Shown piece after piece: positions 1-64,000 of a stretch of 64,000 nt of DNA; the stretch's first letter is position 1, and each line of letters begins with the position of its first letter. Position numbers and translations under genes: made by a program. The notes beneath the pieces are model-generated. The model was not told the DNA's origin and made no database searches. It worked only from the letters and a program-made list of their open reading frames with translations. Source of the DNA: Asticcacaulis sp. AND118 (GTDB taxonomy: Bacteria; Pseudomonadota; Alphaproteobacteria; Caulobacterales; Caulobacteraceae); contig NZ_CP084911.1 in assembly GCF_020535245.1 (NCBI RefSeq), positions 845,001 to 909,000 of the forward strand, written 5' to 3'.

Positions 1-1923
1 ATCGAAGTGCTGCGCGGCCCGCAGGGCACGCTTTATGGTTCCGGGTCGCTGGGCGGCGCTATCCGCTACATCGTCAACGACCCGAAAATGTATTACGACG
101 CCTCGCTGGGCGCCGAGGTCTACAAGATCGGCGAAGCCGAAGAGGGCTCGTACAAGCTGACCGGCATGATCAACCTGCCGCTGGTCGACAACAAGCTGGC
201 CCTGCGCGTGGCCTTGCAGCACCTCGATGACTCGGGTTTCACCGACTATCCGATGGTTATCAGCGGGCCGAAGACCGACCTCGACTTTGAAAAGCGCACG
301 ACGGGGCGCGCCTCGCTCTTGTGGCAGCCGACCGAAGCCTTCTCGGCCACGGCCAGCGTCTATTACGACAATGCCAAGGCCGGCGGCCGCACCGGCTCCA
401 ATTCCGGCTTCACCATCAAGCCCGCCTATGACGGCGTATCGGACAATTCCGACCCGACGCAATGGTCCTATCCGGCCTCCAACTACCGTCCGTATACCCT
501 GGGCAAGTACGAGATCGGTCAGCGCTTCGAGGAGCCGGAATCGAACCACTACCTGCTGTCGGCGCTGGAGTTGAAATACGATTTCGGCTTCGCAGAACTG
601 ACATCCTCGACCTCCTACACGAAGGAAAACCTGCTGGGGCACCGCGATCAGACCGATCTGCTGCTGGGTCTCGGCTTCGGTTACGAAAACTATCCCGACT
701 TCCGTGCCTTCACCACGGAGGAGGAAGACTTCGAAGCCACGGTGCAGGAACTGCGCCTTGTGTCGAAAAGCGGCGGGGCGTTCGACTACGTCGCCGGCCT
801 CTACTACACCAAGGAAAAGGGCTATGGCACGTCGAAGGAATTCACGCCGGGGCTGGCGCAGTTCTGGGGCCTGGGCCGCACCGACGATCTGGAGTATTTC
901 TCGACCGATGACTCCGAATATACCGAAGTCGCGGCCTTCGGCGAACTGACCTGGCACGTCAGCGACCTGTGGCAAATTACCGGCGGCCTGCGCACTTTCG
1001 AACTGAAGGACGACGTGATCTCGTGCACCGCCCTGCCGTTGTATGACGATCCCTTCTCGGACGACATCACCTTCTCCTGCGCCGACGGGTCGTCCAAGGT
1101 CAGCAAGACCATCTACAAGGCCAATACCTCGTATCAGTTGACGCCCGACATGATGCTTTACGGCACCTTCTCACAGGGCTTCCGCCGCGGCGGCGTCAAC
1201 ACCCTGCCCGACGGGGCGCAGTTCGGTGGCATCACCGAAGCCCAGCGCAAATATATCCCCGATACGGTCGATAATTTCGAGCTGGGTGTCCGGTCGCAGT
1301 GGTTCGACCGCACCTTGACGCTGAACGCCGCCCTGTTCCATATCGACTGGCAGGACGTGCAACTGGCCTCACTGGCACCGGGCAACCTGCCCATCATCGC
1401 CAATGCCGGCAAGGCGACCTCCGATGGCGTGGAAATCGAATCCGAATGGAAGGCGACCGACGCCCTGTCCTTCAGCTTCGGCTACGCCTACACCAAGGCC
1501 GAAATCGCCGAAGACTATTTCAACCGCAATGAGGACGGCGACATCCTCAACACCTTCCTGAAAGGCACGGCGCTGCCCGGCACGCCGGAGCATCAGGTCA
1601 GTCTGGCGGTGGATTATGACTTCCCGGCCCTGCCGGTCGGCGATCTCAGCGTCCATGCCGATGTCAGCCATTCGTCGAAGGTCACGACTTCGGCGGAACT
1701 GGATAGCCTCGATTACCGCACGCTGGACGGCTTTACCGAGGTCAATGCCTCGGCCATGCTGCTCCCGTCCGACGGCGTCAAGGTCCGGCTTTACGTCACC
1801 AACCTGACCAACGAATACGCCTTCGTCGCGTCGCAGGGACCGGCAACCTATGGTCTGCAGGGGCAGTTCCTGATCCCCGTTCGTCCACGCACCATCGGCC
1901 TGTCTATCTCCAAGAACTTCTGA
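1..1923 (+). CDS. TonB-dependent outer-membrane receptor, 5' end outside window
   Basis: About 640 C-terminal codons of a TonB-dependent receptor; the start lies left of the window. The visible part opens inside the plug domain at the family signature IEVLRGPQGTLYG and continues through many alternating-residue beta-strands (plug about 1-30, 22-strand barrel after that) to a C-terminal IGLSISKNF ending in Phe, as outer-membrane barrels usually do. The family imports scarce or large ligands with TonB energy. The ligand cannot be told from the sequence. The GTG at 7 is an internal codon and not a start. The next gene begins on the base after this stop, so the two are probably one translational unit. 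Confidence 0.93.
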   Translation: MEVLRGPQGTLYGSGSLGGAIRYIVNDPKMYYDASLGAEVYKIGEAEEGSYKLTGMINLPLVDNKLALRVALQHLDDSGFTDYPMVISGPKTDLDFEKRTTGRASLLWQPTEAFSATASVYYDNAKAGGRTGSNSGFTIKPAYDGVSDNSDPTQWSYPASNYRPYTLGKYEIGQRFEEPESNHYLLSALELKYDFGFAELTSSTSYTKENLLGHRDQTDLLLGLGFGYENYPDFRAFTTEEEDFEATVQELRLVSKSGGAFDYVAGLYYTKEKGYGTSKEFTPGLAQFWGLGRTDDLEYFSTDDSEYTEVAAFGELTWHVSDLWQITGGLRTFELKDDVISCTALPLYDDPFSDDITFSCADGSSKVSKTIYKANTSYQLTPDMMLYGTFSQGFRRGGVNTLPDGAQFGGITEAQRKYIPDTVDNFELGVRSQWFDRTLTLNAALFHIDWQDVQLASLAPGNLPIIANAGKATSDGVEIESEWKATDALSFSFGYAYTKAEIAEDYFNRNEDGDILNTFLKGTALPGTPEHQVSLAVDYDFPALPVGDLSVHADVSHSSKVTTSAELDSLDYRTLDGFTEVNASAMLLPSDGVKVRLYVTNLTNEYAFVASQGPATYGLQGQFLIPVRPRTIGLSISKNF

Positions 1924-3567
1924 GTGTTACGCGCAGATCCTGATGTGCTGCTCGCCGAGGCCCTGCGGCTTCGGCGGGCGGGGCGTCTCACGGATGCCAT
2001 CGGCGTGGCGCGCCGGCTGACCGAGACCGATCCGCGCCGGCTGGATGGCTGGTTCGTCTGGGGTACGAGTGCGCTCGCGGCGGGCAAACTCTCCGAAGCC
2101 GAGCAGGTGCTGGGCGAGGGCGCACTTCGTGCGTCACCTGAGGCGCGGGTGCGTTTTCTGGTGCCGCGGGCTCGCGCCCTGACGGCTCTGGGCCGGGCGG
2201 CGGAGGCCGTGGCCGTCGCCCGCGAAGCCTTGCCCGGCGTCACGCAGGCAACGGACTTCAACACGCTCAGCGCCGTCCTGTCGCAGGCCAACCTGCCGGA
2301 AGAGGCCTTGCCGCTGTCGGAAAAGGCCGTGGCGCTGGACCCGGCGGCGTCCGATGCGTGGAACAATCTCGGCAGCCTGTATCAGTTTCTCGGTCGCATG
2401 GCCGAGGCGGAAACGGCCTATGAGCGGGCCATCGCCAGCGGCCCTAATGCCGCCGCGCATCTGGCCCTGGCGCGGGTGCGCAAATGGTCGGCGACGGACA
2501 ACCACGTCGACCGGTTGAAGACGGTGCCTCTGATCGGTCCGCTCGATGAGGCGCGCATCGCCTACGCCTTGTTCAAGGAGCTGGACGATCTGGGCCGGAC
2601 GGACGAGGCGTGGGAGGCCCTGACGCGTGGCGCGACGGTGGCGAAGGCGGCCACCGGCGGCTGGGACGCCGCGCAGGAAACCGAAACGGTCGCGGCGTGG
2701 CAATTATCATTTCCCCCTCGCCCCTACGGGGAGAGGGCCGGGGTGAGGGGGCTGACACCCGTTTCCCCCTCACCCGGCGCTGGCGCGCCACCCTCTCCCA
2801 CTGGGGGCGAGGGAAAAAAGCCGCGACGCCTTTTCATCGTTGGTCTCCCGCGCTCCGGCACCACCCTGGTCGAGCGCATACTGGCCGCGCACTCGCACGT
2901 GCAGGCGCTGGGCGAACTTCAAACCTTCGGCCTGGCCGTCAAGCGCGCGTCGCAAAGCCCGACGCCGCACCTGCTCGATGCCGATACGGTGCGACGGTCC
3001 GCCGACGCCGATCCCGCTGAAATCGCGGCGCTTTACGACACCGAGACCGCCTTCCTGTGGGATGGCAGGAGCCGGGTGACCATCGACAAGCTGCCGCACA
3101 ATCACGACTATTGCGGCCTGATCCGCCGGGCCTTTCCCGACGCCACCATCGTCCATGTTCGCCGCGACCCGATGGATTCGCTGTTCGGGGCTTACCGCCT
3201 GCTGTTCGCCCACGCGCACAAATGGTCCTACGCTCTGGAAGACCTCGCCGCCCATTACGACCACTACCGCCGCCTGATGGCTCACTGGCAGGCGGGCGAT
3301 CCGGCCATTATCGACCTCTCGCTGGAAACCCTCATCGCCAGCCCGGAAAGCGAGATCCGCCGGCTGCTGAGCGTCTGCGGCCTGCCGTTCGAGCCGGCCT
3401 GCCTGTCGCCGCACGAGGCGAAGGGCGCGGTCGCCACGGCCTCCTCGGCACAGGTACGCAAGCCGATCAATGCCGAAGGCGTCGGCGTATGGCGGCGCTA
3501 TGAGCGCGGACTGAAACCGCTGCACGATCGCTTACAGGCTCTGGGCTATATTCCCTCTTCCACATGA
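1924..3567 (+). CDS. TPR-repeat sulfotransferase family protein with in-frame repeat insertion
   Basis: 547 aa. Residues 1-240 are tetratricopeptide repeats (for example the block with SDAWNNLGSLYQFLGRMAEA). Residues 300-540 are a sulfotransferase domain: the PAPS 5'-phosphosulfate loop FIVGLPRSGTTLVERIL near 301 and the 3'-phosphate site IVHVRRDPMDSLFGAYR. Between them, residues 261-298 are encoded by a GC-rich palindromic repeat (2706-2819) that keeps the frame. The GTG start directly follows the receptor stop (TGA-GTG, no spacer), so translation is likely coupled to the receptor. Receptor plus TPR-sulfotransferase is a recurrent pairing in Caulobacterales and sphingomonads; the acceptor substrate is unknown. 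Confidence 0.85.
   Translation: MLRADPDVLLAEALRLRRAGRLTDAIGVARRLTETDPRRLDGWFVWGTSALAAGKLSEAEQVLGEGALRASPEARVRFLVPRARALTALGRAAEAVAVAREALPGVTQATDFNTLSAVLSQANLPEEALPLSEKAVALDPAASDAWNNLGSLYQFLGRMAEAETAYERAIASGPNAAAHLALARVRKWSATDNHVDRLKTVPLIGPLDEARIAYALFKELDDLGRTDEAWEALTRGATVAKAATGGWDAAQETETVAAWQLSFPPRPYGERAGVRGLTPVSPSPGAGAPPSPTGGEGKKPRRLFIVGLPRSGTTLVERILAAHSHVQALGELQTFGLAVKRASQSPTPHLLDADTVRRSADADPAEIAALYDTETAFLWDGRSRVTIDKLPHNHDYCGLIRRAFPDATIVHVRRDPMDSLFGAYRLLFAHAHKWSYALEDLAAHYDHYRRLMAHWQAGDPAIIDLSLETLIASPESEIRRLLSVCGLPFEPACLSPHEAKGAVATASSAQVRKPINAEGVGVWRRYERGLKPLHDRLQALGYIPSST
2706..2819. repeat. REP-like inverted pair inside the sulfotransferase gene
   Basis: Two related GC-rich units face each other: one starts TTTCCCCCTCGCCCC and ends GGGGTGAGGGGG, the other starts TTTCCCCCTCACCC and ends GGGGGCGAGGGAAAA. 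Each unit is itself palindromic (CCCCTACGGGG in the first, GGCGCTGGCGCGCC in the second). The insertion is a multiple of three and adds about 38 residues rich in Pro, Gly and Arg, including FPPRPYGERAGVRG. Similar repeats are common between genes in many Proteobacteria; here one sits at a domain boundary. Confidence 0.75.
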
Positions 3568-3611
3568 GGCGGAATGCGCTAATTTGTGATCACACAAGAA
3601 GGTTCCAAACC

Positions 3612-5111
<1,500 letters not shown>

Positions 5112-5140
5112 AGACACTCGTTACTGAGGAGCAAATGCCT

Positions 5141-5170
5141 ACGCACATAAAGTGCGTGCGGTTCTTTTTA
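5141..5170 (+). terminator. Probable terminator after mmsA
   Basis: Perfect 6-base stem ACGCAC / GTGCGT with loop ATAAA, followed by GCGGTTCTTTTTAT. It lies 30 bases after the mmsA stop. It also marks the left edge of the AT-rich segment. Confidence 0.55.
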
Positions 5171-5243
5171 TAGTAGGTTAAATTATTCCGCAGATAATTC
5201 ATCGACGAAAAAGATCGTTTATAACTTAACAGGCGCAGAATTG

Positions 5244-6638
5244 ATGGCTGATGTAGTTACAAAAACCCTGTCTACTGAGCAGTACGTAAGTTTGCTTGAA
5301 ATTGAAGAAACTCACTTTGTTGATTTGAAAAGTGCGGATATTTCCCCTGCCAAATTGACAAAAGCAGTTTCCGCTTTTGCTAACACGAGTGGTGGAGAGG
5401 TGTATATTTGCATTGAGGAAGTAGAGGGCGTTAATGGTAAGGAGCGCATTTGGTCTGGTTTTGCGGATCAAGAGCAAGCAAATGATATATTTCAAGTTAT
5501 TGAAGGTGTAGCGCCACTTAAGAACGGGTATTCGGCGGAGTTTCTTGCGCATGACGGTGCCTCTGGTTTTGTTTTGCATTTAACTATTTATAAATCGCAA
5601 GATATAATTTCAGCATCTGATGGAACAGTTTATGTACGCCGAAGCGCTCAGAGCTTACCTGTAAAAGGGGATCAATCTCTAGAAAGATTGCGTTATGATA
5701 AAGGTGTAAAAACTTTTGAGGATGAGCTTCTGAATGGTGTAGAGATATCGGAAATTACAAATTCAAATACTATTATAGAATTTCTTATAAACGCTCTTCC
5801 TACAGCCGAGCCTGAGGAATGGCTTAAGAAGCAGCGCGTTTTAATAAATAACAGACCATCAGTAGCAGGAGTATTGTTATATTCAGACAATCCTCAAGCA
5901 ATATTGCCAAAGCGGTCGGCCATAAAAATCTTAAGGTACCAGACTAAATCTGAGGCAGGAAGGGATTTTCTTGCATTTGATCCTGTCACTATTGAGGGGC
6001 CCATTTATTCTCTAATTTATGACGCTATAGACAACGTTAAGGAAATTATTGAGGGGATACAGAAAATCGGACCTTCCGGGATGGAGAGCATAAGTTATCC
6101 GGAGGAAGCTCTGCATGAAATACTGACAAATGCTGTGCTGCACAGGGATTACAATGTTGCAGCAGATGTTCAGGTGAAGATATTTGACAATAGAGTCGAA
6201 ATTGAAAGTCCGGGTCGTTTGCCTGGTCATGTGACTATACAAAATATTACAAAAACGCAGTTTGCTCGAAATCCTAAAATTGTAAGACTTGTTAATAAAT
6301 TTAAAAATCCGCCGAACAAAGATGTGGGAGAAGGTGTTAACACTGCTTTCGAGGCAATGGGTAAATTGCGTTTGAAAGAACCGATTATTGAAGAACTGGA
6401 TGCAACTGTTAAGGTTACTTTAAGGCATGAAAGCCTGGCATCTCCAGAACAAATGGTCATGGAATACCTGTTAACCGAATCTGAAATTACAAATTCTATA
6501 GCTCGTGAAATAACTGGCATTAAGTCGGAAAATTCAATGAAGCAGGTTTTTTACAAATTGAGAGATAGTGGGCAATTGGAGCAGCATAAAGTTGCGGGTA
6601 AGAAGCCTACTTGGAGAAATCCGGGTGGAAGAAATTAG
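5244..6638 (+). CDS. AlbA_2 (Schlafen-like) DNA-binding / GHKL ATPase domain protein
   Basis: 464 aa from the ATG at 5244 (TTG at 5241 is also possible). Residues 15-120 match the AlbA_2 family pattern: VDLKSADISP followed by AFANTSGGEVYICIEE. Residues 285-385 match a GHKL-type ATPase domain: EALHEILTNAVLHRDYN (N-box), VEIESPGRLP and GEGVNTAFEAM. A winged-helix-like segment follows at the C-terminus. Such proteins are annotated as RecG-like or transcriptional regulators and are frequent in defence and mobile islands; the biochemical role is unclear. Codon use is strongly AT-rich, unlike every neighbour, and no partner gene is seen. Likely acquired horizontally. Confidence 0.82.
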   Translation: MADVVTKTLSTEQYVSLLEIEETHFVDLKSADISPAKLTKAVSAFANTSGGEVYICIEEVEGVNGKERIWSGFADQEQANDIFQVIEGVAPLKNGYSAEFLAHDGASGFVLHLTIYKSQDIISASDGTVYVRRSAQSLPVKGDQSLERLRYDKGVKTFEDELLNGVEISEITNSNTIIEFLINALPTAEPEEWLKKQRVLINNRPSVAGVLLYSDNPQAILPKRSAIKILRYQTKSEAGRDFLAFDPVTIEGPIYSLIYDAIDNVKEIIEGIQKIGPSGMESISYPEEALHEILTNAVLHRDYNVAADVQVKIFDNRVEIESPGRLPGHVTIQNITKTQFARNPKIVRLVNKFKNPPNKDVGEGVNTAFEAMGKLRLKEPIIEELDATVKVTLRHESLASPEQMVMEYLLTESEITNSIAREITGIKSENSMKQVFYKLRDSGQLEQHKVAGKKPTWRNPGGRN

Positions 6639-7036
6639 ATAATGCTTTTGCATTTAGTTTATATATTGACCATTGGTGATTTTATGTCATTTATTTCAAT
6701 TCTATATTTAATTTAATTATTAAACAATTTATGACTAAACGACGCATCCATCTTGGTGTTTATTGCCCCGCGCGCCCGGTCCATAAGCCACACCTTCGGC
6801 TTTTCCCCGTGCAATGCAAAACCATTTAACAAAGGTTCGCCAACCCTGACCAAGGGGGCGAGGCCGGGGGCGGCTTCGGGTGACAGAGACAGACTTTTAT
6901 CCGCTGACTGAATAATCGCGCCTCACAGACACTCCGGTTTTGTCCATCAGGACCGCTTATAGTTCCGGGCTGGTCGCTTCCGGGCATATCTTCGTATGAC
7001 CTTGTCATCGCGCGCCCAACACCTTTCGGCGGCGTG
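6639..7036. other. Gene-free interval, AT-rich then GC-rich
   Basis: Bases 6639-6765 continue the AT-rich composition of the AlbA_2 gene (for example ATATTTAATTTAATTATTAA), then composition returns abruptly to host type near 6765. No convincing ORF, tRNA or known RNA structure was found in 6765-7036. The right edge of the acquired segment probably lies at this composition break. Confidence 0.5.
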
Positions 7037-8506
7037 TTATTTGGTCCGGAAGGGCAGGGCGGGCAGGCCTTCGGCGTTCATCAGGTTGGGGCGGGCTGCT
7101 TCGTCCCAGGCAAAGCGCACGGCGACCGGTTGCGGCACGACCGGGCTTGAGACGATGACCGTATGGCCGGCGATGGTCGCCGTGGCGGGCCTCCACACAC
7201 CGTCCGCGCCGGCAATCTGGAACCAGGTCAGAGGCTTGGCGTCTTTGGCCACAAGCCCGCTGCCCGTATCGCCGAAGCTCACAATCGCCTGGCCGTTTTC
7301 GACGCTCAGGGCGCGGAATTTCGGGCCATTCAATACCAAATCGCTCTGACCGTAGGTCTTCGACAGGGCGAGATTAGCCAGACGCTGACCCACGGTGACC
7401 TTGTCGCGCGGGTGGATGTCGGTCAGGTCATCGACCAGATCGGTGGTGACGATCATGCCGGTATTCCTGATGCGCAGGGCCTCGGTCTGGGCCTCCCAGA
7501 TCAGCGGCAGGCCTTCGGGCGAGACGACCTGGTGCGGGCGCACCACGTGGTAGAGGTGCGGGGCGAGTTGCGCGTAGTAAAAGGCAAGGTCCTGCCCGAA
7601 GACGCCGCGCCAGCCGCCGATCAGCGCCTCCATCTTGTCCGCATAGTCGTCGGCGGCGCCCGGAAACTCGCCGCCGGAAATCAGGTTGGACTCGCCCTGA
7701 TACCAGATGACGCCTTTCAGGCCGTAGGGCACGATGGGCAGGATCATGGCGTTATAGATGCCCGATACGTCGGAGCCGTCGACCTTTTCACCCGGTTTGA
7801 CCCCCGCATAGCGTTTCAGCGACGGCACGGCGGCCATGCCTTCCGGCGCGGTCCACGGCTCGATGCGCGTCCCGCCCCAGGTCGAGTCGATCAGCCCGAC
7901 CGGCGTGTTCAGCGTCGTGTGCAGGCGCTTGCCGAACACATAGGCCGCGGCGGAAAAGCGCGACGTCTCAAGGCTTTGCGGCGTGGTGACGATCCACTGG
8001 CCTTCGACATCGGCGGCGGGGGTGTTCGAGCGGGCTTTTTTGATCTTGAACAGGCGGATTTGCGGCGTGTCGGCGGCGGCCAGTTGCTCTTCCGCGCCGA
8101 AAACGTCCTTCTGACCCGGCTGATTGCGGAAAGGCTTTTCCATGTTCGACTGACCCGAAGCCAGCCACACCTCACCGATCAGAATGTCGGAAACGGTGAG
8201 GGTCTTGTCCTTGCCCGCCACAGTCATCTGCATCGGCGCGGCTGAGCGTTTCAGGGGCTTCAGCGTGACCTTCCAACGCCCGTCGGCCCCGGCGGTGGCG
8301 CGCTGCGTCTGGCCCGCGATCTTTACCGTGACCTTTTCACCGGCGTCGGCGTGGCCCCATATGGCGACCGGCTGACCGGCCTGAAGCACCATGTGATCGG
8401 AGAGGATGTTCGGCAGCCGCACCCCGGCCATGGCGGCGTTCCAGCCGAGACCTGCGACAGCGGCGCTCAAGCCGAGCAGGGTGGTGACGAACAGGCGTCT
8501 GCGCAT
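7037..8506 (-). CDS. Sialate O-acetylesterase family protein (SGNH hydrolase)
   Basis: 489 aa, exported: Sec-type signal MRRRLFVTTLLGLSAAVAGLG. GAGGAAACC precedes the ATG. Residues 28-40 (VRLPNILSDHMVL) and the catalytic block WLASGQSNMEKPF near residue 115 are the usual marks of the family, and IWYQGESNL is the second conserved block. In soil and plant-associated bacteria these enzymes remove acetyl groups from plant cell-wall sugars more often than from sialic acid. It lies divergent from another esterase-like gene, within a region rich in pectin enzymes, so a role in deacetylating pectin or xylan is an inference. Confidence 0.85.
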   Translation of the reverse strand: MRRRLFVTTLLGLSAAVAGLGWNAAMAGVRLPNILSDHMVLQAGQPVAIWGHADAGEKVTVKIAGQTQRATAGADGRWKVTLKPLKRSAAPMQMTVAGKDKTLTVSDILIGEVWLASGQSNMEKPFRNQPGQKDVFGAEEQLAAADTPQIRLFKIKKARSNTPAADVEGQWIVTTPQSLETSRFSAAAYVFGKRLHTTLNTPVGLIDSTWGGTRIEPWTAPEGMAAVPSLKRYAGVKPGEKVDGSDVSGIYNAMILPIVPYGLKGVIWYQGESNLISGGEFPGAADDYADKMEALIGGWRGVFGQDLAFYYAQLAPHLYHVVRPHQVVSPEGLPLIWEAQTEALRIRNTGMIVTTDLVDDLTDIHPRDKVTVGQRLANLALSKTYGQSDLVLNGPKFRALSVENGQAIVSFGDTGSGLVAKDAKPLTWFQIAGADGVWRPATATIAGHTVIVSSPVVPQPVAVRFAWDEAARPNLMNAEGLPALPFRTK

Positions 8507-8631
8507 GGTTTCCTCACTTCTTTTATGGCTGGGGACGGGCCATACCTTCGTCGGGCGTTACAGGCTTGTCAAACCGTGTATAAGCCCTAAACTAAGCACA
8601 AACAATCAATATCGAGCAGGGAGTCGCCGCA

Positions 8632-9636
8632 ATGCCCGCCTTCATGGATCGCCGTCAGCTTCTCACCGCCGCCACGGCTTCGGCCTTGGTGCCGGTCGCG
8701 GCCTTTGCGCAGGATTCCGGCGCACCGCTCGCCGCCGAAGGCCTGAAGGTGGCGCTTCTGCCGCCGCTGGAAAGCTTCCCCATCTGGCCCAAGGGCAAGA
8801 TGCCGGGCGCCAAGGGCGTGACGGTCAAGGAAGAGTGGATTCTGCGCAATCCGAAGGACGGCAACCCCAACGACACGGCGGCCACCCACGTCACCGATCC
8901 GATCCTGATGGTGCGCCGCCCGGCCAATCCCAACGGCGCGGCCCTTCTGATGATTCCCGGCGGCGGCTATGCCCGCGTGGCGGTGAGCCGCGCCGGCGGC
9001 GGCACGGACAAGGATTTTGCCGATCGCGGCACGACGGTCTTCGTCATGACCTATCGTCTGCCGGCCGATGGCTGGGGTTCAGGTCCGGAAGCCCCGCTGC
9101 AGGACGCCCAGCGCGCCATTCGCCTGATCCGCCATCGCGCCAAGGAGTTCGGCATCGATCCGAACCGTATCGGCGTCATCGGCTTCTCGGCGGGCGGGCA
9201 TCTGGCCGGTTGGTTGTCGGAAAGCTTCGCGCGCGACACCTATGCGCCGATCGACGAGGTCGACAAACAGCCGACCAAGCCGCTGGTCACCGGCATGTTC
9301 TATCCGGTGATGACCATGATGGCTCCGCACGCTCACGGCGGCTCGGTCAAGAACATGTTCCCCAACGGCGGCACCGACGAGCAGAAGCGGAAGGTGTCGC
9401 TGGAGTTTAACCTGCCTGCCGACATGCCGCCGACCTTCCTGGCCCATGCGGGTGACGACAAGGTGGTGCCGGCGGAAAACAGCCTGATCCTTTATCAGGC
9501 CTTACGTGCGCAGAAGACGCCGACCGAGCTGCATATTTTCGAAACGGGCGGGCATGGCCTGCGCGAAAACGGCAGGGATCATCCCTACATGCCGCTGTTC
9601 GAGGTGTTCGCCAAGCGGCATGGGTTATGGGGCTAG
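8632..9636 (+). CDS. Secreted alpha/beta-hydrolase, acetylesterase-like
   Basis: 334 aa. N-terminal export signal with a twin-arginine look (MDRRQLLTAATASALVPV); AGGGAG lies 7 bases before the chosen ATG, and an ATG at 8644 is an alternative. Fold marks: oxyanion segment LLMIPGGGYARV, nucleophile elbow GFSAGGHLAGW (near residue 187), acid in HAGDDKVVP and His in ETGGHGL. This is the acetyl-xylan/pectin esterase-like branch of the family. The stop TAG overlaps the stop of the convergent dapA-like gene in the 4-base palindrome CTAG. Confidence 0.83.
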   Translation: MPAFMDRRQLLTAATASALVPVAAFAQDSGAPLAAEGLKVALLPPLESFPIWPKGKMPGAKGVTVKEEWILRNPKDGNPNDTAATHVTDPILMVRRPANPNGAALLMIPGGGYARVAVSRAGGGTDKDFADRGTTVFVMTYRLPADGWGSGPEAPLQDAQRAIRLIRHRAKEFGIDPNRIGVIGFSAGGHLAGWLSESFARDTYAPIDEVDKQPTKPLVTGMFYPVMTMMAPHAHGGSVKNMFPNGGTDEQKRKVSLEFNLPADMPPTFLAHAGDDKVVPAENSLILYQALRAQKTPTELHIFETGGHGLRENGRDHPYMPLFEVFAKRHGLWG

Positions 9637-10583
9637 GACGCCTTCGCCCGATGCCACGGTCTATGGCAATAGGGTGGTATGCTGTCGCCGGACAAAGCCC
9701 CCAGTTGGAACAATGCCTGTTTAAGTGCGGCCCGGCCTTCGCGGCGCATGGGCAGCAACGGCAGGCGCAGGTCCTCCGCCATCTGCCCCCGCATGGACAG
9801 GGCCGCCTTGACCGGCGTCGGGTTGGGCTCGCTGAACAACAGCCGGATCAGCGGGCGCAGGCTTTCGAACAGCGCCCAGGCGTCCTCGATGCGATTGGCC
9901 TTCATCAGGGCATAGATCTCGACGAAGCGTTCGGTGAGGATGTTAGCCGAGGCCATGATGCCGCCCGCGCCACCCATCTGGACGGTGAGAAAGAAGCCGT
10001 CATCATCGCCGCTCAGCACCTGCAGGCCGTCGATATCGATCAGGCCTTGCAGGGACTCGATCGTCTGACCACAGGCCTTGATCGCCGGGAAGCGCCCTTG
10101 AGCGTGCAATCGCGCCACGCAAGGCAGCCGCATGGATGTACCGGTGCGCGCGGGCACATTATACAAAACAATCGGCTTATCAGTAGCTTCGGCGACACTC
10201 ATGAAGTGCCTGTAGAGTCCTTCGGTGGTAGGGCGGACATAGGACGGCGCGCTGACGAGAAACCCGGCTATGGGCATGTCGTTCAGGCTTCTGGCGGCAT
10301 CGGCGACCTGCGCCGTCGCGGGCCCTTCCAGACCCACGAGCACAGGGGTACGGACATCCGGGCGGCGTCGCGCTGAGACGGCCAGAACGGAGTCAAGGAG
10401 CCTCCGTCGCTCGTCGGCTCTGAGGGCATAACCTTCGCCTGTGGTTCCTGCGACGACGAGTCCGTGCACGCCTGAGTCAAGCAGGTGCTGAGCGTGGTCC
10501 GACGCAGCGGCATGGTCGATGGCTCCGTGAAAAAAGGGCGTGGGCATGGGCACCCAGACGCCGGAAAAATCTGTGTGGGGCAT
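9633..10583 (-). CDS. DapA family (dihydrodipicolinate synthase / N-acetylneuraminate lyase) protein
   Basis: 316 aa, length normal for the family. TIM-barrel class I aldolase that forms a Schiff base: GTTGEG pyruvate-binding motif near residue 48, YNVPARTG with the conserved Tyr near residue 145, and the Lys of AIKACGQT near residue 170. The family covers DapA, sugar-acid dehydratases and aldolases. A second-copy role in sugar-acid catabolism is more likely than lysine synthesis because neighbours act on carbohydrates, but this is inference. No strong ribosome-binding site precedes the start; a small gene ends 9 bases upstream and may be cotranscribed. Confidence 0.85.
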   Translation of the reverse strand: MPHTDFSGVWVPMPTPFFHGAIDHAAASDHAQHLLDSGVHGLVVAGTTGEGYALRADERRRLLDSVLAVSARRRPDVRTPVLVGLEGPATAQVADAARSLNDMPIAGFLVSAPSYVRPTTEGLYRHFMSVAEATDKPIVLYNVPARTGTSMRLPCVARLHAQGRFPAIKACGQTIESLQGLIDIDGLQVLSGDDDGFFLTVQMGGAGGIMASANILTERFVEIYALMKANRIEDAWALFESLRPLIRLLFSEPNPTPVKAALSMRGQMAEDLRLPLLPMRREGRAALKQALFQLGALSGDSIPPYCHRPWHRAKAS

Positions 10584-10592
10584 GGGAAAACT

Positions 10593-10853
10593 CTAGGCGA
10601 GATGGGGCGGCAGGATGTGCCGGAAGGCGCCGATTTCGGCAGCCGGCAGGCCAAGGATCAGGGCATGGATCAAGACCGCGCAGGCGGCCGTCCGGGTCAT
10701 CACCCACAAACGGCGTTTCTGGTCGCGCGGCAGGTCTTCGCGCGCGCCGATCGACGCCTGTTCGCTGCGCAGGATGGCTTCCGCGCCGGGACAGAGGTCG
10801 TCATCGATGGTCAGGGAAAAACAGACGGGTTCGGCGGTTTCAGGAACGGACAT
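10593..10853 (-). CDS. Small hypothetical protein with one predicted membrane helix
   Basis: 86 aa, not recognised. An acidic N-terminal half (SLTIDDDLCPGAEA) is followed by a hydrophobic stretch AACAVLIHALILGLP (about 57-71). Third codon positions are GC-rich as in the neighbours, which supports coding. It ends 9 bases before the DapA-family gene on the same strand, suggesting one transcript. Confidence 0.5.
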   Translation of the reverse strand: MSVPETAEPVCFSLTIDDDLCPGAEAILRSEQASIGAREDLPRDQKRRLWVMTRTAACAVLIHALILGLPAAEIGAFRHILPPHLA

Positions 10854-10956
10854 GGGCCGGTGCTCTCAGGTTGAACCGGTCGCCGTCATAGGATGTGCCG
10901 CGTAGAGGCGGCGTATAGTTTGATTTCAGGTACGTATAGATTTTGTCTCTGCAACG

Positions 10957-11247
10957 TTAAGCAATCATTCGTCTCAACACCGAATTACCCTTGCGCGCCG
11001 CGAGAACCGCAGTGACGAACTCACGCCGGATGGCGGGATAGTCGATGGTCGGCGCGTAAAAGCCCTGAAGGGTATGATAGATGAAGGCGTGGATGCGCGT
11101 GATGTCTTCACCCGTCAGGTCGGGCAGCGGGTCGCTGATCAGTATGGCCAGCGAGCGGACGACGGCGCTTTCGGCCTCATCGTCGGTGGCGTAGACGTAC
11201 AGCAGGCGGTCGAGCGCGTGTTCCAGAACCTTGAGATCGATGATCAT
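10957..11247 (-). CDS. Hypothetical protein, 96 aa
   Basis: Not recognised. The ATG at 11247 has AAGG 7 bases upstream and is preferred over the TTG at 11265. Predicted mostly helical and soluble: MIIDLKVLEHALDRLLYVYA, then acidic and Leu/Ile-rich helices ending KGNSVLRRMIA. No signal peptide or membrane segment. It stands alone between the DapA group and the TonB receptor terminator. Confidence 0.55.
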   Translation of the reverse strand: MIIDLKVLEHALDRLLYVYATDDEAESAVVRSLAILISDPLPDLTGEDITRIHAFIYHTLQGFYAPTIDYPAIRREFVTAVLAARKGNSVLRRMIA

Positions 11248-11342
11248 GACGGACCTTCGGGGCAAACCTCATCTTATGCCCTGAGGCTGCGCCTTCTGCC
11301 GTAAGCGGACAATGTGCAGAAACAGCGGCTCGCATAAAGGTG

Positions 11343-11374
11343 AAAAAATGCCGCCGGAGTTTATCCGGCGGCAT
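11343..11374 (-). terminator. Rho-independent terminator of the TonB receptor gene
   Basis: On the minus strand a perfect 11-base stem ATGCCGCCGGA / TCCGGCGGCAT with a 5-base loop is followed by TTTTTTC. It begins 7 bases after the receptor stop at 11381. Confidence 0.9.
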
Positions 11375-11380
11375 CCGTGC

Positions 11381-14284
11381 TTACCATTTGCGCTCCACCT
11401 GGAGGGTGAAGGTACGGCCCAGAAGGTCGTACTGGCTGGTCAGAGCGGCGTTGCCGAAGCGCGCCGCACCGTAGTTGGAGATGGCCGGCGGGTCCTCGTT
11501 CAGCAGGTTGCGCACCGAGGCGGTGAGCGTCCAGCCCTCGAAGGCCTTGCGCACCGAAAGAGTATGGTTGGCGTAGAACTCGGTATTCATGTCGTAGCAG
11601 TAGTTCTGGTTCGCCACGCCGAGCAGGGTGCCGGTGTAGCAGTTCTTCTTGTAGTAATCGAAATCGGACGTTTCCCCCACAAAGGTGCCGCTATAGGTGA
11701 AGCTGTAGCTGCCGCGCTGGAGCACAGCCGTCAGGTTGCCGACATATTCCGGATAGCCGACATAGCCGAGATAATTGGTCGGCGTCGTCGCGTTCTTGAG
11801 CTGATAGGTCCATTTGCGCACGAAGGAGTGCTGACTGGAGACCGACAGCTTGCCGAACGGGAAGGTGCGGTTATACCCGACCGTCAGATCGAAGCCGCGC
11901 ATGAACTGCTCAGCGACGTTGACATACGAGTTCTGGATCGTCCGCACGCTGCCGAAGGTGCTCGACCCCGACGTCGTGTCGCGCGTGAACAGGCTGCAGA
12001 AGGGCGAGGACATGTTGGCCGAGTTCAGACACTCGTAAACGATGTTATACGCCCCGTAGGTGGTGATCTGGTTGTTGATCTGGGTCTCGAAGAAGTCGAT
12101 CGCCAGGTTCAGATGGGTGAAGGACGGCGTCAGGACCAGACCCACCGTGCGGTTGTCCGAGGTTTCGGGCTGAAGCCCGGCCGCGCGCCCGCCGCCGGTA
12201 TAGACGGTCGCGGATGAGCCCAGACCGGCATAGGTCGAGGACAGCCCCAAAGCCGCGCAGTTGGTTTTCACGGTTTCGGAGATGGTGTTGCTGGTGCCGT
12301 AGTTGACGCAGGGATCGACGGCCGACTGCGCCGAATAACCGACCTGATTGCCCAGATACTGCTCATAAAGCGACGGGGCGCGGAACGACGTGCCCTGCGA
12401 ACCGCGCAGACGCACGCTGTCGGTCACGGTCCAGTTCAGGCTGCCCTTGTAGGTCGTGTTCGACCCATAGGACTCGTAGTCGCTGTAGCGCGTGGACAGG
12501 GCGATATCGACGCGTTTGGCGAACGGCAGGTCCTTGACGACCGGCACGCCGAATTCGGCGTAAACCTCGTTGATCGAGTCGCGGCCCGTCGTCTGGCCTG
12601 CAACCGTCGAGCCCCAATAGTTGGAAATCGAGGCGTTCGGGCCCGGCTGGTCGTTGATATATTCCTTGCGCAGCATCACGCCGACGCTGGCCGCCACGGT
12701 GCCCGCCGGCAGGTCGAACAGGTCGCCCGAGGCGCTGGCTTCGACATAGGACTGACGGTAGGTGGTGTGGCCTTCTTCGTAGCCGAACAGGAAGGCGGAT
12801 TCCTCGGCGGTGAACTGACCCGTTTCGACGGTCGACTGACGGAAGTAGTTGACGCCGCCCGTGGGGCAGGCCGTTGCGGTGATCAGCAGGGCCGTGTTGC
12901 ACAGGGTCGCGCCGACCGTGGCGTTGACGCGATCATTGTAGACGAAGTCGCCGCCATAGGTCGAATTGTTGTTCGACACCTGCGCCGCCACGTCGTAGGT
13001 CCAGCCCTTGAGGAAGCCCAGCTCGGGCAGGTCGCCGCGTACGCCGATCAGGGCGCGGGTATAGCGCGTGTCCTGATCCGCATTGGTCGGGATCATGATT
13101 ATCGAATAGGCCGATGTCTTCAGCACATTATAGGGGTTGGAGGCGCTGACGGTCGGGAAGAGCTGACGCCAGTTTTCCTGACGCGAGACGCGGCGGTTGT
13201 ACATGAAGTCGCCATAGACTTCGGTGCCGTTATCGAACCTATAGTCGCCGGTGAAGTTGACCGAGCGGCGCGTGACCGGCGAAATGGCCGTCTTGCTGGC
13301 CCAGCGGCTGTCCATATAGGGCGCGGTGGCGCGCGAGTTGCGCGACTCTTCGGGCGTGCTGCCCGTATAGATGACGCGCTTCAGACCATTGGACTGCGTG
13401 GCGTCATAGACATAGTAGTTGCCGTTATAGAGGACACCGGCGGTCAGGCCGTAGCATTTGTAGCTGCCGGTGGCCGGGTCGATCACGTCGGCGCGCGTGC
13501 CGTCCGTGTAGAAGATGCGCTGTTCCGGGCAACTCAGAAAGTCGCGGTCGCTGTAGCGCAGGGCCTCCTGCTTGTAATAGTCGAGATTGAAGATACCGTG
13601 GAAATTGCCGGCATTGATCGACTGGCTCAGGCTGGTGCTGTAGGACTCGCCGCCGCCCTGTTCCGGCAGGGCCGCGAAGGCCTTGAAGCTGCCGCCGCTC
13701 GACGTCTTCTTGGTGATGACATTGACCACGCCGGCGATGGCGTCGGAACCATAGATGGCCGAGGCACCGTCTTTCAGGATCTCGTAGCGGTCGACGATCG
13801 AATTGGGGATGGTGTTGAGATCGACCGGTCCGACCTGACCGCGCGAACCCGCGGGCCCGACGCGGTGACCGTTGATCAGGATCAGGGTGCGGTTGGCGCC
13901 CAGACCGCGCAGCGACAGCGTATTGACGCCCGGACCGCCGGTGACGTTATAGCCGGTATAGCCGTTGTCGATCTGTGAAGCGCTGGCGGCGATGGTCGAG
14001 CTTTGCAGGATGCGCGTGGTGTCGACCTGACCTTCCAGTTCGGCCTTTTCGGTCGTTATGACCTGAATGGGCGAGGTGGCGGTGAATTCGCTGCGGCGCA
14101 GGCGCGAGCCGGTGACGACGACTTCCTGGATTGTCTCCGTCGGGGCCTCCTCGGCCTTGGCCGGAGTGGGATCGCTGGTCGTTGTCTGGGCGGCGGCCGG
14201 GAGGCTGCCCAGGGCGGCGACCATAAGCGCGGCTGAACTGAGGGCGGTGTTGAGTCTGTATTTTCCGGGTATATTTGTTTTCAT
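11381..14284 (-). CDS. TonB-dependent outer-membrane receptor
   Basis: 967 aa from the ATG at 14284, which has CAGGAG 7 bases upstream; an in-frame start 10 codons further up lacks this. Signal peptide ends at AAAQ. The TonB box region reads ETIQEVVVTGSRLRR, followed by a plug with ANRTLILINGHRVGP and GSDAIAGVVNVITKK, then a barrel ending FTLQVERKW. The Ser/Thr-Gln rich receptors of this type in Caulobacterales and sphingomonads usually import oligosaccharides or peptides; the ligand is not determined by sequence. It is a single-gene unit with its own AT-rich leader and strong terminator. Confidence 0.93.
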   Translation of the reverse strand: MKTNIPGKYRLNTALSSAALMVAALGSLPAAAQTTTSDPTPAKAEEAPTETIQEVVVTGSRLRRSEFTATSPIQVITTEKAELEGQVDTTRILQSSTIAASASQIDNGYTGYNVTGGPGVNTLSLRGLGANRTLILINGHRVGPAGSRGQVGPVDLNTIPNSIVDRYEILKDGASAIYGSDAIAGVVNVITKKTSSGGSFKAFAALPEQGGGESYSTSLSQSINAGNFHGIFNLDYYKQEALRYSDRDFLSCPEQRIFYTDGTRADVIDPATGSYKCYGLTAGVLYNGNYYVYDATQSNGLKRVIYTGSTPEESRNSRATAPYMDSRWASKTAISPVTRRSVNFTGDYRFDNGTEVYGDFMYNRRVSRQENWRQLFPTVSASNPYNVLKTSAYSIIMIPTNADQDTRYTRALIGVRGDLPELGFLKGWTYDVAAQVSNNNSTYGGDFVYNDRVNATVGATLCNTALLITATACPTGGVNYFRQSTVETGQFTAEESAFLFGYEEGHTTYRQSYVEASASGDLFDLPAGTVAASVGVMLRKEYINDQPGPNASISNYWGSTVAGQTTGRDSINEVYAEFGVPVVKDLPFAKRVDIALSTRYSDYESYGSNTTYKGSLNWTVTDSVRLRGSQGTSFRAPSLYEQYLGNQVGYSAQSAVDPCVNYGTSNTISETVKTNCAALGLSSTYAGLGSSATVYTGGGRAAGLQPETSDNRTVGLVLTPSFTHLNLAIDFFETQINNQITTYGAYNIVYECLNSANMSSPFCSLFTRDTTSGSSTFGSVRTIQNSYVNVAEQFMRGFDLTVGYNRTFPFGKLSVSSQHSFVRKWTYQLKNATTPTNYLGYVGYPEYVGNLTAVLQRGSYSFTYSGTFVGETSDFDYYKKNCYTGTLLGVANQNYCYDMNTEFYANHTLSVRKAFEGWTLTASVRNLLNEDPPAISNYGAARFGNAALTSQYDLLGRTFTLQVERKW

Positions 14285-14528
14285 TGATACGCTCCTGAGG
14301 AAACCGCCGAACAAGGGGAGGGGCGGACCGTATCAAATGAAAATATAGCCCTTTCAACGTCAACTAAACTTCATGACGAAAATATAAATGTCATTATTTG
14401 TATTGTATTTATGATATAGTTTGTTGCGAGGAAATTTAAATCATAGTGTTATTGAAATGAGGTTTGTGAAATTCTGTTTTAATGTTGTCTCGTTTGTTTC
14501 GAAACGTATATTTTGCAACCATATGGAA
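14285..14528. other. AT-rich promoter/leader region upstream of the TonB receptor
   Basis: This gene-free stretch is much richer in A and T than the surroundings (for example AAAATATAAATGTCATTATTTG). It must hold the receptor promoter. No clear operator or riboswitch was recognised. Confidence 0.4.
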
Positions 14529-14530
14529 AC

Positions 14531-14556
14531 GCCCGCTCCGCGAGGGCGGAACGGGC
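14531..14556 (-). terminator. Terminator of putA
   Basis: Stem GCCCGCTCCGC / GCGGAACGGGC (10 of 11 pairs) with loop GAGG, 25 bases after the putA stop. On the minus strand it is followed by GTTTCC, a weak U-tract. Confidence 0.65.
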
Positions 14557-14581
14557 ATTTCAGCTTCCGATAGAAGATGCG

Positions 14582-17500
14582 TCAGATGTCGGTTTCGGCC
14601 AGCGACAACAGGCTGGCATTGCCGCCGGCCGAGGTGGTATCGACCGAGACGGTGCGCTCGCTTGCGAAACGCAACAGATAGTGCGGACCGCCCGCCTTGG
14701 GGCCGGTGCCCGACAGGCCTTCGCCGCCGAAGGGCTGCGAGCCGACCACGGCGCCGATCATCGAGCGATTGACATAGAGGTTACCGACTCTGGCCAGAGA
14801 CTTGACCCGTTCGGCGGTTTCGGCGACGCGCGAATGCAGCCCCATGGTCAGGCCGTAGCCGCGCGCATTGACGCGGGCGACGACGCTGTCCAGTTCGCCG
14901 GCCTTCCACGTCACCACGTGCAGGATCGGGCCGAACCATTCCTGAGCCAGGTCTTCGATGGCATGGAGTCGGATCAGGGTCGGCGGCACGAAGAGGCCGG
15001 TCTGCGGCAGATCAAGTGTATGAATCCATTGCGCCTGCATTGACTGGCGATACGCAAGTAATTTGTCGCGGGCGACGGCGTCGATGACCGGACCGACATC
15101 GGTGCGGTTATCCGCCGGGTCGCCCAGAACCAGCGCGTCCATTGCGCCTTTCAGCATATGGATGATGGTGTCGGCCACGTCCTCCTGCACGATCAGCAGG
15201 CGCAGCGCCGAGCAGCGCTGACCCGCCGAGCGGAAGGCCGAGGTGACGACATCGCTCACCACCTGTTCCGGCAGGGCGGTGGAATCGACGATCATGGCGT
15301 TGAGCCCGCCGGTTTCCGCGATCAGCGGTACGAGCGGTCGATGGTCATCGCTGAGCAGGCTGCGGGCGATGGCGCGCGCCGTGCCGGTCGAACCGGTAAA
15401 GGCCACGCCGTGCACCAAGGCCGAGGCGGTCAGGGCCGCGCCGACTTCGGGTCCGCCGGGCAGGAAATGCAGCACATCGGTCGGGATTCCGGCCTCGTGC
15501 GCCAGTTGCACGGCGCGGAAAGCGATCAGCGGCGTTTGCGGCGCAGGCTTGGCGGCGACAGGGTTTCCGGCGACCAGAGCCGCGGTCACTTGCCCAATGA
15601 AAATGGCCAGCGGGAAATTCCATGGCGAAATGCAAGCGAATGTGCCCCGGCCCGTCAGTCGCAGTTCGTTCAGTTCGCCCGTCGGCCCCGGCAGCGTCAC
15701 CGGGCGGAACTGTTCTCGGGCATTGACAGCGTAATAACGGCAGAAATCGACGGCTTCGCGGATCTCGGCCACGGCGTCGCCCAGCGTCTTGCCGGCTTCG
15801 TGGACGCACAGCCCCATCAGTTCAACCCGGTTGGCTTCCATCAGGTCGGCGAGGCGATCAAGGCAGGCGGCGCGCTCTTCGACCGGCGTGGCGGCCCAGC
15901 CTTCGGCGGCAGCGGCGGCGGCGACCAGCGCGCGCGTCACGTCGGCAGCGGAGGCTTCGACCACCGTGCCGATCTGTTGCGACGGGTCGGCGGGGCGCAG
16001 GACCGGTCTGGCCGTGCCCGTTACGGTCTGACCCGACACCAGCGCCGTGGCGGCGTGGGATTTCGCACCCATGGCGGCGACGGCGCTCAGGGTCGCATCG
16101 AGCGTCGCCTGATCGTTCAGGTCCAGACCCTGCGAATTTCTGCGGCCGGGGAAGAGAGCGGCGGGCAGGGGGATGGCCGGGTGCGGGCGGCCTTTGACGG
16201 CGGCGATGTGGGCGGCGGGATCGGACAAAAGCGTTTCCTCATTGACGGTTGGGTCGGCCAGTTGATGCACGAAGGACGAGTTGGCGCCGTTTTCCAGCAG
16301 GCGGCGCACCAGATAGGCCAGCAGTTCTTTATGCCCGCCGACGGGCGCATAGGTGCGGCAGTTGTAGCCAAGGTCGCGGACCAGTCGTTCATGCAGGCCT
16401 TCGCCCATGCCGTGCAGGCGCTGGAACTCGAAGTCGCGCCGCTCACCCGCCCAATCCATGATCGTGGCGACCGTCAGAGCGTTGTGGCCCGCAAAGGCCG
16501 GCCAGATGTGCGAGGCGTTGAGCATGTCCTTGGCGCAGGCCAGATAGGAGACGTCGGTGGCGGGTTTGCGCGTGAACAGCGGATAGTCGCTTAAGCCCTC
16601 GACCTGCGCGCGCTTGATTTCCGAATCCCAGTAGGCGCCCTTCACCAGACGCACCTTGAGGCGATGGCCGGTTTCCTTGCCGATGGCCTGCGCCCAGCCG
16701 ATCAGCGGACGCGCGCGTTTGCCGTAAGCCTGCGCCGCCATGCCGAGGCCATCCCAGCCCGACAGGGCCGGATCGCGCAGCACGCCTTCGATGATGTCGA
16801 GCGAGATCAGCAGGCGCTCGGTCTCTTCGGCGTCGATGGTCAGGTCCATGCCGTGCGCCGCCGCCTTGTCCGCCAGATGACGGATCATTTCGATCAGTTG
16901 CGGAACGCAAGCGTCCTGATTGGCGACCTCATGGCGCGGATGCAGGGCCGACAGCTTGATCGAGATCGAATGGCCTGCGCCTTTGGGGGAGCGGCCCACC
17001 GTATCCAGCGCTTTTTCGTATGATGAGAAGTACTTCTCGGCGTCGGCGAAGGTGCGGGCGGACTCGCCCAACATGTCGAACGAGGCGGTAAAGCCCTTGT
17101 TTTCCGGCTTGGCGGCGACGTCCAGCGCTTCGTCGATAGTGCGGCCCATGACGAAGACCTCGCCCATCATCTTCATGGCGACGGCGACACCCTGACGGAT
17201 GACCGGTTCACCCATGCGGGTGACGAGCTTTTTCAGCGTCCCGGCCTGTTCCGGGTCTTCGACCAGGGCCCGGGTGAGGATCAGGCCGAAGGTCGCCGTA
17301 TTGACCAGTTTCGACCCGGACTTCGACTTGTGCGACAGCCAGTCGGCATCCGAAATCTTGTCACGGATCAACAGGTTGGCGGTCTCAGGATCAGGTACGC
17401 GCAGGTACGCTTCGGCCAGCGACAGAAGCGCCACGCCCTCGGCCGTATTGAGGCGGTATTCCTGCAGGAAGCGGTTGACCCAGCCGGTCGATTGCGCCGC

Positions 17501-17653
17501 TTTCAAATCTTGAAGAATCAACCGGGCCTGCGCCATGACGCGCTGACGCGTCGCGGCGTCGAGCGTGGCGTCGGGGAGCAGGGCGGCCAGAACCTCGGCC
17601 TCCGGGGCGCGATGCAGGGCGGTCATGCGGGCGCGGGCGTCGGCAAGGGTCAT
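14582..17653 (-). CDS. putA: Bifunctional proline dehydrogenase / glutamate-semialdehyde dehydrogenase PutA
   Basis: 1023 aa from the ATG at 17653 (GGAG just upstream; the 37 codons before it are not conserved-looking). Oxidises proline to glutamate in two steps with substrate channelling. The FAD proline dehydrogenase barrel spans about 120-470 with RLVKGAYWDSEIKRAQ near 336 and RTYAPVGGHKELLAYL near 432. The NAD aldehyde dehydrogenase spans about 520-1010 with the catalytic Cys near 811 in FRSAGQRCSALR. No N-terminal ribbon-helix-helix domain, so it does not self-repress; the divergent Lrp-type gene is the expected regulator. Confidence 0.95.
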   Translation of the reverse strand: MTLADARARMTALHRAPEAEVLAALLPDATLDAATRQRVMAQARLILQDLKAAQSTGWVNRFLQEYRLNTAEGVALLSLAEAYLRVPDPETANLLIRDKISDADWLSHKSKSGSKLVNTATFGLILTRALVEDPEQAGTLKKLVTRMGEPVIRQGVAVAMKMMGEVFVMGRTIDEALDVAAKPENKGFTASFDMLGESARTFADAEKYFSSYEKALDTVGRSPKGAGHSISIKLSALHPRHEVANQDACVPQLIEMIRHLADKAAAHGMDLTIDAEETERLLISLDIIEGVLRDPALSGWDGLGMAAQAYGKRARPLIGWAQAIGKETGHRLKVRLVKGAYWDSEIKRAQVEGLSDYPLFTRKPATDVSYLACAKDMLNASHIWPAFAGHNALTVATIMDWAGERRDFEFQRLHGMGEGLHERLVRDLGYNCRTYAPVGGHKELLAYLVRRLLENGANSSFVHQLADPTVNEETLLSDPAAHIAAVKGRPHPAIPLPAALFPGRRNSQGLDLNDQATLDATLSAVAAMGAKSHAATALVSGQTVTGTARPVLRPADPSQQIGTVVEASAADVTRALVAAAAAAEGWAATPVEERAACLDRLADLMEANRVELMGLCVHEAGKTLGDAVAEIREAVDFCRYYAVNAREQFRPVTLPGPTGELNELRLTGRGTFACISPWNFPLAIFIGQVTAALVAGNPVAAKPAPQTPLIAFRAVQLAHEAGIPTDVLHFLPGGPEVGAALTASALVHGVAFTGSTGTARAIARSLLSDDHRPLVPLIAETGGLNAMIVDSTALPEQVVSDVVTSAFRSAGQRCSALRLLIVQEDVADTIIHMLKGAMDALVLGDPADNRTDVGPVIDAVARDKLLAYRQSMQAQWIHTLDLPQTGLFVPPTLIRLHAIEDLAQEWFGPILHVVTWKAGELDSVVARVNARGYGLTMGLHSRVAETAERVKSLARVGNLYVNRSMIGAVVGSQPFGGEGLSGTGPKAGGPHYLLRFASERTVSVDTTSAGGNASLLSLAETDI

Positions 17654-17797
17654 GGAGGCTCCGGAATGGTCATATATGAAACTTTTTTGAGTATGCGCCG
17701 TTTTTTGAAAATGTGCTTGGGATTTTGGCGTTATTGACCGAAGGATATTTATTGATTTATGCATTTTTTATAAGAAAATTCTGTGAGACACGCTGCC
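17654..17797. promoter_or_regulatory. Divergent putA / putR promoter region
   Basis: 144 bases between the two start codons, markedly AT-rich (GATTTTGGCGTTATTGACCG, GGATATTTATTGATTTATGC). Lrp-family proteins bind such AT-rich degenerate sites. No exact operator could be assigned. Confidence 0.5.
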
Positions 17798-18253
17798 ATG
17801 CTCGATGAGATAGATCGCAAGATTCTCCGCCTGCTTCAGGCGGACGGACGCATGACCAATCAGGCGCTGGCCGAAGCCGTCCACGTCTCGCCTGCCGCCT
17901 GCTTCGAGCGCGTCAAGCGCCTCAAGGCCAACGGCTATATTCTGGGGACCATGGCCATTCTCGATCCGGTCAAGCTCGATCGGGCGCTGCTGATCTTTGT
18001 CGAGGTGCTGCTCGACCGCACGACCGAGGACGTCTTCGACGCCTTTCGCCACGCCGTGACGCGTCAACCGGAAATCCTCGAGTGCCACATGGTCGCTGGC
18101 GGCTTCGACTATCTGATCAAGGCGCGGGTCAGGGACATGGCGGCCTACCGGCAGTTTCTGGGCGATGCGCTGGTCAGTTTGCCCGGTGTGCGCGAAACCC
18201 GCACCTATGCGGTGCTGGAAGAGGTCAAAAACGCCATTGCCCTGCCGGTTTAA
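17798..18253 (+). CDS. putR: Lrp/AsnC family regulator, probable proline-responsive activator PutR
   Basis: 151 aa from ATG 17798 (MLDEIDRKILRLLQADGR, the canonical Lrp opening); GTG at 17783 is an alternative. N-terminal winged HTH (residues 2-60; NQALAEAVHVSPAACFERVKRL) and C-terminal RAM ligand-binding/oligomer domain (65-150; ECHMVAGGFDYLIKARV). In alphaproteobacteria an Lrp-type gene divergent from putA activates it when proline is present. The divergent arrangement here matches that. Confidence 0.88.
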   Translation: MLDEIDRKILRLLQADGRMTNQALAEAVHVSPAACFERVKRLKANGYILGTMAILDPVKLDRALLIFVEVLLDRTTEDVFDAFRHAVTRQPEILECHMVAGGFDYLIKARVRDMAAYRQFLGDALVSLPGVRETRTYAVLEEVKNAIALPV

Positions 18254-18272
18254 CCGTCTGATCGATTGACCA

Positions 18273-18284
18273 GACAACGTTGTC
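18273..18284. promoter_or_regulatory. Perfect palindrome GACAACGTTGTC, LacI-type operator candidate
   Basis: A 12-base perfect palindrome with a central CG, typical of LacI-family operators, sits 15 bases before the GH94 start, in the 46-base spacer after putR. A local carbohydrate repressor may control the GH94 gene; no LacI gene is in the window. Confidence 0.45.
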
Positions 18285-18299
18285 GTGGTTTGAAGCGGT

Positions 18300-20606
18300 A
18301 TGAGCCTGATCACACTCACCTCCGATTCCTGTACCCTGACCTCCGCCACGGCCATGCCGCGCGCTTCGGGATTTTTGTGGAACCGCAAGATGATGCTGCA
18401 CGCGACCTGCCGCGGCTTCGTCACCGCCCAGCACATGCAGCCGGAACCGGCCCGCTACAGCCACGCCCCGGTCGTCGAGGGCAAGACCTTCATGCTGCCG
18501 GAAACAGCGCATTACGCGCACCATCCGGGGCGTTTCGTCTATGTGCGCGACCTGCGCAGCGGACGGCATTTCTCCGTCCCCCATGAGCCCGTGCGTCGTG
18601 CGCCGCAAGCCTTCGGCTTTACCCAGCATCCGGAGCGGCTGGAGTGGTCCGTGCAGCAAGACGGCCTCGATATAAACTGGAGCCTTGTTCTTCCGGTCGA
18701 TGAGCCGGTGGAGTTATGGCGTCTGGAAATCCGTAACCGTCTCGACACGCCGCGCGTCCTGCGCATCGTGCCCTATTTCCCGGTCGGCTATATGAGCTGG
18801 ATGAACCAGGGCGCGCGCTTCGCTGCCGATCTGAACGCCGTGGTCGCCAGTTCGGTCACCGCCTATCAGAAGGTCGAAGATTATTTCAAAAATCAGCACC
18901 TTAAAGACAAGACCTTCCTCACGTGCGACCGCATCGCGGACGCTTTCGAGACGCGGCGCGAGGACTTCGAGGGCGAGGGCGGGCTGACCGATCCGGACAT
19001 GCTGCGCGACGGCCTCAAAGGTGGCGAGGCGGCGTACGAAACCCCGGCGGCTATCCTGCAATTCGATCAGGCCTTCGAGGCCGGCGAGACGCAAGCCTGG
19101 CACTTCGTCTTCGGCCCGGCCTTCGATGAGGCCGAGGTCGCACGCCTGAAAAGCGCCTATCTGGGGGCTGAAGCGTTCGACCGCACCTGCGCCGAAGCCC
19201 GCGCCTATGTCGAACAGGGGCGCGGCGTGCTCTCCATCGAGACCCCGGATGCGCATTTCGACGCCTTCATGAACCGCTGGCTGGCGCGGCAGGTCTATTA
19301 TCACGGCGACACCAACCGCCTGACCACCGATCCGCAGACGCGCAACTACCTGCAGGACGCACTGGGTATGGTCTTTGTGCGGCCCGACAGTGCGAAGGCG
19401 TCGCTGCTCTATGCCCTGTCGAAACAGAACCCGGACGGCTCCATGCCCGACGGCATCAAGCTCTACGACGGCGCGCAGTTCAGCTACATCAATCAGGTGC
19501 CGCACACCGACCATTGCGTCTGGCTGTTCATGCTGCTGGAAGCCTATCTCGATGAGACCGACGACTACGCCGTGCTCGATGCCGACGTGGCGGGACAGTC
19601 CGTGCGGGCGCGGCTGGAGGCGGCGCTACACTGGCTGCTCAAGACCCGCGATCATCGCCTGTTGAGTTTCATCGATCAGGGCGACTGGAACGACCCGATG
19701 AACATGGTCGGGTGGAAGGGCAAGGGTGTGTCGGGCTGGCTGACGCTCGCCGTGGCCTATGCTCTGCGGTTGTGGGCGCGGTTGTCGGGGCAGGCGGCGC
19801 CGTGGCTGACAGAGGCCGAGGCCATGAACGCGGCGATGAACACCCATCTGTGGGACGGCGACTGGTTCGGGCGCGGGATCACCGACGATGACGTGAAGTT
19901 TGGCATCAAGAGCGATGCGGAAGGGCGGATCTACCTCAATCCGCAAAGCTTCGCCCTCCTGTCGGGGGCGGCTTCCGAAGCGCAGGGCGAACGCATGGTC
20001 TCAGCCGTCGCGACGGAACTTGAGACGCCCTACGGCGTCGAAATGCTCGGTCCGCCCTATACGAAGATGCGCGAAGACGTCGGCCGCCTGACGCAGAAAT
20101 CGCCCGGCGTGGCCGAAAACGGGTCGGTCTACAACCATGCGGCGGCCTTTTATATCTATAGTCTGACGCAGGTGAGGAAGGGCGAAAAAGCCTTTGAACT
20201 GATGCGTAAAATGATCGCCGGAACCGACGTTGCCGATTACGGTCAGCGCGGGCAGTTTCCGGTCTTCATCCCTAACTATTACCGCGGCGACTTCCACGCC
20301 AATCCACGCACGGCGGGCCGGTCTTCGCAACTGTTCAATACCGGCACCGTGGCCTGGGTCTACCGCAGTCTGGTCGAGGGCCTGTTCGGCCTGAAAGGCA
20401 CGCGCGAGGGTCTGAGCGTGCGGCCCTGCCTGCCGGCGTACTGGTCGGAAACTAAGGCAACGCGGTTGTTCCGCGGTTCGACGTACCACGTCACCTATCG
20501 CCGGGGCGACCAGCCGGGTCTGATGCTGGACGGTCAGCCGATAACGGGCGATGTGCTGCCCTTGCCGCAAACGCCCGGTACCTTCGAAGTTGTTGTGACC
20601 CTGTAA
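18300..20606 (+). CDS. GH94-type glycoside phosphorylase-like protein
   Basis: 768 aa, no signal peptide, so cytoplasmic. N-terminal beta-sandwich (about 1-270) with the substrate-contact segment RFVYVRDLRSG, then an (alpha/alpha)6 barrel. The DWND motif at residues 462-465 (IDQGDWNDPMNMVGWKGKG) carries the general-acid Asp of the GH94/GH149-like families; YHGDTNRLTTDPQTRNYLQD and PHTDHCVWLF line the active site. Such enzymes split beta-glycosidic bonds with phosphate, releasing sugar-1-phosphate from cellobiose, laminari- or related oligosaccharides. It lacks the long membrane part of NdvB. The exact disaccharide cannot be read from the sequence. Confidence 0.8.
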   Translation: MSLITLTSDSCTLTSATAMPRASGFLWNRKMMLHATCRGFVTAQHMQPEPARYSHAPVVEGKTFMLPETAHYAHHPGRFVYVRDLRSGRHFSVPHEPVRRAPQAFGFTQHPERLEWSVQQDGLDINWSLVLPVDEPVELWRLEIRNRLDTPRVLRIVPYFPVGYMSWMNQGARFAADLNAVVASSVTAYQKVEDYFKNQHLKDKTFLTCDRIADAFETRREDFEGEGGLTDPDMLRDGLKGGEAAYETPAAILQFDQAFEAGETQAWHFVFGPAFDEAEVARLKSAYLGAEAFDRTCAEARAYVEQGRGVLSIETPDAHFDAFMNRWLARQVYYHGDTNRLTTDPQTRNYLQDALGMVFVRPDSAKASLLYALSKQNPDGSMPDGIKLYDGAQFSYINQVPHTDHCVWLFMLLEAYLDETDDYAVLDADVAGQSVRARLEAALHWLLKTRDHRLLSFIDQGDWNDPMNMVGWKGKGVSGWLTLAVAYALRLWARLSGQAAPWLTEAEAMNAAMNTHLWDGDWFGRGITDDDVKFGIKSDAEGRIYLNPQSFALLSGAASEAQGERMVSAVATELETPYGVEMLGPPYTKMREDVGRLTQKSPGVAENGSVYNHAAAFYIYSLTQVRKGEKAFELMRKMIAGTDVADYGQRGQFPVFIPNYYRGDFHANPRTAGRSSQLFNTGTVAWVYRSLVEGLFGLKGTREGLSVRPCLPAYWSETKATRLFRGSTYHVTYRRGDQPGLMLDGQPITGDVLPLPQTPGTFEVVVTL

Positions 20607-20612
20607 CAAGGA

Positions 20613-20634
20613 CGCCGGACACAAAGGTCCGGCG
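20613..20634. terminator. Hairpin after the GH94 gene
   Basis: Perfect 8-base stem CGCCGGAC / GTCCGGCG, loop ACAAAG, starting 7 bases after the GH94 stop. No U-tract follows, so termination may need Rho or the hairpin may only stabilise the 3' end. Confidence 0.5.
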
Positions 20635-20705
20635 GCGCCAAAATGGGATAGGGCGCAGTTTGGTCAGGTCCGTGGAACGGGGAGCGTTACGCAGAAACTG
20701 ACGGT

Positions 20706-21020
20706 TCAGAAGGTCTCATCGATGAAGCGGCGGAAGGCCTTACGGTCACTGGCGAAGGTGCGATTGATCAGGTTGTCGATCTCGTGCGCCACATAGGCGT
20801 CGCGGGTGATCAGCGGATGGTAGCGCAGGGTGCCGTCTTCGCGTTGCGAGCGCAGGGCCTGTTTGTGTATCAAGCGCGCGATCAGAGTCTTGATGGTCGC
20901 ATCGCCCCAATCCCGGCCCGTCTTGACCTCGGCGATCAGGCGCGCCGGGGGCAGGGGCCCCAGCCGCCACAGAGCGTCCAGAACTGCCGATTCCGCATCG
21001 GTAATGGGGGGCAGGCTCAC
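20706..21020 (-). CDS. BlaI/MecI/CopY family transcriptional repressor
   Basis: 104 aa, GTG start 3 bases after the stop of the membrane protein gene. Winged-helix fold of the penicillinase-repressor family: DAESAVLDALWRLGPLPPAR, then recognition helix GDATIKTLIARLIHKQAL and wing RYHPLITRDAYV, followed by a short dimerisation tail. Usual partners are a BlaR1 sensor peptidase; none is present. Two copies of the family's TACA-N2-TGTA operator lie just upstream of the pair, so it probably represses its own operon. Confidence 0.85.
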   Translation of the reverse strand: MSLPPITDAESAVLDALWRLGPLPPARLIAEVKTGRDWGDATIKTLIARLIHKQALRSQREDGTLRYHPLITRDAYVAHEIDNLINRTFASDRKAFRRFIDETF

Positions 21021-21023
21021 GCC

Positions 21024-21473
21024 CTATTCCCCCAGCACCGCGCGGTCGATCCGTGCTTCGACCGCCCAGTGGGCGATGACCGCGACCGAGCCGGTGATTA
21101 GGCCCAGCAGGATCAACGAGGCGATCTCGGCCCAGCCGGGCGCCAGCACCGCTACGGGCGGCACGGTCTTCACATTGGCCAGCCCGATGGTCATGTTCAG
21201 TGTTCCAAAAGCCGCCCCGACGAGTCCGGCCAGCGGCCCGCCTAGTCTCAACCCCTTGAGAAAGGCCGAACTGCCGGCCAGACGCGGTCCCTGCAGCAGT
21301 TTGCGAATACAGACCGCGATAGCCGCAGCCGTGGCCGCCAGCAGGCCAAGGATCAGCACCTGCACCGGCATGGCGGCGTGCTGAAAGATGGTCAGGGGCG
21401 TGAACGGTGCGGCCAGAGCCATGCCGGGTGCGAGCAGGGATGCCGAGACAAGACACAGTGACAAAAGGCGCAT
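21024..21473 (-). CDS. ExbB/TolQ/MotA-like small membrane protein
   Basis: 149 aa from the ATG at 21473, which has GGAGG 5 bases upstream. Signal-like N-terminus (LLSLCLVSASLLAPGMALA), then three hydrophobic helices: VQVLILGLLAATAAAIAVC, GGPLAGLVGAAFGTLNMTIG and IASLILLGLITGSVAVIAHW. The GxxxGTxxMTxGLAN...APGxAE pattern resembles the pore-lining region of ExbB/TolQ proton channels, but the large cytoplasmic loop is short and no ExbD partner is adjacent. Function uncertain; controlled with the BlaI-type repressor. Confidence 0.6.
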   Translation of the reverse strand: MRLLSLCLVSASLLAPGMALAAPFTPLTIFQHAAMPVQVLILGLLAATAAAIAVCIRKLLQGPRLAGSSAFLKGLRLGGPLAGLVGAAFGTLNMTIGLANVKTVPPVAVLAPGWAEIASLILLGLITGSVAVIAHWAVEARIDRAVLGE

Positions 21474-21487
21474 AATTTCCTCCAATT

Positions 21488-21519
21488 TACGTTTGTAGAT
21501 TTTATATTCTACATTTGTA
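21488..21519. promoter_or_regulatory. Tandem BlaI-type operators
   Basis: TACATTTGTA (21510-21519) is a perfect TACA-N2-TGTA site; TACGTTTGTA (21488-21497) matches it at 9 of 10 bases. Their starts are 22 bases apart, two helical turns, and they lie in an AT-rich stretch immediately before the membrane protein's ribosome-binding site. Confidence 0.75.
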
Positions 21520-21553
21520 AATCGGAGTCAACCGTCTCTTTTGCACGCGTGTC

Positions 21554-23872
21554 TCAGGTGGTCTGCGCGGGGGCTCTTTTCAAAATCCGCGCCTCGTAGA
21601 CATTGGCCCACTGATCGCGGTCGGCCTCAAGGCGCACGCGAACCTTCGCCTTGCCCCTGGTCAGGGCTTCCGGCAGCGGATAGGCGACGATATTGCGCGC
21701 CACCGTCGGCTCGCCCGACAGGGTTTCGGTCGCCAGCAACTGCCCATCCACCAGCAGGCGGAACGATTTTTTACGATCGCGCCCGGCATAGGCCACTTGC
21801 AGCACCAGCGGCCCTTCGATGGTCTTGAGGTCGAACGCGATATAGCCCTTCTGGATCAGGCGCCCGCGCTCGGCGATATGGGTGATGGTCGCCGTGTTGG
21901 GCGTGCCGGCAAAGGCGTGGTCGGTTTCCGGCTGCTGCTCGCCCAGACGGATCAGGTCCACCGTGCGCGCGGCCATGTCGGCGCGGTCCTTCGCCGCCTG
22001 ACGCCAGACGGGTTCTTCGGCCGTCCACTCCGCCGTGCCGAAACGGCGGAAATAGACGGCGGTGCGGTTGCGATGCTGGAGAAAGAAGGGTTTGAGGCTG
22101 AGATCGCCCGGCCGCCCCTGATCGCCCAGCCGATACTGGTGCAGGCCGCCCGCGGCCACCAGCTCAGGCGCGGCCCTGTCCGATACCAGCGCCGGATCGA
22201 CGCCTTCCCAGGCCTTGTCCGACGGGCCGAGATCGCCGGCCAGCACCAGCGGTCCGCTGAGGAAGGCGATCAGCTTGGCGTCGTCCGGCATGGCCTCGAC
22301 GCGCACCGGCATGGGGAGGGTCAGTTCGAGGCGGTCCCCGGCCTTGAGGCCCGTCAGTATCAGATAGCTACCATCGCGAGTGCCCACTGTCTGACCGTTG
22401 CGCTTCAGCACCGGCGCGGCGCACCAGCCGGGCACGCGCAGGGCCAGGGATTTCGGGGCTTTCCGGACGGTGATGACCACCTGATCCGACAGCGGGAAGG
22501 CGGTTTCCATATCGAGCTTGGCTTCCGGCGCATCGAGCGTCGAGGCGTAATAGAGATTGACCGCCACGGCGTCGCCGCGCTTCCAGTAGACGCTTTCGCC
22601 GTGCTTGGAATGGCTTTCCATACCCGAACCGACGCAGCACCAGAAATCATTGGTCGGGTCGGAATGCACCCGGCCCAGCCCCGAGGCCAGACCGGTGAAA
22701 TAGGTGAACATGCCCGTTTCCGGGTCCTGCTGGCTCATAATGTGGTTGAGGTGCGCCCGCTCGTAGAAATCGAACAGGGCCGCATCCCCGCTCCAGCCAT
22801 AGAGATGGCGCGTCAGGCGCAACATATTGTAGCTGTTGCAGGCTTCACAGGTCTGCTGATCGAGGCGGGTGGAAAGTTGCCGCGGCATACCGAAATGTTC
22901 GTGGTCGGAATTGCCGCCGATGACGTAGGAATGATCGCGCGTCACCGTCTGCCAGAAGAACCGCGCGGTTTGTGCATCCGTCGGGTCCCCGGCCAGTTCG
23001 TACAGGCGGGCCGAGCCGACGATCTTGGGGATCTGGGTATTGGCGTGCTTGCCGGCCAGTTCGTCGCGGCCGGCGGCCAGCGGATCGACAATGGCGCGAT
23101 GGCGCAGGCGCTGCGCCAGACCCAGCCAGCGCGGGTTTTTCGTGCGGGCGTAAAGCTCGGCATAGGATTCGGTCAGGCCCCCGTGTTCGGCGCGCAGAAT
23201 CTCCTGCACCTGAGTATCCGTAAGGCCTTCGAGGATCGTCCCCAGATAGTCGCCCAGGCCCCCGGCGACCGTCAGCCCGTCTTTCAGTCCCGCATAGTGA
23301 TGGGCGTCCAGCGCCCCGGCGAAGACCTTGTGATAGGTATAGAGCGGCACCCAGCCGCCATTGAGATCGAAGCCGGAGGTACGGATATCGCCCTTGCGCA
23401 ACTCCTCATAGACGACCTTGCCGTCGACCTCCCGGCCATTACGGCGGACCGTCGTGCCCCCGGCATAGCCGTCGCCGGTCTTCGCCTGCACCGCCTTGAG
23501 TTCGGACAGCACATAGGCGGCGCGCTCGCGAAATTCGGGCTTCCCCGTCTGAGCATACATCAACGATACGCCGGACAGATAGTGACCGAGGCTGTGGCCT
23601 GCTATGCCGCGCGCCTCCCAGCCGCCATAGACCTCGCCCTTTGGCTCCACACCGGCTCCGGCGCGGAAATTGTGCAGCAGGCGATCAGCGGACAACGACA
23701 GGAGATAGCGCTGATTGGCCTCGATCGAAGTCAGGAAGATCGACGGCTTCAGCCGCACCTGCGATAGGGGGAAGGGGGAGGCGGCCAGATCCGCCCTTGA
23801 CAGGGCTCCGGCGCGCGTTGCCGCCATCGCCATGCCTGCCACCGTTACGCCACGTCGCGTCCAGCCGTTCAT
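21554..23872 (-). CDS. GH127 beta-L-arabinofuranosidase-like glycoside hydrolase
   Basis: 772 aa from ATG 23872 (GGGAG upstream). Twin-arginine-like export signal (WTRRGVTVAGMAMAA). (alpha/alpha)6 barrel about 50-440 with the family's opening SLSADRLLHNFR, the metal/catalytic residues in TCEACNSYNMLRLTRHLY and the Cys pair of NDFWCCVGSGMESHSK near residue 410; C-terminal beta domains follow. GH127 enzymes use a zinc-held Cys nucleophile to release L-arabinofuranose from plant side chains such as those of pectin and extensin. It is divergent from a PL10 pectate lyase, in keeping with pectin breakdown. Confidence 0.88.
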   Translation of the reverse strand: MNGWTRRGVTVAGMAMAATRAGALSRADLAASPFPLSQVRLKPSIFLTSIEANQRYLLSLSADRLLHNFRAGAGVEPKGEVYGGWEARGIAGHSLGHYLSGVSLMYAQTGKPEFRERAAYVLSELKAVQAKTGDGYAGGTTVRRNGREVDGKVVYEELRKGDIRTSGFDLNGGWVPLYTYHKVFAGALDAHHYAGLKDGLTVAGGLGDYLGTILEGLTDTQVQEILRAEHGGLTESYAELYARTKNPRWLGLAQRLRHRAIVDPLAAGRDELAGKHANTQIPKIVGSARLYELAGDPTDAQTARFFWQTVTRDHSYVIGGNSDHEHFGMPRQLSTRLDQQTCEACNSYNMLRLTRHLYGWSGDAALFDFYERAHLNHIMSQQDPETGMFTYFTGLASGLGRVHSDPTNDFWCCVGSGMESHSKHGESVYWKRGDAVAVNLYYASTLDAPEAKLDMETAFPLSDQVVITVRKAPKSLALRVPGWCAAPVLKRNGQTVGTRDGSYLILTGLKAGDRLELTLPMPVRVEAMPDDAKLIAFLSGPLVLAGDLGPSDKAWEGVDPALVSDRAAPELVAAGGLHQYRLGDQGRPGDLSLKPFFLQHRNRTAVYFRRFGTAEWTAEEPVWRQAAKDRADMAARTVDLIRLGEQQPETDHAFAGTPNTATITHIAERGRLIQKGYIAFDLKTIEGPLVLQVAYAGRDRKKSFRLLVDGQLLATETLSGEPTVARNIVAYPLPEALTRGKAKVRVRLEADRDQWANVYEARILKRAPAQTT

Positions 23873-23972
23873 CCGTCTGCTCCCTTTGTTTGTTGGCAAG
23901 ACTATAGCGGCTCATTTGTCTGAGTAAAATCAAAGTTGAGGCGCGCGACGGATTCCGGCTTGCCATGCGTTC

Positions 23973-23986
23973 TGACACCGGTATCA
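23973..23986. promoter_or_regulatory. ACCGGT-centred palindrome before the PL10 gene
   Basis: TGACACCGGTATCA, 6 of 7 positions symmetric, 34 bases before the pectate lyase start in the divergent GH127/PL10 region. The shape fits LacI- or GntR-family sugar regulators. A second site with the same core lies before the PL1 gene at 30095. Confidence 0.5.
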
Positions 23987-24020
23987 TAAATCGATAACAC
24001 ACAAACTTCGGGGAAATGCC

Positions 24021-25316
24021 ATGCACCGCCGCGCCTTGCTCTCAAGCCTTGCCGTTCTGCCGTTTATCACACCCGTCGCGGCGCAGGCCGCCCAGATCGG
24101 CGTCAACACGCCGTTCCCGCCGCTGACGCCGGAACGCATCAAGGCGCTGGCCCCGGCGGGCGAGCAGGCGGCCTGGCTCGATTACCTCAGGCGGTCGGAA
24201 ACGCAACTGGCCGCCGATCAGGCCGCTCTTCTGGCCGAGCGCAAGGGCCTGTCGGTCATTCCCGCCGACCCTAAGACCGGCAATGGGGAAAAGACCATGC
24301 CGCTTACCCAGCCGACGGAATGGTACGCGTCCGCCGAAGGGCGCAAGGTCGCCGACAATATCGTCAGCTTCCAGACCCCCGCCGGCGGCTGGGGCAAGAA
24401 TCAGCCGCACGATACCGAGCCCCGCGTGCGCGGGCAGCACTTCGTCGCCGGCAACACCCTGCAAACCAAGCCGGCGGGCGATTTCGACGCGCCGACCATC
24501 CCCAACTGGAGCTATGTCGGCACGATCGACAACGACGCGACCATCACCGAAACGCGCTTTCTGGCCCTGGCCTATACCGCCACCGAGGATGTCCGTTACC
24601 GCGACGGCTCGATCAAAGGGTTGAATTACCTGCTTAATGCGCAGTTCCCCACCGGCGGCTGGCCGCAGGTCTGGCCGCTGATGGGCGGCTATCACGACGG
24701 CATGACGCTCAACGACAACGCCATGATCTCGGTGGCCCGCCTGATGGGCGACGCCGGGCGCGGCGAAGCGGGGTTCGGCTTCCTGCCCGCCGATCTGCGC
24801 CAGCGTCTGCTGGCGGCGGAACAACGGGCACTGGCTGTCTTCCTCAAGGCGCAGGTGATCGTCGACGGCAAGCGCACCATGTGGGCCCAGCAATACGACG
24901 CCCTGACCCTGATGCCCGCCTCGGCGCGCAACTACGAGATGCCGTCACTGAGTTCCGCCGAAAGCGGCTCTTTGCTGGTCTATCTGATGAAGCAGCCGAC
25001 CCCTTCGGCGGAGATGAAGGCGGCCATCGTCGCTGGGATCGAAACGCTGGAAAAGACCAGGATCGACGGTAAGGCGTTCGAGCACACGCCCGATCGTCTG
25101 GACCGCCGTCTGGTCGACAAGCCGGGCGCCGGTCCCATCTGGTCGCGCTATTACGATCTGAAGACGTTGAAACCCATTTTCGGCAACCGCACCAAGACGC
25201 TGCACGACACGATCGACGACGTGGAGCCGGAGCGCCGCCGCGGTTATGCCTGGTTCAGTTCGGGTCCGCAGAGCGCCCTGAAGGCCTATATCGCGTGGAA
25301 GGCGAAATATGGCTGA
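24021..25316 (+). CDS. pelA: Pectate lyase, family PL10
   Basis: 431 aa, exported (MHRRALLSSLAVLPFITPVAA). (alpha/alpha) toroid of PL10: NDATITETRFLALAY, GGWPQVWPLMGGYHDG near residue 212, TLNDNAMISVARL, SARNYEMPSLSSAESG and the C-terminal RRRGYAWFSSGPQ. Cleaves polygalacturonate by beta-elimination with calcium. Length is typical of a single catalytic domain without carbohydrate-binding modules. Transcribed away from GH127 and likely controlled by the palindrome just upstream. Confidence 0.9.
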   Translation: MHRRALLSSLAVLPFITPVAAQAAQIGVNTPFPPLTPERIKALAPAGEQAAWLDYLRRSETQLAADQAALLAERKGLSVIPADPKTGNGEKTMPLTQPTEWYASAEGRKVADNIVSFQTPAGGWGKNQPHDTEPRVRGQHFVAGNTLQTKPAGDFDAPTIPNWSYVGTIDNDATITETRFLALAYTATEDVRYRDGSIKGLNYLLNAQFPTGGWPQVWPLMGGYHDGMTLNDNAMISVARLMGDAGRGEAGFGFLPADLRQRLLAAEQRALAVFLKAQVIVDGKRTMWAQQYDALTLMPASARNYEMPSLSSAESGSLLVYLMKQPTPSAEMKAAIVAGIETLEKTRIDGKAFEHTPDRLDRRLVDKPGAGPIWSRYYDLKTLKPIFGNRTKTLHDTIDDVEPERRRGYAWFSSGPQSALKAYIAWKAKYG

Positions 25317-25392
25317 GCCGATCCTAATGGAAAACTTATGTCCGGCGTGATCACTTTGGAGCCATAATAACACCCGCTTCGAAGTCATCCTT

Positions 25393-25845
25393 ATGGCCAA
25401 ACCACACCCGGCCGCAGACCCTGCCTACGCCCCCCACCTACCGCATGAGGGGGCGGCGGTACGAATTCTGCTGGTGGAGGACAATCCCGCCAATGCGCTG
25501 GTGGCCGGGCTGTTTCTCGAACAGATGGGCTACGAACACGATCAGGCCGGAAACGGTCGCGAGGCGGTCGAATCCTATGGGACCGGGCAATACGGTCTGA
25601 TCCTGATGGATCTGCAAATGCCGGAAATGGATGGATACGAAGCGACCCGCCGCATCCGTCATATCGAAGCCGAAAGCGGGAAGACGCCGGTGCCCATCGT
25701 GGCGCTGACGGCCCATGCCCTCAGCGGCGACCGCGAGGCCTGTCTGGCGGCGGGCATGGACGACTATATGTCCAAACCCTTTAAGCCCGATGAGCTGCGT
25801 GCCTGTCTGGCGCGACTGATCGCTGCGCCGCCACCCGCCGCATAA
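25393..25845 (+). CDS. Single-domain response regulator (receiver)
   Basis: 150 aa. One CheY-like receiver domain (residues 24-142): acidic pocket VEDN, phospho-acceptor Asp in LILMDLQMPEMDGYEA, conserved Thr/Ala in VALTAHAL and Lys in MSKPFKPDEL. No output domain. The motif set resembles receivers of hybrid histidine kinases (ArcB/BarA style), so it may be a phosphorelay shuttle. No kinase is adjacent. Confidence 0.85.
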   Translation: MAKPHPAADPAYAPHLPHEGAAVRILLVEDNPANALVAGLFLEQMGYEHDQAGNGREAVESYGTGQYGLILMDLQMPEMDGYEATRRIRHIEAESGKTPVPIVALTAHALSGDREACLAAGMDDYMSKPFKPDELRACLARLIAAPPPAA

Positions 25846-25936
25846 GCCCGCGCACCGCATCGGGCGAGACGCCGTCACTGTTCATCAGCAACTGCACGAT
25901 CGGTTCGGACAGCAGGTCTTCCAGTCGGGGATTCAT
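25781..25936 (-). CDS. Small hypothetical protein, possibly iron-regulated
   Basis: 51 aa (MNPRLEDLLSEPIVQLLMNS...), too short for a normal ORF listing. Its 3' end overlaps the receiver gene by 65 bases on the opposite strand. The first 35 residues look like a genuine amphipathic helical protein; the last 15 lie in the overlap. It is transcribed away from the paired Fur-type boxes at 25973-26018. No strong ribosome-binding site. Not recognised. Confidence 0.4.
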   Translation of the reverse strand: MNPRLEDLLSEPIVQLLMNSDGVSPDAVRGLMRRVAAQRSVAPDRHAAHRA

Positions 25937-25972
25937 GGGTGCGCCGCCTTCACGTTCAATAGAACGATTTCC

Positions 25973-26018
25973 ATTTGCGAATAGGTCTCAATAATGCTAA
26001 TGAGAATTATTCGCAAAT
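25973..26018. promoter_or_regulatory. Pair of inverted Fur-type boxes
   Basis: Perfect 11-base inverted arms ATTTGCGAATA (25973-25983) and TATTCGCAAAT (26008-26018). Each arm belongs to a 15-base copy of one motif: TGCGAATAGGTCTCA going right, and TGCGAATAATTCTCA on the other strand (13 of 15 identical). Bases 25996-26014 match the Fur consensus at about 14 of 19 positions. Located between two divergent small genes. Confidence 0.7.
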
Positions 26019-26047
26019 AATTTCTGCCCCGGAGGTTGCCTTTTCTC

Positions 26048-26566
26048 ATGCGTCAGACCCCGACTCCTCCTCACATATCGCCCGTATCGCCTCAGGGCCG
26101 CGACCTGCGCAGTCTGCGTTATGCCGAGCATTTCCTGACCTGGGCGCTGCGCACCTCGGTCGCCTGTTCCCCGCACTGCCGCATGTTGCAGCGGGAGTTC
26201 GTCCACGCCTTCGGGCCGGAGCCGTCGGAAGGCCTGCGCGCCTTTCACGGTTGGCTGCTCGCTCTGTCGCGCGGGCGGCGGCGTCTGGAGATCGGCCGTC
26301 CGGGCCTGATTACCCTGACCCGCGACGAAGAGATGCTGCTCAGTCTCCTGACGGCGGCCCAAACAGGCGAGGCCGGACGCTTCACCGCTCAGGCGCGCTT
26401 CATTATGGGGGCCGAGCCGGGCGAGGCGCTCTACGCGGCTGCCCACGCCCTGATGGACCTGATGGACCGGCGCGGCCACGGTTTGCCCATACCTAAAGAA
26501 TCTAGGCGCGACCTGCCCGCCGTCACGCCCTGCGCCGGGCAGGCGCCCCGGCTCAAAGCGGTTTAG
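26048..26566 (+). CDS. Hypothetical protein downstream of Fur-type boxes
   Basis: 172 aa, not recognised. ATG 26048 follows GGAGG by 12 bases; TTG 26036 would leave no spacing. Soluble, helical, with a Cys-x3-His-Cys cluster in SVACSPHCRMLQREF (about 42-50) and repeated Ala/Leu-rich helices (MLLSLLTAAQTGEAGRF). Position next to the iron-type operator suggests induction in iron shortage. Its 3' end overlaps the convergent glycosyltransferase gene by 14 bases. Confidence 0.7.
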   Translation: MRQTPTPPHISPVSPQGRDLRSLRYAEHFLTWALRTSVACSPHCRMLQREFVHAFGPEPSEGLRAFHGWLLALSRGRRRLEIGRPGLITLTRDEEMLLSLLTAAQTGEAGRFTAQARFIMGAEPGEALYAAAHALMDLMDRRGHGLPIPKESRRDLPAVTPCAGQAPRLKAV

Positions 26567-29500
26567 CGGATGCGGCGGTCACCCGCCCGCTGCGCTCCAG
26601 CTTGCCCCAACCGACGGCCAGCCCGCGCCCGGCCGAGGCCAGCGCCTTGAGCACCACATAGTACATGATCTGGCGGTAGACGAAGCGCTGCGACAGCAGC
26701 CAGAAGACGGGATAGCGCGTTTCGCGCGGCTCCAGCAGATAGGCGATGCCGCCGCACAGGGCGTCGATGACGATGAAGACCGCCCAGTAGATCAGCATAC
26801 GCCCCAGCGTGCCGTCGGTCTGGGCCAGCCCGTGCTGGCTGATCGTCCACGCCGTCGCCACGATATTGACCATCAGCGCCAGATCGATCAGCGGCGAAAT
26901 GACCGAAAAGCCGATCTGAAACACCCAGGCCTGCGGCAGGCCGATGCGCGCCAGCCCCTTCGGCTGGCCTTCGCGCAGGATGCGCCGGTGCTTCCACAGG
27001 CATTGCAGCGTCCCGAAGGCCCAGCGGTAGCGCTGCTTGATCAGGGCCGCGAAGCTTTCCGGCGCTTCGGTCCACGCCACGGCGTCCTGATCGTAGGCCA
27101 CGGCCCAGCCCTGGCGCTGAATGGCGATGGTCAGGTCCTGATCTTCGGCCAGCGTGTCGTGCGGATAACCGCCGACGGCCTCCAGCGCCGTGCGCCGCCA
27201 CGCCCCGACCGCGCCGGGCACCACCATCATCGCCCCGAAAACGGCCAGAGCCGAACGCTCCAGATTCTGCGCCGTGACATATTCCACACCCTGCCAGCGG
27301 GTGACGAAGTTGAAGCGGTTGCCGACCTTGGCATTGCCGGCCACCGCCCCGATTTCCGGACGGACGAACCAGCGCACCAGCCGGGCAATGGTTTCCGGCT
27401 CGAACTGCGTATCGGCGTCCAGCGCGATGATGATTTCGCCCTGTGCCCTTGCGATGCCGGTATTGACCGCCGTGGCCTTCCCCGCATTGGCCTGCGTGAT
27501 CAGGGTGACGCGCGGGTCGCCGGCGAAGGCGCGAGCGACGATGGTGCTCGTCTCGTCTTTGGAGCCGTCATCGACCACCACGACCTCCAGCTCGACACCG
27601 GTGCTGGTCAGGACGCGGCGCACCGAGGCTTCGATGACGCGGGCCTCGTTATAGGCCGGGATGATGACGCTGACCCGGCGTGAGCGGACAAAGGCGGCGA
27701 TCCCGCCTTCCGGCGTTTCCGTGGGCGGGTCCATATGGCCGCTGTAGTCGGCCCAGATGGCCATGACGCTGAGGGCAATCGCCCGCGTCACCCCCAGCAC
27801 GATGGCGGCGACGAACAGCCCTTGCAGGGCCACCGTGCCCCAGGCCAGCAGCATGAACAGGCCGATATCGAAGCGCACGGCGGCGAGGTCGCTGCCCGAC
27901 AGGGCGGGCATGGCCCGCGCCGTCGGCAGGCCGGTCAGGCCGCTGACCGTGGTGAACTGATAGCCCTGCGCCTTCAGGGCGCGGATGAGGCGGGGCAGGG
28001 CGTCGATGGTCTGCTGGCGGTCGCCGCCGGAATCGTGCAGCAGCACGACCTGACCCGAACGGCAGTTATTGGCATCGGCGCGGCAGGCGTCGGACGCCGC
28101 GCTTTCGGCCCCGGCGGCCACGCCTTTGAGCACATTGTCGATGATGGCCTGCGTCCCCGGTCGTTGCCAGTCCTCGGAATCGACGTGCAGGCCGACGCTG
28201 GTATAGCCCATGCGCTGCGCCAGAAGCGCCGGGCCCAGTTCGTTCTCGGTCGTCGGCTCGGCGTCGCCGAAATAGGGGGCGCGCACCCAGCGCAGCGAAC
28301 GGCCCGTATAGGCTTCGACCACGCGCTGGGTCGAGTTCAGTTCGACCCTGGCCCACTCTGCCGGGATGGTCGCCATATTGGGGTGGGTATAGGTGTGGTT
28401 GCCCAGCTCATGCCCCTGCGCCAGCATGGATTTGAGCAGGAAGGGATGGCCCAGCGCCTTTTCGCCGACGACGAAGAAGGTGGCGGGCACCTGCTCGGCC
28501 TTGAGGATTTTCAGCACCTTGGGCGTCCATTTCGGGTCGGGACCGTCGTCGAAGGTCAGGGCGATCCAGCCCGGCCGGAAGCCGGTGCGCCGCACCACAT
28601 AGGGCGTCGGCAGGCTGTCATAGGTCTGGTCCTGCGCCACCCGCTGGGCGTCGAAGACGACGCGGCGGCGGCCCAAGGTCGGGGTGGCGGCGATGCGCAG
28701 CACTTCGCCCGCGCCTTCGACATCGACATTGCCGGCGGGTTTCAGCGTGGCGAGATCAGGCGTGCCCTGCCCCTGAAAGCGGGCGAAGTCCTGCCACACG
28801 CCGGGGTCTTCCGAGCCGAGCCGCCACAGGGCCACGCCATAGGCATCGGTGTCGTGCACGGTCAGCAGCTGATTCCACGCGCTGACGGCATCGAGCATCC
28901 AGATGTCGTGGTTGACCCCGTTCTCCTGATAGGCAAAGCCGCTATTGCCCGTGTCGCGGTCATAGGTCACCGCAGCGTCGGAATCGTGGGCGATCAGCCA
29001 CGCGTCGCCGACGGTCAGCACGGTCGTCCCGGCCTTCGACCAGTCGTAAGCGTAGTTGCCAATGCAAACGATGGCCTTGTCGGCGGGCACAGCCTTCATG
29101 GCGGCGCTCAGACGGGCCTCGAACCAGTCCTGCGCCGCGATCGGCCCGGCGGTATCGACCATGGAGTGCTGATCGTAGACCATTAGGAACAGCTTGTCCG
29201 CCGCATGGGCGAAGGTCGTCAGGTTCCACGCCGGATCGTCGACCGGCGCAGTGGCGGTGACAAGATAGCCTTCGGCCCCCAATCGCGTACGGGCCTCTTT
29301 CAGGAACGCCAGATAGGGTTTGAGCGCAGCGGGCTCCAGATTCTCCAAATCGAAGACGACCCCTGCCGACTTCTCGCGCTTCAGCGTGTCCTCGACCTGC
29401 GTCAGCAACCGCGTCCGCGCCGCGGCATCGGTCAGCAGCCGACGGGTATTCTCGCGCTCGAAGCCTTCGCGCCAGGTGTTCTGAACCATGGTCAGCAGGG

Positions 29501-29933
29501 CCGGGGGCTTCTTCGCCGCCGCACGGGCCTTCTGGAAGCGGAGATCGGGTTGATAGACATAGGCGTGCTGCGGGCCGCCGACACTGGCGAAGGCGCCGAT
29601 GACCACATCCATCTCGCTGGCGTGAGCCTCAAAGGCGGCGCGGCTGCCGTCGTCCCACGGCACGTAGAAGGCCACGATCTTTTGCGGCGCGCCAGCGTGA
29701 CGGGGCGCGAGGCGCAGGTGGTGCGGATGGCGCGCATCGTGCGTGCGAAAGGCCCAGCGCGCCGGTCGGGCATAGTCCATATGCAGGTCGAGATCGCGCG
29801 GCACCGGCACGAACAGGATCGACAGGATCAGCCCCAGAAACAGCAGGGTGGCGGCGGCGGCCAGCGCGATAACGCCGATCAGGGTCGCCTTGTTGCGCTT
29901 GCCCGACGGATCGTAGAAGACCGGTGTTTTCAT
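26553..29933 (-). CDS. GH18-like / polysaccharide deacetylase / family 2 glycosyltransferase fusion
   Basis: 1126 aa from ATG 29933. Order: membrane helix (about 17-42, ATLIGVIALAAAATLLFLGL); GH18-like barrel (about 85-395; GVVFDLENLEP corresponds to the catalytic DxxDxE region but has only an ExLE-like remnant, KLFLMVYDQHS); NodB deacetylase (about 458-650; WIALTFDDGPDPKW and ELGNHTYTHPN, both metal motifs intact); two helices; GT2 (about 750-1000; VSVIIPAYNEA, ALDADT, AEDQDL, QRYRW) and C-terminal helices. QxxRW marks a processive synthase. Resembles PgaB plus PgaC in one chain, so it may make and partly deacetylate a beta-linked aminosugar polymer. Confidence 0.85.
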   Translation of the reverse strand: MKTPVFYDPSGKRNKATLIGVIALAAAATLLFLGLILSILFVPVPRDLDLHMDYARPARWAFRTHDARHPHHLRLAPRHAGAPQKIVAFYVPWDDGSRAAFEAHASEMDVVIGAFASVGGPQHAYVYQPDLRFQKARAAAKKPPALLTMVQNTWREGFERENTRRLLTDAAARTRLLTQVEDTLKREKSAGVVFDLENLEPAALKPYLAFLKEARTRLGAEGYLVTATAPVDDPAWNLTTFAHAADKLFLMVYDQHSMVDTAGPIAAQDWFEARLSAAMKAVPADKAIVCIGNYAYDWSKAGTTVLTVGDAWLIAHDSDAAVTYDRDTGNSGFAYQENGVNHDIWMLDAVSAWNQLLTVHDTDAYGVALWRLGSEDPGVWQDFARFQGQGTPDLATLKPAGNVDVEGAGEVLRIAATPTLGRRRVVFDAQRVAQDQTYDSLPTPYVVRRTGFRPGWIALTFDDGPDPKWTPKVLKILKAEQVPATFFVVGEKALGHPFLLKSMLAQGHELGNHTYTHPNMATIPAEWARVELNSTQRVVEAYTGRSLRWVRAPYFGDAEPTTENELGPALLAQRMGYTSVGLHVDSEDWQRPGTQAIIDNVLKGVAAGAESAASDACRADANNCRSGQVVLLHDSGGDRQQTIDALPRLIRALKAQGYQFTTVSGLTGLPTARAMPALSGSDLAAVRFDIGLFMLLAWGTVALQGLFVAAIVLGVTRAIALSVMAIWADYSGHMDPPTETPEGGIAAFVRSRRVSVIIPAYNEARVIEASVRRVLTSTGVELEVVVVDDGSKDETSTIVARAFAGDPRVTLITQANAGKATAVNTGIARAQGEIIIALDADTQFEPETIARLVRWFVRPEIGAVAGNAKVGNRFNFVTRWQGVEYVTAQNLERSALAVFGAMMVVPGAVGAWRRTALEAVGGYPHDTLAEDQDLTIAIQRQGWAVAYDQDAVAWTEAPESFAALIKQRYRWAFGTLQCLWKHRRILREGQPKGLARIGLPQAWVFQIGFSVISPLIDLALMVNIVATAWTISQHGLAQTDGTLGRMLIYWAVFIVIDALCGGIAYLLEPRETRYPVFWLLSQRFVYRQIMYYVVLKALASAGRGLAVGWGKLERSGRVTAASAKPL

Positions 29934-30094
29934 CGCCTGAACGCCTTGCCCGCTATGGATATAGTCGCGGAGATGAGCCCGCTTCGTGTCAAAATTGAGA
30001 TACGTACAATCGTTTTCCTGACGATTTTCAGACCTGCGGCGGGTTGTCGCACCTTCACCGGATCCCCTCATAAGTTAACGCTACCGCTGGCGAC

Positions 30095-30108
30095 GGAAAC
30101 CGGTTACC
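30095..30108. promoter_or_regulatory. ACCGGT-centred palindrome before the PL1 gene
   Basis: GGAAACCGGTTACC, 6 of 7 positions symmetric, about 70 bases before the PL1 start. Shares the central ACCGGT with the site before the PL10 gene, suggesting one regulator for both lyases. Confidence 0.4.
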
Positions 30109-30177
30109 CTGACCGTACATCCCGCAGGCCGGACACACCGGCCGCGCCAATGACACGCTGAAGACAGAGCGGACCCA

Positions 30178-31434
30178 ATGCCAGACTTCCCCCATCGCCG
30201 CGCCCTTCTGGGCGGCCTGATGACCGTTGCGGCCTTTCCGGTCAAGGCCGCCGAAAAACCGGCGCTCATCAAGGTGACGACGCTCGATCCCGACGGACCC
30301 GGCTCGCTTAAGGCCGCGCTGGAAACCAGGGGCCCGCGTATTGTCGTCTTCGAAGTCGGCGGAGTCATCGACCTCGAAAAAGCCACCCTGCGCATCCGCG
30401 AACCCTTCGTCACCATTGCCGGAGAGACCGCACCGGCACCTGGCATCACCCTCATCAAGGGCGGGGTCAGCGTCCTCACCCATCACGTCGTCATCCGCCA
30501 TATCGCCGTCCGCCCCGGCGCCGCGGGCATGGCGCAGAAATCGGGTTTCGAACCGGACGGCCTGTCCTGCACGACGGCTCATGACGTGGTTATCGAACAT
30601 TGCAGCTTCACCTGGGCGGTGGACGAGGCTCTGTCGGCTTCGGGTCCGCGCTTCGAAGGCGCGACGCCTGACGACTGGCGGCGCAACACCTCTCACAGTA
30701 TCATCTTTAGAAACAACCTGATCGGCGAAAGTCTTCATCACGCCAGCCATTCCAAAGGTGCGCATTCGATGGGCTCCCTGCTGCACGATAACGTCACCAA
30801 TGCCCTGCTGATCGGCAACCTTTACGCCCATAACAATGAGCGGCATCCGCTGATCAAGGGTGGGGCGCAGGCCGTGGTCGTCAATAACGTCTTCGTCAAC
30901 CCCGGTTCGGCCTGCGCGCAATATACGCTGGTTGAGGAACAGTGGGCGGGCCGTGAGGCCATCACCGGGAAGCTTTTGCTGCGCAGCAATGTCATGCGCA
31001 GCGGGGTTAATACGCGCAAAAACCTCGGCCTCCTCAAATTCGGCGGGGCAGGGGATCTCGACTTGCACGCTGCCGACAATATCGCCACCTATCTGGACGG
31101 CAGCGCCGCCCCGACCATCGCCTATTATCAGGCCCGGCCTGACGGTCATGAGGACAGTGGCCCCTACCGCCCCAAGGGTGTGATCCGCGCCATGCCAAAG
31201 GAGGTTTTGATGCCGCAAGGCCTGAGCCTGCGCCCCGCCGCTGATGTCGAAGCCCATGTCTACAAGACCGCCGGCGCCCGGCCGTGGGCGCGCGACGCCA
31301 TCGATGCCCGGATCGTTGCCGAGGCGAAGGCCGGGAAGGGCCGCATCATCGACAACGAAGGCGAAGGCGGCGGCTATCCACAGCACAGGTCGACCCGCCG
31401 CGTATTCCGCGACTCATACCTTATGAAAATATAA
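30178..31434 (+). CDS. Pectate lyase-like protein, family PL1 (right-handed beta-helix)
   Basis: 418 aa, exported with an RR-containing signal (PHRRALLGGLMTVAAFPVKAA). Parallel beta-helix signatures: RIVVFEVGGVIDLEKATLRI, EPFVTIAGETAPAPGITL, VIRHIAVRPG, DGLSCTTAHDVVIEHCSFTW with the calcium-binding Asp in the following WAVDEALS. These are the usual marks of PL1-type bacterial lyases that cut pectate by beta-elimination. Single gene, divergent from the glycosyltransferase fusion. Confidence 0.85.
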   Translation: MPDFPHRRALLGGLMTVAAFPVKAAEKPALIKVTTLDPDGPGSLKAALETRGPRIVVFEVGGVIDLEKATLRIREPFVTIAGETAPAPGITLIKGGVSVLTHHVVIRHIAVRPGAAGMAQKSGFEPDGLSCTTAHDVVIEHCSFTWAVDEALSASGPRFEGATPDDWRRNTSHSIIFRNNLIGESLHHASHSKGAHSMGSLLHDNVTNALLIGNLYAHNNERHPLIKGGAQAVVVNNVFVNPGSACAQYTLVEEQWAGREAITGKLLLRSNVMRSGVNTRKNLGLLKFGGAGDLDLHAADNIATYLDGSAAPTIAYYQARPDGHEDSGPYRPKGVIRAMPKEVLMPQGLSLRPAADVEAHVYKTAGARPWARDAIDARIVAEAKAGKGRIIDNEGEGGGYPQHRSTRRVFRDSYLMKI

Positions 31435-32081
31435 TAAAAACAAAAAGAAATGCCCTGAAGTTACGTCTCTGCCTGCCCCTGATTCTGGCGGCGGCCCTGC
31501 CGGCTTTTGCGCACCTTCGACCATACCCATCTGGGTCGCGAAGCGCGGACCTCTTCGCCGGCCTTTTCGCGTAAACTCGCCCACGACGTTGCCAATTTAC
31601 GAAATAATTTAGTACTTTAAGCTCAATTTTTAAGATACGAAAAGGCAGAAGATTCCGGGGTCAGTTGACCCCGGACCCCGTTAATGGTGCACGAATGACA
31701 CGGGCTGAGCGTGTGGGTGAGACTGTAAAATTTAACCACGGAAAACACGGAAAGCACGGAAAGGGAGCAAGTGGCAATTTCGGCGCGAAGCGCCTGCAAC
31801 CCAGTCTGCTGCACAATGATCAGGGCCCTTCGGGCAAGATCGGTCCCAAAGCCTTTCCGTGCTTTCCGTGTTTTCCGTGGCCAAACCCTTCCTTTCTTAA
31901 CTGGTATCCAGCGGAAAGATGTCGGGCCAGAAGTCATTGAGATATTCGCGTGGAAAGGCTTGGAGCGTTCTCAAAATGCCTTTGCGGGTGCAGCATATAG
32001 CCGAGGCGGTCGCCATAAATCACTTCGATGTCCTCATCCCGGATCAGACCGTAGTCATGATCGATCCACGCAATGTTCTTA
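31435..32081. other. Repeat-rich interval with gene debris
   Basis: No intact gene. At 31457-31577 a frame encodes a signal-peptide-like LRLCLPLILAAALPAFA that stops soon after, with a possible continuation (HTHLGREARTSSPAF) in another frame: perhaps a broken exported-protein gene. Around 31651-31670 lies the palindrome CCGGGGTCAGTTGACCCCGG. A 145-base inverted-repeat element follows (31736-31880). From 31905 to 32081 the minus strand holds two short frames (WIDHDYGLIRDEDIEVIYGD and FPREYLNDFWPDIFPLDTS) that look like remnants of a gene cut by the IS. Confidence 0.5.
31736..31880. repeat. 145-base element bounded by perfect 28-base inverted repeats
   Basis: The left arm (31736-31763) begins CCACGGAAAACACGG and is made of stacked CACGGAAA-like units; the right arm (31853-31880) is its exact reverse complement. 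The 89-base interior has smaller palindromes (GGCGCGAAGCGCC, GGGCCCTTCGGGC). Only two copies in opposite orientation, so it is not a CRISPR. Confidence 0.8.
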
Positions 32082-32930
32082 GGCTCAGGCCCTATTAATT
32101 AACACGAGGGATTCCCAAAGGGTGGGTGATGTGATTCACTTTTGGAAGGAGGTGGATCATGGATGAAGTGTTTTTGCTGTCTGAGGTGCAATTCAACCGG
32201 ATACGCCGGTATTTTCCGTTGTCGCACGGCGTTCCTCGCGTGGATGATCTGCGCGTGGTCAGCGGGATTATTTACGTTATAAAACATGGTCTTCAGTGGA
32301 AGGATGCCCCCAAGGGCTATGGTCCGCACAAGACGCTTTATAACCGTTTCATGCGCTGGAGCCGGATGGGCGTTTTCAATAGGGTTTTCACCGCTCTGGC
32401 CTCGCAGGCTGGTGATCCGGAGCAACTGATTATCGACGCCACGCATCTCAAAGCCCACCGCACCGCAGCCAGTCTGCTAAAAAAAGGGGATTTCCCCGCC
32501 TTCTCGGACGCACCAAAGGCGGCCTGAACTCCAAACTTCATGCGGTTACCGACCCGCGCGGCAGGCCTATCCGCCTGTTGCTGACCGCCGGACAGGTCAG
32601 CGACTTCAAGGGCGCAGCCTTGTTGTTGGATACACTGCCCAAAGCAAAAACTTTGCTGGGCGATCGGGGATATGACGCCAACTGGTTCCGTAACGCTCTG
32701 AAAGGTAAGGGAATAAATCTCTGCATCCCTTCAAAGCGTAATCGAAAAGTTCAGATCGAGCATGACAAAATACTCTATAAGCAACGCCATAAGGTCGAAA
32801 ACATGTTCGCCAAACTCAAGGACTGGCGGCGCGTACACACTCGATACGACCGCTGTGCCCACACTTTCTTCTCTGCCATACTCATCGCCGCTACCGTCAT
32901 CTTCTGGCTCTGATCAATGAGTCCTGAGCC
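32082..32930 (+). mobile_element. Intact insertion sequence, IS5 family, IS427-like
   Basis: 849 bases. Terminal inverted repeats GGCTCAGGCCCTATTAAT (left) and the complement of ATCAATGAGTCCTGAGCC (right), matching at about 14 of 18 positions. Both ends are flanked by TA (32080-32081 and 32931-32932), the 2-base duplication usual for this group. One transposase gene with a frameshift fills it. Confidence 0.9.
32159..32913 (+). CDS. IS5-family transposase, two frames joined by -1 frameshift
   Basis: ATG 32159 has a strong AAGGAGG. The first frame (to 32527) carries the N-terminal DUF4096-type domain and the first catalytic Asp (LIIDATHLKAH). Seven A at 32479-32485 followed by the hairpin GGGGATTTCCCC let ribosomes slip back one base into the second frame (KKRGFPRLLGRTKGG...), which runs to 32913 and carries the second Asp (LLGDRGYDANWF) and the Glu (HKVENMFAKLKDWRR). 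All three DDE residues are present, so the element may still be active. Confidence 0.88.
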
Positions 32931-33166
32931 TAAGGTAAAGGCTTAAAAAAAATCAGCGCAAGCCAACCCGCGCATTGTAATGCCGCGCCAATGATGAAGA
33001 AGCCTTCTGCAAAGACTAGCGTACTGGGGTTTATAAAAAACAGACTTCCAAAAATACTTTTGTGGGAGATTGCTAAAACCTGAGTGCCGGAAAAAGCGAT
33101 AATCGGGGCAAAAACAAACAAAACCCTTTTGAGGCTACGGCGTCCTGTGTTTGAGCCGAATGTCAT
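32930..33166 (-). CDS. Small hypothetical membrane protein
   Basis: 78 aa with two hydrophobic helices (RVLFVFAPIIAFSGTQVLA; FAEGFFIIGAALQCAGWLAL). Its stop codon TAG is formed by the last IS base plus the duplicated TA; before insertion the codon would have been TAA, so the protein is unchanged. Starts 2 bases after another small membrane protein gene on the same strand. Not recognised. Confidence 0.6.
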   Translation of the reverse strand: MTFGSNTGRRSLKRVLFVFAPIIAFSGTQVLAISHKSIFGSLFFINPSTLVFAEGFFIIGAALQCAGWLALIFFKPLP

Positions 33167-33168
33167 CC

Positions 33169-33354
33169 TTACCGGCTTTTGAAAATGACCGCGAAGGCCA
33201 GCACGGCATAGCCGGCCCCCATAAGCACGTACTTGTACTGGGTCATGAAGTCGACGCCTTCGCCACCGAACGGGCGGAAATAGCCGATCAGGCTGGCGAA
33301 CACGAGGGTCACCGAGATCAGGAACAGCAAGATTGTGGTTGCCGTCAGTTTCAT
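33169..33354 (-). CDS. Small hypothetical membrane protein
   Basis: 61 aa from ATG 33354 (MKLTATTILLFLISVTLVFA...), two membrane helices separated by a polar FRPFGGEGVDFMTQYKY loop, ending FAVIFKSR. A longer in-frame start (33405) adds 17 polar residues before the helix and is less likely. Cotranscribed with the following 78-aa gene. Not recognised. Confidence 0.6.
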   Translation of the reverse strand: MKLTATTILLFLISVTLVFASLIGYFRPFGGEGVDFMTQYKYVLMGAGYAVLAFAVIFKSR

Positions 33355-33538
33355 GAAATACCCGCGCGTCGTCCCCGGTTCCGCTTTGTACCCGCAGTTA
33401 TTCAAACATTTGTGATGAGATCAATGGGGCGTTAAGGATTTTTTTGCGGCGTTGCGCCGAAGCCGGGAAGTCGCGTGTCACCATTCACTTCTGACGCGAA
33501 TACGATAGTCATTTGCAAAGTTTGTTGCAGGCCGAGGC

Positions 33539-34225
33539 CTACAGGGCCGGGCGCAGGAACAACAGTTCGTGCAGCACCACCAGACAGGTGAAGCACGAGG
33601 TCGCCACCATGACGCGCAGCACGCCCAGTTCCGACGGTTCGAAGCTGACGCGTTTTTGCGCGATGGCGACGAAGGGCAGGATCGAGGTCGTTTTCATGAT
33701 GGCGCGATAGCTTTCGCCGTAACGGATTTCACGCTTGCGGTCGATGCTGTTGGCCCCCAGCAGGCTGAGCGCTAGAAGCGTGCCGAAAAAGACCCACGAC
33801 GCCAGCGTGCCGGTGGTAATCAGGTGCGTGGCCGCCAGAAGCGCGATGCCTGCCAGCACCGGGTGGCGGCTGATGCGGATGATGCCGCTGACCGGACGCT
33901 CCGGCATCCTGTTCAGCGAGCCGAGCGCGGTCGGACTGGGGCTCAACATGCCGACGATGATCAGCATCAGACTGATAAAGTTGATGCCGAAGGCGCCGAT
34001 CTTCAGGGCGAAGGGCGCGGACCACAGGTGCAGATTGGCCGGGTCGCCGCGCGCGCCGTAATAGGCGGCGATCATCCAGAAGAAACCGATAAGCGACAGC
34101 AGGCCGAACAGGGCGAAATAGGATCGCGTGCCGATGGCGCCGATCATCTGCTCCCTGAGGTCGGAACCGGACACCAGAATATGAATCAGGATGAAGAAGG
34201 CGCAGGCCAGAGCCAGGGTCCACAT
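33539..34225 (-). CDS. NnrU family membrane protein
   Basis: 228 aa, six or so membrane helices. Family marks: N-terminal IHILVSGSDLREQMIGAIG, ISRHPVLAGIALLAATHL and YGESYRAIMKTTSILPF. NnrU was named from nitric-oxide respiration loci but is widespread outside them, and the related NnrU/MAPEG-like/isoprenylcysteine methyltransferase-like fold suggests a membrane enzyme or sensor. No nitrogen-oxide genes are nearby, so the name should not be read as function. Confidence 0.8.
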   Translation of the reverse strand: MWTLALACAFFILIHILVSGSDLREQMIGAIGTRSYFALFGLLSLIGFFWMIAAYYGARGDPANLHLWSAPFALKIGAFGINFISLMLIIVGMLSPSPTALGSLNRMPERPVSGIIRISRHPVLAGIALLAATHLITTGTLASWVFFGTLLALSLLGANSIDRKREIRYGESYRAIMKTTSILPFVAIAQKRVSFEPSELGVLRVMVATSCFTCLVVLHELLFLRPAL

Positions 34226-34238
34226 ACGAAAATTCGCC

Positions 34239-34973
34239 TTACAGGTACTGGATCATGGGGGCGTTCAGGACATCTCCGTCCTTGGGCGCGGGCTTGGGGG
34301 CCGGGGGTGGCGCGTCGTCGTCATCCTTGTCGTCAGTGCGATGGTCATGCACGGGCGGCTTAGGTTCGGGGGCCGGCGGTGGGGGAGGCGGCGCGGGTGG
34401 CGTCAGTTCTTTTTCGATGTCGGCCAACGGCTTACGGATGATGGCTTCGACGTGATAGAACCAGCGGCGTGAGGTTTCCATGGCGGCGCGCGGGCCTTCG
34501 GCGCGGGCGGTCAGGGCGTCGTTCGGGTCCCACAGGATCAGCTCGAAATCGGGCTTGGACGGATCGTTGAACATCAGGCGGATGGTCACGCGATCAACCT
34601 GCGGTGCGATGTCGTCGAACATCTTGTGCGCGCCGCCGCGGATGATGCGGGCGGCGACCTTGTTATTGACGAAGACTTCCATGCCGATCAGTTCGGCGAT
34701 GCTGTAGATGCGTGTCGGCACCTTGCCGAACTCACGCACGATGACGCAGCGATTGCCGAGATAGGAGAGGGCGGCGGCGGCCTTGCGCGCCGGCTCGATC
34801 GAGACCACGTCGGCCTTTGCGCCGTTCAGCGCTTCGGCGACCTCGTCTTCGAGTTTCTTTGGGGCCTCGACGCGCGAATCCCATACCCGGTAAAGGATGA
34901 GCAGGATGGCCAGGGCGGCTGCCGTCAGGACGATGATGGTCGGCAGATACTGGTTCACGGCGCAGGCGTTCAA
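34239..34973 (-). CDS. Hypothetical membrane-anchored protein, paralogue A, Pro-rich tail
   Basis: 244 aa from TTG 34973; GTG 34958 is an equally plausible start. One N-terminal helix (TIIVLTAAALAILLILY), then a conserved domain (about 80-195: EVFVNNKVAAR, RVTIRLMFNDPSKPDFELIL, RRWFYHVEAIIRK) shared with the 35053 gene, then a Pro/Asp-rich tail (PPAPPPPPPAPEPKPP). Not recognised. The helix plus soluble domain suggests anchoring in the inner membrane. Thirteen bases separate it from the downstream nnrU-like gene. Confidence 0.7.
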   Translation of the reverse strand: MNACAVNQYLPTIIVLTAAALAILLILYRVWDSRVEAPKKLEDEVAEALNGAKADVVSIEPARKAAAALSYLGNRCVIVREFGKVPTRIYSIAELIGMEVFVNNKVAARIIRGGAHKMFDDIAPQVDRVTIRLMFNDPSKPDFELILWDPNDALTARAEGPRAAMETSRRWFYHVEAIIRKPLADIEKELTPPAPPPPPPAPEPKPPVHDHRTDDKDDDDAPPPAPKPAPKDGDVLNAPMIQYL

Positions 34974-35052
34974 CCCCCAAAAACGAATAGACCGGGCATA
35001 TTAACCACGAAACGGTGCCGCCGTTAAGGGCTCGCACGCCACAGGTGTGGAT

Positions 35053-35646
35053 TTAATCGCGCTGTTCGTTGTCGTCCGTTTCGGGCTCAGGCTTTGTGGC
35101 GCGGATCGGCTGGGCCCTGGGCGGCGTGCGCTTGATCACCGCATCGACGTGAGACAACCATTTCCGGCCCAGTTGCACGGCTTCGGAAGCGCTCTTGGGA
35201 TAGGCGGGATTGGTCGTTATGTCACCAAATAGGGTGATCTCGAATTCCGGCGTTTCCACGTCGTTGAAGATCAGCCGCAGCACGACGCGCGACGCGCCGG
35301 GATAGGTTTCTTCCAGCACGCGGCGCGGTTCGCCCTTCTGCGTGCGGGCGACGACGCGCTCATCGACGATCAGTTCGGCGCCCTCGATCTCGTCGAAAGT
35401 GAAGACCAGGCCGTGGCGCCCCAGATCCCACAGGATGGCCAGATCGCCGTGGGTGAAGTCGAGGCCGGCGGCCTTGCGATTGCCGGTGTCGAAGACGATG
35501 GCGTCAGGGGCCTTGCCGATGGCGGCGGTCAGGCCGCGCGTCAGCCGGCGCGTGCTCTCGTACCACCACAACGCGCCCGACGCGAGGAGCGTCAGAAGCA
35601 GGGCCGCAAAGGCAAACCACAAGATGACGCGGAAGGCTTCTTCCAT
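35053..35646 (-). CDS. Hypothetical membrane-anchored protein, paralogue B
   Basis: 197 aa from ATG 35646. One N-terminal helix (ILWFAFAALLLTLLASGALW), then the same domain as the 34239 product: ELIVDERVVAR, RVVLRLIFNDVETPEFEITL and GRKWLSHVDAVIKR. The matching blocks have the same order and near-equal spacing, so the two genes are a tandem duplication. The tail is short and charged instead of Pro-rich. Function unknown. Confidence 0.7.
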   Translation of the reverse strand: MEEAFRVILWFAFAALLLTLLASGALWWYESTRRLTRGLTAAIGKAPDAIVFDTGNRKAAGLDFTHGDLAILWDLGRHGLVFTFDEIEGAELIVDERVVARTQKGEPRRVLEETYPGASRVVLRLIFNDVETPEFEITLFGDITTNPAYPKSASEAVQLGRKWLSHVDAVIKRTPPRAQPIRATKPEPETDDNEQRD

Positions 35647-35718
35647 CACACCGTTACACGACCGACATTATGCTTAACCGAGTCTTACCGGCCGCGGGTT
35701 AAGAATAGGTTTTTACCA

Positions 35719-35749
35719 TCATACCTCCCCAGCCTGCGGGGGGGTATGA
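35719..35749. terminator. Hairpin between xthA and paralogue B
   Basis: Stem TCATACCTCCCC / GGGGGGGTATGA (11 of 12 pairs) just beyond the xthA stop. A TTTT run follows only on the plus strand, so for xthA it would act as a hairpin without a good U-tract. Confidence 0.5.
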
Positions 35750-35751
35750 TT

Positions 35752-36543
35752 TTAGATGTCCAGTTCGACACCCACCGGCACGTGGTCCGAAGGCTTGGCT
35801 TCGTCGTGGGTGCGGCCGCGCGCGTCCTTGTGGATTTCAAAGCCTTTCAACCGGTCGGCGGCCTGCGGCGACAGCAGGTGATGGTCGATGCGGATACCTT
35901 CGTTCTTCTGCCACGCCCCGGCCTGATAATCCCAGAAGGTGTAGCGGTTGCCTTCGGGCGGCAGCAGGTCGCAGGCGTCGCTGTAGCCGAGGTTTTTCAG
36001 AGCCTGATAGGCGGCGCGGGTTTCGGGCTGATAAAGCGCATCGTCCAGCCACGGCGATTCGCGGTAGAGGTCGGCCTTGGTCGGGATGGTGTTGAAATCA
36101 CCCGACAGGATGCTGATTTCCTCGAAGGCCAGTATCTCCTGCGCCCGCGCCTGCAGGCGCTTATACCAGCGGTGTTTGTAGCTGTATTTATCGGTGCCCA
36201 TCGGGTTGCCGTTGGGCAGATAGATAGAGGTGACGCGCACCGGCACCGGCCCGTCGACCACGGCTTCGATATAGCGCGACTGCTCGTCTTCGGGCTCACC
36301 CGGCAGACCGCGCACGACGTCGGTCAGCGGATGTTTCGACAAGAGGGCGACGCCGTTCCACGTCTTCTGGCCGTGCACGGCGGCATTGTAGCCCAGCCGC
36401 TCGAAGGCTTCATACGGAAACTTCTCGTCGAGGCATTTCAGTTCCTGCAGGCCGCAGACATCGGGCTGGGTTTCCTCGAACCATTCCAGAATCAGGGGCA
36501 GGCGCGCATTGACCGAATTGACGTTGTAGGTGAAGATTTTCAT
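35752..36543 (-). CDS. xthA: Exodeoxyribonuclease III
   Basis: 263 aa, normal length. AP endonuclease and 3'-5' exonuclease of base-excision repair. Endonuclease/exonuclease/phosphatase fold with all catalytic motifs: MKIFTYNVNSVNAR, metal-binding Glu in GLQELKC (about 34), SGDFNTIP and terminal KPSDHVPVGVEL. AGCAGG lies before the ATG. Located 51 bases after the patatin gene on the same strand. Confidence 0.95.
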   Translation of the reverse strand: MKIFTYNVNSVNARLPLILEWFEETQPDVCGLQELKCLDEKFPYEAFERLGYNAAVHGQKTWNGVALLSKHPLTDVVRGLPGEPEDEQSRYIEAVVDGPVPVRVTSIYLPNGNPMGTDKYSYKHRWYKRLQARAQEILAFEEISILSGDFNTIPTKADLYRESPWLDDALYQPETRAAYQALKNLGYSDACDLLPPEGNRYTFWDYQAGAWQKNEGIRIDHHLLSPQAADRLKGFEIHKDARGRTHDEAKPSDHVPVGVELDI

Positions 36544-36594
36544 GTCGGACCTGCTGAGTTGTGGGGAGGGTTTAGCTCGCTTCGCTGCGCGCCG

Positions 36595-38532
36595 CTACAT
36601 CTTCGGCTGCGGTTTTTTCGGCCCCTTGAGGAAGCGCGGCAGGGTCACGCCCTGTGGCTTCAGGGTGTATTTCAGCTTGTCGGGCCGCGGCGGGGTGATG
36701 AAGCTGTCGTCAGGCGTGAAGGCCGGGATATTGGGGTGCTGGCTGAGGCCCAGCTTGCGCAATTGCGTCACCGGATGCTCAAGCTGCGCCAGACTCTGGA
36801 CGCTGGTCTGATAACCCGATTCTACCGCCAGATCGTAGGCGTGCCATTCGCGGATTTCGACGCCTTCGGGCTCCGGGATGATCAGCAGGTCGCAGGCCAG
36901 CCGGCTTTGTTCGAGGTCGGCCGCCGTGGTGATGGTCGCCGAACGCATCAGGATCGAGACGATGGGCGGGCCTTTGCGCCAGTCGCCTTTGAGGAACCAG
37001 GTCGGCAGACTCCTGGGGACCTCGACGCTCTTGGGGTCGATGCCCTTGGCGCGGGTGACATCGACGCCGATAACGGTCCCCAGGTGCGAATTGCGCATCA
37101 TCAGGGCCGGGAAGGAGCGCATCACCGCCCCGTCGACCAGCACCTGATCATCCTCAACCACAGGGGGCATGACGCCCGGCAGCGAGATCGAGGCGCGCAG
37201 GGCCTGTCGCAGTCTTCCGGTCTTGTGCACCTTGATCGTGCCGGAGGTCAGGTTGGACGACAGACAGAAGAAGGGCAGGGGCAGGTCTTCGATCAAGACC
37301 TCGCCGAAATGCTGCTCCAGCCGTTCATCGACCTTGCGCCCGGCGGTGAGGGCGACGAAGGGAAAGGTGACGTCGTCCAGCGGCGAGGAGACGACGAAGG
37401 CCTCGCGGATGTGCGCGTCTATTTCGGCGTCGGACCAGTCGAGCGCCACGCAGCCGCCGATAATTGCGCCCATGGACGAGCCGCAGATGAAGTCGATGGG
37501 GATGTGCGCTTCGCGCAGGGCCTGCACCGCGCCGATGTGCGAAAAGGCCCGCGCGCCGCCGCCGGAAAACACCACGCCGATCGAATGGCCGGTGACGATG
37601 CGGGCGATGCGGGCAGCGTCGGACAGCGCATTTTCGCCGATATGGAACCAGCGCGCGGGTTTGAAGGCATCCAGCCAGTCGCGCGTATGGGCGATGATCT
37701 TGCGCCCGTCGGGTTCCTGCGCCTGAACGAGGATCAGGTCCGGCGCGCGTTGCAGCCCCAGCGGATCGAGCAGTTGCGAGTCTTCGAGGCTCAGCGTGCT
37801 GGCCGGCAGGCGGGCGGGGTCGCTGTGCGGACGCTGCGAATGGTCGCGGGCGTCGGCGATCCAGAAGGTGTGATCGACCTGACGCGAACTGAGCAGCCGC
37901 CAGTGGCTTTCCGGCTTTTCGGCAACGTGAAGGACATAGTCGTTACTGGCCTCGGCCTCGGCGAAGATGTCGGCGCCGGTGCCGTGATTGTCCTTATCGA
38001 GCACGGCGACGCGATAGCCCAGAGCGCGGACCTGTTCGGCGATGCGCTCGACCAGCGGGCGGATGACGATGTCGTTCAGGGCGAAGAAGGCGAAGACATT
38101 GGGCGTGTTGTGACGGCGGCCTTCGCGCGGGGTGCCGGAACGGGCGCGCTCGATCATCTGCTTCGACAAGGCCAGAAGCACGTCCGGCGCGGCCTCTATG
38201 GCCTTGAGGAAGTCGGCTTTCGGCAGCACCATCAGTTCGCAGTCGCGCAGCGCAATGACGGTCGAGGTGTGCGGCGTGTCGGCGATCAGCGACATTTCGC
38301 CGACCGGCTCGCCCGGCTTGATCACGCCGATCAGGTGCAGGCCCTGCTGGTCATCGTCGTGGCGAAAAACGCCCATGCGTCCGGTGCGCAACAGGTAGAG
38401 GTGATCGGAATCGTCGCCCGTGCTGAACAGCCGCGTGCCGCCGGTGAGGGTGATCCAACTGGCGGCCTTCAGCCCCGAAGGCGTGTTGAACAGTCGGGCG
38501 AGGGCGGCTTCGAGAGAGGTGTCTTCCGCCAT
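36595..38532 (-). CDS. Patatin-like phospholipase with cyclic-nucleotide-binding domain
   Basis: 645 aa. N-terminal cNMP-binding domain (about 20-135; GTRLFSTGDDSDHLYLL and KPGEPVGEMSLIADT), middle region, then a patatin domain (about 310-480) with the oxyanion loop SGGGARAFSHIGA near 318, Ser nucleophile in GSSMG near 349 and catalytic Asp in DGAVMRSFP near 466. Same layout as bacterial homologues of neuropathy target esterase; expected to hydrolyse (lyso)phospholipids, possibly under nucleotide control. Ends with a Lys/Pro-rich tail. Confidence 0.9.
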   Translation of the reverse strand: MAEDTSLEAALARLFNTPSGLKAASWITLTGGTRLFSTGDDSDHLYLLRTGRMGVFRHDDDQQGLHLIGVIKPGEPVGEMSLIADTPHTSTVIALRDCELMVLPKADFLKAIEAAPDVLLALSKQMIERARSGTPREGRRHNTPNVFAFFALNDIVIRPLVERIAEQVRALGYRVAVLDKDNHGTGADIFAEAEASNDYVLHVAEKPESHWRLLSSRQVDHTFWIADARDHSQRPHSDPARLPASTLSLEDSQLLDPLGLQRAPDLILVQAQEPDGRKIIAHTRDWLDAFKPARWFHIGENALSDAARIARIVTGHSIGVVFSGGGARAFSHIGAVQALREAHIPIDFICGSSMGAIIGGCVALDWSDAEIDAHIREAFVVSSPLDDVTFPFVALTAGRKVDERLEQHFGEVLIEDLPLPFFCLSSNLTSGTIKVHKTGRLRQALRASISLPGVMPPVVEDDQVLVDGAVMRSFPALMMRNSHLGTVIGVDVTRAKGIDPKSVEVPRSLPTWFLKGDWRKGPPIVSILMRSATITTAADLEQSRLACDLLIIPEPEGVEIREWHAYDLAVESGYQTSVQSLAQLEHPVTQLRKLGLSQHPNIPAFTPDDSFITPPRPDKLKYTLKPQGVTLPRFLKGPKKPQPKM

Positions 38533-38624
38533 GCGGGCAGGCCTTGAATTATGAGTCTCGCCTCAATAGATAGCCCCGGTAGGCGGTATTGCCAATGTGG
38601 TTAAAAACGCGGAGCTTGGGTAGT

Positions 38625-39023
38625 ATGAGCGTCAATCTGGTCAAGCTGTGCGTCGGGGCCGATACGGTCGAGGATCTGCTGGAATGGGAGCAGGGGCATA
38701 AGACCCGCACCATCCATACGCGCCAGACGCCCAAGCGCGCCGAGGAACTGCTGGATGGCGGGTCGCTCTTTTGGGTGATCAAGGGGGTGATTCTGGTGCG
38801 CCGTCCGATCCTCGCCATCGATACGGTCGAAGGCGAAACGCCGCAGTGCCTGATCACGATCTCTACCGAACATATCCTGACCGAGCCGCAGCCGCGTCGC
38901 CCGTTTCAGGGCTGGCGCTATCTGGAGACGAAGGACTCGCCGCGCGATCTGCCGCGCGGCGCGGGGGGTGAGGAACTGCCGGCGGACCTCATCGCGGCGC
39001 TGCGTGACGCGGGGGCGTGGTGA
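38625..39023 (+). CDS. DUF1489 family protein
   Basis: 132 aa from ATG 38625 (an ORF start 12 codons upstream is unlikely). The family, nearly confined to alphaproteobacteria, is recognised by VNLVKLCVGADTVEDL, RAEELLDGGSLFWVIKG, and EPQPRRPFQGWRYL. Its function is unknown. Divergent from the patatin gene with 92 bases between the starts. Confidence 0.88.
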   Translation: MSVNLVKLCVGADTVEDLLEWEQGHKTRTIHTRQTPKRAEELLDGGSLFWVIKGVILVRRPILAIDTVEGETPQCLITISTEHILTEPQPRRPFQGWRYLETKDSPRDLPRGAGGEELPADLIAALRDAGAW

Positions 39024-39042
39024 ACCAGGGCGTGTCTTGAAA

Positions 39043-39921
39043 CTAAACCGCGATATTGTCGATCAGGCGGGTCTTGCCCAGCCAGGCGGCGGCCAGCAGG
39101 CGCAGGTTCGTCGTCTGTGCATCGGCAACGGCCAGCGTATCGGCGTCGCGTAGATCCACATAATCGACCGGACCGAAACCGGCGGCCAGCAGGTTCGCCT
39201 TCGCCGCTTCGAGTGCCGCTGCACGGTCGCCGCCCGAACGCACGGCCTCGGCCACGGCGTTCAGTTCGACAATCAGGCGCGCCGCCGTCTGGCGCTCATC
39301 GGCACTGAGGTAGGCATTGCGTGACGACAGGGCCAGACCGTCGGCTTCGCGCACCGTCGGCATCCCCACCACCGCCACCGGCAGGTCGAGGTCGCGGACG
39401 AAAGTCTTGACGACCTGAAGCTGCTGATAGTCCTTTTCGCCGAAGACGGCGACGTCGGGCTGCACCTGATTGAACAGCTTCATCACCACGGTGGCCACGC
39501 CATCGAAGAACTGCGGGCGGAAGCTGCCTTCCAGTTCGCGCGCCGGGCCTTCGATATGGACGGTCGAGGCAAACACGGCCGGGTACATGATATCGACGGT
39601 CGGCAGGTAGAGCAGGTGGGCGCCGACGCTTTCCAGCAGTTGCGCGTCGCGGTCTTCGGTGCGCGGATAGCGGTCGAAATCCTCATGCGGCGCGAACTGT
39701 TTGGGGTTGACGAAGACCGACACCACGACGACGTCGCAGAGGGTTTTGGCGTGACGCACCAGCGCCAGATGCCCCTCGTGCAGTGCGCCCATGGTCGGCA
39801 CGAAGCCCACGCGCAAACCCTGTTTACGAAAGCCGGCGACGGCTTCGCGCAAGGCGGCAAGGTCGCGGACGCGAGGGAGGGCCAAAGAGGCGTTATTTGC
39901 GACGGAGGTAAGCATGGGCAT
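39043..39921 (-). CDS. panC: Pantoate--beta-alanine ligase
   Basis: 292 aa (an alternative ATG is two codons in). Joins pantoate and beta-alanine with ATP, the last step of pantothenate synthesis. Rossmann-type nucleotidyl-transferase motifs: VPTMGALHEGHLALVRHA, VSVFVNPKQF, FGEKDYQQL and ALSSRNAYLS, all intact. No panB or panD nearby. Divergent from the SPOR lipoprotein gene. Confidence 0.95.
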   Translation of the reverse strand: MPMLTSVANNASLALPRVRDLAALREAVAGFRKQGLRVGFVPTMGALHEGHLALVRHAKTLCDVVVVSVFVNPKQFAPHEDFDRYPRTEDRDAQLLESVGAHLLYLPTVDIMYPAVFASTVHIEGPARELEGSFRPQFFDGVATVVMKLFNQVQPDVAVFGEKDYQQLQVVKTFVRDLDLPVAVVGMPTVREADGLALSSRNAYLSADERQTAARLIVELNAVAEAVRSGGDRAAALEAAKANLLAAGFGPVDYVDLRDADTLAVADAQTTNLRLLAAAWLGKTRLIDNIAV

Positions 39922-39971
39922 TAACCAAAATTGCTAACGACGATTTAAACGGCGTGTGCAAGAGTGCGGGT

Positions 39972-40703
39972 ATGCGCTCTGCTCTTTCCGTTCCAAGACT
40001 GGCTCTGCTGACGGTCGCCTTCGTGGCGGCCGGGCTGTCGGGTTGCGACATGCCCAAGGGCGACGGCAAGGATTTCCAGCGGATGGCCGCGCGTTTAGCG
40101 GAAATCGACATCGAAGGAAAGGGTGACGAAGCGTCATCCGCCCCAGAGTCTTCTTCTGCTTCGTCGTCTTCGGCCACGCGCGAGGCGCAACTGGAACTGG
40201 CCTTCGAGACGGCGAAGGAACTGACGACCGGTAAGGACGGGCTTCTGGCCGCGGTGCCGAAGGGCGAGGGTGGCAACCTGATCCGCATCGTCAATCCGCT
40301 CGATATGGAGCGCCCGGACGCCGATACGCCGCTCGAAACGGGGCCCGGTCTCAGAGGCGCGCCGCCCGTTGAGGTGGCGCAAGCGCCCGTGGAAACGCCG
40401 GCAAAGCCCGCGCTCCTCCCCAAAACGGCTCCGGCGCGTCCGGCGGACAACGGCATCGAACAGAGGGTGCGCAGCGTTCAGGTCGGCTCGTTCAGTTCGC
40501 GCGCAGGGGCTCAGGCCGCCTGGGACGCTCTCAGGGCACGGCATCCGGGCCTCGACAATTTCAAGCCGATCCTGCAGCCGGTGACCGCTGACGGCAAGGC
40601 GCTGGTGCGTCTGCGCATCGGGCCGGTTCATTCGACCGAGCAGGCCGAGCGCCTGTGCAGCCAGCTCGACATCCGCGACGCCTGGTGCCGCAAGGCCGGA
40701 TAG
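39972..40703 (+). CDS. SPOR-domain lipoprotein
   Basis: 243 aa from ATG 39972. Lipoprotein signal: LALLTVAFVAAGLSGC with lipobox LSGC (Cys about 25). A long Ser/Pro-rich linker follows, then a C-terminal SPOR domain (about 170-243; VRSVQVGSFSSRAGAQAAWDAL, VRLRIGPVHSTEQAERLC) that binds denuded peptidoglycan at division sites. Probably a cell-envelope or division-associated protein; whether inner- or outer-membrane anchored is not decided. Confidence 0.85.
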   Translation: MRSALSVPRLALLTVAFVAAGLSGCDMPKGDGKDFQRMAARLAEIDIEGKGDEASSAPESSSASSSSATREAQLELAFETAKELTTGKDGLLAAVPKGEGGNLIRIVNPLDMERPDADTPLETGPGLRGAPPVEVAQAPVETPAKPALLPKTAPARPADNGIEQRVRSVQVGSFSSRAGAQAAWDALRARHPGLDNFKPILQPVTADGKALVRLRIGPVHSTEQAERLCSQLDIRDAWCRKAG

Positions 40704-40793
40704 GTCTTTATCCGCGGGCATCTGCCTCATGGCGGGTAAAATCGCTGGCGAAAACGTTTTTGGCGAATCCCTGCGTCCTGTAAGGTGCCGCGC

Positions 40794-42428
40794 ATGAAGC
40801 ACCGGAAAGACATCAAGGGTCTTGTGCTCGACACCGCCATTGTGGCCGTGCCGAAGCTGCTGGCCGTGCTGATGATGCTGGCCGGGGCGTTCCTGCTGGC
40901 TTCCGTCCTGTCGCCCATCGATCCCGAAGCCATGCCCTTCGTGCGTCAGTGGCTGCCCTTGCAGGTGGTCGAGCTGTCGCATCTGGCCGGCGTGGCGACC
41001 GGCGTGCTGCTGATCTTTGCGGCGCGCGGTCTGTGGGAGCGGCTGGATTCGGCGTGGTACATGGCGCTGGGGCTGCTGGTGGCCGGGGCCATATTGTCGA
41101 TGACGCGCGAACTGGCCGTCGGCGTAGCCGAGGTGATGATACTCTGCGCCCTGATCCTGCTGCCGTGCAAGCGCGCCTTCAACCGCCGCTCGCGCATACT
41201 GACTTTGACGATCAAGCCCGGCTGGCTGCTGATCACCGCCACCCTGCTGCTGCTGATCGCCTCGGCGGGCTTCTACTTTTATGAGCGCACGCCCTATGCC
41301 CATGAGCTGTGGCAGCGCTTCGCCTATGAGGCCAGCGTGTCGCGCTTCCTGCGCGGTCTGGTGGTCATCGCCCTGACCGTGGCGCTGTTCGCCCTCTATC
41401 GCCTGTTCGGACTGGCCAAGGCTACGCCGGACCTGCCCGACGACGAGGATATGGAAGATCTTCGCGGCGTGGTGGAACTGGCGCAGGACCCGCAGGCCTG
41501 GCTGGCCCTGACCGGCGACAAGCATATATTATGGAACGAGGACCGCACGGCTTTCGCCATGTATGGCGTGTCGGGGCGTAGCTGGGTCGTGCTGTCGGCC
41601 CCGGTCGGTCCGCCGGAAGAGGTGGAGAAGCTGGGCTGGCGGCTGAAGGAGATGGCGGCGCTGGCCAAGGCCAAGCTGTCGGTCTACCGCGTGACGACCG
41701 AGTTCCTGCCGCTGGTCATCGATTTGGGGCTAAGACCGTTCAAGATCGGGGAGGAGGCGCTGGTGCCGGTGCAATCCTTCGATCTGGCCGGCAAGAAGGG
41801 TTACGGCTTCCGGCAGGTGTGGCGCAAGTTCGAGCAGATCGACGCGCAGTTCGAAGTGCTGCGTCCTGAAGAGATCGAAACCCACATGCCGCGCCTGAAG
41901 GCTATTTCCGACGCCTGGCTGGAAGAGAAGGGCGGCAAGGAAAAGGGCTATTCGCTCGGCTATTTCGATCCGGACTATATGCGCCTGACGCCGATTGCCG
42001 TCATCCGTATCAATGGTGAGATCATGGCCTTCGCCAATCTGTGGGCCGCCCATGCGCGCACGACACTCAGTCTCGACCTGATGCGTTACGCGCCCGACGC
42101 GCCGCCCAACATAATGGAATATCTCTTCCTGCGGCTGATTTTCCACGCCCGCGACGAAGGCTATCAGTGGTTCAGCCTCGGCATGGCGCCGTTGAGCGGG
42201 CTGGAAGCGCGGCCGCTGAGCCCGGCGTGGTACAAGATCGCGGCCCTCGTCTACGCCTATGGCGGCGAGGTCTATAATTTCGACGGGCTGCGCGCCTACA
42301 AGGAAAAGTTCAAGCCTGTGTGGAAGCCCATCTATTTCGCCGTGTCGGGTAATGAGACGGCTCTGATGCCGGCGCTTCTGGCGGTGGTGCAACTGGGCGG
42401 GCGCGTCGAAAAAGCCAAAGACGCCTGA
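40794..42428 (+). CDS. MprF-like phosphatidylglycerol lysyltransferase domain protein (DUF2156)
   Basis: 544 aa from ATG 40794 (AAGG upstream; a GTG three codons earlier is possible). Six or so membrane helices (residues 15-210), fewer than the full MprF flippase, followed by a soluble DUF2156 GNAT-type domain (230-530; SLGYFDPDYMRLTPIAVI and QWFSLGMAPLSGLEA). The enzymes move lysine or alanine from aminoacyl-tRNA to phosphatidylglycerol and lower surface charge. Followed by a LuxR-type gene 6 bases later, likely one operon. Confidence 0.82.
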   Translation: MKHRKDIKGLVLDTAIVAVPKLLAVLMMLAGAFLLASVLSPIDPEAMPFVRQWLPLQVVELSHLAGVATGVLLIFAARGLWERLDSAWYMALGLLVAGAILSMTRELAVGVAEVMILCALILLPCKRAFNRRSRILTLTIKPGWLLITATLLLLIASAGFYFYERTPYAHELWQRFAYEASVSRFLRGLVVIALTVALFALYRLFGLAKATPDLPDDEDMEDLRGVVELAQDPQAWLALTGDKHILWNEDRTAFAMYGVSGRSWVVLSAPVGPPEEVEKLGWRLKEMAALAKAKLSVYRVTTEFLPLVIDLGLRPFKIGEEALVPVQSFDLAGKKGYGFRQVWRKFEQIDAQFEVLRPEEIETHMPRLKAISDAWLEEKGGKEKGYSLGYFDPDYMRLTPIAVIRINGEIMAFANLWAAHARTTLSLDLMRYAPDAPPNIMEYLFLRLIFHARDEGYQWFSLGMAPLSGLEARPLSPAWYKIAALVYAYGGEVYNFDGLRAYKEKFKPVWKPIYFAVSGNETALMPALLAVVQLGGRVEKAKDA

Positions 42429-42434
42429 GTTCTT

Positions 42435-43043
42435 ATGACCATACCCGATCCGCAGACCGAGACACACCACGCGCTGGCGCACCTGACCATCCGTCAGAAG
42501 CAGATCCTGCGCCTGATTGCCGAGGGGCATCAGGCCAAGGAGATCGCGCGTCTGATCGGTATCGGCGAGCGCACGGTCAAGACCCATACCGAAGCCGCGC
42601 GCAAGCGCCTCGATGTCGCCACCAGCCGCGAAGCCGCACGCTGGCTGGTGGCGGCGGAGAAGTCGTTTCCCATCGGTCCCGAAGACCGACGGCCGTCAGG
42701 ACCGATGGCGGATGCTCCGGATTCAGCGGCAATCTCCGTCTCAGTCCAACAGACTCAGCATGCCGCCGGGGGGGTGGGGGATTTCGCGGATGAAGCAGGG
42801 GGCCGTCCCGTCCCTGAGGTCATCCGCGAACCCGATGCCGCCCCAGGGGTCGTTCAATCGACCGCCTCGGCGGCGCTTTTTTTCCAGCGTTTGAATATCT
42901 GGCTCGCGCGTCTCAATCCGTTGTCCCTGCTCGGCCTGATCCTGACCGTGGCGCTGGGGGCGACCGTGTTGGTCAGCGGCCTGATCTTCGCCATTGTCGG
43001 TTCACTCGAAGCCCTGCAGCATCTGGTCCGTTACATCCGCTGA
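42435..43043 (+). CDS. LuxR-type HTH protein with C-terminal membrane helix
   Basis: 202 aa. N-terminal HTH of the LuxR/GerE type (residues 16-72; LTIRQKQILRLIAEGHQAKE, IARLIGIGERTVKTHTEAAR), a disordered Pro/Ala-rich linker, then one strong membrane helix (about 163-190; LSLLGLILTVALGATVLVSG). No receiver or ligand domain. A DNA-binding domain tethered to the membrane could respond directly to envelope conditions. Sits between the lysyltransferase gene and a 4-helix membrane protein with 3-6 base spacers. Confidence 0.78.
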   Translation: MTIPDPQTETHHALAHLTIRQKQILRLIAEGHQAKEIARLIGIGERTVKTHTEAARKRLDVATSREAARWLVAAEKSFPIGPEDRRPSGPMADAPDSAAISVSVQQTQHAAGGVGDFADEAGGRPVPEVIREPDAAPGVVQSTASAALFFQRLNIWLARLNPLSLLGLILTVALGATVLVSGLIFAIVGSLEALQHLVRYIR

Positions 43044-43046
43044 CTC

Positions 43047-43505
43047 ATGAACCTCGTTGAATTCCTGTGGTATTGGGGCGGCACGCTGGGATCTTTACTG
43101 ATCATCGGCGTGGCCTTCTGGCGCGGCGGGCGGTACGAGCGTTTCGGGGCGGCGGTGTTTCTGGCGGCGCTGATCCTGACCTGGATATTGAACAGGCCGG
43201 GGGTGGGGTTCGAGCCCGCGGTGATGATGGTCGATACGATCACCTGCGTCATCTATGTCGGGCTGGCGTTACAGGCGCGTCGCGTGTGGACCCTGTTCAT
43301 GGCCGCCTTTGCGCTGAACACCGTCCTGTCGCATCTGATCATCCTGCTCGATCCGGGCGTCGACCTCTATGTCTACGTCACCGGGATCGGCCTGTGGGGC
43401 GGTTACGGCCTGATGCTGGCGCTGGCTGGCGGCGTGTGGGAGCACCGTATGCTTGAGCGCTTGCCGAAAAGTGGGACGCACTTTTCGGATAAAAAAGCGC
43501 GCTAA
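43047..43505 (+). CDS. Hypothetical four-helix membrane protein
   Basis: 152 aa, not recognised. Helices near 10-23, 33-47, 60-80 and 115-133. Starts 3 bases after the LuxR-type gene, so part of the same operon. Its last 15 codons include a palindromic repeat (43464-43488) that encodes PKSGTHFSDKK. Confidence 0.65.
   Translation: MNLVEFLWYWGGTLGSLLIIGVAFWRGGRYERFGAAVFLAALILTWILNRPGVGFEPAVMMVDTITCVIYVGLALQARRVWTLFMAAFALNTVLSHLIILLDPGVDLYVYVTGIGLWGGYGLMLALAGGVWEHRMLERLPKSGTHFSDKKAR
43464..43488. repeat. Palindromic repeat at a gene 3' end
   Basis: Perfect 10-base inverted arms CCGAAAAGTG / CACTTTTCGG with loop GGACG, inside the last codons of the 43047 gene. Similar AAAAGTG...CACTTTT elements are frequent in alphaproteobacterial genomes. 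It may also act as a transcription end signal between convergent genes. Confidence 0.65.
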
Positions 43506-43519
43506 TTTAAAGACCGGGC

Positions 43520-44221
43520 TCAGAGCATTTCCAGAGCGCGACTGTGGGCGATGCCTTCATCCGAGACGGTGAAGGCGTGGGCCAGAAACTCCACGCCTGC
43601 CGCGCGCGCCGCCGCATAGGCTTTTGCAAACCCCGGATCGAGATCGCGCGCCACGTCGAAACGGAAGACATCGTCGCGCTGAACGCAGAAGACGACCACG
43701 GCGCGGTCGCCGGCCTCGACCCGGTCGATCAGTTCCATCAGGTGCCTGGCTCCGCGTTCGGTGACGCAGTCGGGAAACTCCGCAAGCCCCGGCACGCGGC
43801 TGTAGTGAACATTTTTTATTTCGACCCACGCATCGGACAGGGTGGCGTGGTCCTGCAACAGCCAGTCGATGCGCGAATTGTGCCCGTATTTGACCTCCGG
43901 CCGCATGACCGGATAGCCGCGCAGTTCAGGGACCTGCCCCTCGCGGATGATCTGCGGAATCAGCCGGTTGGGCCACTGCGTATTGACGCCGACCCAGGTC
44001 TCGCCCTCGCGCAGGGCCTCCAGCCGCCAGCCCAGCTTCTTGGTCGGATCGATGATCCTGGTCAGGCGTGCGGGCGTACCTACGCCCAGTAAACCCAGCA
44101 TCTTGCCGGGATTGGGACAATGGCTTACGACGGTTTCACCCGTATCCAGTTCGACATCGGCGAAGAATCGTTTGTATCTCGACACCAGACGGCCTTCGAT
44201 AAGCCTTTGCGCGAATTGCAT
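43520..44221 (-). CDS. sfsA: DNA/RNA nuclease SfsA family protein
   Basis: 233 aa from ATG 44221, where the family's usual start MQFAQRLIEGRLVSRYKRF begins; the longer in-frame upstream extension is not conserved. Motifs: GETVVSHCPNPGKMLGL, GVNTQWPNRLI, YGHNSRIDWLL, AWVEIKNVHYS (nuclease-type Glu/Lys) and FPDCVTERGARHL. First described as a sugar-fermentation stimulator, later as a nuclease-like protein. Convergent with the membrane-protein operon, divergent from the CinA-like gene. Confidence 0.9.
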   Translation of the reverse strand: MQFAQRLIEGRLVSRYKRFFADVELDTGETVVSHCPNPGKMLGLLGVGTPARLTRIIDPTKKLGWRLEALREGETWVGVNTQWPNRLIPQIIREGQVPELRGYPVMRPEVKYGHNSRIDWLLQDHATLSDAWVEIKNVHYSRVPGLAEFPDCVTERGARHLMELIDRVEAGDRAVVVFCVQRDDVFRFDVARDLDPGFAKAYAAARAAGVEFLAHAFTVSDEGIAHSRALEML

Positions 44222-44270
44222 GAGATGCCCTGACTTCCTATGTTCGGGGCTGTCATAAGGAGCCTGCATC

Positions 44271-45068
44271 ATGACGGTCAATACAGAAAACCCCACCGCC
44301 GCCGTGGTCATCATCGGTGATGAAATCCTGTCGGGCCGGACGCAGGACACCAATGTCAACACGCTGGCCAAATTCCTCGGTTCGCTGGGCATCGACCTGA
44401 TTGAGGTGCGGATGATTCACGACGATCCGGCGCAGATCGTGCGCACGCTGAACGCGCTGCGCAGCGCCGTCGATTACGTCTTCACCACGGGCGGCATCGG
44501 GCCGACGCACGACGACATCACCGCCGACTGCGTGGCGCAGGCCTTCGGCGTTTCGATCGACGAGCGCGAGGACGCGCTGAAAATCCTTCTCGACCGTTAT
44601 GGCGGCGACGCCCGCCAACTCAATCCCAACAGCCGCCGCATGGCGCGTATTCCGGACGGCGCATCGCTGATCCTCAATCCGGTGTCGGGCGCGCCGGGCT
44701 TTCAGATCGGGAACGTTTTCGTCATGGCCGGCGTGCCGCGAATCATGGCCGGAATGCTCAACGATGTCGCCCCGCGCCTGCGTCAGGGCGAACAGGTGCA
44801 GGCGCGCACCGTCAAGGCGACCTACGTGCCCGAAAGTCTCGCTGCTGACATTTTAAGTACGCTCGACCGGCAATATGCCGATCTGTCGCTGGGGTCCTAC
44901 CCCTTCGGCATCTTTCCGGAAGAGTTCGGCACGCAACTCGTCATCCGCGGCCGCAACCGTCAGGCGCTCGACGAGGCGTTCCAGGCCCTGCTCGACGGTC
45001 TGCCGGCGGTGGTGGAAAAGGCGCGTGAACGCTTCCCCGACGCCCGTTTTGAAGAGATTATCAGTTAG
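44271..45068 (+). CDS. CinA-like molybdopterin-binding domain protein
   Basis: 265 aa, only the N-terminal MoCF_biosynth domain of CinA: IIGDEILSGRTQDTN, FTTGGIGPTHDDIT, NPVSGAPGF and FVMAGVPRIM. The C-terminal nicotinamide-nucleotide deamidase domain is absent, as in many alphaproteobacterial proteins annotated competence/damage-inducible protein A. The domain fold hydrolyses ADP-ribose or related pyrophosphates in CinA; the activity here is not established. Eight bases before the peptidase gene, likely cotranscribed. Confidence 0.88.
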   Translation: MTVNTENPTAAVVIIGDEILSGRTQDTNVNTLAKFLGSLGIDLIEVRMIHDDPAQIVRTLNALRSAVDYVFTTGGIGPTHDDITADCVAQAFGVSIDEREDALKILLDRYGGDARQLNPNSRRMARIPDGASLILNPVSGAPGFQIGNVFVMAGVPRIMAGMLNDVAPRLRQGEQVQARTVKATYVPESLAADILSTLDRQYADLSLGSYPFGIFPEEFGTQLVIRGRNRQALDEAFQALLDGLPAVVEKARERFPDARFEEIIS

Positions 45069-45076
45069 GATATCCG

Positions 45077-46522
45077 ATGCCGCTCAAGGCCCTTCTGCTC
45101 ATTACCGCCGCGCTGGGTTGCGCGGCCACGCCCGTTCTGGCCAAGCCGAAGGCGGAAACGCCTGCCACCGTCACCGAAACACCCGAAGTCATCGCCACGC
45201 GCCTGCGCGACGCCGCGCTGCAATCGAACGCCGCCTACGACTTCGTGGCGCAACTGACCACGCGCTTCGGCGCACGCCCGGCAGGTTCGGACTCCGAGCG
45301 CAAGGCGGCGGAATGGTCGGCGGCCGAGCTGAAAAAGATGGGCTTCGACAATGTACGCATCGAAACCTTTCCGCTGGTCATCTGGGAACGCGGTGCCGAA
45401 AGTCTCGAAATCACCGGACCCTTCGCACAAAAGATGGTGGTGACGGCGCTGGGCGGCTCCGGGGCGACCCCTCCGGGCGGCGTCGAAGGCGAGGCGGCCC
45501 TGTTCGAAACCTATGCTGAATTTATCGATTCCAAGGCCGATCTGACCGGCAAGATCGTCGTCATTCTGCAACCGACCGTGCGCACCCAGACAGGGCAGGG
45601 CTATGGCGTCAATTCCGGCTCGGTGCGGCGCAGCGGTCCGGAGGAGGCGAAAAAGCGCGGCGCGGTGGGCTATGTCATGCGCTCGCTGGGCACCGAAGAT
45701 CACCGCTTCGCCCATACCGGTGCGACGCGCTTTACCGGTGTCGAAGGCCTGCCGGCGCTCGCCATCTCGCCGCCCGATGCCGAACAGTTCGAACGCCTGC
45801 TCAAGCTGCAACGCGCCGGCGAGGCCGCGCCGCTGAAACTGAAAATGGTCTCGACCCCGACTGTGCGCACCGGTGGTCAGTCGCAGAACGTCATTGCCGA
45901 GGTCAGGGGATCGAAGCGCCCGAACGAAATCGTCACCATCGGGGGGCATCTGGATAGCTGGGACCTCGGCACCGGGGCCATCGACGACGGAGCCGGGGTG
46001 GCCATAACCATGGCCGCCGCCAAGGTTATGATCGACCACAGTCTACGTCCCGAACGCACGGTACGCGTGGTCTTCTGGGGCTCCGAAGAGGTGTCGCAGC
46101 CGGGCGATCTGGGCCTGTCGGGCGCCAATGCCTACGCCCGGTCTTCGGCCAGCGACACCCATATCGCCGCGGCCGAATCCGACTTCGGCGCCGATGTCGT
46201 CTATGCGCTGGCCCTGCCCAGGACCGACTATGCGGACTTCAACAAGACGCTGGGCAAGGTGCTCTATCCGTTGAATATCTTCATCGCGCGTGAGGCGTCT
46301 ACCGGCGGCGGCCCGGACACCAGCCCGCTCAACGCCAGGGGCGTGCCGGTATTCGACCTGCAACAGAACGGCACCGACTATTTCGACGTGCACCATACGG
46401 CGGACGATACGCTTGACCGCATCGATCCGCGCAAGCTGACCCAGAATGTGGCCGCCTGGGCGGCGACGGTGTGGATGATCGCCAACACCAATGTCACCTT
46501 CCAGCCGACCAACCGCAAGTAA
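45077..46522 (+). CDS. Secreted M28-family metallopeptidase
   Basis: 481 aa, signal peptide ending at VLAKP. A PA insert (about 140-230) interrupts an M28 zinc peptidase domain (about 265-470) with the two-zinc ligands: GGHLDSWDLGTG (His near 290), AIDDGAG (Asp), FWGSEEVSQPG (Glu), AAAESDFG and DYFDVHHTADD. Resembles carboxypeptidase Q and aminopeptidase Y; likely trims peptides in the periplasm or outside. A strong terminator follows. Confidence 0.9.
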   Translation: MPLKALLLITAALGCAATPVLAKPKAETPATVTETPEVIATRLRDAALQSNAAYDFVAQLTTRFGARPAGSDSERKAAEWSAAELKKMGFDNVRIETFPLVIWERGAESLEITGPFAQKMVVTALGGSGATPPGGVEGEAALFETYAEFIDSKADLTGKIVVILQPTVRTQTGQGYGVNSGSVRRSGPEEAKKRGAVGYVMRSLGTEDHRFAHTGATRFTGVEGLPALAISPPDAEQFERLLKLQRAGEAAPLKLKMVSTPTVRTGGQSQNVIAEVRGSKRPNEIVTIGGHLDSWDLGTGAIDDGAGVAITMAAAKVMIDHSLRPERTVRVVFWGSEEVSQPGDLGLSGANAYARSSASDTHIAAAESDFGADVVYALALPRTDYADFNKTLGKVLYPLNIFIAREASTGGGPDTSPLNARGVPVFDLQQNGTDYFDVHHTADDTLDRIDPRKLTQNVAAWAATVWMIANTNVTFQPTNRK

Positions 46523-46528
46523 AGAAAA

Positions 46529-46560
46529 GGGGCGGAAAACGTTTTACAGTTTTCCGCCCC
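46529..46560 (+). terminator. Strong terminator after the M28 gene
   Basis: Perfect 12-base stem GGGGCGGAAAAC / GTTTTCCGCCCC, 8-base loop, starting 7 bases after the stop and followed by TTGCTAT. Separates the peptidase operon from tRNA-Leu. Confidence 0.88.
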
Positions 46561-46585
46561 TTGCTATAAGGGCCGTCCGGTTTTT

Positions 46586-46670
46586 GCGGGCATGGCGGAA
46601 TCGGTAGACGCAACGGACTTAAAATCCGTCAGGGAAACCTATGCCGGTTCGAGTCCGGCTGCCCGTACCA
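46586..46670 (+). tRNA. tRNA-Leu (anticodon UAA)
   Basis: 85 bases. Acceptor arm GCGGGCA / TGCCCGT (one G-U), D arm with GGCGGAATCGGTAGACGC, anticodon arm ACGGA-CTTAAAA-TCCGT with TAA anticodon, a long variable arm as in class II tRNA, T-arm GCCGGTTCGAGTCCGGC, and an encoded ACCA end. Reads UUA/UUG codons. No integrase or repeated 3' end nearby. Confidence 0.95.
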
Positions 46671-46864
46671 CTTCTTTTCTCAAAGTGACAAATAATAAGC
46701 CTGAACAGGCTTTGTCTACCCGTGATGTCAATCGTCGATTGGTAATTTTTGTTGGAATAGGTCCACGCGACACGTTCAACCGGATAGTCATATGCGGCAA
46801 TAGGCAGGGCCGTTTTGCGAAATTGAGGCCGTCACTAAGCGCAGGGCGCGGTCTTGCCTCGCTC

Positions 46865-48094
46865 TTAGAGCGTCGATGCCAGGCTTTTGTGCATCAGATA
46901 GGCTCTGACTGCCGGGTCCGTCGTCAGGCCGATCGCCCGTTCCAGAGCGTAGGCGGTCTCTTCGCTGCGCGCCAGCCGCCTCAGCAATTCGGCCCGCGCC
47001 GCCCAGTAAGGTTGGTAATTGCGCACCCGCTCCAGGTCCAGTGTATCCAGCACCTCCAGCCCTTGTTCCGGTGTGGCGGCATTGGCCAGGGCGATGGCAT
47101 AGGCCGTCTCGACCCCCAGAGACGGCGCCAGATGGCGCAGACTTACGTACAATTGAAGGATCGCGGACGAGAAATCGGTCCCCGTCAGTCGGGCGTCAAT
47201 GTGCGCGTTCTGAATGGCGGCCATGATCTGGAACGGACCGATATGCCGGCCGGCAAAAGCCGCGTTAAGCAGCCGTGCGCCCTCGACCATGTCTTCGCGG
47301 CGCCACGTGGAGGTATCCTGTTGCGCCAAGGGGACATAGACGCCTTCCCGGCATCGGCTGTCGCGCCGGGCTTCGGAAAACAATAGCAGGGCGAGCAGGC
47401 CCAGGGCTTCCGGGGCGCGGCTGGACAGTTCCGCCGTGAGGCGGGCGAGGTCGAGACATTCGCGCGACAGGTCTTCGGTGCCAGCCCGCTGCCGGGCTTC
47501 GTCCCAACCTATGCCATAACCGGCATAGATGGCCCCGAGCACGCTGTGCAGGCGGGGAGCCAGGTCACGGGCTTCGGGAATGATGAAAGGTATGCGCGCG
47601 TCCCTTATCTTCGCCTTGGCGCGCGTCAGACGCTGGCTCATGGTAGACGCCGGCACCACGAAGGCACCGGCCAAACGATGGGCCTCGACCCGCATCACCG
47701 TGTTCAGCATCAGGGGCACGTGCAGATCGGCCGCGATCGACGGGTGCGCGCAAACGAACAACAGTTTCAGCCGTTCGTCGGGAAAGTCCGTCTCGAAAGA
47801 CGCCTCGGCGACGGCGTCTTCGGGAATGAGCGCGCGCCTGTAATCATCGGCGGTTGCCCGCCGCCGGAAGGTATCGAGCACGTAGCGCCGGGCCACCTGA
47901 TAAAGCCAGGCTTCAGGCACCCTTGGGATACCGCTGACAGGCCATGCCTTGAGCGCGGCTGAGAAAGCCGCGCTCAAGGCGTCCTGCGCCAGATCCAGAT
48001 CGCGGAAACGGCTGCCCAGACGTGCAGCGATGAGGCCGGCGGACGACCGAAAGACCATCTCGATATCTCCGGCCGCCGCCGATCCTTGGGTCAT
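46865..48094 (-). CDS. ECF sigma factor, ECF42 type, with C-terminal TPR-like domain
   Basis: 409 aa from ATG 48094, which overlaps the previous gene's stop (ATGA). Sigma region 2 (FRDLDLAQDALSAAFSAALKAWP; WLYQVARRYVLDTFRR) and region 4 (LRLP-like block PASTMSQRLTRAKAKIRDARIPF) in the first 185 residues, then a helical C-terminal extension of about 220 residues (DUF6596/TPR-like) that ECF42 members need for activity. No anti-sigma factor is usual in this group; control is thought to involve the linked DGPF/YCII proteins. Third gene of the operon starting near 48873. Confidence 0.88.
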   Translation of the reverse strand: MTQGSAAAGDIEMVFRSSAGLIAARLGSRFRDLDLAQDALSAAFSAALKAWPVSGIPRVPEAWLYQVARRYVLDTFRRRATADDYRRALIPEDAVAEASFETDFPDERLKLLFVCAHPSIAADLHVPLMLNTVMRVEAHRLAGAFVVPASTMSQRLTRAKAKIRDARIPFIIPEARDLAPRLHSVLGAIYAGYGIGWDEARQRAGTEDLSRECLDLARLTAELSSRAPEALGLLALLLFSEARRDSRCREGVYVPLAQQDTSTWRREDMVEGARLLNAAFAGRHIGPFQIMAAIQNAHIDARLTGTDFSSAILQLYVSLRHLAPSLGVETAYAIALANAATPEQGLEVLDTLDLERVRNYQPYWAARAELLRRLARSEETAYALERAIGLTTDPAVRAYLMHKSLASTL

Positions 48095-48447
48095 TGCGGG
48101 GGAGGCGGCAGGCACGGGCGGATTTCGACGGAACCGCCCTTGGTCAGGGGGGCGCGGCGCGCCCATTCCAGGGCGGCGTCGAGGTCCGGCACGTCGATGA
48201 CGAAGAAACCGCCGATCTGTTCCTTGGTGTCGATGAACGGGCCATCCTCCACGCGCTGGGCCGCGCTTTCGAAGCGGATCACCGTCGCCGATGACGGCGG
48301 GGTCAGGCCCGCGCCAGAAACGAATATCCCGGCTTCGCTGATGGCCCGCGAATACGCCATCCAGCCGCCCCAGTAGGCGCCGGCATTTTCATTGTCGCGA
48401 TCGGCGAAACCGGCGTCGCTTTCCGCAATAAGGAGCATGTAGTGCAT
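48091..48447 (-). CDS. DGPF/YCII domain protein, ECF42 partner
   Basis: 118 aa. YCII-like fold of the DGPF subgroup: MHYMLLIAESDAGF, then FESAAQRVEDGPFIDTKEQI with the signature DGPF, then GGFFVIDVPDLDAALEWARRAP. DGPF proteins are the standard neighbours of ECF42 sigma factors. AAGGAAAAACAG before the start. Its stop overlaps the sigma factor start by the 4 bases ATGA, so the two are co-translated. Confidence 0.88.
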   Translation of the reverse strand: MHYMLLIAESDAGFADRDNENAGAYWGGWMAYSRAISEAGIFVSGAGLTPPSSATVIRFESAAQRVEDGPFIDTKEQIGGFFVIDVPDLDAALEWARRAPLTKGGSVEIRPCLPPPPQ

Positions 48448-48480
48448 CTGTTTTTCCTTTTTTGTGCTGTACGCCGAAAC

Positions 48481-48873
48481 TTAATGTTGAGCCATGGTGG
48501 GATTAGGCAATTCTTTGCGAACCTCTGTATGCCCGCCTGCAGCCAGAGGGACAAGGGCAGCGAGTCGTCTCGCGGCCTCATCGTCCGCCGCCTCGACCTG
48601 GAAATATCCGCTGAGGAGGGGCTGGCCCGTCGAAGTGGCGGCGGGGTCGCTCGCCACAGCCGCGCCGCCTCTCAGGGCGTTTTGCACCGCCAGTTGTGAC
48701 GCGAAACGCGTGTAGGCCGTCCAATAGGCCTGCGCGCTTTTCGTTTTTTCGAGGCGATCCTTCAGAACCTGGGCCGGTTCGTAGACAAGGATGGTATATG
48801 GGGCGGCCTGTGCGGCCGTTGCGATAAGCGCTGCGACGACGGCGGCCGGTATAAAGGCAAGACGGGGTTTCAT
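48481..48873 (-). CDS. Secreted YCII-like protein
   Basis: 130 aa from ATG 48873 (AAAGGA 7 bases upstream). Signal peptide MKPRLAFIPAAVVAALIATAAQA, then a YCII-like domain (YTILVYEPAQVL, AYWTAYTRFASQLA, GYFQVEAADDEAARRLAAL). A periplasmic relative of the cytoplasmic DGPF protein encoded 33 bases downstream. Its place at the head of the ECF42 operon suggests a periplasmic sensing or target role, which is an inference. Confidence 0.7.
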   Translation of the reverse strand: MKPRLAFIPAAVVAALIATAAQAAPYTILVYEPAQVLKDRLEKTKSAQAYWTAYTRFASQLAVQNALRGGAAVASDPAATSTGQPLLSGYFQVEAADDEAARRLAALVPLAAGGHTEVRKELPNPTMAQH

Positions 48874-49086
48874 CTGGTTTCCTTTGGCTTTTCGAAAGCT
48901 CCGATCGGCTTCCGATAACCATGACGCGCGAACGCGTCCGGATTCGACAGGCGGATGAATTATTTTTCCTGTTATGACCCAACAGACCGATCCCACATCC
49001 AACGCGGTAGCGTCATGTTAGAGCTTTCGCTGTTTTCCGGCTTGCCAGGGATGGTAATAAATGCCCGCCTTGGGCGCGTTTCGCCC

Positions 49087-50040
49087 CTATTGACCGACCA
49101 TGTAAAAGTAAAGGGGAATGCCTATCAGGATGTTGAAGGGAAAAGTCAGGGCGAGGCTCATCGGGATATAGATCGCCTGTTGCGCCTGCGGCAATGCCAC
49201 GCGCATGGCCGCTGGAACAGCGATATAAGATGCTGAGGCGCACAGGACTGTAAACAGGAAGGCCGTTCCATCTTCCAGGCCGATGGCCCGACTGGCGATT
49301 ACGCCGAGAAGGGCGCCTATCAGGGGCATATATATCCCGAAAGCCAGCAAGCTTAACGAGAACTGCCTGACGTGTCTCAGGTTCCGACTGACGGTCAGCC
49401 CCATGTCGAGCAGAAACAGGCAAAGGACGCCCTGAAACGGATCAATGAAAAGGGCGCTGACGCCGGTCAGCGTCTCCGATCCAAGAACCGCGCCGACGAG
49501 CAGGGAGCCGATGAGCAACAGGACCGCGCCGTTGGTGGCCGTCTCCGCAAGGAGGTGGCTGAACCGTTTCTGCGCGCTCTTTCCGCGCGCCAGCATCAGG
49601 CCGGAAACGATCGCCGGGGCCTCCATCATAGCGACTACCGCGACGATATAGCCTGCGAAGGCGACCTGATTCAGCTCCAGATAGCTGACGGCGGTGGCGA
49701 AGGTGACGATGCTGACCGACCCATAATGTGCTGCCGTTGCAGCCGCCGTCGGCCTGTCGAGCGAGGTGGTGAACTTCAAAAGCGCATAGCCGATCACGGG
49801 CTGGATCAGTCCAAACAGGACCCCGACGACGAGGGTTGCGGCGAATTCGAGCGTCATTGCGCCTTCGGCCCTGAGCGCCATACCGCCCTTGAGGCCTATA
49901 GCCATCATCAGGAAGATCGACAGGAACTGACTGATGCTGCGTGGCACGCTCAGGTTGGAGCGAACAAGACCCGCAAACAGGCCAAGACCGAAAAACAAAA
50001 CCGGGGCCGAAACCATGCCCTGAACCAAGGAAAAATTCAT
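49087..50040 (-). CDS. SbtA-type sodium-dependent bicarbonate transporter family permease
   Basis: 317 aa from ATG 50040 (GGAGG 5 bases upstream). About ten membrane helices in the SbtA (DUF897) arrangement: GLKGGMALRAEG, HYGSVSIVTFATAVSYLE, MEAPAIVSGLML and CASASYIAVPAAMRVALP, the paired crossover-helix sequences of the family. Cyanobacterial members import bicarbonate with sodium; proteobacterial substrates are less certain. Divergent from a LysR regulator that probably controls it. Confidence 0.87.
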   Translation of the reverse strand: MNFSLVQGMVSAPVLFFGLGLFAGLVRSNLSVPRSISQFLSIFLMMAIGLKGGMALRAEGAMTLEFAATLVVGVLFGLIQPVIGYALLKFTTSLDRPTAAATAAHYGSVSIVTFATAVSYLELNQVAFAGYIVAVVAMMEAPAIVSGLMLARGKSAQKRFSHLLAETATNGAVLLLIGSLLVGAVLGSETLTGVSALFIDPFQGVLCLFLLDMGLTVSRNLRHVRQFSLSLLAFGIYMPLIGALLGVIASRAIGLEDGTAFLFTVLCASASYIAVPAAMRVALPQAQQAIYIPMSLALTFPFNILIGIPLYFYMVGQ

Positions 50041-50131
50041 CTTCACCTCCACTGGAGTGGCGGGTAGCGGAGTTGAAGTTATTCGTAAAATGGAATATTC
50101 TTATATTAATTATTCGATTTATAGATAACCG
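50041..50131. promoter_or_regulatory. Divergent SbtA / LysR promoter region
   Basis: 91 bases, AT-rich core (AATATTCTTATATTAATTAT) between the two start codons. LysR proteins bind T-N11-A sites in such regions; an imperfect repeat TTATTCGTAAAA / ATTATTCGATTTATAGATAA is visible, but the exact box is not fixed. Confidence 0.45.
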
Positions 50132-51010
50132 ATGTCATTCAATACCGACAGTCAGACGCTGAAAGCCTTCATGGCGCTGGCCGAAACCCTGAACTTCACC
50201 CGCGCCGCCGATAAGGTGGGCCGCAGCCAGTCCGCCTTGAGCATGCAGATACGGCGCTTGGAGGACAGTGTCGGGCATGCCCTGTTTGAGCGGACGCAGC
50301 GCTATGTGAAGCTGACACATGAGGGGGAGATATTTTTGGGCTATGCCCGATCGATTCTGGACCTCCAGCGCGAAGCCTATTCACAATTGAACGCGCCGGA
50401 AATTGAGGGCGAGATCCGCCTTGGCACGCCAGAGGATTTTGCCACCCATTATCTCCCCGATGTTCTTGCCGCGTTTCGCACCCTGCATCCGCGCGTGCTG
50501 CTGAACGTTAGTTGCGACCTGACGCTGAACCTCATCAAGGCGTTCGAGCAGGGCCAGCACGATATTGTCTTGGTCAAACGCGACCCGCAGACGGTGGATG
50601 GCGGTGTTCGGGTGTGGCGTGAACCGCTGGTCTGGGTGACGGGAGAGACATTGAGGGGAGCGTCTGGCGGAGTCAATGACAAGGCGCTTACATTGGCCCT
50701 GTCCCCGCCGCCCTGTATCTACCGGGCCCGCGCTCTGGCGGCGCTGGCGCGTCAGGGCCGTAGCTGGCGCATAGGCTATACCAGCCCCAGCCTGACGGGC
50801 ACCCTGGCGGCAGTGCGATCGGGGCTGGGGATCAGCGTTCTGCCCGCCAATATGATACCCAAGGGCGTCAGGGTGGTCGATCATGGGCTGGGCTTGCCTG
50901 ATCTGGCTGATGCCGAGATCGCCATGTTGACCGCCGGCGGCCTGGGGCCGGCGGGCACTATGCTGGCGCGGCACATCATCGACAGCCTCGACCAGATGCG
51001 GGGGCATTAA
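50132..51010 (+). CDS. LysR-family transcriptional regulator
   Basis: 292 aa. N-terminal winged HTH (residues 5-65; LKAFMALAETLNFTRAADKV, SQSALSMQIRRLEDSVG, LFERTQRYVKLTHEG) and a C-terminal periplasmic-binding-like co-inducer domain (about 90-285). Transcribed away from the SbtA-type permease, the classic arrangement of a LysR regulator and its target. The co-inducer is unknown; in CbbR/CcmR-type regulators it is a carbon metabolite. Confidence 0.88.
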   Translation: MSFNTDSQTLKAFMALAETLNFTRAADKVGRSQSALSMQIRRLEDSVGHALFERTQRYVKLTHEGEIFLGYARSILDLQREAYSQLNAPEIEGEIRLGTPEDFATHYLPDVLAAFRTLHPRVLLNVSCDLTLNLIKAFEQGQHDIVLVKRDPQTVDGGVRVWREPLVWVTGETLRGASGGVNDKALTLALSPPPCIYRARALAALARQGRSWRIGYTSPSLTGTLAAVRSGLGISVLPANMIPKGVRVVDHGLGLPDLADAEIAMLTAGGLGPAGTMLARHIIDSLDQMRGH

Positions 51011-51140
51011 AGGGCGCGGTTACCTCAGTGCGACTGAGACGGTCACACAGAATCCTGTGCGAGCTTGTTGAAAATGAACAGATCAGGCTTATCGGCGCTC
51101 GGTGTTTGTGCGTGTCGGGGCGCGAAATGGAAGCCGCTTG

Positions 51141-51788
51141 TCACAACGGACGAGTGCTTTCGATCAGCGCTGCAAACGCGATAGCCGGCGTGTAAACGCC
51201 GACCATGTAATACGGCTGATCCATAGGACAGTGCAGGGCATAGGCAGCGGCAGCAAGGGTGGCAAAGGCGATCGCCGTCATCAGCCTCAGTACCATCGGG
51301 TGGGAGGACGCGGTGAATTTCAGCCACACCGGATCCGCAAGCCTCATGCCCAGAAAGGTGGCGGCGAGGAGGGTGCCCGCACACAGGTTCGCCTGACCGA
51401 AACCGGGAGCAAAGGTCGCGGCCCAGCCCTCACGGGCGACCTCCAACGACGTGAGGCCCAATTGCCCAAGCGCAACGACCGGCAGCGGGGCCAGATCGCT
51501 CCAGTGTAAACGGCCTTCTGGTCTGGAGAGATCGACGACGACATGCAATGCGGAAAAACCGACCCACGCCCACATCAGAGGCTTCAGTATAGCTGTAGGC
51601 GGTATCCAGGCGCCGTCCTCAGCGCTGCGAAAAATATCTGGCCGTATCCCGTAGATGCTGAAAACAACTGCTAAGATCAATCCAGCGACGACGACGCTCA
51701 GAAGCAGCAGCCGCAGGGGATTGAGCGGCGTAACGGGGCGAAGATCGATTATGAGCCGCTCGATCGGGTCTCGCTGCGGCTCTACCAT
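51141..51788 (-). CDS. NrsF-type (DUF1109) anti-sigma factor, second copy
   Basis: 215 aa from ATG 51788, overlapping the previous gene by 7 bases; the longer ORF upstream is in the shadow of that gene. Six membrane helices of the DUF1109 fold. Cysteines at about 136 (QANLCAGTL) and 187 (YALHCPMDQPYY) match the two conserved Cys that NrsF of Caulobacter uses for sensing. Paralogue of the gene directly upstream, with full membrane fold and both cysteines kept, so probably functional. Last gene of the sigF/bufferin operon. Confidence 0.8.
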   Translation of the reverse strand: MVEPQRDPIERLIIDLRPVTPLNPLRLLLLSVVVAGLILAVVFSIYGIRPDIFRSAEDGAWIPPTAILKPLMWAWVGFSALHVVVDLSRPEGRLHWSDLAPLPVVALGQLGLTSLEVAREGWAATFAPGFGQANLCAGTLLAATFLGMRLADPVWLKFTASSHPMVLRLMTAIAFATLAAAAYALHCPMDQPYYMVGVYTPAIAFAALIESTRPL

Positions 51789-52456
51789 CTGAAGAGCCAG
51801 CGTCCGGCAAACCCGCCCAGAACAGCAGCCACCAGGTTGGGCGCCAGATAGATCAGCAGCAGATAGATCGGCGCGTCGTGGCCGCAATGCAGGCTGTAGG
51901 CGACGGTCATCAGTGCCGAGGCGGCAAACGCGCTCAGGGCGCCGAACAGGGAGGGATTGCCCGGCGCGGCGCGGCGCAACCACAGGAACCAACCGGCGCC
52001 GAGCCCGCCGAGCCCGCCGCTGAGAACGGTCAGGAAGCAGACCGAGGCGCCCCCCTTGAGGTCCGCCATGGCGGCCTGCCAGCCATGGACGACCAGTTCC
52101 GCGCCCGTCAGCGCCGCCAGTCCGCCGACCCCCAGCGCCAGAAGGGCGGTTTGAGGTTTATCTAACCGACCTTCCGGACGCGCCATCCCCTTCACCAGTC
52201 CCAGGGCCAATGCTGCCACGGCCATGAAAAACCCGGTCTTGGCGTAGGCGGACAGATTCTCATGCACGCGCCATTCGCCGACCAGCACGCGCATTTCGGG
52301 CCGTGCGCCATAGGCGGCCACGATAAGGACACTGGCCACGGTCAGGAACAGGGCCGCCCATAAGATCAGTCCGCGCGGGCTCAGGACGCTTACCGGGGCG
52401 GTCGCGCGGCTCAGATCCTCGATCAGGCGGTCGGTTTCAGGCTTACTCATCTTCAT
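51782..52456 (-). CDS. nrsF: NrsF-type (DUF1109) transmembrane anti-sigma factor
   Basis: 224 aa, start overlapping the sigF stop by 14 bases. Short cytoplasmic N-terminus that should bind the sigma factor (ETDRLIEDLSRATAPVSVLS), then six helices. Cysteines near 140 (GASVCFLTVL) and 191 (YSLHCGHDAPIYLLL), spaced as in Caulobacter NrsF, where they mediate release of SigF by heavy metals and oxidants. Second of two tandem NrsF genes' upstream member. Confidence 0.85.
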   Translation of the reverse strand: MKMSKPETDRLIEDLSRATAPVSVLSPRGLILWAALFLTVASVLIVAAYGARPEMRVLVGEWRVHENLSAYAKTGFFMAVAALALGLVKGMARPEGRLDKPQTALLALGVGGLAALTGAELVVHGWQAAMADLKGGASVCFLTVLSGGLGGLGAGWFLWLRRAAPGNPSLFGALSAFAASALMTVAYSLHCGHDAPIYLLLIYLAPNLVAAVLGGFAGRWLFRW

Positions 52457-53003
52457 ACACTTTCCGGGGCGTGCCGACGGCTTCCCGTAACTTTCTCAAT
52501 CCTCTGTGGATGATGACCTTCACGGCGGCCACCGATTTGCCCGTCAGGCGCGAGACGTCGTCGAGGCTAAGCTCCTCCACCTTGTGCAGGCGGATGACAC
52601 GGGCCTGTTCGACGGGCAGTTGCGATAAAAGAACCTGCACGTCGCGCCGCGCGATGGCGGCAGGCAGGCCGAGGCTGGCCTCGTCCACCGGTTCATTCTG
52701 TTCATCCAGCTCGACATGCACGTAACGGCCGTGGCGACGAACGTGGTCGATCAGCTTGTGCCGGGCGACCGCCGCGATCCACGGCATGAAGGGCGCGCCG
52801 GCATCGTAGGTATGGCGCTTTTCATGCACGCTGACGAGGGTAATCTGGATCAGATCCTCCGTATCCGGCGATTGCAGGCGCCGGCGAAAATAGGCCGCCA
52901 GCCACGGACGCAAGGCAGTGAGCAGGGCGCGGTAAGCCTCGGCGTCGCCGGTTTGCGCGGCGCGCATCTGTTCCTGCCAAAGATCCGGCTTTCCAAGGCT
53001 CAT
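52443..53003 (-). CDS. sigF: ECF sigma factor, SigF-like (ECF16 type)
   Basis: 186 aa. Sigma region 2 (about 20-90; SPDTEDLIQITLVSVHEKRH, FMPWIAAVARHKLIDHVRR) and region 4 (about 125-175; LLSQLPVEQARVIRLHKVEE, DVSRLTGKSVAAVKVIIHRG). Genes of this type pair with DUF1109 anti-sigma factors, here following directly. ATGA overlap with bufC. Expected to recognise the GTAACC-N16-CGTATC promoters found before both bufferin operons, including its own. Recalled Caulobacter work links SigF to chromate, cadmium, copper and oxidative stress. Confidence 0.88.
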   Translation of the reverse strand: MSLGKPDLWQEQMRAAQTGDAEAYRALLTALRPWLAAYFRRRLQSPDTEDLIQITLVSVHEKRHTYDAGAPFMPWIAAVARHKLIDHVRRHGRYVHVELDEQNEPVDEASLGLPAAIARRDVQVLLSQLPVEQARVIRLHKVEELSLDDVSRLTGKSVAAVKVIIHRGLRKLREAVGTPRKVYEDE

Positions 53004-53776
53004 GCGTCAGACAACGGTGATGCCGCGGCCTCTGTCAAGTCCAGGTCGAATCCTGTCACCAGCCCCTCTGCGATCCAGCCCCCCAACCATTCACCCACCC
53101 TGTGCGTGGGGTCTGTGTCAGGGTGGTCGCGCGCCAGGGTTTCGCACGCGGCGGCGAACGGCAGACCAGTGTTGAGGGCGCGCACCAGATGATATTCGTC
53201 CGCATCAAGGGTGCGAAAGCGCGGTTCGAGCGCCAGCTTCCATACGCACAGTCCCGTCAGTTCCTGGTCGGTAAAGTAGACGATGTCCGGCGGCGTGTCC
53301 CCGCGCGACAGGGCCCGCCACAGGGCGGCGGCGTTGGTGCGGACAGCCCGATGCCGCAGCGCCGGGTTCAGGCGCAAGCGCACGGCTTCCCAGTTGGTAA
53401 TCGTCGCCAGAGCGGCCGGATCGAGCGTTTCCGCGTCTGGGGCGGCGAAGGCCTGACGCAGTTCGGCGTCCAGCCACGCCAGTTCGGCAATTTCGGGATC
53501 GTGGGGGAAGCGCACATCGAGAAAGGCCGGGAAGTCGAGCCCATAGGCATCGAGCGTCCAGTTCGTGGATGGATGCTGCTCGATATAGGCGCGGGCTTCG
53601 GCATGGAAGGCGTCGTCACCCAGCCAGGTCCATACCCGCTCATAGGTTTCCGAAAGCGCGCCCAGAAGACGCGCGCGATAGGCGCGATGATAGACGCGCC
53701 GACCTTCCTCAGCCCCCGGGGGCGCGGTTTCAAGCAACATGTCCAGAAAGCTTCGCTGTGCGACGAACAGACTCAT
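53000..53776 (-). CDS. bufC: BufC-type protein (DUF2063), MNIO partner
   Basis: 258 aa from ATG 53776, overlapping the bufB stop by ATGA. DUF2063 N-terminal helical bundle (MSLFVAQRSFLDMLLETA, RVYHRAYRARLLGALSETY) and a C-terminal wHTH-like domain. In MNIO RiPP systems this protein binds the precursor leader and presents it to the iron oxidase. Last maturation gene before sigF. Confidence 0.85.
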   Translation of the reverse strand: MSLFVAQRSFLDMLLETAPPGAEEGRRVYHRAYRARLLGALSETYERVWTWLGDDAFHAEARAYIEQHPSTNWTLDAYGLDFPAFLDVRFPHDPEIAELAWLDAELRQAFAAPDAETLDPAALATITNWEAVRLRLNPALRHRAVRTNAAALWRALSRGDTPPDIVYFTDQELTGLCVWKLALEPRFRTLDADEYHLVRALNTGLPFAAACETLARDHPDTDPTHRVGEWLGGWIAEGLVTGFDLDLTEAAASPLSDA

Positions 53777-54606
53777 GCGGCCTCCGGGGCGCGGCTCAGA
53801 CGCCGGGCGATGTCGAGTTCGGCCAGCAGTTCCGGCAGGGGCGGGATGTCGTCGTCGCGCTCGATCATGACGGCGGCGTGGCGCAGGCGCGGCGCGGCCT
53901 CGGCATAGAGGGCCCATACGCCTTGCGGCACCGGCGCATCATGCGTATCGATCAGCAGGGTCTCGCCTTGCGAATGTCCGGCCAGATGCACCTGACGCAC
54001 GCGCTCCAGCGGCAGACCGTTAAGATAGTTGCGCGCCGAAAAGCCGTGATTGTGGGCGCTGACATAGACGTTGTTCAGGTCGAGCAGCAGATAGCAACCT
54101 GTGCGGCGGCAGACCTCGGACAAAAAAGCCCATTCGCTGTAGGCGTCTTCGGCAAAGGTGACGTAGGTCGAGGGGTTTTCAATGAGGAGCGGGCGTTTCA
54201 GAAACGTCTGTACACGGTCGATATGACGGCAAACCGTCGTCAATGCCTCTTCGGTCAGGGGAAGGGGCAAAAGGTCGTGACTGTTACGGCCGCCGATGCC
54301 CGTCCAGCACAGGTGGTCCGACACCCAGACGGGCTCGATGCGCTCGGTCAGCGCCTTGAGCCGCGTCAGATAGTCCGGTCCCGGTCCTTCCGGCGACCCC
54401 AGCGACATGGACACGCCGTGCATCAGAACCGGATAGAGGGCCCGTACCTGTTCGAGGACGCGCAAGGGCCGCCCGCCATCGATCATGAAATTTTCCGAGA
54501 TGATCTCGAAAAAGTCGATCGCCGGCGGGGCGGCCAGAATGGCTTCGTAATGCGAGGGCCTCAGGCCGAGGCCGAAGCCCGCAAAGGGCGGAAGGAAAGG
54601 GGGCAT
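53773..54606 (-). CDS. bufB: BufB-type MNIO enzyme (DUF692)
   Basis: 277 aa from ATG 54606, where the family's usual PPFAGFGLGLRPSHYEAIL begins; a TTG 9 codons up is less likely. TIM-barrel multinuclear non-haem iron oxidase: likely iron ligands His63 (LMHGVSMSLGS), His98 (SDHLCW), Glu143 (LLIENPSTYV), Asp176 and Asn179 (LLDLNNVYVS), His207 and His211 (VHLAGHSQ), Asp220 and His222 (DTHDAPV), Glu249 (IERDDD). Relatives convert precursor cysteines to 5-thiooxazole. Works on the BufA-type peptide encoded just upstream. Confidence 0.9.
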   Translation of the reverse strand: MPPFLPPFAGFGLGLRPSHYEAILAAPPAIDFFEIISENFMIDGGRPLRVLEQVRALYPVLMHGVSMSLGSPEGPGPDYLTRLKALTERIEPVWVSDHLCWTGIGGRNSHDLLPLPLTEEALTTVCRHIDRVQTFLKRPLLIENPSTYVTFAEDAYSEWAFLSEVCRRTGCYLLLDLNNVYVSAHNHGFSARNYLNGLPLERVRQVHLAGHSQGETLLIDTHDAPVPQGVWALYAEAAPRLRHAAVMIERDDDIPPLPELLAELDIARRLSRAPEAA

Positions 54607-54666
54607 GAACAGGTCCGGATAGGGCCGACGCAATGCCGGCCCCGTGTTTCATTTAGTTGGGGCAGT

Positions 54667-54951
54667 TCAGGCGAGGTCGCCGATCACGCCGCCCTTGGCC
54701 AGGCATTCCTTGGCCTTTACGGCCTTGAAGCCATGACCCTTGCAGGTGTTCTGGCCCTTGCATTCATGCATGGTGGTGGCGCAGTCGGCCGTGCCTTTGC
54801 AGCTATTGATGCCGTAGCAGTGCACGATGTCGTCGGCGGCGACGGCCGCGCCCTTGCTGCCCGCGGGTGCAGTGGCGGCGCTGGCGATGCTGGCGGCGGC
54901 CATCAGGGCGGCGGCGGAAGCGATAAGGGCGCCGGTTTTGACGGTGATCAT
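54667..54951 (-). CDS. bufA2: BufA2-type bufferin precursor, six-cysteine secreted RiPP
   Basis: 94 aa. Signal-like leader (TGALIASAAALMAAASIASA) remains part of the precursor in this family. Mature region: Cys45, 51, 57, 64, 70 and 83 in HCYGINSCKG, ADCATT, ECKGQNTCKGHGF and KECLAKGG. The repeated CxGxNxCKG module twice is the BufA2 pattern. Probably exported to the periplasm as a copper-binding modified peptide. First gene of the operon bufA2-bufB-bufC-sigF-nrsF-nrsF2; its promoter is the left SigF-type one. Confidence 0.88.
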   Translation of the reverse strand: MITVKTGALIASAAALMAAASIASAATAPAGSKGAAVAADDIVHCYGINSCKGTADCATTMHECKGQNTCKGHGFKAVKAKECLAKGGVIGDLA

Positions 54952-54998
54952 GGGGTTAGCCTCTCTGAGATAGGTGCGGTGCCGGTGTGGCAGGGAGG

Positions 54999-55026
54999 GA
55001 TACGGCGCCGGCGCAAGCGAGGTTAC
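54999..55026 (-). promoter_or_regulatory. SigF-type promoter for the bufA2 operon
   Basis: On the minus strand GTAACC (55021-55026), a 16-base spacer, and CGTATC (54999-55004). The -10 lies 48 bases from the bufA2 start. Same boxes and same spacing as the divergent promoter. Confidence 0.85.
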
Positions 55027-55060
55027 AGGCCGCGATGAATTTTTTCTGCCGGCTGGGTTT

Positions 55061-55088
55061 GTAACCTTTGTCGTCGGCGGCGCGTATC
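55061..55088 (+). promoter_or_regulatory. SigF-type promoter for the bufA1 operon
   Basis: GTAACC (55061-55066), a 16-base spacer, CGTATC (55083-55088). The -10 lies 46 bases before the bufA1 start. The two -35 boxes are 34 bases apart and face outward. Confidence 0.85.
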
Positions 55089-55133
55089 TCCTGACAGGGC
55101 GCGATACTGCGTCTGTTTGCCAAGGAGAACCGT

Positions 55134-55421
55134 ATGTCTGTTTCCCATTCCGGGCTGGCTATTGCCGCCGCCCTGTCGCTCGCCGCCGGTGCGGCCATGG
55201 CCGCCGACGCCAAAATGCCCGCCAAGGCGCCCTCTGCCAAGGAAGCGTGCTACGGCGTTGCCAAGGCCGGGCAGAACGATTGCAAGGCCGGGCCGGGCAC
55301 GAGTTGTGCGGGCAGTTCCAAGGTCGATTACGACGGTAAGGCGTTCAAGCTGGTCGACAAGGGCACCTGCGTGACGATCAAAACGCCCAGGGGCAACGGT
55401 TCGCTGACGCCGAAGGCCTGA
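55134..55421 (+). CDS. bufA1: BufA1-type bufferin precursor, four-cysteine secreted RiPP
   Basis: 95 aa; AAGGAGA 6 bases before the ATG. Signal-like leader ([20 protein letters not shown]). Mature part with Cys39, 50, 58 and 79: [43 protein letters not shown]. Matches DUF2282/BufA1 precursors of MNIO RiPPs, in which some cysteines become thiooxazoles that chelate copper. First gene of bufA1-bufB1-bufC1-doxX. Confidence 0.88.
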
Positions 55422-55426
55422 GCGCG

Positions 55427-56269
55427 ATGATCGGGGCAGGTCTGGGTGCGGGCTTGGGGCTTAAGCTCGCGCATTTTGACGAAGCGTCCCGCGACCGCCG
55501 CAATGGCCTTTGGTTCGAGGTGCATCCCGAAAACTACATGGTCGACGGCGGCCCGCGTCTGGCTGGGCTTGAGCGCGTGCGGGAGTGCCATCCCCTGTCG
55601 TTGCACGGGGTGGGGCTGTCTCTGGGCGGTCCCGATCCGCTCGATAAAGGGCATCTGGCACGGTTCAGGGCGCTGATCGATCGCTTTGAGCCTTGCCTTG
55701 TTTCCGAGCACCTGGCCTGGTCGCGCTTCGGTGGGGCCAGCGTGCCGGACCTGCTGCCGGTGCTGCGCAGCCGGGAAGCGCTGGCGCGCATTGCCGGACG
55801 CATCGATGCTGCCCAGACCGCATTGGGGCGCACGCTGCTGATCGAGAATCCGGCCCATTATCTAAATCTGCGCGGCCATGAGTACGATGAGGCCGATTTC
55901 CTGAGGGAACTGGTCCGGCGCACCGGTTGCGGTTTGTTGGTCGATCTCAACAATATTGTCGTCAGTGTGCGCAATATCGGCACGGATGCTTATGCCTATC
56001 TAAGGGCCATTCCGCCGGAGGCCGTGGGTGAAATCCACATTGCGGGACACAGTGAAGACCCCGTTATGGGCGCGAACCTGCTGATCGACAGCCACGACCG
56101 CCCGGTCGGCGACGCTGTATGGTCGCTCCTGACGGCAGCGCTGAACCTTTGGGGGCCGAAGCCGGTCCTGATCGAGCGCGACGGCGACGTGCCGGCCTAT
56201 GCCGCGCTGATCGCCGAGCGCGAACGCGCCCAGGCCGGGCTCGACAGCGCGAAGGTTTTGACGGCATGA
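55427..56269 (+). CDS. bufB1: BufB1-type MNIO enzyme (DUF692), second copy
   Basis: 280 aa, 5 bases after bufA1. Same fold and iron ligands as the other DUF692 gene: His60 (LHGVGLSLGG), EHLAW, LLIENPAHYL, LVDLNNIVVSV, IHIAGHSEDP, DSHDRPV, LIERDGDVP. The two enzymes differ clearly outside these motifs, as expected if each serves its own precursor. ATGA overlap with the next gene. Confidence 0.9.
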   Translation: MIGAGLGAGLGLKLAHFDEASRDRRNGLWFEVHPENYMVDGGPRLAGLERVRECHPLSLHGVGLSLGGPDPLDKGHLARFRALIDRFEPCLVSEHLAWSRFGGASVPDLLPVLRSREALARIAGRIDAAQTALGRTLLIENPAHYLNLRGHEYDEADFLRELVRRTGCGLLVDLNNIVVSVRNIGTDAYAYLRAIPPEAVGEIHIAGHSEDPVMGANLLIDSHDRPVGDAVWSLLTAALNLWGPKPVLIERDGDVPAYAALIAERERAQAGLDSAKVLTA

Positions 56270-57036
56270 CGGATTTTCACTCGGCCTTTGTTCGGGCGCT
56301 TGGGGGCGAGGACGACGCGCTGGCCGAATGGCTGGCCCCGTCCGACCGCCCGAAGCTGGCCGTCTATCGCAACACCATCGCGTCCGGACTGAGCGAGGCG
56401 CTGGAAGCGGCGTTTCCCAGTGTGGCAGCGGCCGTAGGGCCGGAAAATTTCAGCGGTCTGGCGTTTAGCTTCGGGCGGGACAACCGCCCGGAGAACCCGT
56501 GCCTGCACGACTATGGCAAAGGTTTTGCCGACTGGCTCGACCAACAACGCGATCTGGAGGACATGGGCTGGCTGGGCGATCTGGCGCGGCTCGACCGGCT
56601 TCGCTTGGAGGTTGTGAACGCGGATGACGAAGCGGCGTCGCCGGCGCAGCTATTTGCGGCCTTGTCGCCTGACGCGCTGAACGCGGCGCGTGCAAGGCTC
56701 GTCGCTTCCGCCCGGCTTATTCGCTTTGATGCCACACTGCTCGCTGTCTGGCAGGGACTGATCGACGGTGAGACATACCCTCTCGAACGCCAGGCGCGGC
56801 CCGAAGCCCTGCTGGTTCGACGCGTCGGACACGAGGTGGAAATGCAACGGCTCGACGATGCCAGTCACGCCTTTCTGAGCGCCTGCGTCGAGGGTTCGGC
56901 TCTGGGCGATGCGGCGCTGGCCGCCCTGACCCTTTTACCCACAACCGACATCGCCGCCCTGTTCGGTGAGGTGCTCGGTCTGAACATTCTTACACTGAAA
57001 ACCGAGGAAACCGAATATGGCCAAAATGCTGACTGA
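56266..57036 (+). CDS. bufC1: BufC1-type protein (DUF2063), second copy
   Basis: 256 aa from ATG 56266 (ATGA overlap with bufB1; the longer ORF upstream is a shadow). DUF2063 helical start (MTDFHSAFVRALGGEDDALA, KLAVYRNTIASGLSEALEAA) and C-terminal domain ending ILTLKTEETEYG. Same role as the other BufC: leader-binding partner of the MNIO. Overlaps the DoxX start by 20 bases. Confidence 0.85.
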   Translation: MTDFHSAFVRALGGEDDALAEWLAPSDRPKLAVYRNTIASGLSEALEAAFPSVAAAVGPENFSGLAFSFGRDNRPENPCLHDYGKGFADWLDQQRDLEDMGWLGDLARLDRLRLEVVNADDEAASPAQLFAALSPDALNAARARLVASARLIRFDATLLAVWQGLIDGETYPLERQARPEALLVRRVGHEVEMQRLDDASHAFLSACVEGSALGDAALAALTLLPTTDIAALFGEVLGLNILTLKTEETEYGQNAD

Positions 57037-57457
57037 CTGGATAAATTACCCGGCAAAACTGATGAACCGCCTGCCGGAGGACGTGATCGCGCTGGTCATC
57101 CGGCTGGGCGTGGCGGCGATCTTCTTCACCTCGGCGCGGACCAAGGTCGATGGCCTTCTGCATATCACCGACGGCACCTATGTGCTGTTCGAGACGGAAT
57201 ACGCTCTTCCGCTCGTCCCGTCGCCCATCGCCGCGGTGGCGGCGACCTGGGCCGAGCATGTTTTCTCTGTGCTCCTGGTTTTGGGACTGTTCACGCGCTA
57301 CTCCGCTTTGGCCTTTCTGGTCATGACGGCGGTGATCGAAATATTCGTCTATCCCGACGCCTGGCCGACGCACCTGAGCTGGGCGGGGTTGCTGATCTAT
57401 CTGATCGCCCGAGGGGGTGGGCGCTTCAGCCTTGACCGACGTCTGGGCTGGTTATGA
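57017..57457 (+). CDS. DoxX family membrane protein, bufferin operon
   Basis: 146 aa, four membrane helices (VIRLGVAAIFFTSARTKVDG; ATWAEHVFSVLLVLGLFTRY; ALAFLVMTAVIEIFVYPDAW; SWAGLLIYLIARGG). DoxX proteins are frequent last genes of MNIO clusters and are presumed to pass electrons or control thiol state at the membrane. Overlap with bufC1 indicates translational coupling. Confidence 0.82.
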   Translation: MAKMLTDWINYPAKLMNRLPEDVIALVIRLGVAAIFFTSARTKVDGLLHITDGTYVLFETEYALPLVPSPIAAVAATWAEHVFSVLLVLGLFTRYSALAFLVMTAVIEIFVYPDAWPTHLSWAGLLIYLIARGGGRFSLDRRLGWL

Positions 57458-57493
57458 GTTGTGCATGCGTAACGACCACGGCTCCCGCGCATA

Positions 57494-57526
57494 AAAAGGA
57501 CCGCCCTCGCGCAAGCGAGGACGGTC
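57494..57526 (-). terminator. Terminator of the pectinesterase operon
   Basis: Stem GACCGCCCTCGC / GCGAGGACGGTC (11 of 12 pairs), loop GCAA, followed on the minus strand by CCTTTTTAT. Also separates it from the convergent doxX. Confidence 0.8.
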
Positions 57527-57570
57527 AGGCCACACGCATCAACGGGGAGCCGAAGCGTCGGTGGGAGGGC

Positions 57571-58677
57571 TTAGCGGGCTTCGGGCCAGCCGGCGGAGAT
57601 GATCCTGCGCACCGCCTTTATGTCCGGCGCGTCTTTCCATTTTATGCCGATATCGCGGTGCGCCGCGCCGGGGCCGGTCGAGCCGCTCTCATGGAAGCGC
57701 GAGTCCTGAGGGTGGAAGACGGCGGTTTTGGATCCGTCGCGCGCCGTGCCGTTCATGGTGGTCCAGTGGTCCGGATGGATATGGGCCTCCATGACGCAGT
57801 CGATGAAGGACGCCTGCCCCACAGCATCCGGATCGGCGTAGCGGCCGTCGGCGAAGGTGGTGGTCGGATGCCACGGACGCCCCAGCGCGACGGACCCGTC
57901 CGGTACGCCGGCTTCGCGGGTCAGGTGTGAGCGGTAGACGACGATGCCGACGGGCTGGCTTAGCGGCGTCGAGGGGGCCAGCAGGAAGGAATGGAACTCG
58001 CCGGCGGCCAGCGCCGCACCGCGATTGCGGGTGCGAATTTCGCTTTTCTCGATCAGGAGCTGACCGTTGCCGAAGATGAAGTCGATATTGCCGGCAATCA
58101 GGCTGTCGCGGATCAGGGCGCGCCTGCCGTTGGCGAACAGGGTGTCCTGATAGCCGATCAACTCGGCGCGACGGATCAGCACCCGGTCGCTGTCGATGTC
58201 GAGGAGGACGGCGACGCCTTGCGAATTGCCGATCTTCCTGGGATCACCGTCGGGCAGGGCGTCGTTCGACAGATAGTCGAAGGTGTTTTCGACCTTGATC
58301 CCTTCAATCGTGACGTGGTCGGCATTGACGGTCAGGGTCGCCGAGCCGGGCGTGCCCCAGTTGCGGCGGTGATATTTGCCCGCCGTCTCGGCGACGGCGT
58401 CGAAATGCAGGCGCGTGCGGTCCGGGCCAGCCCCGCGCAGGCGGGTCTTGTCGCGGCTGATCGTCACCTTTTCGTAGTAATCGCCCGCCGCGACATCAAT
58501 GACGACCCAGCCTTCGCCCTTCTCATTCTGAGCGGCGTCGAGCGCGGCCTGCACGCTGGCGAAACAGGCTTTGCGCGCCCCGCAGTCCGGACTGACGCTG
58601 AGCCGGGTATCGGCGGCAGCGGGCAGGGCGGTGGTGGTGAGCAGCACGGCGACACAAGCGAAGAAGCGGAAGGACAT
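57571..58677 (-). CDS. Pectinesterase, family CE8
   Basis: 368 aa, signal peptide ending ALPAAAD. Right-handed beta-helix. Catalytic motifs intact: GYQDTLFA (near 176), GNIDFIFGNG with the nucleophile Asp (near 196) and LGRPWHP with the Arg (near 269). Removes methyl esters from homogalacturonan, making it accessible to pectate lyases such as the PL10 and PL1 proteins elsewhere in the window. Eleven bases downstream of the esterase gene. Confidence 0.92.
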   Translation of the reverse strand: MSFRFFACVAVLLTTTALPAAADTRLSVSPDCGARKACFASVQAALDAAQNEKGEGWVVIDVAAGDYYEKVTISRDKTRLRGAGPDRTRLHFDAVAETAGKYHRRNWGTPGSATLTVNADHVTIEGIKVENTFDYLSNDALPDGDPRKIGNSQGVAVLLDIDSDRVLIRRAELIGYQDTLFANGRRALIRDSLIAGNIDFIFGNGQLLIEKSEIRTRNRGAALAAGEFHSFLLAPSTPLSQPVGIVVYRSHLTREAGVPDGSVALGRPWHPTTTFADGRYADPDAVGQASFIDCVMEAHIHPDHWTTMNGTARDGSKTAVFHPQDSRFHESGSTGPGAAHRDIGIKWKDAPDIKAVRRIISAGWPEAR

Positions 58678-58688
58678 GCTTTAAAGTC

Positions 58689-59648
58689 TCATTTTTCTGT
58701 CAGAAAACCGTCGATCTGATCGACGATCTGGCTGAACCATGGATCGAACAGCCAGATATCGTGCGGAGCGTTCTCGAAGCGGGCGTAGCGGTAGCGGATG
58801 CCCTGCGCCTTCAGCTTCGTCTCGACGATCTCGCGTCCGGCGGTAAAGCGCGGTATGCCGCTGCTGATGACCAGGGTTGGCGGCGATTGCGGTCCGGCGT
58901 GTTGCGCGGCGCTGGCTTCGCGCCAGCGGTCGGGCACACGCTCCATCGCCCCGCCCAGCCACAATCCGGCAGCGGATTTGTCACCGGCGGCGTTTTCAAA
59001 CTGCAGGGCCAACGGTGTGGTGAAGTCGAGCACGCCGTCGATGTCGATCAGCGCGCTGACCTTCGTATCGTCGGTCGGTGTGCTCTTAAAGAGCGGTGTA
59101 TCCGCCGTATAGGCCAGCAGGGCGGCCATCTGTCCGCCCGAAGACGCGCCGCCGATGGCCAGCTTGTCACGGTCGAAACCGAAGTCTGCCGCCTGCGACT
59201 TGGCCCACACTATGGCGTCGTTAACGTCGATCAGGCCCGCCGGATAGGGCGCTTCGGGCGACAGACGAAACTCCGGCAGCAAGACGGCGTAGCCGCGCTG
59301 GGCCAGACGATTGGCCAGAGCATAGAAGTGAGACTTGCCGCCCGATCGCCAGCCGCCGCCGTGGACCAGCACGATGCCCTGGCCCGTGCGGCGCTCAGCC
59401 AGCGGCAGGAAGACGTCTACATGCAGTTCGCGCTCGCCGACGGTCTTATAGAGGCGGTCGAAAAGAACGGTCTGACCGCTCTGGAATTCCGATACGGGCC
59501 AGCTAATGCCCGCATACTGATCCTTATAGCGGGCGTAGCGCTGCGAGATGGTGTAGCTGTCGTCGACGGGGATAAGGTCGGCGGCCAAGGTCGAGGCCGC
59601 AACGCTGAGGCCCAGGACTGCAGACGCGACGGCAGGGAAAAACCGCAT
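58689..59648 (-). CDS. Secreted alpha/beta-hydrolase esterase
   Basis: 319 aa, signal peptide (AVLGLSVAASTLAADL). HSL/BD-FAE-type esterase: oxyanion block VLVHGGGWRSGGK, nucleophile in GGASSGGQMAAL (near 160), ALIDIDGVLDF, His in FENAPHDIWLF. Between the TonB receptor and the pectinesterase on the same strand, so likely an acetyl- or feruloyl-esterase acting on pectin; the substrate is inferred from context. Confidence 0.83.
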   Translation of the reverse strand: MRFFPAVASAVLGLSVAASTLAADLIPVDDSYTISQRYARYKDQYAGISWPVSEFQSGQTVLFDRLYKTVGERELHVDVFLPLAERRTGQGIVLVHGGGWRSGGKSHFYALANRLAQRGYAVLLPEFRLSPEAPYPAGLIDVNDAIVWAKSQAADFGFDRDKLAIGGASSGGQMAALLAYTADTPLFKSTPTDDTKVSALIDIDGVLDFTTPLALQFENAAGDKSAAGLWLGGAMERVPDRWREASAAQHAGPQSPPTLVISSGIPRFTAGREIVETKLKAQGIRYRYARFENAPHDIWLFDPWFSQIVDQIDGFLTEK

Positions 59649-59705
59649 CCTCTTCCTCCTGTTGTATCGGCCGCCGGCATTACGCGCCGACGGCCTCTCT
59701 TAGGA

Positions 59706-62700
59706 TCAGTACTTGTAACGCAGGCCCACGATCCATTGCGCGCCCGTATGGCTGTATTCGCGCGTCAGATCCATGCTGCCGGTGTCGCCGGTGCCGTAGA
59801 TGCGCTCGACCTCGTCGGTGATGTTGATGCCTTCGAAGGTAAGCGTCAACCGCGGCGTCACATTGTAGAACGAGGCGAAGTCGACATGGGTCGGCCCGTA
59901 TTTGCGCTCCTGCACGTGGCCGTTGCCGCCCGGCTCGCTGATCAAATAGTCGTCGCGCTTGTTGACCGACAGGCGGGCACCGAACGCTTCGGTGTCGTAA
60001 TAGAGGGTCAGGTTGTACGAATTGGGCGAGAGGCCCGTGGAATCGTCCGCCGACACGTGGGTGTAGTTTGAGGCGACGCCGAACTTCGACCATGCGCCCG
60101 GCAGGAAGGTAAAGGGCTGATTGTAGGTGATTTCAAAGCCCTTGACGCTGTTGCCCTGATCGTTGTTGACCGGAATGGTGAAGGTATAGGGCACCTGCGC
60201 CGGATCGGCATTGTAGGACGCGTCGTAGAGCGGATCGGCGTAGATGGCCGGCCAGAAGGACGGGTCGATCATCTGGCTGACCACATCGGTCTTCAGCGAG
60301 CGCACGATGTCCTTGTGGAAGACGGTGAGGGCCAGCAGGCCTTCATCGCCGAAGTACCATTCGACGCCCAGATCGAGGTCGTTGGATTCGTAGGGCTTGA
60401 GCGAGGGGTTGCCGACATTGCCCACCGTGCGGGTGGTGTAGCCGAAGACCGGACCGGCGATGTTCAGCGTGCTCAGGCCCGGACGCGTCATGCTGCGGCC
60501 ATAGGAGGCACGCACCACCAGATCGCTGCGCACGTCGAGGGCGGCGTTGATCGAGGGCAGGTAGTTGTCATAGGAGACATTGACCTCGACCGGCGTGCCG
60601 CTAACCAGCGCCTGCGAGCGGACATTGGTTTTAACGTAGCGCAGGCCCGCATTGGTGCGCAGGCGCATACCGGCAATGTCGTATTCGGCGTTCATTTCGC
60701 CATAGGCGCCGATGGTTTCTTCCCCGACTGTCCAGCCCGCGCCGGCATTGTTGGTGTAGCCCGCAGGGATGATGCCGGCCGCGGCGATGGCGCCGAAATC
60801 GGCCACGCGGAAGGGCAGGAGGCCGGGACCGTCCAGACCGTCGCCGAAGTTGGAGACGGGGAAGGGGCGGGTATAGGCGGAGGGATTGAAGGTCGGCGCG
60901 GCCCCCAGGCCCTCGGCATAGCTGACCTTACGGTCGTTATAGCTCAGGCCCGCCTTGAACGAGACAGTGTCGGCATTATAGGTCGCGTCGAAGCGGGAGG
61001 TGACGTTCTCCTTCTTAACATTATTGATGCGGTTCGACGCCGTCTGGGCGTTGATATAGTTGGCGGCGTTGTTGGGATCGTAGCTGCCGAAGCTGACCTT
61101 CGGCACATAGGGATCGCTGCTGTAGTCGTAGGCGTAGTAGTGCGGCACCGAGCGATAGTAGAAGCGCAGTTCCGTGCGGTCGGCGTCATCGACCGCCGTT
61201 CCGGCCATGGCTTCGAGCGTCAGGCGCTCATTGATCTGGAAGCGGCCGGACAGGACCACCTGATCGAAGGACGATTGCGACTCCTGATGACGGCTTTCGT
61301 ACCAGGAGGTCACGTCGTTGAAGGCGGCGGCGACCAGCGTCTTGCCATCGGCGCCGACCGTAAAGGACAGGGGCGTCTGACCGGTGAAATTACCTGCCGT
61401 ACCGTGGGTCAGCAGCCACTCCATCGAATTATAGCTGTAGCGGTCGTTGTTTAGTTCGGAGTGCAGGACGTCGAGCGTGATCAGGGCGTTTTCCGACGGG
61501 CGGTATTGTAACGAACCGGTCAGGCCGACGCGCTTCTGGTCGTTGCCGAAATAGTCGGCGCGCGGCAGGCGCGGGGCCCACAGGCAGTCGAGCGGATCGC
61601 TGGCCCCGCAGGCATTGGACGGCGTGCCCGTGACGGTCGGGTTGGTGTCGGCCCAGGAATCGCCATTGGCGTGGGGCGAGGTCCAGCGTACGCTCGAATA
61701 GCCTTCCTGATGCACGGTGCGGTTGGAGGCGGCTACCGAAAACAGCGCGCCGAACTTGCCGTCTGCGAAGGTTTTGCTAACCAGCAGGGCCACGCGGGGG
61801 TCCGCCTTCTGGTTCAGCGTGTTGTAGTTGGCCTGCGCCGAGGCGGAGACGGTGAAGTCGTTGCGGAAGTCGAACGGACGCGCCGAATAGAGATTGACCG
61901 TGCCGGCGATGCCGCCTTCTTCGGTCGAGGCCTTTTGCGACTTTTCGATATCGATGCGGTTGAACAGTTCGGAGGCAAAAAGATGGAAGTCGAAGGCGCG
62001 ACCGGCATTGAGGGTTACGCCGCCGCTGTCGAGGCCGTCGCTGCTGGCCGGAACCTCCATGCCGTTCAGCGTGGTGCGGGTGAAGTCCGGCCCGAAGCCG
62101 CGCAGGGTGATGTTGCGTCCTTCACCGCCTTCGCGCGACATGGCCACGCCCGGCACGCGCTGAATGGATTCGGCCAGGTTGAGGTCGGGCATCTTGCCGA
62201 TGTCTTCGGCGACGATGCTTTCGACCGAATTGGCCGCGCGGCGTTTTATGGCGCGTGCCTTGCTGAGCGAGCCGCGAATACCCCTGACGACGACGACCGT
62301 TTCCTCAGGCGCGGCGGCGGGGCTTTCGGATGCCGTGGCGTCCGCCACGTAGGCCGTGCGCGTAATGGGCATGGGATTGTCGCGCGACGTCGGAATCTGT
62401 TCAGCCAGCAGGATGATGCCGTTGGACTGGGTAACCGGTGTCAGATTGGTGCCTGCCAAAAGGCGCGACAGGCCCTCGCGCACCGGCATATTGCCTTGCA
62501 CGGCGGCGGTCTGCTTGCCCTTTACGACCTTTTCCGGCGCCATGAGCTGGATATTGGCCTGCTGGGCGAACTGGGGGATACCCCGTTCGGCGGCCTGCGC
62601 CGGTACGTTGAACGCCTTGACGGCGTCCTGTGCCTGAACAGGCGCGGCGGAGACCATGAGCAACGTACCGCCAGCGAGCAGCAACGGTCCATTGAATGCG

Positions 62701-62723
62701 CGCATGAATGCATTCGTCATCAA
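59706..62723 (-). CDS. TonB-dependent receptor with STN signalling domain
   Basis: 1005 aa. Signal peptide, then an STN (secretin/TonB short N-terminus) domain (about 35-110; VKAFNVPAQAAERGIPQFAQ, NMPVREGLSRLLAGTNLTPV), which marks receptors that also signal to a FecR-type anti-sigma factor. TonB box/plug region VVVVRGIRGSLSKARAIKR, VAEDIGKMPDLNLAESIQRV, RNITLRGFGPDFTRTTLNG; barrel to VGLRYKY at the end. Two genes encoding FecR and FecI types lie directly upstream. Likely ligand: a pectin-derived oligosaccharide, by context. Confidence 0.9.
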   Translation of the reverse strand: MMTNAFMRAFNGPLLLAGGTLLMVSAAPVQAQDAVKAFNVPAQAAERGIPQFAQQANIQLMAPEKVVKGKQTAAVQGNMPVREGLSRLLAGTNLTPVTQSNGIILLAEQIPTSRDNPMPITRTAYVADATASESPAAAPEETVVVVRGIRGSLSKARAIKRRAANSVESIVAEDIGKMPDLNLAESIQRVPGVAMSREGGEGRNITLRGFGPDFTRTTLNGMEVPASSDGLDSGGVTLNAGRAFDFHLFASELFNRIDIEKSQKASTEEGGIAGTVNLYSARPFDFRNDFTVSASAQANYNTLNQKADPRVALLVSKTFADGKFGALFSVAASNRTVHQEGYSSVRWTSPHANGDSWADTNPTVTGTPSNACGASDPLDCLWAPRLPRADYFGNDQKRVGLTGSLQYRPSENALITLDVLHSELNNDRYSYNSMEWLLTHGTAGNFTGQTPLSFTVGADGKTLVAAAFNDVTSWYESRHQESQSSFDQVVLSGRFQINERLTLEAMAGTAVDDADRTELRFYYRSVPHYYAYDYSSDPYVPKVSFGSYDPNNAANYINAQTASNRINNVKKENVTSRFDATYNADTVSFKAGLSYNDRKVSYAEGLGAAPTFNPSAYTRPFPVSNFGDGLDGPGLLPFRVADFGAIAAAGIIPAGYTNNAGAGWTVGEETIGAYGEMNAEYDIAGMRLRTNAGLRYVKTNVRSQALVSGTPVEVNVSYDNYLPSINAALDVRSDLVVRASYGRSMTRPGLSTLNIAGPVFGYTTRTVGNVGNPSLKPYESNDLDLGVEWYFGDEGLLALTVFHKDIVRSLKTDVVSQMIDPSFWPAIYADPLYDASYNADPAQVPYTFTIPVNNDQGNSVKGFEITYNQPFTFLPGAWSKFGVASNYTHVSADDSTGLSPNSYNLTLYYDTEAFGARLSVNKRDDYLISEPGGNGHVQERKYGPTHVDFASFYNVTPRLTLTFEGINITDEVERIYGTGDTGSMDLTREYSHTGAQWIVGLRYKY

Positions 62724-62827
62724 AATAATCCCTGTATGTTTGCGCCCGTGGTGCGCATTATTATTGTCGAAGGTCTGCGCCTTCCTGAATTACGATGTTT
62801 GGTAAACGCACTTCCGTACGCGAAGTG

Positions 62828-63790
62828 TTATTTTTTTGTGCCGATGAGGATCGCCTTGTCCGTCCGCGCGATTTCGACGCCGAAGGCCTGAACGATGGCG
62901 CTGGAAAAGGCCTCCGGATCGTTGGCGCTCAGCCGCCCGATCAGGCGCTCGCTGCCCAGGGCTTCATCCTGAATGACGATCTGGATACGGTTGTAACGGT
63001 TGAACTCCGCGGCCACCTCGGACAGACTCTTGCCGTTGAGCGCGATCTGACCTTCGCGCCAGGCCAGATCTTCATCGATATCGTCGGGTGCGTGACGGAT
63101 TTTAACGGGCGCCTGTTCGCTGAGGATCGTCCGGTCGCCGGCGTGCAGCAGTACGGGATCACCGGTCTTGCCGGCCCAGGCCTGCACCGTGCCCTCGGTA
63201 ACCAGCACCTCGATGCCGTCTTTGCGTTTCTTGACCGAAAAGGCGGTGCCGACGGCCTTCACGCGGGCGCTGCCGGCGCTGACGATAAAGGGGCGTTCCC
63301 GATTGTGCGCGACCTTGAACCAGGCTTCGCCCTCGACCAATTCGATCCGGCGCTCGCTTTCGGCCATGTCGATGCGCAGGCGGCTGTCGGTATTGAGGGT
63401 GGCGATCGAGCCGTCGTTCATCGGCAGGCGGCGGATTTCCCCCATACGTGTCACCGTCTCGTCCTGTCTCAGGCCGAAGACGGCCAGAAGGCTGGCGGCG
63501 ACCAGACCGCCACCGGCGGCGGCCGCGGCGAAAAAGTGCCGGCGCGACGGCAGACGCTTCACGGTGGAGACGGCATCCTGCCATTCGTGGGACGGACCGA
63601 GCGCCCGCGCCCGCTCCAGCCCCTGCCACGCAGCCTGCGCGCGCAGGAGCGCGCCGCGCCGGCGCGGGTCGCCGGACAGCCAGTCGCTGAGACCGGCCTC
63701 GTCCTCAGGGGTGAGGGGACGTTCCTTCACCGCCCACAGGCTGGCCGCGCGCTCGATCTGCTCGCTAGTTTCGACCGGCGTCGGTGCCAC
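62828..63790 (-). CDS. FecR-type transmembrane anti-sigma factor
   Basis: 320 aa. Cytoplasmic N-terminus with FecR opening (AASLWAVKERPLTPEDEAGL, LSDWLSGDPRRRGALLRAQA), one membrane helix (about 80-104; FFAAAAAGGGLVAASLLAVF), then the periplasmic FecR domain (about 115-225; VTRMGEIRRLPMNDGSIATL, VEGEAWFKVAHNRERPFIVS, AVGTAFSVKK) and a C-terminal STN-like domain. Its start overlaps the sigma-factor stop by 26 bases. Confidence 0.88.
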   Translation of the reverse strand: MAPTPVETSEQIERAASLWAVKERPLTPEDEAGLSDWLSGDPRRRGALLRAQAAWQGLERARALGPSHEWQDAVSTVKRLPSRRHFFAAAAAGGGLVAASLLAVFGLRQDETVTRMGEIRRLPMNDGSIATLNTDSRLRIDMAESERRIELVEGEAWFKVAHNRERPFIVSAGSARVKAVGTAFSVKKRKDGIEVLVTEGTVQAWAGKTGDPVLLHAGDRTILSEQAPVKIRHAPDDIDEDLAWREGQIALNGKSLSEVAAEFNRYNRIQIVIQDEALGSERLIGRLSANDPEAFSSAIVQAFGVEIARTDKAILIGTKK

Positions 63791-64000
63791 GCATAAACTC
63801 CTTCTGAGGCTGGAAGCGGATGTCGTCGGAGGCCATAGCCTTCAGGATCAGCCGAAGGGCCTTGGCCGCGTCGTTTTCGACCATGTGTTCGCTGAGCCCC
63901 ATGCGGCGGGCGATCTCCTTTTGGGGCAGGCCCTGAATCTTGCGCATCTCGAAGACCTGTCGGCAGCGCGCCGGCAGGTCGGCAATCACTCGTTTGAGAC
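63765..64000 (-). CDS. FecI-type ECF sigma factor, 5' end outside window
   Basis: Only about 78 C-terminal codons are present. Sigma region 4: LPARCRQVFEMRKIQGLPQK, EIARRMGLSEHMVENDAAKA. No start is visible. With the FecR and STN receptor genes it forms the standard cell-surface signalling trio. Confidence 0.85.
   Translation of the reverse strand, partial: LKRVIADLPARCRQVFEMRKIQGLPQKEIARRMGLSEHMVENDAAKALRLILKAMASDDIRFQPQKEFMRGTDAGRN

Follow-up and report, generated by a model that had tools for sequence, protein, structure and literature searches.

How is the sigma switch of a bufferin system wired into the peptide operons beside it? Bufferins, secreted copper-binding peptides that carry modifications, form a recently described class, and the literature searched describes their regulation for Caulobacter. 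A 6.3-kb block in the water bacterium Asticcacaulis sp. AND118 raises the question in a compact form. At positions 51141-57457 of the 64,000-nucleotide stretch of DNA that was analyzed (the window, to which all coordinates refer), two bufferin operons diverge, with bufA2-bufB-bufC-sigF-nrsF1-nrsF2 on the minus strand to the left and bufA1-bufB-bufC-doxX on the plus strand to the right. The parts are known; what is new is how the sigma switch is wired into one peptide operon. The block quite probably represents a self-contained ECF16/SigF-type bufferin regulon with a closed SigF loop.

All 10 proteins of the block exceed a Pfam or NCBIfam cut-off for their domain family in a profile scan (for three of them the open frame scanned was longer, and the start codons given are inferred), and chance is not an issue for gene identities assigned from such matches. 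A preliminary description had proposed two divergent operons, each with a precursor, a DUF692 MNIO enzyme and a DUF2063 partner, the left one running on into an ECF sigma factor and two anti-sigma genes and the right one into DoxX. This layout was borne out, every gene lying where it had been placed: NF050166, PF10048, NF050167 and PF09836 recovered BufA2, BufA1, the DUF692 proteins and the DUF2063 proteins above curated cut-offs, and Pfam matches above cut-off did the same for the sigma, anti-sigma and DoxX genes. The left junctions from bufB to nrsF2 all overlap, again as described, by 4 nt (bufB/bufC), 4 nt (bufC/sigF), 14 nt, or 8 nt with the second ATG (sigF/nrsF1), and 7 nt (nrsF1/nrsF2). 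Only two MNIO genes and two NrsF genes were found in the genome, all of them inside the block, and a scan of five flanking proteins (LysR, an Sbt_1 transporter, a pectinesterase, an esterase-like protein and one without a match) turned up no gene for copper or another metal.

The precursors are both rich in conserved cysteines. The BufA2-type precursor (bufA2, 54667..54951, minus strand) has 94 amino acids and matches NF050166 (Buf_6/12Cys) at 100.6 bits against a cut-off of 60; its six cysteines (C45, C51, C57, C64, C70 and C83), three of them in CKG motifs, are invariant in 12/12 aligned rows. The DUF2282-type precursor (bufA1, 55134..55421, plus strand) has 95 amino acids, scores 82.9 bits with PF10048 (cut-off 22.4) and carries four cysteines (C39, C50, C58 and C79), likewise invariant in all 12 aligned rows. 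Judged by eye, both have a hydrophobic N-terminus and an A-x-A, from which we infer secretion.

Each precursor gene is followed by a putative maturation pair. The left bufB (BufA2-type MNIO maturase, DUF692; 53773..54606, minus strand) starts at ATG 54606, with TTG 54633 possible, and scores 374.4 bits with NF050167 (cut-off 310); its relatives in the PDB are 3bww, 8hci, 7fc0, 7dz9 and 7tcr. The bufB of the BufA1 operon (MNIO, DUF692; 55427..56269, plus strand) scores 344.2 bits against the same cut-off. NN, DTH/DSH and ERD motifs are present in both and cover HvfB N175, D242 and H244 and the FonB catalytic Asp249, positions mapped by motif via 3bww, and both alignments have conserved His, Asp and Glu columns. 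Both enzymes thus keep the residues on which HvfB and FonB depend, which at these positions speaks against a loss of active-site residues of the kind that would have counted against an MNIO identity. The left bufC (53000..53776, minus strand; PF09836 70.8 bits, cut-off 27.2) encodes a DUF2063 protein with an RRE-like MNIO-partner fold, and its AF2 model (pLDDT 91.4) matches the folds of 8hci_A (TglHI complex) and 3dee (NGO1945), unlike its profile, which found no match among PDB sequences at E 0.1. The bufC of the BufA1 operon (DUF2063; 56266..57036, plus strand) scores 63.9 bits with PF09836. A DUF2063 domain fused to an RRE-like fold, the fold part being drawn from the left BufC model, corresponds to PME type 1; with 17.8 and 51.9 against a cut-off of 142 for the NCBIfam HvfC equivalog, the two BufCs are not filed as HvfC. 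The right operon closes with doxX (57017..57457, plus strand), an HvfX-like membrane protein that scores 56.7 bits with PF07681 (cut-off 23.6) and 46.3 with the NCBIfam HvfX equivalog, below its cut-off of 80.

Captophorins and oxazolin (Fon, Hvf) likewise combine an MNIO with a DUF2063 partner, and their precursor cysteines are modified to thiooxazole; their precursors are of EGKCG-repeat or other types, and the text covered of these reports describes no SigF/NrsF set (PMC13097082, PMC13419390). Judging from the families, the products of the block are probably modified copper-binding peptides: NF050166 members are annotated in NCBIfam as copper RiPPs, and the available text of PMC12452194 reports copper sequestration by bufferins.

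The regulatory genes lie at the tail of the left operon. SigF (52443..53003, minus strand) contains sigma regions 2 and 4, matching PF04542 at 49.2 bits (cut-off 24), PF08281 at 47.6 and TIGR02937 at 75.8, each above cut-off; a linked two-cysteine NrsF/DUF1109 protein and a GTAAC-N17-CG box mark it as ECF16/SigF-like. The first anti-sigma gene, nrsF1 (51782..52456, minus strand), scores 83.3 bits with PF06532 (cut-off 26.8) and the second, diverged one, nrsF2 (51141..51788, minus strand, start ATG 51788), 44.7 bits. Both are members of the Pfam family NrsF/DUF1109 and not NrsF equivalogs, NrsF1 scoring 33.9 against a cut-off of 300 for NF042994 and NrsF2 giving no match. NrsF1 keeps both sensor-type cysteines (C140 and C191), as does NrsF2, and the pair is invariant in 17/17 aligned rows; the proposal for OsrA is that sigma binding requires Cys129 and that the signal requires Cys179 (PMC3420878, text in part).

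A box of the form GTAACC-N16-CGTA precedes each operon, at 55001..55026 on the minus strand, 49 nt before the bufA2 ATG, and at 55061..55086 on the plus strand, 47 nt before the bufA1 ATG. These are the only two exact copies in the 4.05-Mb genome, and both fall in the 182-nt inter-operon gap, correctly oriented and divergent. Chance alone would give about two exact matches in a genome (1+1 with the reversed pattern in the Asticcacaulis genome); that both lie in one gap, correctly oriented and conserved in relatives, is not chance. The divergent pair is also conserved in five genomes (G042, G094, G099, G104 and G124). The boxes support the earlier suggestion that the sigma/anti-sigma set plausibly controls both operons. 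The published ECF16 consensus is (T/C)GTAAC-N17-CGAA (PMC8315932, text in part), and the Asticcacaulis box ends instead in CGTA. A wider SigF regulon gave no signal above chance, with 87 sites at one mismatch or fewer in the genome against 113 in the reversed control; since one-mismatch boxes do not exceed that control, they give no basis for ranking or excluding further SigF targets. A usual ECF16 target in the available text of PMC8315932 is methionine sulfoxide reductase, and here this enzyme seems from the sequence to lie outside the regulon, as the 3.46-kb locus of msrP, the sole PF00174 gene found in the genome, contains no GTAAC.

The absence of GTAAC from the msrP locus also bears on what the block senses. 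Copper as the signal fits Caulobacter crescentus, in which the SigF regulon is copper-induced and a sigF::Tn5 mutant is copper-sensitive (PMC8224329, in part), but it is not the sole candidate, given that SigF of C. crescentus responds to Cr and Cd as well (PMC3511200, in part) and that H2O2 triggers Bradyrhizobium EcfF and HOCl triggers Brucella BcrS (PMC8315932, PMC3420878, both in part). It is conceivable, though we consider it unlikely, that the block answers mainly oxidants or metals other than copper and that its peptides quench or chelate something else. An msrP gene that seems to stand outside the regulon argues against this, as do the copper annotation of NF050166 and the reported sequestration of copper by bufferins.

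The closest described system is that of C. crescentus, whose SigF-NrsF regulon comprises CC3252-CC3257, CC2905-CC2907 and CC2748. Common to both are an ECF16 sigma factor, a two-cysteine NrsF, two precursor-MNIO-DUF2063 operons, a DoxX and boxes of related type, GTAACC-N16-CGAA there and GTAACC-N16-CGTA here. In C. crescentus, however, the two operons lie apart, a separate promoter serves sigF-nrsF, only a single NrsF is present, and the regulon takes in the YedY/MsrPQ genes (PMC3511200, text in part), whereas the window has a single block, a boxless sigF at the tail of bufA2BC, two NrsF proteins and an msrP without a box. No box was found for sigF itself in the window, and the sole sigma-70-like site found (53217-53189) occurs at chance rate. 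The unusual point is the wiring: sigF and the two consecutive nrsF genes follow bufA2BC in its operon, and no promoter box is devoted to them.

The preliminary description had instead singled out the presence of both precursor classes beside the sigma/anti-sigma set, and this did not hold up as a distinguishing feature. Among the best 80 of 562 confirmed matches (ordered by how closely they resemble the BufA2-type MNIO of the window, and neither independent nor free of bias towards it), 40/80 loci have a sigma gene, NrsF, BufA1 and BufA2 within 4.5 kb. A published survey states that Buf2 clusters lack sigma/NrsF genes (PMC12452194, text in part); in the genomes examined here, by contrast, certain clades have these genes physically linked to BufA2 clusters. 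An even draw across the class, comprising 385 genomes of which 21, including that of the window, have BufA2 above cut-off, found NrsF in 9 of the 20 others and near BufA2 in 0/20, several of these being drafts of hundreds of contigs; BufA2 counts made with NF050166 are lower bounds, because the model is silent in a Caulobacter vibrioides control genome, a species with a named Buf2 (PMC12452194, text in part). The exact wiring of the window occurs in six Asticcacaulis genomes and at no other locus among those examined, and the literature searched (main text, in part) yielded no description of such an arrangement.

Among the same best 80 of 562 loci, boxes follow the sigma gene. Where one is nearby, a box precedes bufA2 in 43/43 loci and bufA1 in 42/42; where none is nearby, the figures are 11/29 and 2/13 (Fisher p 8e-10 for bufA2, the loci not being independent). 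Whether sigF has a box of its own goes with its position, again among the best 80 of 562: upstream of bufA2 it has one in 26/28 loci (the exceptions being L047 and L058), and at or beyond the operon end the box is absent in 16/16, one of them (L050) after a gap of ~1.8 kb. By location, sigF boxes number 0/13 in the bufA1-doxX tail, 0/3 downstream of bufA2BC and 0/1 elsewhere. Sphingomonadales loci run bufA1-doxX / sigF-nrsF-bufA2BC or nrsF-sigF-doxX-bufA1 / bufA2BC; like the window, they group BufA1, BufA2, sigF and nrsF in a block where bufA1 and bufA2 are each preceded by a box, but they usually carry a single NrsF and, within 4.5 kb, a single maturase pair, and their sigF either lies upstream of bufA2 and has a box to itself or sits boxless in the BufA1-operon tail. 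Closer to hand, Asticcacaulis G114 (L029) shares the divergent bufA1BC-doxX and bufA2BC operons, but its sigF and single nrsF stand apart with their own box, converging on bufC.

Given that sigF position varies so widely among relatives, and that C. crescentus sigF expression depends only partly on itself (PMC3511200, text in part), the block might be an ordinary SigF-bufferin regulon in which another promoter supplies sigF/nrsF at a basal level, gene order is neutral, and NrsF2, which forms its own clade on a long branch, is a redundant duplicate; the chances of this approach even. The box pattern just described, absent at the operon end and present upstream of bufA2, speaks against neutrality. 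Against redundancy, NrsF2 is retained in 6/6 genomes of its clade, with both cysteines in the five aligned, and a tandem NrsF evolved anew in a different genus, where three genomes have it. A second doubt concerns the precursors: BufA1-bearing loci near a BufA2-type MNIO have no second MNIO within 4.5 kb in 46/55 cases (best 80 of 562), so two precursors may share one maturase, and one precursor of the block could be a relic whose maturase acts on the other. This seems very improbable, as the family cysteines are kept in both precursors, the essential residues that were checked are kept in both MNIOs, and the two boxes are likewise intact.

For the closed loop preferred here, a mechanism compatible with the observed genes, overlaps, boxes and wiring would begin with periplasmic metal stress, most likely copper, acting on NrsF1 and NrsF2 through their conserved cysteines to free SigF, which would read both divergent boxes and switch on both operons. 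Each would yield a cysteine-rich Sec-type precursor, its cysteines oxidized by its own MNIO-DUF2063 pair before export, and the exported products would be periplasmic metal-chelating peptides, with DoxX joining one side; cysteine modification, which in bufferins gives thiooxazole, copper binding and metal sensing are all predicted here from the families. Because sigF lacks a box, its transcription is expected to hinge on the bufA2 promoter that SigF drives, and because the sigF/nrsF genes are boxless, overlapping and downstream of bufA2BC, the sigma factor, both its brakes and the BufA2 pathway would be expected to climb in step. Positive feedback would thereby be closed and matched by negative feedback, although a promoter hidden inside bufC could feed sigF; the dynamics of such a loop and any division of labor between NrsF1 and NrsF2 are purely conjectural. 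A bolder proposal, and a doubtful one, is a bistable two-input copper switch in which sigF would be expressed only from the bufA2 promoter, both diverged NrsF proteins would have to be inactivated (an AND gate combining either two signals or a single signal at two thresholds), and the module would have been rewired in at least three ways, with sigF upstream of bufA2 with a box, in the BufA1-operon tail or in the BufA2-operon tail.

The same module with or without a separate sigma promoter provides a natural comparison set, so the effect of feedback architecture on a metal response could be measured directly, and the version with two anti-sigma factors would test whether signals are combined by paralogous membrane sensors. 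As to the CGTA ending, SigF residue 84 was considered as its cause and is suggestive only: Leu in 17/17 CGTA rows, and Met in 21, Trp in 19 and Leu in 5 of 45 CGAA rows, the rows being related, at least two genomes duplicated (L027/L045, L033/L046) and two mixed-box loci left out. The 60-nt gap between bufA2 and the left bufB contains a 9-bp stem-loop without a T-run (54621..54643, minus strand); as a feature special to the window it is weak (RNA fold z -1.34 and -0.78, window alone), but it is strong across relatives, in which its position is kept and its sequence differs.

The block at 51141-57457 is a SigF-type bufferin regulon, a variant on a known theme in which the wiring is the new part. 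It lies in the 4.05-Mb, four-contig genome of a member of the genus Asticcacaulis, and its ten genes form two divergent operons: bufA2, bufB, bufC, sigF, nrsF1 and nrsF2 on the minus strand to the left, and bufA1, bufB, bufC and doxX on the plus strand to the right. The preliminary description had the facts of this block right: the genes were located, all ten proteins score above a curated Pfam or NCBIfam cut-off for their domain family, and the overlaps it read from the left bufB through nrsF2 measure 4, 4, 14 (or 8) and 7 nt. The two MNIO (DUF692 maturase) genes and two NrsF (DUF1109 anti-sigma) genes are the only ones found genome-wide. Against the HvfC, HvfX and NrsF equivalog models of NCBIfam, the BufC (DUF2063), DoxX and NrsF proteins of the block stay below cut-off; they therefore count as members of these families without being the named equivalogs. 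MNIO-DUF2063 pairs are described as oxidising Cys residues of Sec-type precursors to copper-binding thiooxazoles (PMC12452194, PMC13097082). All six Cys of BufA2 and all four of BufA1 are conserved throughout their alignments (12 of 12 rows each), and both MNIOs retain, at positions mapped by motif, the residues described as essential in HvfB (N175, D242 and H244; PMC13419390) and the catalytic Asp described for FonB (PMC13097082). The Asp after the ERD motif, reported for MNIOs with Cys-Lys substrates, is present in 12 of 12 BufA2-type MNIO rows, but it is non-discriminating here because four BufA1-type rows (loci L029, L032, L033 and L034) carry it too. The predicted model of the left BufC (mean pLDDT 91.4) has only two PDB matches at E < 0.001, namely 8hci_A of the TglHI complex and 3dee, an N. 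gonorrhoeae DUF2063 protein.

The Caulobacter SigF motif is given as GTAACC-N16-CGAA (PMC3511200). With one mismatch it has two matches in the central gap; with up to two it has 37 sites in the whole window versus 41.6 expected, and the loose pattern alone is therefore uninformative. Exact GTAACC-N16-CGTA boxes lie at 55001-55026 (minus strand, 49 nt before the bufA2 start codon) and 55061-55086 (plus strand, 47 nt before the bufA1 start codon), and no third exact match occurs genome-wide. Since a reversed-pattern control leads one to expect about two exact matches per genome (1+1 in this one), their number proves nothing; it is their joint position and orientation in one 182-nt gap, together with their conservation, that rule out chance boxes. 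The divergent pair is also present in genomes G042, G094, G099, G104 and G124, and in a search of 25 genus genomes it accounted for the sole exact matches in G000, G042 and G104. No box stands ahead of sigF in the window; sigF has its own CGTA box in other Asticcacaulis loci, namely L031, L034, L035, L036 and L039. Boxes end in CGTA in Asticcacaulis, Sphingomonas azotifigens and trueperi (L095, L102) and Lysobacter changpingensis (L113), and in CGAA in most other loci, the ending usually being uniform inside one locus. All 17 CGTA rows have Leu at SigF residue 84.

The preliminary description found it striking that both precursor classes and a sigma/anti-sigma set share one 6.3-kb block. The co-occurrence stands, and the surprise is weaker than thought: a search with a BufA2-type MNIO alignment confirmed at least 562 loci, and among the best 80 of these, sigma and NrsF genes lie within 4.5 kb of the MNIO in 45, and sigma, NrsF, BufA1 and BufA2 together in 40. 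Some genomes enter twice across sets (L044 is G124, L045 is G099, L046 is G010 and L060 is G085), and Pfam NrsF was over cut-off inside the locus in 10/10 loci checked. Only 5 of those 40 four-element loci (best 80 of 562) have a second MNIO within 4.5 kb. Of the 55 loci of this best-80 set that have BufA1 near the BufA2-type MNIO, 46 lack a second MNIO in that range, so a single maturase may serve both precursor classes.

The wiring is a better ground for interest than the co-location of parts. In the best 80 of 562 loci, skipping those without a recognised precursor, a box precedes bufA2 in 43/43 and bufA1 in 42/42 cases with a sigma gene, versus 11/29 and 2/13 with none near; the reversed-pattern control gives 0/72 and 4/55. 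In the same best 80, a box for sigF itself is present in 26/28 loci with sigF ahead of a same-strand bufA2 (exceptions L047 and L058), against 0/13 with sigF behind doxX in the BufA1 operon, 0/3 with sigF downstream of bufA2BC (in L050 some 1.8 kb away) and 0/1 with sigF elsewhere (L063), the loci being related and the counts thus not independent events. These positions and counts give at least three wirings of the module; in the Asticcacaulis one, the sigma factor and two brakes sit behind the BufA2 genes.

In a draw of 119 family genomes, NrsF occurs in 68 and BufA2 over cut-off in at least 12, BufA2 counts being lower bounds since the model has no match in a Caulobacter vibrioides control. 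Nineteen hand-picked stretches from 17 of these genomes include the BufA2 loci of the 11 BufA2-positive genomes besides the window's own. The window's layout (bufA2BC, then sigF and two tandem nrsF) is found in 5 of 16 genus members of the draw (G000, G042, G094, G099 and G104), plus a sixth genome, G124. G114 likewise has both divergent operons, but its nrsF is single and its sigF-nrsF, unlike that of the window, stands apart behind a box of its own and runs towards bufC in convergent orientation; in G010 and G115, of other genera, the divergent operons have the sigma gene some kb off. In an evenly sampled class draw of 385 genomes, BufA2 is over cut-off in at least 21, the window's own included; of the 20 others, 9 have NrsF, and in 0/20 is it near BufA2. 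The linkage of sigma/NrsF to BufA2 is clade-bound and mostly Sphingomonadales, to which, going by their genera, we take 38 of the 45 sigma-plus-NrsF loci (best 80 of 562) to belong. Outside that order it occurs in Asticcacaulis, some other Alphaproteobacteria and two gammaproteobacteria, L063 (Pinirhizobacter) and L113 (Lysobacter). A published survey (PMC12452194) describes Buf2 clusters as lacking sigma/NrsF genes; the linkage counted here runs against that statement. The sigF-nrsF-buf blocks of these two resemble Sphingomonadales ones, and horizontal transfer may have placed them there.

NrsF1 and NrsF2 are 30% identical, and all 17 aligned NrsF rows keep both Cys typical of the family. In a 41-row tree they form separate clades (each 100/100) that nest within an Asticcacaulis NrsF group (98/94), the NrsF2 clade grouping with single-copy NrsF (97/96). 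Elsewhere in the family, three genomes belonging to a different genus have an independent nrsF tandem beside their bufA1 operon (L124-L126, from G077, G096 and G101). In NrsF-type anti-sigmas, going by OsrA, one Cys seems to hold the sigma factor and the other to sense (PMC3420878); the two NrsF of the block may have comparable roles. In C. crescentus, SigF regulon genes are reported to rise with copper and a sigF mutant to be copper-sensitive (PMC8224329). Beyond the genes, overlaps, boxes, conservation and wiring established here, copper would be the signal for the block and sigF would rely wholly on the bufA2 promoter, a loop that would require basal sigma.

The bufA2-bufB gap (54607-54666) holds a GC-rich stem-loop without a T-run, kept in position, not sequence, in related loci. 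Of 92 loci surveyed, 8 yielded no gap for want of a recognised bufA2 on the maturase strand, and 8 more were dropped for gaps outside 25-150 nt. Against 100 shuffles, the 76 testable gaps, in which at least three genomes count twice and that of L053 contains an N, have a mean z of -3.04, with 72 below -1 and 57 below -2; the window's own stem-loop is weak (z -0.78 and -1.34). Such a structure could raise precursor output relative to enzyme; the words hairpin and stem-loop are absent from the main text of PMC12452194. Just left of the block (49087-51010), a LysR regulator gene is divergent to a gene of Sbt_1 type, a bicarbonate transporter family, and to the right of the block (57571-62723) a minus-strand row comprises genes for a pectinesterase and an esterase-like hydrolase, plus a large ORF labelled by eye as TonB-receptor-like. 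A tRNA gene at 46586-46667 is the sole Rfam match at gathering threshold within the window.
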